In this document: piece after piece, positions 1 through 48,461 of the stretch
How positions within the stretch are numbered: the stretch's first letter is position 1
Layout of the letters: each line of letters starts with the position of its first letter
Assembly: GCF_023806625.1 (NCBI RefSeq)
Contig: NZ_JAMTDX010000007.1
Span: forward strand, 1 to 48,461
Reading direction: 5' to 3'
From: Accumulibacter sp.
GTDB lineage: Bacteria > Pseudomonadota > Gammaproteobacteria > Burkholderiales > Rhodocyclaceae
DNA: 48,461 nt
Program-made: the position numbers and the translations under genes
Notes under the pieces: model-generated
Databases searched by the model: none
What the model saw: only the letters and a program-made list of their open reading frames with translations
What the model was told of the DNA's origin: nothing

Positions 1-1
1 C

Positions 2-598
2 GCGAAGAGCTTCATGCCGCGAATGGTCGGCGAGTTTTCCGGTCGCTATCCCGAGATCGCCATCGAACTCGAGATCGCCGATCGTGAGCGGGTCCTCGAG
101 CGGCTGCGCAACAATCTCGACGATCTCTATGTGATGGTTTACCCGCCGGACGACGTCGAGGTGATCTCTCACCCCTTCCTCGACAACCAACTCGTCGTCG
201 TTGCCCCGACCAGCCACTGGGCGGCTGGCCGTCAGATCGACCTGGCGGACATCGCCGGTGAGCGATTCATCCTGCGCGAAGTCGGCTCGGGGTCACGCCT
301 GACTGTAAACGCTCATCTCGTCGCCAGCGGAGTCAAGCTCGACGTCAGGATGAGCGTCAATAGCAACGAGGCGATCCGCGACCTGGTGGCCAGCGGAGTC
401 GGTCTTGCCGTCCTCTCGTCCCACGCGCTTGCCGCGAATCCGGCAGTCGACGGGCTCTGCGTTCTCGACGTTCGCGGTTTCCCGCTGCGCAGGCCTTGGC
501 GAATCGTCCATCTGAAGCAGAAGATCCTCTCGCTGCCTGCGCAGGCCTTCCTCGATCAGGTCCTCGCGTTTGCTGTCCGACTGTCGCGCGAGGGCTAA
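2..598 (+). CDS. LysR-family regulator, CbbR-like, 5'-truncated
   Basis: This is the C-terminal effector-binding part of a LysR-type transcriptional regulator; the reading frame is open to the window edge, so the N-terminal winged-helix DNA-binding domain lies outside. About 198 residues are visible, against roughly 300 for a full protein. The fragment holds the two lobes of the periplasmic-binding-like domain. The stretch reading RYPEIAIELEIADRERVLER, followed by LDDLY and later GSGSR, resembles CbbR/CfxR-type regulators of carbon fixation genes. It is not OxyR: the paired redox cysteines of that family are absent and the only cysteine is near the C terminus. The stop overlaps the stop of the convergent response-regulator gene by four bases. 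Assignment to LysR is firm; the CbbR subgroup is inferred. Confidence 0.85.
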   Translation, partial: AKSFMPRMVGEFSGRYPEIAIELEIADRERVLERLRNNLDDLYVMVYPPDDVEVISHPFLDNQLVVVAPTSHWAAGRQIDLADIAGERFILREVGSGSRLTVNAHLVASGVKLDVRMSVNSNEAIRDLVASGVGLAVLSSHALAANPAVDGLCVLDVRGFPLRRPWRIVHLKQKILSLPAQAFLDQVLAFAVRLSREG

Positions 599-2316
599 AG
601 GCCATCCCGGTTGCCGATGTTTCGCGAGGCGGTGAACGGTACGGCAGCGACGCCGTATTTCGCGGCCACTCTCTCGTAGAGTTCACGCGCCGAGATGACC
701 CTCGGATTGCGCAGATCCCGGCTCTGCGCCATCTGCAGGAAACGCAGGCCGCGCTTGGCCAGGCCGGGATCCCAGCCCTTGAGTTCGAGAAGCGTGAAGA
801 TGGCCTTTGTCGCATTGACCAGGAACTGCAGATTGGGGACTCGTTCAGCGGCGTCGGTGAGCAGCCTGACGGATCCTTCGACGTCGCCGCGCCGGGCGGC
901 GAGGACGCCTCGATTGTTGATCTCGACGATTTCCTTGCCCACTTCGGCAAGCAGGGTCTGGCCTTCCTCTTCCTTTCCGGCACGGGCGTAGATGGCCTGC
1001 ACCTCGCCGATCATCGCCCGGTCCTCGTGGTGCTCGGCGGCAAACTGGCGAAGGATTTGGCGGGCGTTGGTCTCGTCACCGCTGGCCAGGCATGCCTGTG
1101 CCAGGTCCAGCGTCAGCCTCCGTGAGATCACGCCAGCTCTTCGCTCCTCGGTCAGCGCCTGGCGCACTGCCAGAGCCTTTTCTGCCGCCAGTCTGGCTTT
1201 GACCAGTTCGTCTTCCTCGCTTGCCCGCAGGCTGTCGATGACCAGAGCGGCAAACTCACCCTCGGGCTTGCCGCGCCAGTCGCGGCGGAGCTGCTCGGCG
1301 AGCCTCCGTGCTCCATCGAGGTGGCCGCGGGCGAGCATCACCCTCGACAGATTCGCGTAGTCTTCGAGTGTCGTCAGCGAGGACCCCTGCCGTCGCTCGA
1401 TCACCTTGGCGTAAGCCTTTTCGGCCGCCGGCAGATCCTGATTGCGGGTTGCGACGTCGCCAACGAGGCGCTGCCGGGCCGCGTTGTTCGGCGAGATCGC
1501 CGCGGCCCGCAAGAGCACCTGCTGGGCTTCGACCGGTCTGCCAAGTTCCTCACGGACTTCGGCGAGGAAGTCATAAGCCGCTGTGAACTCGGGAAACTCA
1601 TCGACCAGCGAGACGCCAAGCAGCTCTGCCTCGGGCAGTTGCCGTTGCCCGCGCAGGGCAACGGCCAGGCCCATGCGTGCCCACGGCAGGAGGCGCTCGG
1701 CGAGGACCTGCTGGTAGACGAGCTGCGCTTCGCCATGACGTCCGAGAGCGTTCAGGATTTCGCCTTTGAGGCGCAGCGCGTCGAAAAGGTAACCGCTGTC
1801 TTCGGCGACCAGTCGGTCGCAACTGGCCAGGGCCAGGGCGTAGGCACCATTGTCCAGATGAGCATGGACCTGTCCGAAGAACTTCTTCTTGTGGATCGCA
1901 CGGAGCAAACGCGCCTGCAACTCGTCGGCGCTGAAAGGCTTGATCAGATAATCGTCCGGGGCGAGTTCGGCCACGGCGACGACGTTCCGGTAGGCACGCT
2001 CGCTGGTCACGATCATGAACACCGTGCTCCGTGGCAGGAGATGCTGCTGCCGAAGTTCCTCGAGCAGTTGTTGCCCGTCGCGTCCGTCTTCAAGCAGGTA
2101 GTCGGAGAGTACGATGTCGAAGCTATGCGCCTTGACCTGACGGAGCACTTCTGTCGAGTTGCCCGCATTCTGGATGGCATTGACGCCCATTGAGCCGAGC
2201 ATCATGCGCAGCGAGCTGCGGGCGTTCGGATAGCGGTCGACGAGCAGCGCTCGCATCCGTGTCAGAGAGCTGCCGAGGCTGTGCAGCAGGTCGGCGTTGA
2301 TATCGGCTGGTCGCAT
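595..2316 (-). CDS. response regulator: receiver domain plus TPR repeats
   Basis: A 573-residue two-part protein. Residues about 20-145 form a CheY-like receiver domain with the likely phospho-acceptor Asp72 (in IVLSDYLLEDG), conserved Thr104 and Lys126 (in LIKPF). The acidic pocket before it shows one aspartate (Asp27 in LLVDRY) instead of the usual pair. The remaining 420 residues are helical tetratricopeptide-like repeats with no DNA-binding or enzymatic output domain, so the output is probably protein-protein contact. No partner histidine kinase is visible nearby. I chose the ATG at 2316 over an upstream start at 2352 because the receiver fold begins shortly after it and an AAGGTGGG-like ribosome site precedes it. 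It converges on the LysR gene with a four-base overlap. The partner process is unknown. Confidence 0.85.
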   Translation of the reverse strand: MRPADINADLLHSLGSSLTRMRALLVDRYPNARSSLRMMLGSMGVNAIQNAGNSTEVLRQVKAHSFDIVLSDYLLEDGRDGQQLLEELRQQHLLPRSTVFMIVTSERAYRNVVAVAELAPDDYLIKPFSADELQARLLRAIHKKKFFGQVHAHLDNGAYALALASCDRLVAEDSGYLFDALRLKGEILNALGRHGEAQLVYQQVLAERLLPWARMGLAVALRGQRQLPEAELLGVSLVDEFPEFTAAYDFLAEVREELGRPVEAQQVLLRAAAISPNNAARQRLVGDVATRNQDLPAAEKAYAKVIERRQGSSLTTLEDYANLSRVMLARGHLDGARRLAEQLRRDWRGKPEGEFAALVIDSLRASEEDELVKARLAAEKALAVRQALTEERRAGVISRRLTLDLAQACLASGDETNARQILRQFAAEHHEDRAMIGEVQAIYARAGKEEEGQTLLAEVGKEIVEINNRGVLAARRGDVEGSVRLLTDAAERVPNLQFLVNATKAIFTLLELKGWDPGLAKRGLRFLQMAQSRDLRNPRVISARELYERVAAKYGVAAVPFTASRNIGNRDGL

Positions 2317-2522
2317 GGAGCCCACCTTACGCGACACGCTCCCGGCGATCAAGTTGCGGTCTCGGCTCGGTCGACCCGGTGTCGGGGTTGGTACTTGCCT
2401 GCGCTACGCGGGTCGAGCCGGGGGATCGGCGAGGCTGCGCTGCCGGAGGACGGCATTGTCCGCCGTCCGCGACCGCTGCCAGCCGAACCGAGGCAGCCTG
2501 TCAGCCGCCTCATCGCCATCCC

Positions 2523-4082
2523 TCAGCTGGCCGATGCGCGAATCAGGTGATCGAACGCTCCGAGCGCCGCCGTCGCCCCGGCACCCATGGCGATGACGAT
2601 CTGCTTGTAGGGCACGGTGGTGACGTCGCCGGCGGCGAAGACACCGGACAGCGAGGTCTGGCCGCGGCTGTCGATTTCGATCTCGCCGCGTGCCGAAAGC
2701 GCCAGGGTTCCCTTGAGCCAGTCGCTGTTCGGCAGCAGGCCGATCTGGACAAAGACGCCTTCGAGTTCGAGCATCCTGACCGAGTCGCTGGCGCGGTCGG
2801 TATAGACGAGTCCGCTGACCTTCTTCCCGTCACCGGTGACTTCGGTGGTCAAGGCCTGGGTGATGACCGTGACGTTCGGCAGGCTGAAGAGCTTCTTCTG
2901 CAGGACCGCATCGGCACGCAGAGTCGCCTCGAACTCGAGAAGAGTGACGTGTCCGACGACTCCGGCGAGGTCGATTGCCGCTTCCACCCCCGAGTTGCCT
3001 CCGCCGATGACTGCCACCCTCTTGCCCTTGAACAGCGGGCCGTCACAGTGCGGGCAGTAGGCGACGCCATGTCCGCGATACTCGCGCTCTCCGGGGACGT
3101 TCATCTCGCGCCACCTCGCGCCAGTGGCGATGATCACCGCCTTGCTTCGCAACGCTGCGCCGCTCGCCAGTCGCACTTCGATATGACCGTCCTGTCCCGC
3201 GGGCCTGAGGGCTTCGGCGCGCTGGAGGTCGATGATGTCGACGTCGTATTCCCTGACGTGCTCCTCGAGTCCGGCGGCCAGTTTCGGGCCGTCGGTTGCC
3301 TTGACCGAGATGAAGTTCTCGATGGCCAGCGTGTCGAGAACCTGGCCTCCGAAGCGCTCGCTGAGCACTCCGGTGCGGATTCCCTTCCTCGCCGCGTAGA
3401 TCGCCGCTGCCGCACCGGCGGGACCGCCGCCGACGACGAGCACGTCGAAAGGCGCGCGCGCGGAAACCTTCTCGGCCTCGCGCTGTGCGGCTGCACTATC
3501 GATCCTGGCGACGATCTCCTCGAGCAGCATCCGCCCCTGCCCGAAGTGGTGGCCATTCAGATAGACGGTCGGCACGCCCATGATCTGGCGCGCTTCAATT
3601 TCCTGCTGGAACAACGCGCCGTCGATCATCTGGTGGGTGATTCGCGGATTGACGACGGACATCAGGTTCAGTGCCTGGACGACCTCCGGGCAGTTGTGAC
3701 AGGACAGGGAAATGAAGGTCTCGAAGTGAAACTCACCAGGGATGGCGCTGATCCCTTCGATGACCGCGGCGTCGACCTTCGGCGGGTGACCGCCGACCTG
3801 CAGCAATGCGAGGACCAGCGAAGTGAATTCATGGCCCATCGGGATACCGGCGAAGCTGATACGCGCCGCCTCGCCCGGACGGCCGACGGCAAACGAGGGA
3901 CGACGCTGCGCGTCTCCGTCTTCCCTGACCCGAACCTTGTCCGAAAGCGCAGCGATGTCGTTGAGCAGGGCCAGCAGCTCTCGCGCCTGGTCACTCTGGT
4001 CGAGTGAAGCGACGAGTTCGATTGGCTGGCGGATCATTTCCAGATACGCTCTGAGTTGCGTCGCGATGGCGGCGTCCAGCAT
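2523..4082 (-). CDS. ahpF: alkyl hydroperoxide reductase subunit F
   Basis: Flavoprotein disulfide reductase that uses NADH to re-reduce the peroxiredoxin AhpC. The 519-residue product has the expected order: an N-terminal double thioredoxin-like fold with the CHNC motif, an FAD-binding GGGPAG motif, the redox-active CPHC pair, an NAD-binding GGGNSG motif, and the final FAD motif containing AAGDV. Length matches the family (about 520). The start is the ATG at 4082, preceded by a GGGAGAAG ribosome site; an in-frame ATG at 4109 has no such site. It lies 129 bp downstream of ahpC in the same direction, separated by an intrinsic terminator, so it probably receives only part of the ahpC transcription. 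Confidence 0.95.
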
Positions 4083-4112
4083 GGGTCTTCTCCCGTTGTC
4101 GAGTGTCATGGA

Positions 4113-4149
4113 AAAGGGGCCGCAGCGTGGCCCGCTTTGCGGCCCCTTT
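4113..4149 (-). terminator. intrinsic terminator between ahpC and ahpF
   Basis: A perfect 12-bp inverted repeat: AAAGGGGCCGCA at 4113-4124 and TGCGGCCCCTTT at 4138-4149, with a 13-nt loop. Read on the minus strand the GC-rich stem ends in a short run of T. It sits just after ahpC and before ahpF, so it probably attenuates read-through into ahpF. The T run is short, so termination is likely partial. Confidence 0.7.
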
Positions 4150-4211
4150 GCCGTGAAGCCCGAGAGGCAGCCGCCGGCCAGGCCGGCCGGCAGCCAGTGA
4201 CGGCAGTCGCG

Positions 4212-4775
4212 TCAGATCTTGCCTACGAGGTCGAGCGACGGCGACAGGGTTGCTTCACCCGGCGTCCACTTGGCCGGGCAGACCTCACCCGGATGGCTGG
4301 CAACGTACTGAGCTGCCTGGACCTTGCGTAGCAGTTCCTTGGCGTCGCGACCGATGCCAAGGTCGTGGACCTCGCAGACCTTGATCACTCCCTCGGGATT
4401 GATCACGAAGGTGCCGCGCAGCGCGAGACCTTCCTCTTCGATCATGACGCCGAAGTTTCGGGTGATCGTTCCGGTCGGGTCACCGATCATCGGATAACGG
4501 ATCTTCTTGATCGTCTCCGAGGCGTCGTGCCAGGCCTTGTGGGTGAAGTGCGTGTCGGTGGACACCGAGTATACCTCGACGCCGATCTTCTGGAAAGCAG
4601 CATATTCGTCGGCGAGATCGCCGAGTTCGGTCGGACAGACGAAAGTGAAATCGGCCGGATAGAAGAAGACCACCGACCACTTGCCCTTGAGGTCGGCGTC
4701 GGACACCGGAACGAACTTTCCGTTGTGGAAGGCGGTCGCCTTGAACGACTTTATTTCGGTATTGATCAGGGACAT
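4212..4775 (-). CDS. ahpC: alkyl hydroperoxide reductase subunit C (peroxiredoxin)
   Basis: Typical two-cysteine peroxiredoxin of 187 residues, the usual AhpC length, which reduces hydrogen peroxide and organic peroxides in the cytoplasm. The peroxidatic cysteine lies in DFTFVCPTE near residue 47 and the resolving cysteine in GEVCPAKW near residue 166; both are intact. The C terminus carries the helical tail typical of the decameric AhpC group. A clear AAGGAG ribosome site precedes the ATG. Upstream is a four-part OxyR-like site abutting a sigma70-like promoter, so the gene is probably peroxide-induced. AhpF, its reductase, is encoded downstream on the same strand. Confidence 0.96.
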
Positions 4776-4822
4776 GCTCAGATCTCCTTGAGAGTGAGTT
4801 GAGGAAACGATGCGACCAGCGC

Positions 4823-4852
4823 ATCGTAGTGAAGCCTTGCCAATTGTTCCAA
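4823..4852 (-). promoter_or_regulatory. sigma70-like promoter of ahpC
   Basis: On the minus strand TTGGAA (4852-4847) and TACGAT (4828-4823) are separated by 18 bp. The -35 box directly abuts the OxyR-like site, the geometry expected for a promoter activated by OxyR contact with RNA polymerase. It is called by pattern only. Confidence 0.45.
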
Positions 4853-4888
4853 TTGATTCTCACAATTTCGGTCATAGCACCTGGCTAT
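4852..4888 (-). promoter_or_regulatory. OxyR-type binding site upstream of ahpC
   Basis: Four tetranucleotides occur at exact 7-bp spacing: on the plus strand ATTG (4852-4855), CAAT (4863-4866), ATAG (4874-4877) and CTAT (4885-4888). This reproduces the known OxyR architecture of two ATAG-N7-CTAT dyads separated by 7 bp. One dyad is exact and the other is the ATTG/CAAT variant. Its position immediately upstream of the ahpC -35 box supports an activator role. No oxyR gene is present in the window. Confidence 0.65.
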
Positions 4889-5256
4889 GGCTGGCCACCG
4901 ATTGGTGGCGACTTGCCCAGGACCGCCCGGGTTCTGGCGGGCCCGCCGGGAGACGCTGGCGCGTGCGACGTTCCTGCTTCTGGGCTGCATTCTAGCCGGT
5001 GTGGGCTTGTCTGGCGACCGCCCGTAGCGTCGGTCGGCGGTGCCCCGGCCTGACCCGGGCGCTGTTGCGGGGCGTTCGGGAATCCGCGTCGCGTGGACTG
5101 AAGACCGGTCGGCTGCGCCACGGACAACCGGCTTGTGCCCGATCGAGGCTCCTCCGGGCGACTGCGGGGCGGCAGCAAAAGCTGCCACCTTCCGGTCACC
5201 TGACGTAAAATCCAAAGTTTTCGCGGAGTGCTGCGGCTGCGCAGTGGCCATTGCCG

Positions 5257-7179
5257 ATGTTCTTTCCAGAGCGTTTCGACGTCATCGTCGTCGGTGGCGG
5301 CCATGCCGGCACCGAGGCAGCGCTTGCCGCGGCACGCGTTGGTGCGAAAACCCTGCTGTTGACCCACAGTCTGGAAACGCTCGGTGCGATGAGCTGCAAT
5401 CCGTCGATCGGGGGGATCGGCAAGGGCCATCTGGTCAAGGAGATCGATGCTCTCGGCGGGGCGATGGCCGAGGCCATCGACGAGGCAGGAATCCAGTTTC
5501 GGGTACTCAACTCGAGCAAGGGCCCAGCGGTACGGGCGACCCGCGCGCAGGCTGACCGGGTGCTTTACCGGCAGGCGATCCGTCGCCGTCTGGAGAACCA
5601 GGCGCGCCTGGCCATTTTCGCGCAGCCATGCGATGACCTGATCGTCGAGGGCGGGCGTGTCGTCGGGGCAAGGACCCAACTCGGGGTTTCGTTTGCCGCG
5701 CGCGCCGTCGTCCTGACTACCGGGACCTTCCTCAACGGTCTGATCCACGTCGGACTGGAGAACTGCCGCGGAGGCCGGATGGGCGATCCCCCGGCGCGCG
5801 CACTGGCTGATCGCCTGCGTGACATGCGTCTCCCGGCCGGGCGGTTGAAAACCGGTACGCCGCCACGGCTCGACGGTCGTACGATCGACTTCTCGCAGAT
5901 GAGCGAGCAGCACTCGGACGACCCTTTGCCGGCGTTCTCCTTTCTCGGGGATGCCAGCAGGCATCCGCGGCAGCTGCCCTGCTGGATCACGCACACCAAT
6001 CCGCATACTCACGAGATCATTCGCGCGAATCTCGACCGCTCGCCGATGTACACCGGCGTGATCGAGGGAATCGGACCGCGCTATTGCCCGTCGATCGAGG
6101 ACAAGATCCACCGCTTCGCGAGCAAGGACAGCCACCAGGTCTTCCTCGAACCGGAAGGGCTGGCGACGCACGAGATCTACCCAAACGGCATTTCAACGAG
6201 CCTGCCATTCGACGTCCAGCTGGCCATCGTCCGTTCGATCCGCGGTCTCGATCGGTGCCACATCCTGCGCCCCGGTTACGCGATCGAGTACGACTACTTC
6301 GATCCGCGGGCGCTCAAGGCATCGCTCGAGACGCAGACCGTCGAAGGACTTTTCTTCGCTGGTCAGATCAACGGCACGACAGGCTATGAGGAAGCGGCCG
6401 CGCAGGGACTTCTCGCCGGCACCAACGCAGCGCTGCAGGTCCAGAGCCGGGAGCCGTGGACGCCACGGCGCGACGAGGCCTATCTGGGCGTCCTCGTCGA
6501 CGATCTGATCACGCGGGGGGTTTCCGAGCCTTACCGGATGTTTACGAGCCGAGCCGAGTACCGGCTGTCGCTACGCGAGGACAACGCCGATCTTCGACTG
6601 ACCGACATCGGGCGTCGTCTGGGGTTGGTCGGCGACGATCGCTGGGCGGCGTTCTGCGCGAAGCGTGAGGCCATCGAGCGCGAGACCCAGCGGCTCAAGG
6701 CAGTCTGGCTTCGTCCAGGGGATGTGCCAGACGAGCAGGCAGTGGCGATTCTCGGCAAGCCGCTGGATCGCGAGTACAGGCTCTACGACCTGCTGCGACG
6801 GCCGGGAGTGAGCCACCGGGATCTGGTCACCCTGCCTACGGGACGGGATTCCGGTGCGGTCCCGGGGGGCCATCCGGCGGTCGTCGAGCAGGTCGAGATC
6901 CAGGCCAAGTATCTGGGCTACATCGATCGCCAGCACGAAGAGGTTGCCCGAAGTCTGGCCAGCGAGCAGTTGCGCTTTCCCGAGCTCTTCGACTTCAGCA
7001 GCGTTCATGGCCTGTCCAGCGAGGTCAGACAGAGACTGGTTGCTCAGCGCCCGCAGACGATCGGTCAGGCGTCGCGTATCCAGGGTGTGACACCGGCAGC
7101 GATCGCCATCCTGCTGGTTCACGTCAAGCGTGCGCAGAACGCCGGCGATGGCCAGATGCCCGCGCGCCCGGATGCATGA
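5257..7179 (+). CDS. mnmG: tRNA uridine 5-carboxymethylaminomethyl modification enzyme MnmG
   Basis: FAD-dependent partner of MnmE that installs the cmnm5 group on wobble uridine 34 of several tRNAs. The 640-residue product has the expected N-terminal dinucleotide-binding motif [12 protein letters not shown], the [17 protein letters not shown] block, [11 protein letters not shown], and the FAD-contacting [11 protein letters not shown]. The C-terminal helical domain that contacts MnmE and tRNA is complete. The ATG at 5257 is chosen; an in-frame TTG two codons upstream is possible, and neither has a strong ribosome site. It overlaps rsmG by four bases (ATGA) and starts a run with rsmG, parA and parB. 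Confidence 0.96.
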
Positions 7180-7802
7180 GCCTCGAACTGCAGCTCGGGT
7201 CGGGCCTTCAGGCTCTCGGCCTCGATTTGCCCATCGCGGCGCAGGCGAAACTGCTCGACTACCTGGCCCTGCTCGGCAAGTGGAACCGGATTTTTCGCCT
7301 GACTGCGGTCGACGATCCGCTGCGGGCGGTGAGTCTCCACCTGCTCGATTCACTGGCCATTCTGCCCTTCGTCGGCCGTGGCCCGTTGCTGGATGTCGGC
7401 AGCGGTGCGGGTTTGCCGGGGATTCCTCTGGCCATCGCCCGGCCGGACCTGCGCGTGGTCGTCCTGGACAGCAACTCGAAAAAGGCGGCGTTCCTGAGGC
7501 AGGTGGTGATCGAACAGAGTCTGCCGAATGTTGGCGTACACTGCGGTCGTGTCGAAGCCTATCATCCAGCCGACGGCTTTGCCGTCATCGTGGCCCGCGC
7601 TTTTTCCGAGCTTGGCGCGCTGGTGCAGTGCTCGCGCCATCTGCTCGGGAACGACGGTTGCTGGCTGGCCCTGAAGGGCGCCTGGCCTGGGGATGAGGTC
7701 GCTCGCCTGCCCGGCGATGTGCAGCTTGCTGGCGTTCACCGGCTGGACGTTCCGGGCGTCGATGGCCAGCGCCATCTGCTGGTGATCAGCCGTACTGGCT
7801 AG
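7176..7802 (+). CDS. rsmG: 16S rRNA (guanine527-N7)-methyltransferase RsmG
   Basis: SAM-dependent methyltransferase that makes m7G527 in 16S rRNA. The 208-residue length is normal. The SAM-binding motif I reads [15 protein letters not shown], followed by the acidic [14 protein letters not shown] strand and the VIVARAFS motif. The start ATG overlaps the mnmG stop (ATGA), indicating translational coupling. The gene was formerly called gidB. Loss of this enzyme in other bacteria gives low-level streptomycin resistance; nothing in the sequence suggests it is broken here. Confidence 0.94.
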
Positions 7803-7825
7803 CGGCGATGAAGGGGAGAGTCGAT

Positions 7826-8638
7826 TTGGCAGGAATACTCGCGGTAACCAACCAGAAGGGCGGCGTCGGCAAGACGACGACCGCCGTCAACCTTTCGGCC
7901 TGCCTCGCGGAAGCCGGTCAGCGCGTCCTGCTGATCGACCTCGATCCACAGGGCAACGCCACGACCGGCTGCGGGGTCGTCAAGCGCGAAGCGATGCCCA
8001 CGGTCTATCAGGTACTGATCGGTCAGGCGACGCTCGCCGCAACACGGCTGGGAACCAGCTTCGGCTTCGATGTCCTGCCGGCCAATCGCGATCTGGCCGG
8101 CGCCGAGATCGACCTGATCGACATCGGCCAGCGTGAGTACCGCCTTCGTGACGCGCTGGCCGGGATTCTCGGCAATTACGATTTCATCATTGTCGACTGC
8201 CCGCCGGCGCTGAACATGCTGACCGTCAATGGCCTGGTCGCGGCCGAGGCGGTGATGATCCCGATGCAGTGCGAATACTACGCGCTCGAGGGGTTGAGCG
8301 ATCTCGTGGCGACGCTGAAGAAGGTGCGCGCGAAGCTGAATCCGGTGCTCGAGATCGAAGGCCTGCTGCGGACCATGTTCGATCCGCGCTCGACGCTGAC
8401 CCAGCACGTCTCCCGCGAGCTCGAAGGTCACTTCGGGAGCAAGGTGTACCGAACGATCATCCCGCGCAACGTCAGGCTGGCCGAGGCTCCTTCCTACGGC
8501 AAACCGGTGATCGCTTTCGATCGCAGTTCCAAGGGGGCCCAGGCGTATCTTCAGCTGGCCCGCGAAATACTCGAACGGCGAGCGAGCATCGGCCGGATCG
8601 ACGCCGTCGGGAAGGCACGAATCGGGAGCCGGACGTGA
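7826..8638 (+). CDS. parA: chromosome-partitioning ATPase ParA (Soj)
   Basis: Deviant Walker-A ATPase that forms dynamic nucleoid-bound patterns and, with ParB, segregates the replication origin. The product begins [19 protein letters not shown], with the signature Walker A lysine pair, then LLIDLDPQGN and IIVDCPPAL. I prefer the TTG at 7826 because the AAGGGGAGAG immediately upstream is a good ribosome site at correct spacing and gives the usual short N terminus (270 residues). An in-frame ATG at 7808 would add six residues but lies in front of that site. It overlaps parB by four bases (GTGA). No parS-like CACGTG-centred site was found in the window. Confidence 0.93.
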   Translation: MAGILAVTNQKGGVGKTTTAVNLSACLAEAGQRVLLIDLDPQGNATTGCGVVKREAMPTVYQVLIGQATLAATRLGTSFGFDVLPANRDLAGAEIDLIDIGQREYRLRDALAGILGNYDFIIVDCPPALNMLTVNGLVAAEAVMIPMQCEYYALEGLSDLVATLKKVRAKLNPVLEIEGLLRTMFDPRSTLTQHVSRELEGHFGSKVYRTIIPRNVRLAEAPSYGKPVIAFDRSSKGAQAYLQLAREILERRASIGRIDAVGKARIGSRT

Positions 8639-9474
8639 AGCCCAAGGGGCTCGGGCGCGGCCTCGATGCACTTCTCGCGGGCAACGAGTCCCAGGGACGC
8701 GAACAGCAGCGGACGCTGGGGGTGGATCAGATTCAGCCAGGCAAGTATCAGCCGCGCACGCGCATGGACAGTGCTTCGCTCGAGGAGCTTGCCGCGTCGA
8801 TCAGGGCGCAGGGACTGATGCAACCGATCCTCGTACGCCCCATCGCTGGCGATCGCTACGAGATCATCGCTGGGGAGCGCCGCTGGCGGGCGTCCCAGAT
8901 GGCCGGTCTCGTCGAGGTCCTGACCCTGGTTCGCGAGATTCCCGACGAGGCGGCGCTGGCCATGGCGCTGATCGAGAACATCCAGCGCGAGAACCTCAAT
9001 CCGCTCGAGGAAGCACTCGGTCTGCAGCGGCTGGTCGACGAGTTCGGGATGACCCATCAACAGGCGGCCGACGCGGTCGGGCGCTCGCGGCCGGCGGCGT
9101 CGAACCTGTTGCGCCTGCTGCAGTTGGCGGCTCCGGTCCAGGATCTCCTGATGCGCGGGGATCTCGATATGGGCCACGCGCGGGCGCTGCTGCCGCTGGC
9201 TGGTGGACTGCAGGTCCAACTCGCCCAACGCGTGGCCAGCAAGGGACTGTCCGTTCGCGAAACGGAACGGTTGGTCCAGTCCGCCCTGGAGCCGCCCCGG
9301 GAAAGACCGCAGCCGAGACCGGACCGCGACGTGCTGCGTCTGCAGGACGAACTGGGTGACCTGCTCGGAGCACAGGTGGCCATCCGCGCGAACCGCCGGG
9401 GCTCCGGAAAGGTGCTCATCGAGTTCGCCAGTCTCGATCAGCTGGAGGGCATCCTGCAACGCATCCGGCATTGA
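8635..9474 (+). CDS. parB: chromosome-partitioning protein ParB
   Basis: CTP-dependent DNA clamp that loads at parS and spreads, partner of the ParA encoded just upstream. The GTG at 8635 overlaps the parA stop and has a GGGAG ribosome site. It gives a 279-residue protein beginning KPKGLGRGLDALL, which is the conserved ParA-interacting N terminus. The ParB/sulfiredoxin-like nucleotide-binding core contains GERRWRAS and ENIQRENLNPLEEA, followed by the helix-turn-helix (HQQAADAVGRSRPAASNLL) and a C-terminal dimerisation region. A 7-bp hairpin (9471-9487) covers the stop codon, but no T run follows it. Confidence 0.95.
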   Translation: MKPKGLGRGLDALLAGNESQGREQQRTLGVDQIQPGKYQPRTRMDSASLEELAASIRAQGLMQPILVRPIAGDRYEIIAGERRWRASQMAGLVEVLTLVREIPDEAALAMALIENIQRENLNPLEEALGLQRLVDEFGMTHQQAADAVGRSRPAASNLLRLLQLAAPVQDLLMRGDLDMGHARALLPLAGGLQVQLAQRVASKGLSVRETERLVQSALEPPRERPQPRPDRDVLRLQDELGDLLGAQVAIRANRRGSGKVLIEFASLDQLEGILQRIRH

Positions 9475-9566
9475 TGCGGCGCATCAACGGAGCCTCCCCG
9501 GGGGGCCTGATCCTTGGCTGTAGAGTAGGTCGGACAAGGCTATCGACATTTTTTTGCATGTGCGGT

Positions 9567-9595
9567 TTGCTTCCTCAAGTCGACTCTGGTATCCT
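9567..9595 (+). promoter_or_regulatory. predicted sigma70 promoter of the atp operon
   Basis: TTGCTT (9567-9572) and TATCCT (9590-9595) are separated by exactly 17 bp, about 25 bp upstream of the atpI start. It is the only good candidate between parB and atpI and would drive the nine-gene ATP synthase operon. Pattern-based call. Confidence 0.5.
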
Positions 9596-9619
9596 GTGAA
9601 TGTTTTGGAGGGGATGGCC

Positions 9620-10770
<1,151 letters not shown>

Positions 10771-10843
10771 TGGCTGCCGTCCCTTCGGCTCGAGAGTTCG
10801 GTCCGCGTTGTCCCTGTGTCATTCATTTAGCATGTCTTACTAG

Positions 10844-11122
<279 letters not shown>

Positions 11123-11162
11123 TCGCGCTGCCTTCCGGACCAACTCTTCAAAGGAGGTTAGC

Positions 11163-11633
11163 GTGAACATCAACGCAACACTGTTTGGTGAAGCGATCTG
11201 GTTCGCCGTCTTCATCTGGATCACGCTGAAGTACGTCTGGCCGCCATTGCAGAAAGCCATGGCCGAACGACAGAAAATGATTGCCGAAGGGCTTGCCGCC
11301 GGCGAACGCGCCAAGAAGGAGCTGGAACTGGCCGGCAAGCGATCCGCCGACTCGCTGCGTGACGCCAAGGCGAAAGCCGCCGAGATCATCGCCGCTGCGG
11401 AGAGACGTGGCGTTCAGATGATCGAGGAGGCCAAGCAGGCGGCCAAGGTCGAAGCAGACAAGGTCGTCGCCTCGGCCAAGGCGGAAATTGCGCAGCAGGT
11501 CGAGCAGGCTCGCGCGGAACTGCGCAGTCGTGTCGCTGACCTCGCCGTGGCGGGCGCCGAGCGCATCCTGAAGCGCGAAGTGGACGCCAAGGTGCACGCG
11601 GGCATGCTCGCGGAACTCAGGAAGGAACTCTGA
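11163..11633 (+). CDS. atpF: ATP synthase subunit b (peripheral stalk)
   Basis: Membrane-anchored coiled-coil stalk subunit linking subunit a to the F1 head. 156 residues: one N-terminal membrane helix ([18 protein letters not shown]) followed by a long charged, alanine-rich helix. The GTG start at 11163 is supported by AGGAGG at 11152-11157. The stop lies four bases before atpH. Confidence 0.95.
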
Positions 11634-11637
11634 GACC

Positions 11638-12174
11638 ATGGCCGAGCTCGTCACCATCGCGCGCCCTTACGCCGAAGCGGTATTCCGCATGGCGATTGAA
11701 AGCAGCACGCTGTCGGCGTGGTCCGACCGTCTTACGCTGCTCTCGGCAATCGCCAGGGATGATCAGATGCGCTCGTGCATCGGCAATCCGGAGCTGTCGG
11801 CCAGGCAGAAGAGCGAACTCTTCAAGTCGCTGGTCGGCAGAGCGCTGGAAGGTGGCGAAGCCAACCTGATCGACGTTCTCGCCGCCAACGAGCGGCTGTC
11901 TGCTCTGCCCGAAATCGCCAGTCTCTTCGAAGGGCTGAGAGCTGCCCAGGAGGGTGTCAAGGAGGCGACGATCTACAGCGCCTTCCCCCTGGACGACGCA
12001 CAGCGCAAGGCACTGATTGCCGATCTCGAGGCGCGCTTCAAGACCCGGCTGACTGCCGAAGTCGTCGTCGATCAGTCGCTGATCGGCGGCGTAAAGATTG
12101 TGGTTGGCGATCAGGTTCTCGATACCTCTGTCCGCGGCAAGCTCGAGAGCCTGCGACTGGCGCTCACCAACTAG
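11638..12174 (+). CDS. atpH: ATP synthase subunit delta
   Basis: F1 subunit that joins the b-subunit stalk to the top of the alpha/beta hexamer. 178 residues, normal length. The N-terminal six-helix bundle begins with [14 protein letters not shown], and the C terminus has the conserved [26 protein letters not shown] motif split across the last 40 residues. The spacer to atpA is 10 bp. Confidence 0.95.
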
Positions 12175-12184
12175 GAGAAATTCC

Positions 12185-13723
12185 ATGCAGCTGAATCCTT
12201 CCGAAATCAGCGAACTGATCAGAAGCAAGATCGAAAATCTTGCGATTAGTGCCGATCTGCGCACGCAGGGGACCGTCGTATCGGTGACCGACGGGATCTG
12301 TCGCATCTATGGCCTGACCGACGTCATGCAGGGCGAGATGCTCGAGTTCCCGGGCAATACTTTCGGCATGGCGCTGAACCTCGACCGGGACTCGGTTGGT
12401 GCCGTGGTCCTGGGTGAGTACGACCAGATCAGCGAGGGCGACACGGTCAAGACGACCGGCCGCATCCTCGAGGTCCCGGTCGGCCCTGAACTGCTGGGGC
12501 GGGTGGTCAACTCGCTCGGTCAGCCGATCGACGGCAAGGGGCCGATCAACGCCAAGCTGACCGACAAGATCGAGAAGGTGGCTCCGGGGGTCATCTGGCG
12601 CAAGTCCGTTTCGCAGCCCGTGCAGACCGGTCTGAAGTCGATCGATGCGATGGTGCCGATTGGCCGGGGCCAGCGTGAGCTGATCATCGGTGACCGCCAG
12701 ACGGGCAAGACCGCCGTGGCCGTCGACACGATCATCAACCAGAAGGGCCAGGATCTGATCTGCATTTACGTGGCCATCGGTCAGAAGGCCTCGACGGTGG
12801 CGAACGTCGTGCGCAGACTCGAAGAGAATGGCGCAATGGGCTACACGATCGTCGTCGCAGCGACCGCCTCCGAGTCGGCCGCACTGCAGTACATCGCTCC
12901 GTACGCCGGCTGCACGATGGGCGAATACTTCCGTGATCGCGGGCAGGACGCGCTGATCATCTACGACGACCTGACCAAGCAGGCGTGGGCTTACCGGCAG
13001 GTTTCCCTGCTGCTCCGCCGCCCGCCGGGGCGCGAAGCCTACCCGGGTGACGTGTTCTACCTTCACTCACGGCTGCTCGAGCGCGCCGCCCGTGTGTCTG
13101 CCGACTGGGTCGAGCGGTTTACGAACGGCGAAGTGAAGGGCAAGACCGGTTCGCTGACTGCGCTGCCGGTCATCGAGACTCAGGCTGGCGACGTGTCGGC
13201 ATTCGTTCCGACGAACGTCATCTCGATTACCGACGGTCAGATCTTCCTCGACACGGACCTGTTCAACGCCGGCATCCGCCCGGCGATCGATGCCGGTATT
13301 TCGGTCTCTCGGGTTGGTGGCGCGGCGCAGACCAAGGTGATCAAGAAGCTCGGCGGTGGTGTCCGTCTGGCTCTCGCGCAGTACCGGGAACTCGCGGCCT
13401 TTGCCCAGTTCGCCTCGGATCTCGACGAGGCGACGCGGAAACAGCTCGATCGCGGCCGGTTGGTCACCGAACTGATGAAGCAACCCCAGTACTCCCCGCT
13501 GCCGATTTCCGAGATGGCGATCACCCTGCTTGCAGTGAACAAGGGCTACTTCGACGACGTGGACGTCAAGAAGGCGCTGGCGGTGGAGAAGCAGATGCAT
13601 GGCTACATCCGGCAGAAGTACGCCGATCTCATCACCAAGATCGAGACCACCAAGGATCTCGACGCCGAAGCCGAGCAGAAGCTCAGCCGGGCGATTGAGG
13701 AGTTCAAGGCCACGCTGGCCTGA
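12185..13723 (+). CDS. atpA: ATP synthase subunit alpha
   Basis: Non-catalytic nucleotide-binding subunit of the F1 hexamer. 512 residues, the family length. The N-terminal beta-barrel starts [19 protein letters not shown]; the Walker A P-loop is GDRQTGKT and the arginine-finger region [12 protein letters not shown] is present. The ATG at 12185 follows TAGGAGAAATTCC. An in-frame upstream extension into atpH is a shadow. The spacer to atpG is 18 bp. Confidence 0.98.
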
Positions 13724-13741
13724 TCGATCGAGGAGATCACC

Positions 13742-16043
<2,302 letters not shown>

Positions 16044-16123
16044 TCGCTTGCCCTTAGGTATCGATATCGTCGCGTTCCTCAGTCCAGAGGGCTGGCGGAA
16101 CGCGCCCTGACAAGGAAAGAAGC

Positions 16124-16546
16124 ATGGCAATCCGAGTGCATGTTGATGTCGTCAGCGCGGAGGAGATGATTTTCTCGGGCGAGACGGATTTCGCGGTCTT
16201 TCCAGGGGAGGCTGGAGAACTCGGCATCTATCCGCGCCACACACCATTGCTGACGCGTATCAGGCCAGGCACAGTGCGGCTCAAGGTACCGGACAAGAAT
16301 GAGTACGAGATGGTCTACGTATCGGGTGGGATGCTCGAAGTCCAGCCTGCGTTGATCACCGTCCTTGCTGACACAGCAATCCGGGCCCACGACCTCGACG
16401 AGGCCAAAGCTCTCGAAGCCAAGCGACGTGCAGAGGAGGCCCTGAGAAACCGCAAGGCGGACGTTGGCATCGCGACCGCAGAGGCCGAGCTGGCTCAGGC
16501 TGTCGCGCAGCTGGCCGCAATCAAGAAGCTGCGCGCGCGTCACTGA
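16124..16546 (+). CDS. atpC: ATP synthase subunit epsilon
   Basis: F1 stalk subunit that couples gamma to the c-ring and can inhibit ATP hydrolysis. 140 residues: an N-terminal beta-sandwich ([20 protein letters not shown], then [16 protein letters not shown]) and a C-terminal two-helix hairpin rich in alanine and glutamate, so both the core and the inhibitory arm are present. It is the last gene of the operon; a strong intrinsic terminator follows 25 bp later. Confidence 0.96.
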
Positions 16547-16570
16547 TCCGCGGCAACCTCACGAACATCG

Positions 16571-16598
16571 AGGCAGTCCTATCGGGGCTGCCTTTTTT
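16571..16598 (+). terminator. intrinsic terminator of the atp operon
   Basis: A nine-pair stem, AGGCAGTCC (16571-16579) against GGGCTGCCT (16585-16593) with one G-T wobble and a 5-nt loop, runs directly into a T6 tract. It lies 25 bp past atpC and before the convergent ubiJ stop. Confidence 0.85.
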
Positions 16599-16643
16599 CG
16601 TTGGCTCGCCACGCGCTCGATGGCGACGGCGGCAAGCAGCGGG

Positions 16644-17225
16644 TCAACGGGATCGGGCTGTCCGTTCGAGTCTCTTCTCGAAGCGCGCCAAGTCGTCACG
16701 GAGGACGTCGACGCCTCCGCAGAACTGCTCGACCTCGCTCCTTCGGGCCAGGACCCGTGCCTCTTCTTCAAGGTATTCGGCGACGGACTCGACCAACCTT
16801 GTGCTGCTCTCGGCGTGCCAGCGCGCGAAGCTGCCAGCCAACTGAACCGCGCGGCGCGCGACGATGTCGCCGACCAGCTGTGCCAGGTCGTGCTCGACAT
16901 CCCACCGCAAGTTGCGAAAAACGAAGCCGAGCGCCTCTGCAAGGTCGACCGAACCGGAAATCCTGGCCGACGAAAACAGTGCAGCCGGGTCTCCGGCCAT
17001 AAGGCCGGCCAGCGAATCCACCGGAAGCTCGATCGTCACGGCAGGGTCGACACCGTCCGGGGCCAATTCGCACAGACCTTGGTCGCCAATCATCAGACCG
17101 ACGGTGATCGTGCCCCCGAGTCGCAGCTGTGCCAACTTCCCGGCAAAGGCGGCCAATCGTTCCCGAGCCCAGTGTTCACCAGTCAGCAGATGATTCACGA
17201 AGGCGAGTGCCGGCCGAGCGAACAT
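16644..17225 (-). CDS. ubiJ: ubiquinone biosynthesis accessory factor UbiJ (SCP2 domain)
   Basis: SCP2-type lipid-binding protein that, with UbiK, supports the later hydroxylation and methylation steps of ubiquinone synthesis by holding polyprenyl intermediates. The 193-residue frame begins MFARPALAFVNHLLTGEHWARERL, typical of UbiJ, continues with the beta-strand-rich SCP2 core, and ends in a charged helix (VDVLRDDLARFEKRLERTA) that fits the UbiK-contact coiled coil. The start at 17225 has only a weak GAGGGCG site; a slightly upstream non-ATG start is possible. It lies downstream of ubiE, as in other proteobacteria, but the usual next gene ubiB is missing: the convergent atp operon ends instead. 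Confidence 0.8.
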   Translation of the reverse strand: MFARPALAFVNHLLTGEHWARERLAAFAGKLAQLRLGGTITVGLMIGDQGLCELAPDGVDPAVTIELPVDSLAGLMAGDPAALFSSARISGSVDLAEALGFVFRNLRWDVEHDLAQLVGDIVARRAVQLAGSFARWHAESSTRLVESVAEYLEEEARVLARRSEVEQFCGGVDVLRDDLARFEKRLERTARSR

Positions 17226-17366
17226 CGCCCTCAGCACCAATTGCCCCGGGCAGCGCGTCCCCGCGTCACATCGCCAACTGGCGTGACGGCTGGGCGAGGC
17301 GCGCCGCCCGATCGCAGCTCTGCCAGCGTGTGCCGGCGCCCGTTGGCTGCGTTGCGTCGAGTGGAG

Positions 17367-17391
17367 CTTCCCGGTCCACGTGTCCGGGAAG
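17367..17391. repeat. 8-bp inverted repeat in the ubiE-ubiJ spacer
   Basis: CTTCCCGG (17367-17374) and CCGGGAAG (17384-17391) flank a 9-nt centre containing CACGTG. It lies in the 201-bp spacer between the ubiE stop and the ubiJ start. No T run follows on either strand, so it is more likely an mRNA processing or stability hairpin, or a protein site, than a terminator. Confidence 0.5.
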
Positions 17392-17426
17392 TGCGGGTCC
17401 ACTGAGCCATGGCCGGTCCTCGTCTC

Positions 17427-18167
17427 TCAGAACCTGAACCCTAAGTGCAGCGCGACGACACCCAGGGCCAGGTTGTAGTAATCGACCCGGTCGAAGCCCA
17501 CCTGCTCCATCATCTTCTTGAGCGACTCCTGGTCGGGATGGACCCGGATCGACTCCGCCAGGTAGCGGTAGCTCGCTTCGTCGTCGGTGATCCACCTGCC
17601 GAGGCGGGGAATCACCTGAAAAGAATAGAAGTCATAGAACGGTGCGAGTGGCTTCCAGACTCGAGCAAACTCCAGGATCAGCACGCGACCGCCCGGTCGC
17701 AGTACGCGCAGCATCTCCGCCAGCGCCCGATCCTTGTGGGTCATGTTGCGTAGCCCGAAGGCCACCGAGACGCAATCGAAGTACTCGTCGGGGAAAGGGA
17801 GCGACTCGGCATCGCATTGGGCGACCGGGAGCATCACCCCCTGATCGAAGAGCCGATCTCGTCCTACCGTCAGCATCGCGTTGTTGATGTCGGTCAGCCA
17901 GACCTGGCCGCGCTCGCCGACCTTTCCGGCGAAAGCCTCGGCCAGGTCGCCGGTCCCGCCGGCGACGTCGAGGACTCGCCAACCTTCGCGGACGCCGCTC
18001 CTGGCGACCGCGAAGGTCTTCCAAAGGCGATGCAGACCTGCGGACATCAGGTCATTCATCAGGTCATATCGCCCGGCAACGGAGTCGAAAACGCCGGCCA
18101 CGTGCCGGGCCTTGTCGCCTACAGGCACCTCCTGGTAGCCGAAATGAGTCGTTTCCGGGTTGTTCAT
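17427..18167 (-). CDS. ubiE: bifunctional demethylmenaquinone/2-polyprenyl-1,4-benzoquinol methyltransferase UbiE
   Basis: SAM-dependent C-methyltransferase of ubiquinone (and, where present, menaquinone) biosynthesis. 246 residues. The conserved [25 protein letters not shown] block, split here around residues 30-55, is followed by SAM motif I ([16 protein letters not shown]), [10 protein letters not shown] and the [21 protein letters not shown] signature. It ends with the family tail [12 protein letters not shown]. The ATG at 18167 has a strong GAGGAG site; the longer open frame upstream is antisense to nothing and lacks family support. The gene lies between a DUF971 gene and ubiJ on the same strand. 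Confidence 0.95.
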
Positions 18168-18204
18168 TCGCTCCTCGACCATGCCCAGTTCGCGCCTGAC
18201 GCTG

Positions 18205-18630
18205 TCAACGCTTCGTGCACCGCCCTCCGGCCCCGCTGCCGGGCACCGGCTGCTGAGCAGCGTCCCGGCTGGCGTGGGCCTTCTCGAGGCGTTCCAGATA
18301 CGATTGCCAGAGTCGGTCATGCTGCCTGCCGAGCCTGTACAACAGGTCCCACGAGTAGATTCCGGTGTCGTGACCATCGGAGAAGACAGGCCGGACGGCG
18401 TAATTGCCGACCGCTTCGATCCGCTCGATCCCGACCTCCCTCTTGCCGACCTGAAGAACTTCCTGTCCGGGACCGTGCCCACGGGCTTCAGCCGAGGGAG
18501 TGAACACGCGCAGAAACTCGTAGCTCAGCAGGAATCTCTCGCCATCCTCGAAGCTGATCTCGAGCACGCGCGACTGCTGATGGAGCTTGATCTCGGTGGG
18601 AACCTTGGTGCTTTCGTCGAGGCCAGCCAT
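18205..18630 (-). CDS. DUF971 domain protein
   Basis: A 141-residue protein with the DUF971 domain (related to the N-terminal domain of gamma-butyrobetaine hydroxylase), recognisable from [35 protein letters not shown], and [24 protein letters not shown]. In other families this fold can bind metal or Fe-S; the function of the stand-alone form is not established. In betaproteobacteria it commonly precedes ubiE, as here (37-bp spacer), so a link to quinone biosynthesis is likely but unproven. The C-terminal 30 residues are low-complexity and probably disordered. Confidence 0.85.
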
Positions 18631-18721
18631 CTCTGTCCCAGTCAGGAATCTGAAGCGGCATCATAGCGCAAAAGCGCTCGCCCGGTTCCAACCTGCGCGC
18701 GCAGCCGCCAGCGGTGGTGCG

Positions 18722-18767
18722 CCGGTCTCGCCATGAGACCGGGGCGGGTCTACAGCGCCCGTATAAT
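18722..18767 (+). promoter_or_regulatory. inverted repeat and -10 element upstream of terC-like gene
   Basis: A perfect 8-bp inverted repeat, CCGGTCTC (18722-18729) and GAGACCGG (18735-18742), lies just upstream of an exact TATAAT at 18762-18767, where a -35 box would overlap its right arm. No good -35 hexamer is visible, which suggests an activator-dependent or repressor-controlled promoter. The transcript leader would be only about 40 nt. Confidence 0.45.
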
Positions 18768-18814
18768 CTCCGGTTATTGACCCCTCTCCGGATAACCTCT
18801 CGATAAGGACTGCC

Positions 18815-19576
18815 ATGGACCTGATGGCTTTGCTCGCCCGGCCAGAAACCTGGATGGCTTTCGCAACGCTTACCGCGCTCGAACTGGTGCTCGGCATCGA
18901 TAACGTGATCTTCATTTCGATCCTCGTTGATCGGCTGCCGCCGGGCACGCGCGAGAAGGCACGGCGCCTGGGCCTCTTCCTGGCGATGTTCATGCGTATC
19001 GCGTTGCTCCTGCTCCTCTCACTGATCGTCGGAGCGACTGAGCCACTGCTCGCCGTCCTCGGCAAGCCGATCTCGCCGCGCGACATCATCCTGATCGCCG
19101 GCGGCGTCTTTCTCGTCTGGAAGAGCACGAAAGAGATCCATCAACTGCTCGAAGGCGAGGAAGGACACGCCTCTGCCGCAGTGCGCGCGACTTTTGCAGC
19201 GATCATCGTCCAGATCATCATCATCGATATCGTCTTCTCGCTCGATTCGATCATTACCGCCGTGGGTATGGTGGACGAGGTCGCGGTGATGATTGCTGCG
19301 GTGGTCGCCTCTGTAGCCATGATGATGGTCTTCGCTTCGGCGATCGGCCGTTTCGTGTCCGAGCACCCGACGATCAAGATGCTCGCTCTGTCGTTCCTGA
19401 TGGTCGTCGGTGTCGCGCTGGTCGCCGAAGGCTTCGGGCACAAGGTTCCCAAGGGCTACATCTACTTTGCGATGGCCTTTTCGGTGGTCGTCGAGATGCT
19501 CAACATCCGGGCGCGCAGGAAGATGGCCGAGCCCGTTCGCCTGCACGAGCCGTATACGCGCAGCGGTCAGGACTGA
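18815..19576 (+). CDS. TerC family integral membrane protein
   Basis: A 253-residue membrane protein of the TerC/YgdQ group with about seven hydrophobic helices. The signature acidic membrane motifs are present: LELVLGIDNVIFISIL near residues 22-37 and IDIVFSLDSIITAVGM near residues 138-153. Some TerC members export manganese or support metal loading of secreted proteins. The aspartates in the two repeats would be the metal ligands. The gene is followed after 21 bp by a CorC/HlyC-family gene on the same strand, a common pairing of two putative metal-handling membrane proteins. The substrate is not determinable from sequence. Confidence 0.88.
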   Translation: MDLMALLARPETWMAFATLTALELVLGIDNVIFISILVDRLPPGTREKARRLGLFLAMFMRIALLLLLSLIVGATEPLLAVLGKPISPRDIILIAGGVFLVWKSTKEIHQLLEGEEGHASAAVRATFAAIIVQIIIIDIVFSLDSIITAVGMVDEVAVMIAAVVASVAMMMVFASAIGRFVSEHPTIKMLALSFLMVVGVALVAEGFGHKVPKGYIYFAMAFSVVVEMLNIRARRKMAEPVRLHEPYTRSGQD

Positions 19577-19597
19577 CCAACCCAAGGACTCCGAATC

Positions 19598-20917
19598 GTG
19601 GACATCGCTCTGCTGTTCCTGCTGATTCTGCTCAACGCCGTCCTGGCAATGTCGGAGATAGCCGTCATTTCGTCGCGCCAGGCCCGGCTGTCGAAGCTCG
19701 CCGACGATGGAAACGCCGGCGCACGTACCGCGCTGGCCCTGAACCAGGATCCGGCGACTTTCCTGTCGACGATCCAGGTCGGCATCACGACAGTCGGGAT
19801 CCTCAGCGGCGCGATTGGCGAGGCAACTCTGGCGACGCCAATCGCCCACTGGCTTGCCGGTTTCGCCCTCCTTGCTCCATATGCCGAAGGCGTTGCCCTG
19901 GCCATGGTCGTGGCCACGGTGACCTACTTCTCGGTCGTCGTCGGAGAACTGCTGCCCAAGCAGTTGGCGTTGCGCGCGCCGGAACGGGTCGCGTCGCTGG
20001 TCGCGCTGCCGATGGACCTCCTCTCGCGGCTGGCCAGTCCCCTCGTCTGGCTGCTCTCCTCATCATCGAGCCTGCTGCTGCGGCTTACCGGTACTCAGCG
20101 CACGGCACCTGCACCGGTCAGCGATGATGAAATCAACGTTCTCATGGGCCAGGGTGCACAGGCCGGCGTTTTCCACGCCAGCGAGCAGGCGATCGTTTCA
20201 AACGTCCTGCGCCTGGACGAGCAACGGATCAGCGCGATCATGACCCATCGCAACGACATCTACGTGATCGACCTGAACGAGAGCGAAGCCGAAATCCGCC
20301 GTCGCCTGGCAGAGAGCCCGTACAAGCGGATCGTCGTCTGCCGTGACGGACTCGATGAGGTCATCGGTGTCTTGCGGACGAGCGACCTGCTCCGCGGAGC
20401 CCTGCTCGGCGGTGCACTATCCATCGAGTCGTTTGTCAGGCCAGCCCTGTATGTTCCGGCAACCGTGACCACCACACAGTTGCTGGAAACCTTTCGCCGC
20501 GCGCAGCAGCAGTGCGCGCTGCTGGTCGACGAATACGGCGGCCTGCAGGGTCTGGTCACACTGACCGACGTGCTCACCTCGATCGTTGGCGACCTTCCTG
20601 GCTCGGAACCCGTCGAGGAGCAGGACATCGTCGTTCGCGAGGACGGCTCATGGCTCGTCGATGGCAGCGTCACTGTCGAGCGTCTCAAGACCGTCCTGAA
20701 GATCAGCACGGAGTGGCCGGGTGAGGAAGACAATGCCTTCAACACCCTCGGCGGCTTCGTGATGTACATGCTCGGACGCATCCCTTCGACGTCGGACCAT
20801 TTCGTCGCCTGCGGCCTGCGCTTCGAAGTCGTCGACATGGACCGCAACCGGGTGGACAAGGTGCTCGTGGCGAGTGCTGCGCCCGAGCACGAGCCTCTCC
20901 AGGGGCGCTCCAGCTGA
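19598..20917 (+). CDS. CorC/HlyC-family membrane protein (DUF21-CBS-CorC_HlyC)
   Basis: A 439-residue protein with three standard parts: an N-terminal DUF21/CNNM-like membrane domain with three to four helices (residues about 1-190, including VVGELLPKQLALRAPERVA), a tandem CBS domain (about 210-335, containing IMTHRNDIYVIDL and LVDEYGGLQGLVTLTDVL), and a C-terminal CorC_HlyC transporter-associated domain (about 345-430). Relatives are implicated in Mg2+ or Co2+ efflux; the older hemolysin name is misleading. The start is a GTG at 19598, and the 21-bp spacing suggests co-transcription with the TerC-like gene. Confidence 0.9.
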   Translation: MDIALLFLLILLNAVLAMSEIAVISSRQARLSKLADDGNAGARTALALNQDPATFLSTIQVGITTVGILSGAIGEATLATPIAHWLAGFALLAPYAEGVALAMVVATVTYFSVVVGELLPKQLALRAPERVASLVALPMDLLSRLASPLVWLLSSSSSLLLRLTGTQRTAPAPVSDDEINVLMGQGAQAGVFHASEQAIVSNVLRLDEQRISAIMTHRNDIYVIDLNESEAEIRRRLAESPYKRIVVCRDGLDEVIGVLRTSDLLRGALLGGALSIESFVRPALYVPATVTTTQLLETFRRAQQQCALLVDEYGGLQGLVTLTDVLTSIVGDLPGSEPVEEQDIVVREDGSWLVDGSVTVERLKTVLKISTEWPGEEDNAFNTLGGFVMYMLGRIPSTSDHFVACGLRFEVVDMDRNRVDKVLVASAAPEHEPLQGRSS

Positions 20918-21016
20918 GATCCCCTGCCACACGGTCTCCGTCGCCACAGGTGCGCAGCGCGAGCCCTGGGGCTGAAGACCGGCAAGATCCAGGTCGCTCT
21001 CCACCTCGGCGGTGGA

Positions 21017-21718
21017 TCAGCCGATGTAGCGCGTCGGGTCGGGGATTCCGGCGGCAGAAAAGCCTGCGCGTCGCAGCCTGCACGAATCGCACACCCCGCA
21101 AGCCTGCCCGACGTCGTTCGCCTGATAACAGGAGACGGTCAACGAAAAGTCCACTCCCAGCTCGCTGCCGCGGCGGATGATTTCTGCCTTGCTCATGCCG
21201 ATCAGCGGAGCCCGGATACGCAGCCTGGTGCCTTCAACGGCGATTTTCGTCGCCAAGTTGGCCATTTCCTCGAACGCCTTGATGAACTCCGGCCGGCAGT
21301 CCGGATAGCCGGAATAGTCGACCGCGTTGACGCCGACGAAGATGTCGCCACTTGGCAGCACCTCTGCCCAGGCCAGCGCCAGCGCCAGCATGATCGTATT
21401 GCGCGCGGGCACGTAGGTGACGGGAATGCCCCCTGCGACCCCGTCGGTCGGCACCGCAATCCGGGCGTCGGTCAGCGCCGAGCCTCCGAAGTCGCCCAAC
21501 TGGACCTGCATGACCCGATGCTCGTCTGCCCCCAGAGTCCTGACCAGGTTTGCTGCCGCGTTGATCTCGGCGCGGTGCCTCTGCCCATAGTCGACCGTCA
21601 GGCAATGGCAGGCGTAGCCACTGGCCTGTGCGATCGCCAGGGTGGTGGCCGAATCGAGGCCGCCAGAGAGCAGGACGACGGCGGCTGGCCGGGCAGGATT
21701 TGAAGAGAGGGCAGGCAT
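21017..21718 (-). CDS. queC: 7-cyano-7-deazaguanine synthase QueC
   Basis: ATP-dependent enzyme that converts 7-carboxy-7-deazaguanine to preQ0 in the queuosine pathway. 233 residues from the ATG at 21718; a GTG at 21727 is also in frame and neither has a ribosome site. The PP-loop reads [17 protein letters not shown]. The zinc-binding cysteines lie near the C terminus in [18 protein letters not shown]. The next gene in the pathway, queE, lies about 1.3 kb away on the same strand, separated by a frameshifted plus-strand gene. Confidence 0.95.
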
Positions 21719-21955
21719 CGGTCGCACTATAGCGCGTCCCCCTGGTTCGGCGCGAGATCCCGCGAGTCAGGGCGGGCAGGCAGCCCGGTCCATCTTGCGC
21801 GAGCGCGACCCGCGGGAGGACAATGTCGCCGAACGGGGTGCCGCAAAGCGGCCACGTCTGATCGTCCCGGGTGGTGATACCGGGCACGGCAGACCTGGGC
21901 CAGGCCGCGTTGGTGCCTTCGGCAGTTGCCCAGCGCTCTTTCCCGAGCCGATCTC

Positions 21956-22983
21956 ATGATGCATCTGTACGCCGCCCTGCTCTCGCGCCCAGTGGTGCTG
22001 ACCGGGACGATCAGGACGCTCGGACGAGGCATTCACAATGTGGAGAATCTCGTCATCACCGACGACGATCGACTCTTCGTCACTGGCCGCGGGGGCGTTC
22101 ATGAATTCGCCGAAGCGTCGGGCCGATGCGAGAGGCGACTCGTTCCGGTCGACTGCCCGGGCCTTCCGGCCAGTTGCATGAAGAATGGAATAGCCGTGCA
22201 CGGGGATCACCTGTACCTCGCCTGCGCGCATGTTTTCCAGGGAGCCGCGCCGTTCGCGTCGGCTGTCCTGCCCGACGTCAATCGCCTCGAGCAGGACCTT
22301 TCAGGTCTGCTGCGGCTTTCTCTGGCCACCCTGCCCCGTGCGGTGCAGTCATGGGTCGTTCGCTGTGACCTGACGCGACGCGATCTGGCTTTCTCTGCGT
22401 GGGCCGATCTGCCCAGCGGTGTTCTGGCCAACGGCATCGCCGTCGATGCAGACGGTGGGTTCCCGCGGCGAACAGTGCTCCGGGGGCAGCGACCGGCATC
22501 TGCAGGCTGCCGCTCGATGACAACCCGCGCGCAGAACTCTGGTACCGTCCGCCTGGGTGGAAGCCGAACGGCCTGAAGGCCGGCGATCAGACCGTAGGGT
22601 ATGCCGGCAACTCGCCGGCGGCGGCCGTTTTCGGATGTGTGCCGATCGAGTCCGACGGCAGCGCCGGTACGCCGCAGGTCGTGAACACTGCGCCGATGCA
22701 GATCCTCGACGACCTCGCCTGTGTCCGGCAGGATTTCCTGCTCAGCCAGTTCAGCGACGGCCTTGGCCTGGGACAGGGGTCGCTCCATTTCGTGTCGCGC
22801 GGTGGGCGCAGAATCGGCGTCCTCGAAGACGCTCTCGTCACTCGACCCTGTGCCGTCGTCGTGGCCAGACGAGCCGCCGGGCTGTTCGACGACGATGACG
22901 TGCTTATTGCCAACAAGCGGCAGCGCGCCGTGCTGGTCTTCAAACCGGACGATCTCTGGCGCGACTGGCTGCGTGCGGCGTGA
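21956..22983 (+). pseudogene. SMP-30/gluconolactonase-like beta-propeller protein, frameshifted
   Basis: Two overlapping plus-strand frames together make one propeller-like protein of about 340 residues. The first frame (21956 to about 22455) has repeats such as NVENLVITDDDRLFVTG, CMKNGIAVHGDHLYLACA and GVLANGIAVDADG. The text then continues one frame over from about 22455 (AANSAPGAATGICRLPLDDN, then GWKPNGLKAGDQTVGYA) to the stop at 22983. The repeated N-G-I/L-A-V/K blade pattern suggests the SMP-30, gluconolactonase or arylesterase superfamily. A single indel in the G-rich GACGGTGGG region near 22450-22460 would restore one frame, so it is either a recent pseudogene or a sequencing error. 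Function is unknown. Confidence 0.65.
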
Positions 22984-23018
22984 TCGTGTCGCCAGAACCT
23001 GCTGCAAGCGAGCGCCGC

Positions 23019-23678
23019 CTATCGCCCCCTCTCCCCGCCCCACAGGATCTTGTGCAGCTGCACCTGCAGACGCACCGGCAAACGATCGACGAGAATCCAG
23101 TCGGCCAGCAGGGCCGGCGAAAGATCGCCGTAGACCGGGGAGAAGAGCAATGGACACAGAGCGCTGAGCTGGCGTTCGATGACCTGCTGGCGTGCCCACT
23201 CATAGTCTGCGCGGTCCTTGAGTACGAACTTCAGTTCGTCGTTCGCGGTCAGCAGGCGGAGGTTCGCCCAGTGATTGCGCTGGCTTTCCCCCGAGCCCGG
23301 GGCCTTCAAGTCGACAACGCGGGAGACTCGGGCGTCCACTCCTCCGATGTCGAGCGCGCCCGAAGTTTCCAGCGAGACGGCGAAGCCCGCTTCGCTGAGC
23401 TTGCTCAGCAGCCTGAGACAAGCCTGTTGGGCCAGCGGCTCGCCACCGGTCACGCAGACGTGGCGCACGCCGTAGCCGGAGACCACATCGACCGCCTGCT
23501 GCACCGGCATCTGCTGCCCGCCGCTGAACGCGTAGGCGGTATCGCACCATTGGCAGCGCAGCGGGCAGCCGGTCAGGCGAACGAAGACCGTCGGCCAGCC
23601 GGAGCGCGAGCTTTCCCCTTGCAGCGACAGGAAGATCTCGCTGATCCTCAGCGTGTCTTCAGCATTTCGCGTGCCCAC
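23019..23678 (-). CDS. queE: 7-carboxy-7-deazaguanine synthase QueE
   Basis: Radical-SAM enzyme that contracts 6-carboxytetrahydropterin to 7-carboxy-7-deazaguanine in queuosine synthesis. 219 residues. The [4Fe-4S] ligands are Cys38, Cys42 and Cys45 in GCPLRCQWCDTAYA, followed by the VTGGEPL motif. The N terminus EIFLSLQGES is typical. The start is a GTG at 23678, only four bases after the cpoB stop, so the gene is probably co-transcribed with tolB-pal-cpoB, as in many proteobacteria. It feeds QueC encoded further downstream. Confidence 0.94.
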   Translation of the reverse strand: MGTRNAEDTLRISEIFLSLQGESSRSGWPTVFVRLTGCPLRCQWCDTAYAFSGGQQMPVQQAVDVVSGYGVRHVCVTGGEPLAQQACLRLLSKLSEAGFAVSLETSGALDIGGVDARVSRVVDLKAPGSGESQRNHWANLRLLTANDELKFVLKDRADYEWARQQVIERQLSALCPLLFSPVYGDLSPALLADWILVDRLPVRLQVQLHKILWGGERGR

Positions 23679-23682
23679 CCGG

Positions 23683-24471
23683 CTATTTCTTGAGCCGCTG
23701 CTTTGCCGTGGTGGCCGCCGGAGTATCGGGGTACTTGGCGACCAGCGTCTCCAGCGAGGTCTTGGCGCCTTTCAGGTCACCGAGTTCCTGCTGGCAGGTC
23801 GCAACGTTGAGCAGCGCGTCGGGGGCCTTGGCGTGTCCGGGCCACTTGCCGACCACCTGGCGTTGCGCGTCGATCGCCTTCCGGCAATCGCGCAGCGAGT
23901 AGTAGGCATTGCCCAGCCAGTAGTAGGCGCCGGGAGTCAGAGTGCTGTCCGGGCGTGACCTGACGAAGCTCTCGAGTGCCGATGCGGCTTCCTTGACCTT
24001 GCCCGCCCGGAACATGTTCAACGCAGCCTCGTATTCGCGGGTCTCGGCCGCGGGGTCGCCCGCAGTCTTCCGCGGTGTTTCCGTTGCTCCCGCGCTGTCG
24101 TCGGCCGCCTTCACCTCGGCAGCTGGCGTTGACTTCGGCTCGAGCTTGCGCAGTCGCCCGTCGAGGTCGACATAGAAATCCTGCTGCCTTTTCCTCGCTG
24201 CCTCAAGCTCGTAAGTCAGCGTTTCGACCTGCCCGCGCAGGCGCGCATTCTCCTCGCGCAGAGCCTGGATCTGGTTTGCGAGATCGATTTGCCCCTTGGC
24301 GATCGTGTCCAGCCGCTCGTTCGTCTTGATCGCCAAATCCCTGATCTGTTGTCGCGCCTCGTCGTCGTCGAAGAGGCCGGCATGAACCGGACGGAGCAGA
24401 GCCATGCCCAACGCCAGAACCAGCGCGAGCATGAACGGGCGACGAGTGACGGGCGGCAAGAGTCGCCGCAT
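23683..24471 (-). CDS. cpoB: cell division coordinator CpoB (YbgF)
   Basis: Periplasmic Tol-associated protein that coordinates peptidoglycan synthesis with outer-membrane constriction. From the ATG at 24471 it has 262 residues: a signal peptide ending RPVHA before GLFDDDEA, a trimerising coiled coil (about residues 40-110, ending LDGRLRKLEP), a linker rich in Ala, Thr and Pro, and a C-terminal TPR domain (from about 140; YEAALNMFRAGKVKEA, AYYWLGNAYYSLRDCRKAI). A GTG five codons upstream is in frame but would overlap pal. It follows pal by one base. Confidence 0.9.
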   Translation of the reverse strand: MRRLLPPVTRRPFMLALVLALGMALLRPVHAGLFDDDEARQQIRDLAIKTNERLDTIAKGQIDLANQIQALREENARLRGQVETLTYELEAARKRQQDFYVDLDGRLRKLEPKSTPAAEVKAADDSAGATETPRKTAGDPAAETREYEAALNMFRAGKVKEAASALESFVRSRPDSTLTPGAYYWLGNAYYSLRDCRKAIDAQRQVVGKWPGHAKAPDALLNVATCQQELGDLKGAKTSLETLVAKYPDTPAATTAKQRLKK

Positions 24472-24472
24472 C

Positions 24473-25000
24473 CTAGAACTCGCCACTGTAGAGCATGTCC
24501 CCGCGGCGGTTCTCAGCCCACGCAGCTTCGTTGTGGCCCTCGTTCTTCGGCTTTTCCTCGCCGAGGCTGACCGACTCCAGCTGGTCCTCGCGTGCTCCGA
24601 GCAGTGCCAGCATCTTCTTGATCGCGTCGGCGCGCTTCTGACCGAGCGCGAGGTTGTACTCCCGGCTGCCCCGCTCGTCGGTGTTGCCCTGGATCAGCAT
24701 TTTGAACTGGCGGTTGTCGGTGAGGAACTTGGCATGCGCGGTGACCAGGTCCTTGTATTCGGCCTTCACCTCATAACTGTCGTAGTCGAAATAGACGCTG
24801 CGCTTTGACAGAATGCTCTTCGGGTCGGTCAGCGCGGCTGGCAGGCCGCGGCTGTCCACACCACCGCCGGTCACCGTGGCGACCCCCGGTCCACCGCGGG
24901 TTTCGACCGGCGCCCCGCCAGCCTGATCGCTGCCCGACGGCGTGGAACTGCAGGCGGCGATCAGAAGAGCCGCAGCAGCTGGGATGACGAATTGCTTCAT
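24473..25000 (-). CDS. pal: peptidoglycan-associated lipoprotein Pal
   Basis: Outer-membrane lipoprotein that binds peptidoglycan and TolB. 175 residues. The lipobox LLIAAC places the lipidated cysteine at residue 17. After a glycine-rich linker comes the OmpA-like domain with YFDYDSYEV, the peptidoglycan-binding QGNTDERGSREYNLALGQKRA and a normal C terminus. A strong AGGAGA ribosome site precedes the ATG. It lies between tolB and cpoB. Confidence 0.96.
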   Translation of the reverse strand: MKQFVIPAAAALLIAACSSTPSGSDQAGGAPVETRGGPGVATVTGGGVDSRGLPAALTDPKSILSKRSVYFDYDSYEVKAEYKDLVTAHAKFLTDNRQFKMLIQGNTDERGSREYNLALGQKRADAIKKMLALLGAREDQLESVSLGEEKPKNEGHNEAAWAENRRGDMLYSGEF

Positions 25001-25041
25001 GAATTGTCTCCTGCTCTAGGGAAGCGATCAAACTGTCGCGT

Positions 25042-26337
25042 TTACCGACCGAAAGGACCCCATGCCGGCTCTCGAACGTCTCCCGCAGTGATCGAGAGAC
25101 GTTGCTTGATTCGCCCATCGGTCGACACGGCGGAGAGCACCCCTCGCCCTCCCATTTCGGTGGCAATCAGGATCATTCGGCCGTTCGGCGAAAAGGTTGG
25201 GGATTCGTCCTTGTGCGAGTCGCTCAGGATCTGAACCTGCCGGCTGGCCAGGTCCATCACCGCAAGGCGGAAGCTTCCGTCCCTTCGGCTGATGAAGGCC
25301 ATCGTGTTGCCATCAGGAGATATCCGTGGGGTGACGTTATAGCTGCCCTCGAAGCTGACTCTCTGCACCTCGCCGCCACCGACTGCGATCCGGTAGATTT
25401 GCGGGCTGCCACCGCGATCAGAGGTGAAATAGACATACTGGCCGTCGGGGGAGAAGCTTGGCTCGGTATTGATCGCGCCGTCGCTGGTCAGGCGCTGGGC
25501 GCCTGAGCCGTCGGCATTGACGAGGAAGATCTGCGAGCCGCCTTCCTTGCTCAGCACGACGGCCAGCTTTCGTCCGTCGGGAGCCCACGCGGGCGCCGAA
25601 TTCGACCCCTTGAAGTTGGCTACCACCGCGCGTTTGCCTGAGGCCAGGGAGTGCACATAGACCACGGGCTTCTTGTTCTCGAAGGAGACGTAAGCGAGTC
25701 GGCTGCCGTCCGGTGACCACGACGGCGAGATGATCGGCTCCTTGGAAATCAGCGCGATCTGCGCGTTCTGGCCGTCAGCGTCGGAGATATGCAGTTCATA
25801 ACGTGCCGGACCGGATCTGACCACGTAGGCGACCCGGGTCGAGAAGATTCCCGGCTCACCGGTCAGCTTCTCGTAGATCACGTCAGCAATCCGGTGGCCG
25901 GCTGCGCGCAGCATCGCTTTCGACGTGACGAATGCCGACCCGGCGAGCACGTTCTGCTTGTTGACGTCGTAGAGGCGAAAGCGCGCCTCCTGGCGGCCGT
26001 CGTCGCTCGCGCCGATGCTGCCCGCCACCAGGGCGTCCGCACCACGGCCCCGCCATTCAGGATAGGCGACTGGCGAAGCCTCGGTCATTACCAGGCTGCC
26101 GGTGTCAACGATCCTGATCAGTCCGCTGCGCTCGAGGTCACCGCGGATCACCGAGGTGACGACGCGCGACGAGGCCGCATCTCCGCCGAAGTCGGCGATC
26201 GCCACCGGGATTCTATTGGCTCCGGCTCCGGTGATTTCGATGGTCAGCTCGGCATGCGCCGTCGCCTGCAGCAGGGCCAGGCTGGCGGCTGCGAACAGCC
26301 GGCCGAGGCGACGCGTTGCTGATTCGATTCCAGACAT
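25042..26337 (-). CDS. tolB: Tol-Pal system protein TolB
   Basis: Periplasmic beta-propeller protein that shuttles between Pal and TolA. 431 residues from the ATG at 26337. A signal peptide ends ATAHA before ELTIEITGAG. An N-terminal alpha/beta domain (IPVAIADFGGD) precedes a six-bladed propeller with repeated PSWSPDG, APAWAPDG, PSFSPDG, RISPDG and PTFSPNG blades. An in-frame start 36 codons upstream does not give a signal sequence. In E. coli tolB directly follows tolA; here a plus-strand lipoprotein gene separates them, so tolB needs its own promoter in 26338-26690. Confidence 0.95.
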   Translation of the reverse strand: MSGIESATRRLGRLFAAASLALLQATAHAELTIEITGAGANRIPVAIADFGGDAASSRVVTSVIRGDLERSGLIRIVDTGSLVMTEASPVAYPEWRGRGADALVAGSIGASDDGRQEARFRLYDVNKQNVLAGSAFVTSKAMLRAAGHRIADVIYEKLTGEPGIFSTRVAYVVRSGPARYELHISDADGQNAQIALISKEPIISPSWSPDGSRLAYVSFENKKPVVYVHSLASGKRAVVANFKGSNSAPAWAPDGRKLAVVLSKEGGSQIFLVNADGSGAQRLTSDGAINTEPSFSPDGQYVYFTSDRGGSPQIYRIAVGGGEVQRVSFEGSYNVTPRISPDGNTMAFISRRDGSFRLAVMDLASRQVQILSDSHKDESPTFSPNGRMILIATEMGGRGVLSAVSTDGRIKQRLSITAGDVREPAWGPFGR

Positions 26338-26571
26338 GGCAGAGTTCCCGAGAGAATGGAAGATTATATCGTTTCTCGAGAGCCCTGATTTGTAACCAAA
26401 CGTGTTGACGGTAGCAGGGTGCACGTGGTCCGCCTGGTCGATCACCCGGGTATCCAGCCCGGCTGATCATCAGTGAGTGGCCAGACGGGCTCCCGCGCCG
26501 GCGCGAACGGCTGGGCAGGCGCGATCGAAGGTCTTCGGCGCCGACCGGGCGTGCGACCGGGGAAGCGAGGC

Positions 26572-26600
26572 TTGACGCTTGCCTGGCACGGTGACAGAAT
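26572..26600 (+). promoter_or_regulatory. predicted sigma70 promoter of the lipoprotein gene
   Basis: TTGACG (26572-26577) and CAGAAT (26595-26600) are 17 bp apart, about 90 bp upstream of the lipoprotein ATG. The -35 matches five of six consensus bases. Confidence 0.5.
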
Positions 26601-26690
26601 TCCCTGGTTAGGAAATGGTTTCCGGCGAGGCCGTCGCTGGCGGATGCCTCGCCCATCCGCGTCGTCTGACTCTTATCGGTAGGGGGGATC

Positions 26691-27239
26691 ATGAACAGGA
26701 GCTTGAGCAAAGGACTCGCGATTGCAGTGCTGGTGGCGGCGGTCTCGGGGTGCGCGTCGGGAGTCAAGAGAGCCGACGAGAGCGCCAGGCGGCCGGCTTA
26801 CTTCGCGGGCGGAGGCAAGCTCGCCGAGGACGTGACGGTATCGCTGAACCAGGAAGCGCAGGACAAGCTCGCCGACAATCTGAAGTTCGATCAGCAGAAG
26901 TTGCTGGCCACCGTGCGTCGCGCGCTCGAAGCGAAGAACCTGCTCGCCAAGGCTCCGGATGCGACGCTTCCGAAGATCGAGATCGTCGTCACCGACATTC
27001 GTGTCCGGTCGACCTTCTCCGCCGTGATGTGGGGATTCATGGCCGGCAATGACACTGTCAGCGGCGAGGTCATCGTCCGCGATCCGGCGGGACAGGATCT
27101 CCAGCGCTTCACCGTCTCTGCGTCGTACGCCCTTGGCGGGCTTGCCGGCGGGCAGGAGGAGACGCGAATGAACTGGCTGTACGAGACCTTTGCCCAGCAC
27201 ACCGTCGAGGAACTGACGGGAACCGGTTCCGACAGGTAG
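26691..27239 (+). CDS. predicted lipoprotein, DUF4410-like
   Basis: A 182-residue secreted lipoprotein: the signal peptide ends in the lipobox AVSGC, with lipidated Cys21. The mature part contains VTVSLNQEAQDKL, KIEIVVTDIRVRSTFSAVMWGFMAGND and VIVRDPAGQDLQRF, which resemble DUF4410-type proteins with a single alpha/beta fold. Function is unknown. A strong AGGGGGG site precedes the ATG and a good promoter lies at 26572-26600. It stands alone on the plus strand inside the otherwise minus-strand tol cluster, between tolA and tolB. The family call is by pattern and could be wrong; the lipoprotein call is firm. Confidence 0.75.
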   Translation: MNRSLSKGLAIAVLVAAVSGCASGVKRADESARRPAYFAGGGKLAEDVTVSLNQEAQDKLADNLKFDQQKLLATVRRALEAKNLLAKAPDATLPKIEIVVTDIRVRSTFSAVMWGFMAGNDTVSGEVIVRDPAGQDLQRFTVSASYALGGLAGGQEETRMNWLYETFAQHTVEELTGTGSDR

Positions 27240-27275
27240 CAGCGGGCGCGTCGCGCTCGGGCGGTTCGCCGACGC

Positions 27276-28331
27276 TCAGTCGTCGTGCGGACGGTAAGGG
27301 ATTTTGAGAACCCGCTCGAAGAGTTCCGGCTGGGCCGGTTTGGGCAGTGGCGACGACTTTCGGATGGCCCGCTCGACGGCCGAGTCGAGCGCCGGGTTGC
27401 CGCTCGATCGGCGAACCTTGACGTCGAGGACCTCGCCGGAGGGAAGCTGCGTCACCTCGAAAACCGCTTCGGGATTGCCCGGAATGTTCGGCGGCAGCGT
27501 GATGTTCCCGCGAATCTTGCCGCGCACCCGGTCGATGTACTCGTTGAGTGCGCGCTGGTTCCTGGCCGCTGCCCGTTCGGCTTCGAGCTGGCGAAGCTGG
27601 CGGGCCTCGGCCTCGGCTCGCGTGCGTTGTTCGCGAGCCGCCTTCTCCTGCTGCAACTGCTGGGTTTCGCGGCGCAGTTCGTCGTCGAAACTGGGGCGTC
27701 GTTCGGGCTGTATCCTGGGTTCTTCCCTGACCGGCGGTTCCTTCGCCTTCGGCTCCGGTCGGCGCGCCTCTTCCTTTTTCGCCGGCTCTTTCGCGCGAGG
27801 CTCTTCCTTCTTCGGCGTCTCCCTGGCGCGCGGCTCTTCCCTCTTCTGAGGCTCGCGGCTCTTGACCTCTTCCCTGGCCGGCTGTTCCCTGGGCTTCTTC
27901 TGTTCCTTGACGGCTATCTGCGGCTTGACCGGCGCCCTGGGTTCCGCCTTGACCTCGGGTTTCGCCTCGGACTTCGCCACCGGCCGGGGCTCCGGCTTCG
28001 GCTCGGGTCTGGCCTGAGGCCTGGGCTCGGGCTTCGGAGCCGGCCTGGGTTCGGGCTTCGCTTCGGGCCGGGGTTCGGGCCTGGCTTCCGCTCGCGGTGG
28101 CCGGGGGGGTTCCGGTTTCGCTTCCGGTATGACTTCGGGTGTGACCGGAGCCTCGGGGGCTGGCACGGCTCGCCAGACTTCGACTTCGACCGAGGCCGGC
28201 GTTTGGCTCTTCCATTGCACGCCGAGGAACAGGGCGCCGATCAGCAGCAGGTGGACGGCCGCCGAGAGCGCCAGTGATGGCCACTTGGCCGGCTCGTTCA
28301 GCGGCGGCGTCAGGTGGGCTGCTGCTTCCAC
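27276..28331 (-). CDS. tolA: Tol-Pal system protein TolA
   Basis: Inner-membrane protein that links TolQR to the outer-membrane Pal/TolB system. 351 residues with a GTG start at 28331. One N-terminal membrane helix ([19 protein letters not shown]) is followed by a very long periplasmic arm, residues about 50-260, first of Pro-Glu-Arg-Lys repeats (PEPRP-type) and then a charged helix rich in E, K, R and A. The C-terminal globular domain (from about 265; [18 protein letters not shown] and [32 protein letters not shown]) binds Pal, TolB or colicin-like ligands. It follows tolR after 11 bp. Confidence 0.93.
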
Positions 28332-28342
28332 GGCTCAGTGCT

Positions 28343-28747
28343 TCACTTGCCGGTCGGCTGAACGAGAAGGGCGATGCGTTTGACCTGTCGTTGCTGGAGT
28401 TCGTCCATGACCTCGAGAACGGCCTGATACCTGACGTTGCGATCCCCGGCGATGACCACTGCCTGATCCGGGTTCCGCCTCTGCGCGGCAACGATGGCTT
28501 CGACGAGTTCGCTCCGGCTGACTGCTCGCTCCTCCTTTCCCGGCACCTGGAGGGCTAACGACCGGTCGGCCCGGACATTCACCTGCAGCGGCTTTTCTGG
28601 AGGCTGTGCCGCCTTGCCGACCGAGGGCACGTCGATACTTGCGGTGGTCATCATCGGCGCGGTGACCATGAAGATCACCAGCAACACGAGCATCACGTCG
28701 ATGTACGGGACGACATTGATTTCGTTCTTCAGACGACGCGGGCGCAT
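28343..28747 (-). CDS. tolR: Tol-Pal system protein TolR
   Basis: ExbD/TolR-family proton-motive-force coupling protein. 134 residues with one membrane helix ([19 protein letters not shown]); Asp17 in that helix matches the essential proton-relay aspartate of the family. The periplasmic domain ([15 protein letters not shown] to the end) is complete. It lies four bases after tolQ and 11 bases before tolA. Confidence 0.95.
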
Positions 28748-28751
28748 GGCT

Positions 28752-29429
28752 CTACCTCATCTGCCGTTGCAGGATGTTCGAGAACTCTTCCATGAACGAC
28801 TCGAAGCGCGACGAGAGGCGATCGATCTCGTGGGCAAAGCGGTTGTAGGCGACGACCGCCGGGATCGCCGCGAAGAGGCCGATCGCCGTGGCGACGAGCG
28901 CCTCGGCGATCCCGGGGGCCACCGCGGCAAGGGTGGCCTGCCCGACGTTGGACAGCCCGCGGAAAGAGTGCATGATCCCCCAGACGGTTCCGAACAGGCC
29001 TACGTAGGGGCTGACCGAGCCGACCGAGGCGAGAAACGCCAGGTGCGAGTCGATGCTGTCCATCTCGCGCTGGTAGGTCGCGCGCATGGCGCGTCGCGAG
29101 CCGTCGATCACGTCCTTCGGGTCGAGATTCTTCTGACTGCGCAGTTTCGTGAACTCGCGGAAGCCGGCTTCGAAGATCCGCTCCATGCTGCCCGTGCCGT
29201 GACGGTCGTTGATCGCGCTCTGGTACAGACTGTTGAGCTCACCGCCGCTCCAGAAGTCGCGCTCGAACTGCTCGGTCTTGGCACGTGCGGCCTTGACCGT
29301 GAACCACTTGCGGAAGATGTAGTACCAGGACATGAACGAGACGCAGGCGAGCAGCAGCATGACCGCCTGCACGACTGCGCTCGCGTTGAGGATCAGGTGC
29401 AGGATCGAGAGGTCTTGCGAGACGTTCAT
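28752..29429 (-). CDS. tolQ: Tol-Pal system protein TolQ
   Basis: MotA/TolQ/ExbB-family proton channel subunit. 225 residues from the ATG at 29429, which overlaps the ybgC stop (ATGA). Three membrane helices are visible, near residues 16-38, 130-155 and 165-190. The signature around the second and third helices (YVGLFGTVWGIMHSF, AEALVATAIGLFAAIPAVVAYN) is intact. A longer open frame upstream lies inside ybgC and is rejected. Confidence 0.95.
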   Translation of the reverse strand: MNVSQDLSILHLILNASAVVQAVMLLLACVSFMSWYYIFRKWFTVKAARAKTEQFERDFWSGGELNSLYQSAINDRHGTGSMERIFEAGFREFTKLRSQKNLDPKDVIDGSRRAMRATYQREMDSIDSHLAFLASVGSVSPYVGLFGTVWGIMHSFRGLSNVGQATLAAVAPGIAEALVATAIGLFAAIPAVVAYNRFAHEIDRLSSRFESFMEEFSNILQRQMR

Positions 29430-29869
29430 TGCAGGGCTTCCAGTTTGTTGCGCAGGATTGCGGGAATCGGTGTCGGTTTCATCAGCGAGGCGTTCACGCA
29501 GGCAATGTGGATCGCGCCAGTGACCAGTTCCTCCCATTCCCCGTCGCCACACGGGCCGAGACGCCTGATGTGCTGGCGAAAGAAGATCTGCGCCCGGCCG
29601 ATGCGTTCGACCTCCAGACCGACGATCACTCGATCGTCGAGGCGCGCCGGCTTCAGGTAGTCGATGCTGACGTGGCGCACGACGAAGGCGATTCCCGGAT
29701 CACGCAGCAGATCGGCCTGCTGGTGACCGATCTCGCGCAGCCATTCGCTGCGGCAGCGTTCGAAGTACTTCAGGTAGTTCGCGTAATAGACGACGCCGCC
29801 GGCATCGGTGTCCTCGAAGTAGATCCGGACAGGCACGGTGAAGGCGTTGGGTTTCTGCAGGCGTTTCAT
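29426..29869 (-). CDS. ybgC: tol-pal-associated acyl-CoA thioesterase YbgC
   Basis: Hotdog-fold thioesterase of 147 residues. The catalytic aspartate motif reads YFEDTDAGGVVYYANYLKYFE, as in YbgC and 4-hydroxybenzoyl-CoA thioesterases. In E. coli the enzyme acts on short acyl-CoA or acyl-ACP and associates with phospholipid-synthesis proteins. It precedes tolQ with a four-base overlap, the standard tol operon order. Confidence 0.94.
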   Translation of the reverse strand: MKRLQKPNAFTVPVRIYFEDTDAGGVVYYANYLKYFERCRSEWLREIGHQQADLLRDPGIAFVVRHVSIDYLKPARLDDRVIVGLEVERIGRAQIFFRQHIRRLGPCGDGEWEELVTGAIHIACVNASLMKPTPIPAILRNKLEALQ

Positions 29870-29936
29870 CGGCGAGGGGAATTCTAAGGCAGCGTGCTGA
29901 CGGAGACTGTAAGGGATTGTGATCCGGGTCCTTCGC

Positions 29937-31001
29937 TCAGCCTGTCTGCCACAGGTTGCCCTGCGCAGTGTCGGGTGCCTGGTCGATCCCCAGGTGGCGG
30001 TAGATCGCCGGGGTGGCGACTCGCCCGCGCGGCGTGCGCTGCAGGAATCCCTGCTGGATCAGATAGGGTTCGAGGACATCCTCGATCGTGTCCCGAGCTT
30101 CACCGATCGCAGCCGCCAGGTTGTCGACGCCGACCGGACCCCCGGCGAACTTGTCGATCACCGCCGAAAGCAGCTTGCGGTCCATCACGTCGAGGCCGCC
30201 ATGGTCTACCTCGAGCATCAGCAGCGCCGCGTCGGCGACGTCGCGCGTGATCCTCCCGCTCGCCCTGACCTCGGCGAAGTCGCGCACACGGCGCAGCAGA
30301 CGGTTGGCGATTCGGGGTGTGCCGCGCGAGCGCCGAGCGACTTCCAGCGATCCGGCGTCGTCGATCGGCACTCCAAGCAGTCCGGCCGAGCGGGAAACGA
30401 TCAGTTGCAGTTCTTCCGGGGTGTAGAACTCGAGACGCGCAACGATTCCAAAGCGGTCGCGCAGAGGATTGGTCAGCATGCCTGCGCGGGTCGTCGCGCC
30501 GATCAGCGTGAACGGCGGCAGGTCAAGTTTGACCGATCGTGCGGCGGGTCCCTCGCCTATGACAATGTCGATCTGGAAGTCCTCGAGGGCAGGGTAGAGG
30601 ATTTCCTCGACGACTGGCGACAGCCTGTGGATCTCGTCGATGAACAGCACGTCGCGGGGCTCGAGGTTGGTCAGCATCGCGGCGAGGTCGCCAGGGCGCT
30701 CGATCACCGGGCCGGAGGTCGAGCGCAGGTTGACGCCCATCTCGGTGGCGATGATGTGTGCCAGCGTGGTCTTTCCGAGACCGGGGGGACCGAAGAGCAG
30801 GACGTGATCGAGCGTGTCATTGCGCCTTCGTGCGGCTTCGATGAATACGCTCAGCTGTTCGCGGATCTTCTGCTGTCCGACATAGTCGATCAGTCGTCTC
30901 GGGCGCAGCGCCCGTTCAAGTGCTTCTTCCTGAACCGAACGCGCTTCGGCGGAGATCAGTCGGTCGAGCGGTGCGCGGGCGAGGCGTTCGTTTTCGATCA
31001 T
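29937..31001 (-). CDS. ruvB: Holliday junction branch migration helicase RuvB
   Basis: AAA+ motor that drives branch migration on RuvA-bound Holliday junctions. 354 residues from the ATG at 31001, which has an AGGAAG site. The Walker A motif is [11 protein letters not shown], Walker B is LFIDEIHRL, sensor 1 contains [11 protein letters not shown], and the C-terminal winged helix contains [20 protein letters not shown]. The start overlaps the stop of the PerM-like gene by four bases. An upstream in-frame extension is a shadow of that gene. Confidence 0.96.
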
Positions 31002-32089
31002 CGCGCTTCCTCGTGCTGGAGCGCGGCTTTGGAATCGGGAGACACCGAGTGGGCGTGTGCGAGCCACTCGCGGATCAGCACCTGACCAAGGGCGAGCAGC
31101 GTGGGTCCGAGGAACAGACCGATGAAGCCGAAAACGAGGACGCCGCCGAAGACTCCGACGACGATCAGCAGCAGCGGCAGGCTCGCCGTGCGCGAAATGA
31201 GGATCGGCTTGATGAAGTTGTCGACGCTGCTGATTCCAAACATTCCCCAGAGGACCATGAACAGCGCCCAACCGGTCTGTCCCTCGTTGTACAGCCAGAC
31301 CGCAGCGCCCAGCCAGATCAGCGTCGCTCCGACGACCGGGATCATCGAGAAGAAGAACGTCGCCACGGTCAGCAGCACGACGCCCGGCACGCCGGCGATC
31401 AGGAAACCGATCATCGCAACGACCGCCTGTGTCGCAGCGGTGCCGACGATACCGGCCATGACTCCGGTTACCGTCCCTTCGGCCAGCGCCAGCATCCGCT
31501 CACCGAGGTCGCCGGCGAGCGCGCGGCTGCTCGTGTGCAGCGCGTCGGCGTAGATGTGCGCGTCGCGGAAGATGAAAAAGACGAAGAAGATGACCAGCAG
31601 GAGCTGCAGCAGGCCCTGCGCGAACAGAGCGGCGGCGCCGAGGGCGAGTTTGCGCGTCGGGTCGAGCAACTGGTGCAGGAGGTTGTTCATCTCGTCGCGA
31701 CTCTCGACGAGTTCCTGCCAGTACACGGCGGCGTCGCGGCCGATCAGCGGCAACCGCTTCAGCCACTCGGGGGGTTCGCTCGGCAGCCCGCTCTCCATCA
31801 GCGGCTTCAGGTGGCGTATGGCGACCTCGACGGCATCGGCCAGTGAACCCGAAAGCAGGGCCATCGGCGCGACGAGGAGGATCAGCAGCAGGATCGAGAC
31901 GAGCAATGCGGCGAGGCTGCTGCGCCCGCGGCAGAACCTCAGCAGGCGATTGCGGATTGGCAGCGTGGTCACGCAGATGACGATGGCGAACAGCAGAGTG
32001 CCGGTGAACGGCAGCAGGACGGCGATGCAGCCGACGAAGAGCAGGGCGACGAGCGAGATCTGGATGAGGTTCTTGTGCGCGGCGTTCAT
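30998..32089 (-). CDS. AI-2E/PerM family membrane transporter
   Basis: A 363-residue membrane protein of the AI-2 exporter (PerM, UPF0118) superfamily, with about eight hydrophobic helices: an N-terminal group (residues 8-90), a cytoplasmic segment, and a C-terminal group from about 150. The conserved [19 protein letters not shown] and [18 protein letters not shown] motifs are present. Members are linked to quorum-signal export or Na+/H+ antiport; the substrate here is unknown. It is embedded between ruvA (7-bp gap) and ruvB (four-base overlap), so it must be co-transcribed with the Holliday-junction genes. Confidence 0.87.
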
Positions 32090-32096
32090 GGTCGAC

Positions 32097-32672
32097 TCAG
32101 ACTCGTGAGAGCAGCTTGAGCGCCTGACGGATCCCGTCGGAGGTCGTGACATCGGGCGGCAGCTGTTTCAGTGCAGCCCCAGCTTCGCGGTCATTGTAAC
32201 CCAGCGCCAGCAGCGCATTGAGGATGTCACTGCGCGAACTGGCGGCTGCCGGGCTGCTCGCCGGGAGCGCGTCGCCCAGTTTCCCCTTGAGTTCGAGGAG
32301 CAGACGCTCGGCGGTTCTGGCGCCGATTCCCGGGATGCGTGTCAGGCGACCAACCTCCTGCCGCGCAACCACCTCTGCGAGGTCGCCGACCGACAGTCCC
32401 GAGAGGACCGACAGGGCCAGGCGCGGACCGACTCCCGAGATCTTCAGTAGTTGGCGGAACGCGAAGCGTTCGTCCTCGCTGAGGAAGCCGTAAAGAAAAT
32501 GACCGTCCTCGCGAACCGCGAAATGAGTCAGCAGAGTCAGCTTTTCGCCGGTGCCCGGCAGGTTGTAGAAGGTGCTCATCGGCACATCGAGTTCGTAGCC
32601 CACGCCCTGAACGTCGACGACTACCTGCGGCGGGTTCTTCTCCAGCAGGATACCGCTGATTCGTCCGATCAT
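32097..32672 (-). CDS. ruvA: Holliday junction branch migration protein RuvA
   Basis: Tetrameric junction-binding protein of 191 residues. It shows the three RuvA domains: an N-terminal OB fold beginning [21 protein letters not shown], two helix-hairpin-helix motifs ([17 protein letters not shown] and [19 protein letters not shown]), and a C-terminal three-helix domain ([22 protein letters not shown]) that contacts RuvB. It follows ruvC after 13 bp. Confidence 0.96.
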
Positions 32673-32685
32673 CAGCCGCGCTCCC

Positions 32686-33240
32686 TCACCTGCCGGCGAT
32701 CAGGCGGCCGTTGCGCATGCGCAGCGCGTGACCAGCCAGTGGTCCATGAGCCAGACTGCCGTGCGCGTGTGCGATCGCACAGGCGAGAGCATCGGCAGCG
32801 TCCGGACTCGGGTCTGCCGGCAGCGACAGGAGGTGGCGTACCATGTGCTGGACCTGCTCCTTTTCGGCGTGCCCGTGGCCGACCACGGCCTGCTTCACCT
32901 GCAGGGCCGTGTACTCCGAGACCGGGATTCCGTTGGCCACCAGCGCAGCGATCGCCGCTCCGCGCGCTTGGCCGAGGAGCAGCGTCGACTGCGGATTGGC
33001 ATTGACGAAGACGATCTCGGCTGCTGCCTGGTCCGGGCGGTGCAAGGCGACGAGTTCGCTGAGTCCGGCGTAGATCGTCCCCAGACGTTGGGGCAGCGAT
33101 TCCCTGGCGTTCGTGCGGATGCGGCCACCGGCGACGTAGGTGAGCAGATTCCCCGCCTTCTCGATCAGGCCGAAGCCGGTGACCCGCAGCCCCGGATCGA
33201 CGCCCAGGATGCGCAGCGCTGGACCGCTCGAGCGGATCAT
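32686..33240 (-). CDS. ruvC: crossover junction endodeoxyribonuclease RuvC
   Basis: Holliday-junction resolvase of 184 residues. The first catalytic aspartate lies in [15 protein letters not shown], the glutamate in [13 protein letters not shown], and the C-terminal aspartates in [16 protein letters not shown]. The ATG at 33240 overlaps the stop of the upstream DMT permease gene by four bases. The longer open frame upstream is a shadow. Confidence 0.95.
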
Positions 33241-34100
33241 TTCGCTGCCGTCCTGGCAAGGTAGACGCCACCCACCGCGATCGCCATACCGGCAAGCGCC
33301 GCTACGCCGAGCGTTTCGTCGAACAGCAGCCAGGCGATCACCGCCGTGCTCGGCGGGGTCAGGTAGAAAAGGCTGGCGACATTGACCGCACTGCCGCTGC
33401 GGATCAGGATGTTCAGCAGACTGATCGCGCCGAAGGAGAGGACGAGCACCAGCCAGAGCAGCGCAAAGACGAAATCGGCCGTCCAGCGGATGTGCATGCT
33501 CTCGGTGGCTGCGGCGACCAGCCCGGTGATCAGCGCCGTGGGCAGGAACTGGATCACTGCCCCGGTGCGCAAGTCGAAATGCGGGCAGAAACGCTTCTGG
33601 TAGAGTGTTCCGACGGTGATTCCAAGGAGCGCTGCGAGCGCCGGGATGAGCATCACCGCGACCGGCGTGTCGCCGACCTTGCTGGCGACGACCAGGGTCA
33701 CCCCGGCCAGGCCCAGTACGAGTCCCAGCCACTGCCGTGGCGAGACCCGCTCACCCAGCAAGACGCCAGCGCCAACGGCGGTCAGCAGCGGCTGCATGCC
33801 GACGACCAGCGAGGTGATCCCAGCCGGCAGGCCACGGCTGATCGCGGTGAACACACCGCCGAGATAGAGCGCATGGACGAGCAGCCCGGAAACCCCGATG
33901 TGTACCGTCTGCCGCGCATCTCTCGGCCACGGTGCCCGAGTGGCCAGCGCAAAGCTCGTCATCAGCACGAGCACCAGCACGTAGCGGGCGAGCAGGAAGG
34001 TCAGCGGCTCGGCGTACGGTAGCCCGAACCTTGCCCCGATGAAGCCGGTACTCCACAGGAAGACGAACAGGAAAGGCAGCAGGGGGCGAAAGCGATTCAT
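33237..34100 (-). CDS. EamA/DMT-family transporter
   Basis: A 287-residue drug/metabolite-transporter-type permease with ten predicted helices in two EamA repeats (about residues 5-135 and 148-283). Each repeat ends in a helix with a conserved proline or glycine pattern ([26 protein letters not shown] and [25 protein letters not shown]). The substrate is unknown; amino acid or metabolite efflux is typical. It is the first gene of the run into ruvC (four-base overlap), ruvA, perM, ruvB, ybgC and tolQRA. Confidence 0.88.
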
Positions 34101-34299
34101 CCGATCGGCCGGAAGATACAGTGCGGAAGTGTATCAAGCATCGCTCGGTCGATGGCTACACGGCGACCGCTTCCTCGCCTCGTCGGCACGTTGTGGCGTT
34201 TCGTCGCGCAGGCCAGGCTGGCGACGAATTACACCGCGTCAGGAAGAGGCGGACCATCTGGCCAGATCTCCGTGCCGGCCAGCGACCCGCCGGACGCCG

Positions 34300-35712
34300 T
34301 CAGAGGGCGAACTGCAGGCGTGCGCCGGCGACCGTCGAGTTCGGCAGATACAGACCAGGATTGACGATCCGCTGGACGACCGGCTGAAAGCTGAATCCGG
34401 GGACGATCTGGGCCCTGTAGGTCAGCTCGATCGCCGTTTCGGCAGTTCCGGAAACCGGGGTCAGGGCGTCGGCGGCGATCTGCTCGCGCCCCTGCGAGTC
34501 GACATGGCCGCGGGTCATGGCCAGTCCGACGCTGTCCTTGTCCCGTCCAGCCAGCGGCCCGCGCAGGTTCAGGCCGACGCTCAGCGAGTAATTGATTGCG
34601 TCGGTTCGGCCATCGGTGAAGCCGTAGCGCGCGAATACGGCGAGATCCCGGTTCGCCGCGGGGACCGCATAGACGCTCTGCTCGGCCAGCACGTAGGCCC
34701 CCCAATGTGTCGCCATCTGCGGGTCTCCGTTCGCGTCGACGGCGGTGATCTGGGGGAACCTCGGCGCGTATCGCCAGGCCCCGACGGCGACCTTGCTGAT
34801 CGGTTCGAGGCCCGCGTCGCCCTCCTTCTCCGCGGCGCCGAGCAGCCCGGCCTTGAGCGGGCTGAAGCCGAGTTCGCCGATCACCATGCTGCCGGTGCTC
34901 CTGCTCCATGAAAGGTTCGGTCCGGCGCTGTCGAGACGGTCGCTGGTGACGCCCCGGGTCACCGCGAGCATCGCGTACCAGGAGGGATCGGGATCGACGC
35001 GCAGGCGCGCACCCCAACTGCTCGTCGCGTAGATCGACGGCGCGGCGAGCGTGCCCGGGTAAGCCGCTTCGGCAGCCATGCCGAACGAGGGGTGCAGGAA
35101 GATTCCCGACGATTCAGTCACGTAGAACTCGCTGTCGATCGGATAAAGGCCGACGCGCAGCGATGCCTTGTCGTCGAGGAACGACTGCTGCAGCCAGGCC
35201 TTGAAGATACCCGTACGGTTGGCCGGAGCCTCGAAGTTGTCGACCCCCATCAGGCTGCCGACATAGTTGCTGTTCGGGCGACCGCCACCGTTGCCGATCA
35301 CGTGGAGGTACGCCGATCCGCCTTTCCAGCCGAAGAGCTTCTCGCCGTCGAACTGGAGGATCAGGTCGGCATGGCTCACGTACGCGCCACCCCGCTTCAG
35401 GCCCCCGGTCGTGTTGTAAAGATAGTCGCCGGTGTAGCCAAGGTCCGCCTGGACGCCCGCATCGTAAAGTTGCCGGCGCGTGCCGGCCCAGTCTCCGCTG
35501 AGCGTGGTTCCGCTCCAGTCGGGTGCGGCCTCAGCCGGCGACCGATCTTCCGTCGATGCTTCCTCTTCGTCAGTCGCCTGGCCCTCTTCGGCAATGGCCG
35601 TCGCCACGGGAGGCTCGGCAGCGACCGCCAGCGCAAGCGGCGCCGGCAGAGCCAGCAGCGCGACGAGCAGCGCACCCAGCGCCGGGCGAGAGGGGAGGGA
35701 TTCAACGGACAT
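34300..35712 (-). CDS. carbohydrate porin, OprB family
   Basis: A 470-residue outer-membrane porin. It starts with a hydrophobic signal peptide (cleavage near ALAVAA), then an acidic low-complexity linker (residues about 40-62), then the OprB-type domain beginning WSGTTLSGDWAGTRRQLYDAGV. Repeated amphipathic strands such as GAYVSHADLILQFDGEKL and AAETAYPG-like segments follow, and the protein ends in the aromatic strand RLQFAL, as expected for BAM recognition. Family members take up sugars, but specificity cannot be read from sequence. A good AAAGGAG site precedes the ATG. The gene stands alone between the DMT permease and the divergent min genes. Confidence 0.87.
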   Translation of the reverse strand: MSVESLPSRPALGALLVALLALPAPLALAVAAEPPVATAIAEEGQATDEEEASTEDRSPAEAAPDWSGTTLSGDWAGTRRQLYDAGVQADLGYTGDYLYNTTGGLKRGGAYVSHADLILQFDGEKLFGWKGGSAYLHVIGNGGGRPNSNYVGSLMGVDNFEAPANRTGIFKAWLQQSFLDDKASLRVGLYPIDSEFYVTESSGIFLHPSFGMAAEAAYPGTLAAPSIYATSSWGARLRVDPDPSWYAMLAVTRGVTSDRLDSAGPNLSWSRSTGSMVIGELGFSPLKAGLLGAAEKEGDAGLEPISKVAVGAWRYAPRFPQITAVDANGDPQMATHWGAYVLAEQSVYAVPAANRDLAVFARYGFTDGRTDAINYSLSVGLNLRGPLAGRDKDSVGLAMTRGHVDSQGREQIAADALTPVSGTAETAIELTYRAQIVPGFSFQPVVQRIVNPGLYLPNSTVAGARLQFAL

Positions 35713-36213
35713 CCGGTACTCCTTTGCGGTTGATCAGCCTTGCCGGTCGTGCAGCCGGTGGCGCGTGCGCGCATCCAGCGTCCGTCCGGATGATCGGCAT
35801 GCTCTGGTCGGTCGGTGCCACCGTGCTTGTCCAGCGAAGCGAGGTCGTCCCAGGCGCCCGCCAGCGATGCGCAACGCGTCGCTGGGTCGCTCGGGAAGCG
35901 GTAGCCAGTCAGCCCAACCGACCCATCGTACGATGGTAGCATGGAAGGCGAGTTTGCGCAGCCGGCTGCCTCGGCTCGACGTCACAGCCGGCAGGCCATG
36001 AATGCGATGAGGCTCGCAGCGCCGCGATCGTACGCTCCGGGAAGACCTGGGCGACGGGCTGTGCGGGATCGAGCAGGTTCGCCCGGGTCTTCGGGGCGGG
36101 CGACGCCCAACCGCTCCAGACGGAGCCACGGTTCTCCGTCGGGGACGGTGGGGACCGTCCACACGCACTGTTCTGCAGGTAGAATCAGGACTTTCATCTG
36201 CGGGGACAGATCC
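35713..36213. other. intergenic region between porin and minD with two palindromes
   Basis: About 500 bp between divergent genes. An open frame reaches upstream of minD but shows no minC-like or other protein character. Two dyads stand out: a perfect 14-bp palindrome CCATCGTACGATGG at 35923-35936, and a hairpin GGACGGT-GGGG-ACCGTCC at 36143-36160, about 54 bp upstream of the minD start. Both could be operators or leader structures. No convincing -35/-10 pair was identified. Confidence 0.4.
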
Positions 36214-37035
36214 GTGACACGAATAATTGTCGTAACGTCGGGCAAGGGAGGAGTCGGCAAGACGACGACCAGCGCGAGCTTTGCCTCGGGCCTCGCCCTG
36301 CGCGGGTACAAGACTGCCGTCATCGATTTCGACGTCGGCCTGCGCAACCTGGACCTGATCATGGGTTGCGAACGCCGCGTGGTCTATGATCTCGTCAATG
36401 TCCTGCACGGCGAGGCGACCCTGACGCAGGCGTTGATCAAGGACAAGCACTGCGAGAACGGCAATCTCCACGTGCTGCCGGCGTCGCAGACCCGGGACAA
36501 GGACGCGTTGACCGAAGAGGGGGTCGAGAGGGTCCTCAAGGAACTCGAGCACATGGGTTTCGACTACGTCGTCTGCGATTCACCGGCCGGGATCGAGCGT
36601 GGCGCTGTGATGGCGCTGACCTTCGCTGACGAGGCGCTGGTCGTCAGCAACCCCGAAGTCTCCTCGGTGCGCGACTCGGATCGCATACTCGGCATCATCC
36701 AGGCCAAGTCGCGGCGCGCACTGCTCGGCGGCGAGCCGGTCAGGGAACACCTGCTGATCACCCGCTACTCACCGAAAAGGGTGAATGAGGGCGAGATGCT
36801 GTCGTACAAGGACGTGCAGGAGATCCTGCGCGTTCCGATCATCGGGGTCATCCCGGAGTCCGAAGCGGTGCTCCAGGCTTCCAACGCGGGAACTCCGGCG
36901 ATCCACCTGACTGGCACCGAGGTCGCCGGGGCCTATCATGACCTCGTCGGCCGCTTTCTCGGTGAAAGCATTCCGCTGCGCTACGTCGACTACGAGAAGC
37001 CCGGCCTGTTCAAGCGCCTGTTCGGGAGCAAATGA
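36214..37035 (+). CDS. minD: septum site-determining protein MinD
   Basis: Membrane-cycling ATPase that positions the division site, working with MinE (and MinC). 273 residues from the GTG at 36214 (GGGGAC site upstream). The deviant Walker A motif is [20 protein letters not shown], followed by [20 protein letters not shown] and [13 protein letters not shown]. The C-terminal amphipathic membrane-targeting helix ([14 protein letters not shown]) is intact. It overlaps minE by four bases. No minC precedes it, which departs from the common minCDE order. Confidence 0.96.
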
Positions 37036-37304
37036 GGATGTCCCTCCTGTCCCTGATCTTTGGCAACAAGCCGAAATCGGCGGTGATTGCCAAGGAGCGC
37101 CTGCAACTCATCATCGCGCACGAGCGCAGTGGGAGCACCCGGGCGCCCGATTTCCTGCCAGCGCTGCAGCAGGAACTGATGGCCGTGATCTCGAAGTACG
37201 TATCGGTCAATCCCGAGGACATCAAGGTGTCGCTCGAGAAACAGGGGAATTTCGAGGTGCTGGAGGTCAATATCGTGATGCCGGAGGGCGGCAACCGCCC
37301 CTGA
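37032..37304 (+). CDS. minE: cell division topological specificity factor MinE
   Basis: Activator of MinD ATPase that drives pole-to-pole oscillation. 90 residues, beginning [24 protein letters not shown]. This includes the N-terminal membrane-targeting segment and the MinD-contact helix ([12 protein letters not shown]), followed by the dimeric topological-specificity domain ([36 protein letters not shown], split in two). The start overlaps the minD stop; an ATG two codons later is also possible. It converges with the HD-GYP gene 16 bp downstream. Confidence 0.95.
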
Positions 37305-37320
37305 AACGCCCCTTCGGCGT

Positions 37321-38568
37321 TCAGGACTGAACGTTCGGAAGGCCCGACCAGATTTCGTTGAGGTCGGGGAATTTCCATTTCCCGGGGTCTTCGCGGCTGA
37401 CGATCCTGAACCGACAGCCCGGTTGCTCGAGGTCGACCACCGCGGGCAGGATTCGGGCGCTGGAACGCGTCGAGAAGAAGACCTTGACGCGGGGACTGAG
37501 CAGCGACTTGTCTCCCTGTTCGACGACCACGCCGAGGCGCCCGCAGTTCAGCAGGACCAGCGAGCCGATCGGATAGATGCCGATGCTCTTCACGAAAGCC
37601 TGAAAGACGTTCGAGTCGAAGTGTCCGGTACTCCATTCGGCCATCCGGCGCAGTGACTCGGCCGGGTCCCAGCCGGCCTTGTACGGACGGTTCGAGGTGA
37701 TCGCGTCGTAGACGTCACAGACGGCGCCCATTTTGGCGACGAGACTGATCTCGTCGCCCTTGAGCCGCCGTGGGTAGCCTGAGCCGTCGACCTTCTCGTG
37801 ATGGTGGAGAACGACATCGAGAGCAACCTCGTCGGCAACTCCCCCCTCGCAGAGCATCCGGTGGCCTTCCTCGGGGTGCGACCTGATGATCGCGAACTCG
37901 TCGTCGGTCAGTTTGCCCGGTTTGTTGAGTATCTCGAGAGGCATGACCGCCTTGCCGAGATCGTGAAGGAGACCGGCGGTTCCGGCCACACGCGCTTGCT
38001 GCTCGTCGAAGCCGAGTTGTCTGGCGAGTGCGATCATCAGCGCGCAGACGGCGACCGAATGCATGTAGGTGTAGTCATCGGCCGTTTTCAGCCGGGCGAG
38101 ACTGATCAGCGCGCCAGGGTTGCGGCTGACCGAGTCGGCAATCTGCTCGACGAGTTCGCGCGCGCCTTGGGCGTCGATGGCCCTGCCCATTCGCGCCTCC
38201 TCGAACATCGAGGCCACCGCCTGCCGGGAACTGGCGACGATCCTCGCCGCGCGCGCGAACTCGGCGGCCACGGGGACTCGTCCCGTATCGCAGGGCTCGC
38301 GCGTTGCCGCATCTGCCGGGCGCGGATCGTCGGTGTCGGTCGTCGTGGCTGACCACACCGGGTCTGCGCCTCGATCTTCGGCGATATCGATGCCCCGCGA
38401 GATGTCGATCAACACCTCCCGAACGCTGCTCTGGCGTATCGTCTCGATCTCCATTACGTCGGTGATGACGAAGGACGAACGCCAGAAAGGGTGGTCCATC
38501 CAGGAGCCGCAGAACTCCTTGACGTACATTCCGACGACGAGCCGATCAACGGGGATTCGTTTGAGCAT
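37321..38568 (-). CDS. HD-GYP domain phosphodiesterase with DUF3391
   Basis: A 415-residue protein predicted to degrade cyclic di-GMP. The N-terminal DUF3391 domain (residues 1-140) begins MLKRIPVDRLVVGMYVKEFC. The HD-GYP domain (about 150-340) keeps the full catalytic set: HSVAVCALMIALAR, GLLHDLGKAVMPLEILNKPG, HPEEGHRML, LHHHEKVDGSGYPRRLKGDEI and DVYDAITSNRPYK. The conserved metal-ligand His and Asp residues are present and the GYP triplet is intact, so it should be active. No signal-input domain other than DUF3391 is seen. It converges with minE; metK lies upstream on the same strand. Confidence 0.9.
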   Translation of the reverse strand: MLKRIPVDRLVVGMYVKEFCGSWMDHPFWRSSFVITDVMEIETIRQSSVREVLIDISRGIDIAEDRGADPVWSATTTDTDDPRPADAATREPCDTGRVPVAAEFARAARIVASSRQAVASMFEEARMGRAIDAQGARELVEQIADSVSRNPGALISLARLKTADDYTYMHSVAVCALMIALARQLGFDEQQARVAGTAGLLHDLGKAVMPLEILNKPGKLTDDEFAIIRSHPEEGHRMLCEGGVADEVALDVVLHHHEKVDGSGYPRRLKGDEISLVAKMGAVCDVYDAITSNRPYKAGWDPAESLRRMAEWSTGHFDSNVFQAFVKSIGIYPIGSLVLLNCGRLGVVVEQGDKSLLSPRVKVFFSTRSSARILPAVVDLEQPGCRFRIVSREDPGKWKFPDLNEIWSGLPNVQS

Positions 38569-38636
38569 TCAGGTTGCGGGCCTCGCGAGCCGACTTCAGC
38601 GAGCGGCAACTTTACACCAGGCGCGGGCGCCTGTCG

Positions 38637-38663
38637 AAAGCCGGGGCCGCGAACGGCCCCGGC
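38637..38663 (-). terminator. intrinsic terminator downstream of metK
   Basis: A perfect 9-bp stem, GCCGGGGCC (38640-38648) and GGCCCCGGC (38655-38663), with a 6-nt loop. In the metK direction the stem is followed by TTTC, a short T tract. It lies just past the metK stop, between metK and the HD-GYP gene. Confidence 0.65.
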
Positions 38664-38678
38664 GCTGAGGAAGGACGG

Positions 38679-39848
38679 TCAGTCGAGACCTGCCTCGGCG
38701 CGCAGGATCGCGGCCTTGTCGAGAGCTTCCCAGGTGAACTCGGGCTCGTCGCGCCCGAAGTGGCCGTAAGCGGCAGTCTTGCGGTAGATCGGCCGAAGCA
38801 GATTGAGCGCCTGGATGATTCCCTTCGGGCGCAGGTCGAAGTTCCTGCCGACGATTTCGATGATCTTCTCGTCGCTGACTCTGCCGGTTCCGAAGGTATT
38901 GACCATCAGCGAGACCGGACGAGCCACGCCGATCGCGTAGGCGACCTGGAGCTCGCAGCGCTCGGCCAGGCCCGCAGCGACGATGTTCTTGGCCACATGG
39001 CGGGCGGCATACGCCGCTGAACGGTCGACCTTCGACGGGTCCTTGCCCGAGAACGCTCCTCCTCCGTGTCTGGCCGCGCCGCCGTAGGTGTCGACGATGA
39101 TCTTTCGCCCGGTAAGCCCACAGTCGCCGTGCGGCCCGCCGACGACGAAACGCCCTGTCGGATTGATCAGGTAATGCGGGTTGGCGCTCAGCAGCTCGCG
39201 CGGGATGACCGGCTTGATCACTTCCTCGATCACCGCCTCGGAGATCTGGGCATGGGAGACATCCGGGTCGTGCTGCGTCGACACGACGATCGTGTCGATC
39301 GATACCGGTCGGCCATCGACGTAGCGCACCGTGATCTGACTCTTCGCGTCGGGCCTCAGCCATGGCAGGCGCCCGTCGCGGCGCACTTCGGCCTGCCGCT
39401 GCATGACCCGGTGCGCGTAGTGGATCGGCAGCGGCATCAGCATCGCCGTTTCATTGCACGCATAGCCGAACATCAGGCCCTGATCGCCCGCGCCCTGGTC
39501 GAGGTCGAGGCCTTGCCCCTCGTTGACGCCTTGGGCGATGTCCGGCGACTGCCGGTTGATCGCGGTCAGGATCGCGCAACTCTTGTAGTCGAAACCGATT
39601 TCCGAGTCGTCGTAACCGATCCGGCGGATCGCGTCCTGGGCCACCTCACGGTAGTTGACATGTGCCCTGGTGGTGATTTCGCCCGAGATCACCACCAGGC
39701 CGGTGGACACCAGCGTCTCGCAGGCGACGCGGGCCAGCGGGTCGTCGGCCAGGATCGCGTCGAGAACGGAATCGGATATCTGGTCGGCGACCTTGTCCGG
39801 GTGTCCTTCCGAAACCGACTCCGAAGTGAAGAGGTACTCTTTGCTCAC
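38679..39848 (-). CDS. metK: S-adenosylmethionine synthetase MetK
   Basis: Makes S-adenosylmethionine from ATP and methionine. 389 residues from the GTG at 39848, giving the conserved N terminus [18 protein letters not shown]; a TTG six codons upstream is also in frame but lies inside the ribosome-site region. Motifs include the HPDK phosphate loop, the [12 protein letters not shown] active-site loop ([17 protein letters not shown]) and the [17 protein letters not shown]-loop-like motif. The ribosome site is GGAG, about 10 bases upstream. Its leader carries a SAM-II-like riboswitch, an intrinsic terminator and an inverted repeat over the ribosome site, so product feedback is likely. Confidence 0.97.
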
Positions 39849-39852
39849 GTTG

Positions 39853-39919
39853 CGTCTGCTCCACAAATCAAAAAAACCCCGGAAAGCCAGCGTTGCCGGC
39901 TCCGGGGTCTGAGCAGACG
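39853..39919 (-). promoter_or_regulatory. 9-nt inverted repeat masking the metK ribosome site
   Basis: CGTCTGCTC (39853-39861) and GAGCAGACG (39911-39919) are perfectly complementary and flank the leader terminator. On the minus-strand RNA the upstream copy can pair with the segment containing part of the GGAG ribosome site of metK (39862-39859), placing the terminator hairpin as the tip of a longer stem. Translation of read-through transcripts could therefore also be blocked. The pairing is certain; the regulatory effect is inferred. Confidence 0.6.
39870..39908 (-). terminator. intrinsic terminator (attenuator) in the metK leader
   Basis: On the minus strand ACCCCGGA (39908-39901) pairs perfectly with TCCGGGGT (39883-39876), with further GC pairs inside the loop, and runs into seven Ts (39876-39870). 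It lies 22 bp before the metK start. The nearest upstream gene is divergent, so the only transcripts this element can stop are those initiated in the metK leader; it is therefore an attenuator rather than the end of another operon. Confidence 0.8.
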
Positions 39920-39922
39920 ACG

Positions 39923-39992
39923 CTTTAGCAGTATTTGTCAGCCGCTCAAGCGGCGCTGCCCGCCCTGCAAGTTGTCCTGATTAACTCGGCGG
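39923..39992 (-). ncRNA. SAM-II-like riboswitch aptamer upstream of metK
   Basis: The minus-strand RNA from 39992 has the H-type pseudoknot layout of SAM-II riboswitches. Stem P1 is CCGCC (39992-39988) with GGCGG (39964-39960). The first loop ends in CUUGCAG, a strongly conserved SAM-II segment. Its GCAG (39968-39965) pairs with CUGC (39931-39928) in the 3' segment UGACAAAUACUGCUAAAG (39940-39923), which closely matches the class consensus ending GCUAAA. Between them an extra hairpin, GCCGC-UUGA-GCGGC (39954-39941), is inserted, an extended form. The start of transcription predicted from the TATAAT falls at the first base of P1. SAM-V or SAM/SAH variants are alternatives. The call rests on recognised consensus, not on a covariance search. 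Confidence 0.72.
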
Positions 39993-39999
39993 ATGGATA

Positions 40000-40005
40000 A
40001 TTATA
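40000..40005 (-). promoter_or_regulatory. -10 element of the metK leader promoter
   Basis: An exact TATAAT on the minus strand. The predicted start, about 7 bp downstream near 39993, coincides with the 5' edge of the riboswitch P1 stem and gives a leader of about 145 nt. No consensus -35 is evident (TGCCCC at 17-bp spacing). Confidence 0.55.
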
Positions 40006-40078
40006 TCTTTTCTCCCCCCGTCGGGGCATCCCGATCGTCGAGCTCCGTGCTTCAGATCCTTCGTCCGGGGGTGATCCG

Positions 40079-40927
40079 GTGATCACCCTGTTTCGTCTGC
40101 TGAGTCGTCTGCCGCTGTCCTGGCTGCAGGCGTTGGGTGCGCTGCTCGGCTGGCTGACCTGGCTCGCTTCGCCGACGTATCGCCGCCACATGCGCGAAAA
40201 CATGGTTCTCGCTCTCGGCGAGGCAGAGGCGCGGCGGCTGCGGCCGGCGGCGATCGCCGAGGCCGGCAAGGCAGCGTTGGAGCTGACCCGGATCTGGCTT
40301 CGTCCGCTGGCGGAAGCCGCTGCTCGCGTGGTGCAGGTCTCGGGCTGGGAACTCGTCGAGCAGGCGACCCGCGAAGGGCGGGGAATCCTCTACCTGACGC
40401 CGCATTTGGGGTGCTTCGAGATCACCGCGCAATACCTGTCGACCCGTGCGCCAATCACGGTTCTCTACCGCCCGCCGCGGCAGCCCTGGCTGCAGGCGAT
40501 GATCGAGGCCGGTCGGGCCCGCGACCAGCTGTTCCTTGCGGCAGCCGACCTCTCCGGAGTGCGCAGCCTGATCAAGGCGCTCAGGCGCGGTGAGGCGGTG
40601 GGCATGCTCCCCGATCAGGCGCCGAAGGCCGGAGAAGGCCGCTGGCTCGACTTCTTCGGCAGGCCTGCGTATACGATGACGCTCGCTGCGCGGCTGACCG
40701 AAACGCGCGCGACGGTGATCATGGTCTGGGCCGAGCGTCTGCCGCGCGGGCGCGGCTATCACTTCCGGCTGCAGAAGCCGACCCGTCCGATCGAGGGCAG
40801 CATCGAGCAGCGCGCGCAGCAGATCAACACCGAGATCGAGCATCTGATCCGCCAGTGTCCGGCGCAGTATCTGTGGGGCTACAACCGGTACAAGGGTCGG
40901 AAGACACCGGCGCCTCAGAGCTCGTGA
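40079..40927 (+). CDS. lipid A biosynthesis acyltransferase, LpxL/HtrB family
   Basis: Inner-membrane acyltransferase that adds a secondary acyl chain to Kdo-lipid A. 282 residues with a GTG start at 40079 and a GGGGG ribosome site. An N-terminal hydrophobic anchor (LSWLQALGALLGWLTWLA) precedes the catalytic HX4E motif in TPHLGCFE. The later GMLPDQAPKAGEG segment and the C-terminal QYLWGYNRYKGRK tail are typical. Whether it acts before or after the second late acyltransferase (LpxL or LpxM role) cannot be told. It is divergent from metK. Confidence 0.88.
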   Translation: MITLFRLLSRLPLSWLQALGALLGWLTWLASPTYRRHMRENMVLALGEAEARRLRPAAIAEAGKAALELTRIWLRPLAEAAARVVQVSGWELVEQATREGRGILYLTPHLGCFEITAQYLSTRAPITVLYRPPRQPWLQAMIEAGRARDQLFLAAADLSGVRSLIKALRRGEAVGMLPDQAPKAGEGRWLDFFGRPAYTMTLAARLTETRATVIMVWAERLPRGRGYHFRLQKPTRPIEGSIEQRAQQINTEIEHLIRQCPAQYLWGYNRYKGRKTPAPQSS

Positions 40928-41056
40928 AGGAATCTGCTGCGCGACCGATCTGCGGTGTCGCTCGCTCACTTCTCGCCCATCCATCCGATAGGTCTGGTCG
41001 TTCTCTCGCTCGCGTCGGGCATCTCGGCCTGCTCGCGACGATTTCTCGACAACCTC

Positions 41057-41251
41057 TCAGTCGATCTCGACCGGACTTCCCTCGTAGCTGCCGGTGATTC
41101 TCGACGAGCAGGGTTCCTGGCCCTGGCTCCCGAGCGTCCTGGCAAAGCCTCCGCTCACCCCGAAGGCGGCGAGAAGGGCGCGACCCTCCTCATCCTCGGG
41201 CTCGATCCGCAATACACAGTCATCGTCATCCATCAGCATCAGCACTTTCAT
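41057..41251 (-). CDS. small acidic protein of unknown function
   Basis: A 64-residue frame that I do not recognise. It begins [20 protein letters not shown], continues with [20 protein letters not shown], and ends [10 protein letters not shown]; the protein is acidic with two cysteines and no membrane segment. The reason for calling it is the near-perfect GGAGG ribosome site six bases before the ATG at 41251 and its isolation between lpxL and crcB, where no other frame competes. No promoter was identified. It may be a conserved hypothetical of this lineage or a short regulatory peptide. Confidence 0.55.
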
Positions 41252-41636
41252 CTCTTGCCTCCATCGGCGCCCGACTGGCACACCGGGCGCGCCAGATGTC
41301 CAGCGGTTGGTCGGTTCCCCGGTGCCCGCTGCTTACACCGGGGCAAGGAGGTCAGGGCAGGCTGTCTCGACCTCTGGCGCGAGTCTCACCGATCCGCAGT
41401 CCCCAACCAAGGAATTAGTTCACGGCGCGAGCCACTGCGCCGTGTGGTGTGCGATTGCCATCGTCGGCCCGCAGGCCCCGGCGCTCGCCCGGTCTGGCCG
41501 GGATCGCGGCCGATCACTCGGGGCAAAGGGATGGTGCTATATTGCCGGCGCGCCGGTCGGCGCGGGTCAACTGCCCGGCACCTGCCGGCAAGCGAACCGT
41601 GAGCCGCCCGGTTTGCGGACTTTTCGAGGGGGACGC
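41252..41636. other. intergenic region upstream of crcB
   Basis: About 385 bp between the 64-aa gene and crcB. Contains a TATATT box at 41538-41543 that could be a crcB -10 element but no matching -35. I looked for a fluoride (crcB) riboswitch and found no convincing match to the GAUGG...CGCC core. The rest is GC-rich and unassigned. Confidence 0.4.
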
Positions 41637-42023
41637 ATGTGGAAAGCGATCCTGGCGATCGTCGTCGGCGCGGCCGTCGGTGCACTGTTGCGCTGGCAGC
41701 TCGGAGTCCGGCTGAACGCGATCTTTCCGACGCTGCCTCCGGGTACGCTGCTCGCCAACCTGATCGGTGCGTACGTGATCGGGCTGGCGATGGCTCTGTT
41801 CGCTGCGTATCCGGCGCTGCCGCCGGAGTGGCGTCTGACCGTGATCACCGGCTTCTGCGGCGGCCTGACGACCTTTTCGACGTTTTCGGCCGAACTGACG
41901 ACCCTGCTCCAGGAGGGGCGGCTCTCCTCGGCGCTGGCCATCGTCGCTGCGCATGTCGCGGGTTCCGTGCTGATGACCCTGGCGGGAATGGCCACGGTCG
42001 TCTGGGCGAGGGCTTCGGGCTGA
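41637..42023 (+). CDS. crcB: fluoride ion channel CrcB (Fluc)
   Basis: Dual-topology four-helix membrane protein that exports fluoride. 128 residues from the ATG at 41637, with a GAGGGGG ribosome site. The family signature [15 protein letters not shown] is intact, including the central GGLTTFSTF that lines the pore and binds the bridging sodium. [10 protein letters not shown] carries the conserved asparagine. A DUF190 gene follows 144 bp later on the same strand. Confidence 0.94.
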
Positions 42024-42167
42024 AGGCCAGGCCATGTGCGGGCCCCACCGAAGCCGGAGTGGCCGGCGCCGGGTTGTCGACCGGCAGCACCTGAGCCCAG
42101 GGACGGCGTCGCCCCGCGGCCTGTTCAGCACGTACTGCGCGAGCGGATCTGTTTCTCGGGGGTGACC

Positions 42168-42521
42168 ATGGAAGGTTCCTTTGTACGCTTCTACGTCCGG
42201 GAGAGCGAACGGCATCGCGGAGTGCTGCTCTGGGAGTGGCTGCTCAGGCAGGGGAACGGGCTCGGACTGAGGGGAGGGTCGGCTTTCCGATCGATCGGCG
42301 GCTTCGGGCGGCACCATGCGGTTCACGAGCAGCGCTTCTTCGAGCTGGCGGGCAGCGGAGCGATCGAGGTCGAGTTCGTCGTCGGGAGCGAGGAGGAGGA
42401 GCGACTTTTCTCGCTGCTCCGGGCAGAACGTCTGGGCCTCTTCTACACGCGCATCCCGGCCAGCTTCGGGGTGGTCACTCCCGATCGCGTCGAAGGACCG
42501 ACAACGACCGGTGCGCCGTGA
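42168..42521 (+). CDS. DUF190 family protein (CrcB-associated)
   Basis: A 117-residue soluble protein of the DUF190 group, a ferredoxin-like fold related to PII-type proteins, recognised from VRFYVRESERHRGVLLWEWLL, GGSAFRSIGGFGRHHAVH, VEFVVGSEEEERLF and LFYTRIPASFGVV (in pieces). Genes of this family recur next to crcB, so a role in fluoride response or channel control is likely but not established. The ATG at 42168 is chosen; a GTG two codons earlier is possible. The C-terminal tail after VVTPDRVEG is short and threonine-rich. Confidence 0.85.
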   Translation: MEGSFVRFYVRESERHRGVLLWEWLLRQGNGLGLRGGSAFRSIGGFGRHHAVHEQRFFELAGSGAIEVEFVVGSEEEERLFSLLRAERLGLFYTRIPASFGVVTPDRVEGPTTTGAP

Positions 42522-42597
42522 TCGGGGACGACGCTCCGGCATCGCCTACCGCAGTGCCGGCGGTCGCCGGCGGAGCACGGAGTCCTGACGAGTCGCG

Positions 42598-43221
42598 TCA
42601 GCTATTGACCCAGTCGATGATCGGCTGCCACTGCTCGAGATCCCGGGCCGCCCGCGACGCCGAGAGATCGAACATGGTCATGCCGTTCATCGTCGTCTGC
42701 ACGTACAGTTGCGTCGTGCGCAGATGGGTGAGGACGGGCAGGTCGAAGCCGCTCAGGAAACGCTCGAGTTCGGCTGCGGCGCGCGTGCGCGGGTCGACCC
42801 GCATGCCGACGACGGCGACGAAGGCACTCTCGTTGCGGACCGCCTTTTCGGCAAGCAGCGCCTCGATGAAGTGGCGCGTCGCGAGGATGTCGAACAACGA
42901 CGGCTGGACCGGTACGAGCACCCGGTTGACCTGCTTGACGACTGTGTCGAGAGCCTTGCCGTGCAGCCCGGCGGGCGTGTCGAGGACGACGTGAGTCGTG
43001 CCCTTCGGGGGGCGCGCGGTTTTGCCGGGCTCGATCTCCCAGCTCTGGATCTTCGGCAGGATCGATGGTCGCAAGCGGAGCCATTCGCGCGACGACTGCT
43101 GACGGTCGACGTCGCCGAGCATCACCCTGTGGCCGGCACGTGCCAGGTGCCCGGCGAGATTGATCGCCAGCGTGGATTTTCCGGAACCACCTTTCGGGTT
43201 CGCAATCAGGATGGATTTCAT
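42598..43221 (-). CDS. ParA/MinD-like ATPase (orphan)
   Basis: A 207-residue ParA-family ATPase distinct from the chromosomal ParA at 7.8 kb. The deviant Walker A is NPKGGSGKSTLAINLAGHLA, then DVDRQQSSREWLRLRP and VVLDTPAGLHG; there is no N-terminal DNA-binding extension and no ParB partner nearby. Such orphan ATPases position cytoplasmic or membrane cargo such as chemoreceptors, storage granules or carboxysomes. The start overlaps the stop of the TAXI gene by four bases, which suggests translational coupling and makes that membrane protein a candidate partner. Confidence 0.9.
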   Translation of the reverse strand: MKSILIANPKGGSGKSTLAINLAGHLARAGHRVMLGDVDRQQSSREWLRLRPSILPKIQSWEIEPGKTARPPKGTTHVVLDTPAGLHGKALDTVVKQVNRVLVPVQPSLFDILATRHFIEALLAEKAVRNESAFVAVVGMRVDPRTRAAAELERFLSGFDLPVLTHLRTTQLYVQTTMNGMTMFDLSASRAARDLEQWQPIIDWVNS

Positions 43222-44558
43222 GCCTGCTTGTCCTTTTCATGATTCGTGGCGAGGCGGCGCAACTCGTCGCGAACCAGGTTGATGTGTTCACGCAAAGTGT
43301 AAAGCAGATCGGTGAAGGCGAGAGGAATATTCAGCCCGCTGGCCGTCGCCTCGATGCGCTCCAGGTGGTTCAGGTATTCGTCGTGGCGCTGCCCATCGTA
43401 GTGCTGCAGGAGGTCGTTTTCGAGGAACTTGAGATCCCCGTAGCAGCGGTAGATCTTCGAGCGGACACGCCAGCCGTAGATCGCCGGGGCGAATTTCAGG
43501 AGCGGCAGCGAGAGCATGACAATCGGCAGAATCATGACGAACAGTCGCTCGACCAGGACGGCCATCCAGAAGGGCAGGTAAACCTGCAGGAACGGTGGGC
43601 CCGACCGATAGTACCGTTCGGCTTCCGGCGACAACGGAAAGCTGTGATCCTTGTAGGCCGGAAACTCTCCGGCGCGCTGGAAGAAGCCGCCCTGGCCATT
43701 GACCTCGCTCATCGCCTGCAGGAGCAGGCTGACCAGCGCCGGATGCAGGTCTTCGCGGACGACGACGTTCGCGGTCGTCGCGAGCAGCTGCGTGTCGCGC
43801 GGCGGAACGTCGCGAACCAGGTCGACGACGCCCTTCGGAAGGACAATTTTGGACAGGAAAGGGAAACGCCTCAGGTAGGCGTCGGCCTGGCTCAGGCTGA
43901 CCACGCGCAGCCCGGGAGAGCGAAGTATCACCTGGACCACGGGCGCTTCCTGTGCGGCGACGATGAACGCCGCGTCGATCCGACCCTGCTGCAGCGCTTC
44001 GGCAGCCGACAGACCGGCCAGCGGCAACAGATTCGGGCTGGTCGCCGGAATCTCGTTGGCCTCGAGCAGAGTCAGGGCCAGCCCGCGAATCCCGCTGCCG
44101 TCCTCGCCGACGGCCACTTGCTGGTTGGCGAGCTGGTGGAGCCTGTCGACCCGCCGCGTGCCGCGATAGAAAATCCACACCGGCTCGTAGGAGACGCTGC
44201 CGAGCGATCGCAGCGTGCCTGACTCGTCGTCCTCACCGGCAGCCACCGGGGTGATCCCGCCCTGGACGAAGGCGACGTCGGCTTCACCCTTCTCGAGACG
44301 TTCGAGGTTCTCGTACGAGCCCGCCGAAGTCCTGACCTCGAGCGTGATCCCCTTGGCGGACAGCAATGACGCGTAGCGTTGCGCGTAGGCGTAGTAGGCG
44401 CCGGTCTCGCTGCCCGTGCTGATGACGATGTGCCTCGGTGGTTCGGGCTCGACGAACTGATAGGCGATGACCAGGCCGATTGCCGTGATCAGGACGATCG
44501 GCCAGGCCGTCGCCAGCAGGTAGCGGAGGGCGACGAGTCGCGCGCGCAGGCGCTGCAT
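43218..44558 (-). CDS. membrane-anchored TAXI-family solute-binding protein
   Basis: A 446-residue TAXI (NMT1-like) binding protein related to TRAP-transporter receptors. The N-terminal helix (residues about 15-34, WPIVLITAIGLVIAYQF) has no clear cleavage site and probably anchors it. The periplasmic binding domain (about 40-330) has HIVISTGSETGAYYAYAQRYA and EKGEADVAFVQGGI. A second membrane segment (about 333-360, FWMAVLVERLFVMILPIVML) is followed by a cytoplasmic helical tail (YRCYGDLKFLENDLLQ, then NHLERIEATASGLNIPLAF). No TRAP permease gene is present. The architecture fits a membrane sensor rather than a free periplasmic receptor. It overlaps qor by one base and the ParA gene by four. 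Confidence 0.85.
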   Translation of the reverse strand: MQRLRARLVALRYLLATAWPIVLITAIGLVIAYQFVEPEPPRHIVISTGSETGAYYAYAQRYASLLSAKGITLEVRTSAGSYENLERLEKGEADVAFVQGGITPVAAGEDDESGTLRSLGSVSYEPVWIFYRGTRRVDRLHQLANQQVAVGEDGSGIRGLALTLLEANEIPATSPNLLPLAGLSAAEALQQGRIDAAFIVAAQEAPVVQVILRSPGLRVVSLSQADAYLRRFPFLSKIVLPKGVVDLVRDVPPRDTQLLATTANVVVREDLHPALVSLLLQAMSEVNGQGGFFQRAGEFPAYKDHSFPLSPEAERYYRSGPPFLQVYLPFWMAVLVERLFVMILPIVMLSLPLLKFAPAIYGWRVRSKIYRCYGDLKFLENDLLQHYDGQRHDEYLNHLERIEATASGLNIPLAFTDLLYTLREHINLVRDELRRLATNHEKDKQA

Positions 44559-45532
44559 CAGGGCAGCAGGACGGTCGATCCGCTGAGCTTGCGCCCCTCT
44601 AGATCACGATGGGCGTCGGCCACCCCGGCCAACGGGTAGGTCTGGCGCACGGCGATGTTCACCCGTCCCGATTCGACCACCTCGAAAAGCTGACCAGCCA
44701 GCGCGACGAGGTCGTCCCGCCTCGCCGTGTAATGCATCAGCGTCGGACGCGTCAGGAACAGCGATCCCTTCTGCGAGAGCAGCAGCGGGTCGAAGGCGGG
44801 GACCGGCCCCGAGGCGTTGCCGAAGCTGACCAGCAGGCCACAGGTTCGCAGGCTGTCGAGCGATCCGGCAAAGGTGTCCTTGCCGACGCCGTCGTAGACC
44901 ACCGCCACCCCTTCGCCGCCGGTGATTTCGCGCACGCGGCGGGCGAAATCCTCGCGCGTGTAATCGATCACGTGGTCGCAGCCGTTCGCCGCAGCCAGTT
45001 CGGCTTTCGCTGTGCTCGACACGGTACCGATCACCGTGGCTCCGAGCGCCTTCGCCCACTGACAGGCGATCAGGCCGACGCCGCCGGCAGCGGCATGGAT
45101 CAGGACCACGTCACCGGCCCGTACCGGATAGGTGCGCAGCAGCAGGTACGCGCTCGTCAGACCCTGCAGCATCATCGCCGCGGCGGTCGGGAAATCGATC
45201 GACTCGGGGAGCTTGACGAGCCGGTCGGCCGGCAGGCAGCGGACTTCGCTGTACGCACCGACGGGTCCGCCCGCGTAAGCCACGCGATCGCCCGGCCGCA
45301 GTTCGCTCACCGTACTGCCCACCGCCTCGACGATCCCCGAGGCTTCGAGACCAAGACCACTGGGGAGCGGCAAGGGGTAGAGGCCGCTGCGGTGGTAGAT
45401 GTCGATGTAATTGAGTCCGACCGCCCGGTGGCGAACGCGCGCCTCGGCTGGTGCCGGGTCGGCGACGTCGATTTCCTCGCGGCACATGACCTCGGGACCG
45501 CCGGTCCGATGGATACGAATGGCAAATGGCAT
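44558..45532 (-). CDS. NADPH:quinone oxidoreductase (zinc-free MDR family)
   Basis: A 324-residue medium-chain reductase of the Qor/zeta-crystallin type. It starts MPFAIRIHRTGGPEVM and has the GroES-like N-terminal fold with AVGLNYIDIYHRSGLYP, then the Rossmann NADPH motif VLIHAAAGGVGLIACQWAK. Catalytic-zinc cysteines are absent. It likely performs one-electron reduction of quinones. A strong AGGAGGAGA site precedes the ATG. It is the first gene of the operon leading into the TAXI and ParA-like genes; the functional link between them is not obvious. Confidence 0.92.
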   Translation of the reverse strand: MPFAIRIHRTGGPEVMCREEIDVADPAPAEARVRHRAVGLNYIDIYHRSGLYPLPLPSGLGLEASGIVEAVGSTVSELRPGDRVAYAGGPVGAYSEVRCLPADRLVKLPESIDFPTAAAMMLQGLTSAYLLLRTYPVRAGDVVLIHAAAGGVGLIACQWAKALGATVIGTVSSTAKAELAAANGCDHVIDYTREDFARRVREITGGEGVAVVYDGVGKDTFAGSLDSLRTCGLLVSFGNASGPVPAFDPLLLSQKGSLFLTRPTLMHYTARRDDLVALAGQLFEVVESGRVNIAVRQTYPLAGVADAHRDLEGRKLSGSTVLLP

Positions 45533-45807
45533 CGCTATCTCCTCCTGGAAACGGACGCGGCCCTTCGGTCTTGGCAGCCGCCGCGTCCGGAATGGTCATC
45601 GGCGACCCGTGCGCCTGGCGCTCTGCCGGATCGCCGAAGCCGGATGCTCGCCGTTCGATCTACCCCGAGGCTGCGCCCTACGGGCAACTGTGACAGTCTA
45701 GTCGGCCGCCCGCTTGGACGGCAAGCGAAAGAACTCGCAGGAAGGCCGTAGCCTGCCGCATGGGCGTCGACCACCAGCCGCCTCTGCCGCGGGGCCGTCG
45801 GCTCGGG
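45533..45807. other. intergenic region between uvrD and the qor operon
   Basis: About 275 bp with no gene. It contains a dyad CGCTTG-GACGG-CAAGCG at 45711-45727 without a T run, and must hold the promoter for the qor-TAXI-parA operon, which I could not place. Confidence 0.4.
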
Positions 45808-47997
<2,190 letters not shown>

Positions 47998-48001
47998 GGA
48001 A

Positions 48002-48461
48002 CTTCGCTTTTTGGCGGAACGCGAGGATTATAGTCTCCGCGCCGCATCCGGGCCCGATTGGAGCTGCAGGCGCGAGGCCGTTCTTGCGCTGCCGAGCGTT
48101 GCCGGATCTTCGCCGTCGACTTGGCAGGGATGCGCGACGGTCGGTCCTTGAGCGTGGGGGGTCTGCAGATGGGCGGGCAAATGCTGCAGTTCATGCCCGC
48201 CGCCCCGGCCCGCCGGCCGAACGGGGTCGCCTGCGCGACGAGCGCATCGCGGTGCTGGAAGCGGATGCTGCCCGCCGGGCCGGGAAACCCCCCGCGGGAT
48301 TTACCAATACCAGCTGATGCTGGATCAACGTCAGTCAGCGTCTGGCCTGTCCGTCATCGCCCCCCAGCAGGAGCAGCTGTTGGCGACCCTGGCCCGGCCC
48401 GAGCCCACAGAGGGGGCTTCGGGATTTCGGACAGCAGGATAAGTGGTAGCCTTGCCCCATC
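48002..48461. other. unassigned region at the window end
   Basis: About 460 bp beyond the uvrD start. Beyond the uvrD -10 element I find no convincing gene. A short plus-strand frame (48317-48442, 41 residues beginning MLDQRQSASGLSV) ends before the window edge but has no ribosome site. Fragments such as RLRDERIAVLEADAARR are coiled-coil-like and might be the edge of a degraded gene; this cannot be resolved from the window. Confidence 0.3.
48027..48032 (-). promoter_or_regulatory. -10 element upstream of uvrD
   Basis: Exact TATAAT on the minus strand about 30 bp before the uvrD ATG. No consensus -35 is visible (GGGCCC at 17-bp spacing). A LexA box was looked for and not seen. Confidence 0.45.

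Follow-up and report, generated by a model that had tools for sequence, protein, structure and literature searches.

Architecture of the metK leader

The window, a stretch of 48,461 nucleotides from a genome of Candidatus Accumulibacter, carries metK, the gene for S-adenosylmethionine (SAM) synthetase, on its minus strand, with the GTG at 39848 as the likely start (placed by reading). The leader upstream of it contains the following features.

38679..39848, minus strand: metK, S-adenosylmethionine synthetase (NCBIfam TIGR01034, 613 bits; Pfam)
40000..40005, minus strand: −10 box TATAAT of the presumed metK promoter (sequence; same place in same-genus leaders)
39919..39993, minus strand: SAM-II-like aptamer, composed of P1, L1, P3-like insert, A-rich joint and P2 (R3 match, 61.7 bits)
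39988..39992, minus strand: P1 5′ strand, CCGCC (covariation)
39983..39987, minus strand: third strand, GAGUU (GAGUUAA in the leader reading; aligned to the SAM-II positions in the available text of PMC3764141 and PMC6061858)
39974..39976, minus strand: P2a 5′ strand, GAC (pairs with GUC at 39919-39921; nearly invariant)
39965..39971, minus strand: loop segment CUUGCAG (sequence)
39965..39970, minus strand: UUGCAG, equivalents of U20-U21-G22-C23 plus two covarying bases; P2b 5′ strand (covariation)
39960..39964, minus strand: P1 3′ strand, GGCGG (covariation)
39941..39954, minus strand: extra hairpin GCCGC-UUGA-GCGGC, 3′ of P1 like P3 of SAM-V (sequence, fold, insert statistics, within-genus variation)
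39933..39936, minus strand: A-rich joint AAAU, 5′ of the P2 3′ strand (insert statistics)
39924..39931, minus strand: P2b 3′ strand CUGC, then UAAA, equivalents of G42-C43-U44-A45-A46-A47 (sequence, covariation)
39911..39918, minus strand: anti-Shine-Dalgarno segment GUCUGCUC (pairs with 39854-39861; cross-species test)
39870..39908, minus strand: terminator-like hairpin ACCCCGGA-GCCGGC-AAC-GCUGGC-UU-UCCGGGGU (folds; hairpin plus U-run criterion)
39854..39862, minus strand: Shine-Dalgarno sequence GGAG (39862-39859), overlapping GAGCAGAC, the partner of the anti-Shine-Dalgarno segment (sequence, cross-species test)

A previous sequence-only reading had described P1 (CCGCC/GGCGG), the segment CUUGCAG, the pairing GCAG/CUGC, the trailing UAAAG and an inserted 5-bp hairpin with a UUGA loop; all of these lie on the minus strand where it had placed them, the hairpin at 39954-39941. 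P2, which it had taken to be GCAG/CUGC, does contain this pairing but is longer, as the 3-bp P2a (GAC/GUC) adds to it, and CUGC-UAAAGC-GUC spans 39931-39919. P1 may have a sixth pair, between U39993 and G39959 (U-G). The earlier description was also incomplete in that it did not include the G at the site of SAM-II U10, the Shine-Dalgarno (SD)-pairing helix, the terminator-like hairpin and the spread among betaproteobacteria. The TATAAT on which it had based a transcription start at the first base of P1 is present at 40005-40000, 7 nt before P1, and a start at P1 or 1 nt before it is plausible; the promoter scan reported nothing on the minus strand.

Conservation of the pseudoknot

Covariance model R3 was built from 37 leaders, none from a record known as Accumulibacter or Rhodocyclaceae (some MAG records carry broad names only, and no name is listed for L275). 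In the 4.09-Mb genome its match covers 39919-39993 (E 4.4e-13), the alignment being in register and the 18-nt stretch that holds the hairpin being treated as an insert. Model R1 scores 66.8 bits on the window, a non-independent value because R1 was trained with the window element.

Covariation was assessed in alignment A2, which comprises 76 distinct sequences from 152 parsed elements (63 of the 76 from a pattern scan of named genomes) and omits elements with one base between UUGC and P1 (12 loci, e.g., L114, L190, L199 and L204), inserts longer than 34 nt, L189 and L306, and further copies of a P1/P2/L1 combination already represented. Of the cells, 97.6% are paired under the P1/P2 model. Compensatory changes, whose presence the sequence-only reading had suggested as a check, were found in both helices: both sides had changed in 129 cells, compared with 41.5 in shuffles and 2-28 when the partners were slid by 1-3 columns. 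The best covarying columns, P1 pair 2 (CG 35, UA 34, GC 5, AU 1) and the two outer P2b pairs, all lie outside the scan pattern. Little or no variation is seen in P2a and the inner P2b, partly by construction, and they are poorly informative on covariation; for P2a there is hardly any such evidence, its GAC being part of the search pattern. These data show that the H-type pseudoknot is conserved through compensatory change. In addition, none of 200 dinucleotide shuffles folds as well as the leader of the window (z −3.36, no pseudoknot allowed). That a pseudoknot laid out like SAM-II and bearing an additional 5-bp hairpin precedes metK is far beyond chance, and the earlier proposal of such an element at a betaproteobacterial metK is supported by the data.

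A short joint (≤14 nt) is found at the insert site in 82 of the 152 parsed elements and a longer insert (≥17 nt) in the other 70; in 137 of 152, AAA is present within the 6 nt at the 3′ end of the insert. Among 70 distinct inserts of at least 17 nt, 66 fold with at least 4 pairs (mean z −2.9 versus mononucleotide shuffles). The P3-type hairpin 3′ of P1 that characterizes SAM-V is seen at 39954-39941, but not in the 82 elements with a short joint, and because of these the hairpin is regarded as an appendix at the place of SAM-V P3 that is dispensable for the fold. In the metK elements L349 and L350 a hairpin lies in L1 instead, at a site that is free in the pseudoknot model, too; the hairpins which the added stretch can form differ between the two. 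L1 is likewise enlarged in the metK elements L434 and L455.

Distribution of the metK element

All 28 Candidatus Accumulibacter genomes (28/28) gave a match to R1. Family and order leaders were chosen via the MetK protein alone. All 11 genomes examined from other genera of the family carry the element at metK (8/8 plus 3/3, the latter being L377, L439 and L447), as do 29 of 106 genomes from the rest of the order (7/23 plus 22/83), the other 77 leaders being without it; these tallies omit G042, whose contig begins at metK, and G029, which has no metK match. One of the 29, L386 from order genome G380, is a near-canonical SAM-II before metK (R2 69.1 bits). The second of the two samples, 86 protein-chosen metK leaders of order genomes, thus yielded the element in 25 (3/3 plus 22/83). 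It is absent from the second metK copies of two family genomes (L141, L142). The leader analysis did not include 80 viral-contig loci with MetK relatives, among which two stray regex matches were set aside.

Genome-wide, R1 matched at E ≤0.01 in 212 of 300 order genomes, a count that includes SAM-II-like elements at other genes. Among 299 phylum genomes searched at E ≤1e-4, 37 gave a match (the own genome, 1 of the family, 21 of the order and 14 of the class), with no match beyond the class. The pattern scan of named genomes matched at least 120 contigs, 80 of which were listed; the genera among the matches listed include Massilia, Cupriavidus, Herbaspirillum, Bordetella, Thauera, Dechloromonas, Oxalobacter and others. 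Within these 80 listed loci metK lies directly downstream in 74; five of the remaining six have another gene there, and in one the contig ends 44 nt past the element. The words GTTAA, GACAACTTGC and GCTAAAGC belong to the scan pattern, and their constancy in that sample is by construction. The metK element is common to many betaproteobacteria.

SAM synthetase is a hub enzyme. According to the available text of Leyn 2014 (PMC4239095), SAM_alpha was found only in Rhizobiales and Rhodobacterales, and metK of beta-proteobacteria had no known regulator, attempts at finding new ones having failed. Barrick and Breaker 2007 (PMC2258182) mention, in the text available, SAM-II in beta-proteobacteria without giving a gene; SAM-II in betaproteobacteria is therefore not new in itself. 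A 26-genome survey (PMC8632094) does not mention metK in its available text, and searches of an open-access library showed, among the papers listed, no report of a SAM-II-like RNA at betaproteobacterial metK. We regard the metK element as real and widespread, and as a variant within the SAM-II riboswitch class that has probably not been described before. As a widespread riboswitch missed by the standard Rfam model, it would fill a gap in metK regulation, and it would exemplify the "extreme structural variants" that, in the view of a 2007 survey, might occupy empty niches (PMC2258182, available text).

Relation to SAM-II and other RNA elements

The Rfam scan for SAM families that the sequence-only reading had called for gave no match at threshold: Rfam 15 at gathering cut-offs returned 0 matches in the window, no SAM family matched at E ≤10 over 39780-40080, and RF00521 (SAM_alpha) showed no match at the metK site in a search of the window's genome (150 of 523 candidates scored). 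This negative result is due to divergence from the SAM_alpha model. Low scores of anti-hemB, sroD and similar families over the terminator-like hairpin were taken as chance. RF00521 aligned the insert-free relative L124 in register over positions 1-79 with 21.4 bits (E 0.18), the best score of 13 relatives against a gathering score of 36 bits.

Models of the two types were also searched against each other. Given 23 SAM-II sources, R1, the metK-type model, detects 17 at E ≤1 (10.8-42.1 bits), nine of them below E 0.01, and misses six. R2, made from 32 SAM-II sequences and no metK-type element, finds the metK leaders L124, L123, L114, L135, L140, L128 and L113 with E 3.9e-9 to 2.3e-5; four R2 alignments of metK leaders are, as printed, in register. 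On the 86 further leaders, R2 gave 12 matches at E ≤4e-5, all R1-positive. Two sites only were found by R2 in the window's genome, the metX element (a training sequence) and the metK leader (26.2 bits, E 0.006). At the leader, R2 takes the extra hairpin for P1, and this out-of-register alignment is no structural evidence. Forms intermediate between the two types combine GATTTAA with CAACTTGC. As the models of each type detect the other, the metK element is a relative of SAM-II, which shows their homology.

Shared with SAM-II are the H-type pseudoknot, a P1 of 5-6 bp, a third strand ending in UU, UUGC and GCUAAA in P2, and the methionine/SAM gene context. The metK element differs in having mostly G at position 10, GACAAC before UUGC (aligned SAM-II sequences mostly have CAG or CGG before CUUGC), optional hairpin inserts, a score under the Rfam cut-off, and usually two bases rather than one between UUGC and the P1 3′ strand, which adds one more P2b pair. 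It also sits at metK and has an SD-pairing segment, in contrast to SAM-II, for which the available text of PMC6061858 describes mostly transcriptional control. Because U10 and the family score fail, the element was not filed under RF00521; it very likely works like SAM-II.

SAM-V (Rfam RF01826) gave no match at E ≤10 in the window leader or at E ≤5 in the 13 relatives. It has the same pocket layout, an extra P3 hairpin (absent from SAM-II) and translational control (PMC6061858, as far as its text is available) in common with the metK element; unlike it, SAM-V has U where the metK element has G, and its Shine-Dalgarno sequence, according to the same partial text, is mostly inside P2a, whereas that of the metK leader (39862-39859) is 57 nt downstream of P2a. 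SAM-II long loops (RF01726) has the resemblance in its name, a SAM-II form with enlarged loops, but is listed for Bacteroidetes and marine samples (PMC2864571, available text), and its model matched neither the window leader nor the 13 relatives. The metXZ RNA of beta-proteobacteria, according to the accessible portion of Leyn 2014 (PMC4239095), is located in the leaders of metX/metZ and comprises a pseudoknot, an alternative pairing and a terminator. The metX element of the window's genome (L143) and the elements of relatives at metZ-like genes fit this text description, and they are set apart from the metK element by the other gene, by U10 in L143 and by a terminator right after the aptamer.

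That metX element (L143:1510-1565), the second SAM-II-like element of the genome, scores 19.5 bits with RF00521 (cut-off 36), so Rfam under-reports SAM-II there too. Two class-level genomes (G217 and G201) carry an RF00521-matching element directly before metK (L179, L180).

The ligand pocket and position 10

The metK leader is probably a divergent riboswitch of the SAM-II family which subjects SAM synthetase to feedback by its product. In SAM-II, U10-U12, U20-U21-G22-C23 and G42-C43-U44-A45-A46-A47 are completely conserved (PMC3764141, available text). For SAM-V, the accessible text of PMC6061858 describes a base pair between the adenine of SAM and the counterpart of U44, which also receives one hydrogen bond from the counterpart of U10; those of U11 and U21 face the sulfonium, and that of A47 holds the amino-acid end. 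Our own alignment to the published SAM-II positions assigns U39984/U39983 of the window to U11/U12 and G39985 to the U10 site. The bases that hold SAM in SAM-II are kept in the metK element, U10 excepted: U11, U12, U20, U21, G22, C23, G42, C43, U44, A45, A46 and A47 are all present in the window and in 40 of 40 family/order leaders, which were model- or regex-positive and not picked by the scan pattern, detection itself favoring pocket bases. The leader would be expected to bind SAM, and to prefer SAM over SAH.

G occupies position 10 in 28 of 28 same-genus leaders. Outside the genus, 34 of the 40 family/order leaders have G (14/15 plus 20/25) and six have U. The higher figure of 151 of 152 parsed elements is partly by construction, since 110 of the 152 come from the scan with that G in its pattern. 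G10 is the usual base at metK, yet it is not fixed.

Could this G signify that the SAM-II fold has taken on a changed ligand or affinity, that is, a different SAM range or a SAM-related compound? Its prevalence within and outside the genus, next to U in the metX element (L143) of the same genome, would agree with that, as would the location of position 10 beside the base that pairs with the ligand's adenine; moreover, a close variant of a SAM aptamer forms a class for another ligand (PMC10853860, available text). However, the six leaders with U10 mean that G is not required, and G10 also occurs in some SAM-II-like elements at other genes (L340, L344, L348). The metK element retains U11 and U21 at the sulfonium, U44 at the adenine and A47 at the amino-acid end, G could presumably also give the U10-type hydrogen bond to the U44 equivalent, and metK is the gene expected for SAM, all of which makes a change of ligand or affinity improbable.

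Somewhat less improbable, but still doubtful, is the idea of a betaproteobacterial metK subclass of SAM-II whose adenine-recognition layer is rebuilt by G10, so that its SAM set-point or ligand preference would differ from that of the metX element in the same cell, with the tandem in Chromobacterium relatives as a natural two-input or digital switch before a transporter-like gene. Among the 25 element-bearing leaders of the 86 protein-chosen ones, 20 have G10 and five U10, and this proportion lowers the odds of both the set-point reading and the change of ligand. The natural choice between G and U at position 10 within one family offers a clean test of the tolerance of the SAM-II pocket.

Expression platform and proposed mechanism

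GGAG lies within 18 nt of the start in 138 of 156 metK leaders; in the window, the stretch GGAGCAGAC with the Shine-Dalgarno sequence corresponds to 39862-39854 in the leader reading. The 18 nt 3′ of the aptamer were searched for pairing with the Shine-Dalgarno region, related leaders being counted at full weight. An anti-SD:SD helix of at least 7 bp was found in 61 of the 138 leaders (44%), compared with 17% when partners were swapped between loci and 8% after shuffling; in 49 of 138 the helix has 5 bp or fewer. Matched changes of both partners are seen across groups (GTCTGCTC/GAGCAGAC, GCAGGCTC/GAGCCTGC and CGCAAGC/GCTTGCG). The SD-pairing segment is common, not universal, and since this pairing is found in many species, SAM probably represses translation of metK.

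The P2 5′ strand (L1) can pair with the anti-SD segment by at least 5 pairs in 79% of the 156 leaders, versus 59% when swapped between different P2 sequences and 43% when shuffled, a modest signal that lends weak support to this pairing as the alternative ON fold. A fold specific to the nascent window transcript, in which the insert region is sequestered along with the P2 3′ strand and the anti-SD segment, was dropped, as the insert varies in relatives.

The terminator-like hairpin is GC-rich and is overlapped by a run of 7 U at 39876-39870; the terminator pattern scan reported none for the window leader. By our own hairpin plus U-run criterion, such a structure occurs in 19 of 29 Accumulibacter leaders and in just 16 of 127 others, and termination was rejected as a general mechanism on account of the latter. 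In energy folds of the window leader the hairpin forms in both states tried, and the folds thus give no sign that SAM controls it. In Accumulibacter, attenuation may act as a further layer. By eye, GGAGCCGGC-N-ACG at 39891-39903 (5′ arm and loop of the hairpin) seems more conserved within the genus than the 3′ arm, and to recur in other genera.

A mechanism can be proposed from this arrangement. At high SAM, the ligand would fix the third strand GAGUU in the groove of P2 and stabilize P2a/P2b, leaving the adjacent GUCUGCUC free to pair with GAGCAGAC and to hide the Shine-Dalgarno sequence. At low SAM, the P2 5′ strand (GCAGG) could pair with the GUCUGCUC segment instead, by which the Shine-Dalgarno sequence would be freed. 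The terminator-like hairpin in the same leader may add transcription attenuation in Accumulibacter.

The same parts could belong to a relic SAM-II fold that exerts translational or terminator control without sensing a small molecule, for example as a protein-binding or RNA-stability element, given that the terminator-like hairpin and the SD helix could act by themselves; such a relic, with its pocket bases retained in different families alongside coordinated changes in P1 and P2, would not be expected and is very unlikely. Chance resemblance inside an ordinary GC-rich metK leader, to which the silence of Rfam at this site might point, has a negligible probability in view of the genome-wide E of 4.4e-13 with a model not trained on the genus, the 28/28 genus genomes and the P1/P2 covariation. 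Product feedback through a SAM-II-type riboswitch is the reading that we prefer for the metK leader.

SAM-II-like elements at other genes

Genomes of class-level family f33, tentatively Pseudomonas-like, carry a SAM-II-like element whose inserts are long (L366-L370, L372-L374); none of them is among the 49 RF00521 matches listed. In L366 and L367 an ORF of ∼105-120 aa follows the element, and the trimmed L367 protein shows a weak match to Methyltransf_11 (E 0.09).

In Chromobacterium/Aquitalea/Vogesella-type genomes, an element of the metK type precedes an ORF of ∼100 aa beginning with MYDC (L339-L344, L216, L232, L236, L245, L253), for which no convincing Pfam or NCBIfam match was obtained with the two proteins scanned. 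By its look, the ORF that follows it in L216, L236, L245 and L339-L344 resembles a MATE transporter. Just upstream in L339-L344 lies another SAM-II-like element with a terminator-like hairpin, a tandem that recalls the SAM-II/SAM-V arrangement of Pelagibacter. Upstream of an ORF without assigned function, L376 has a SAM-II-like element with a terminator-like hairpin (269-326) and, 3′ of it, another SAM-II-like stretch.
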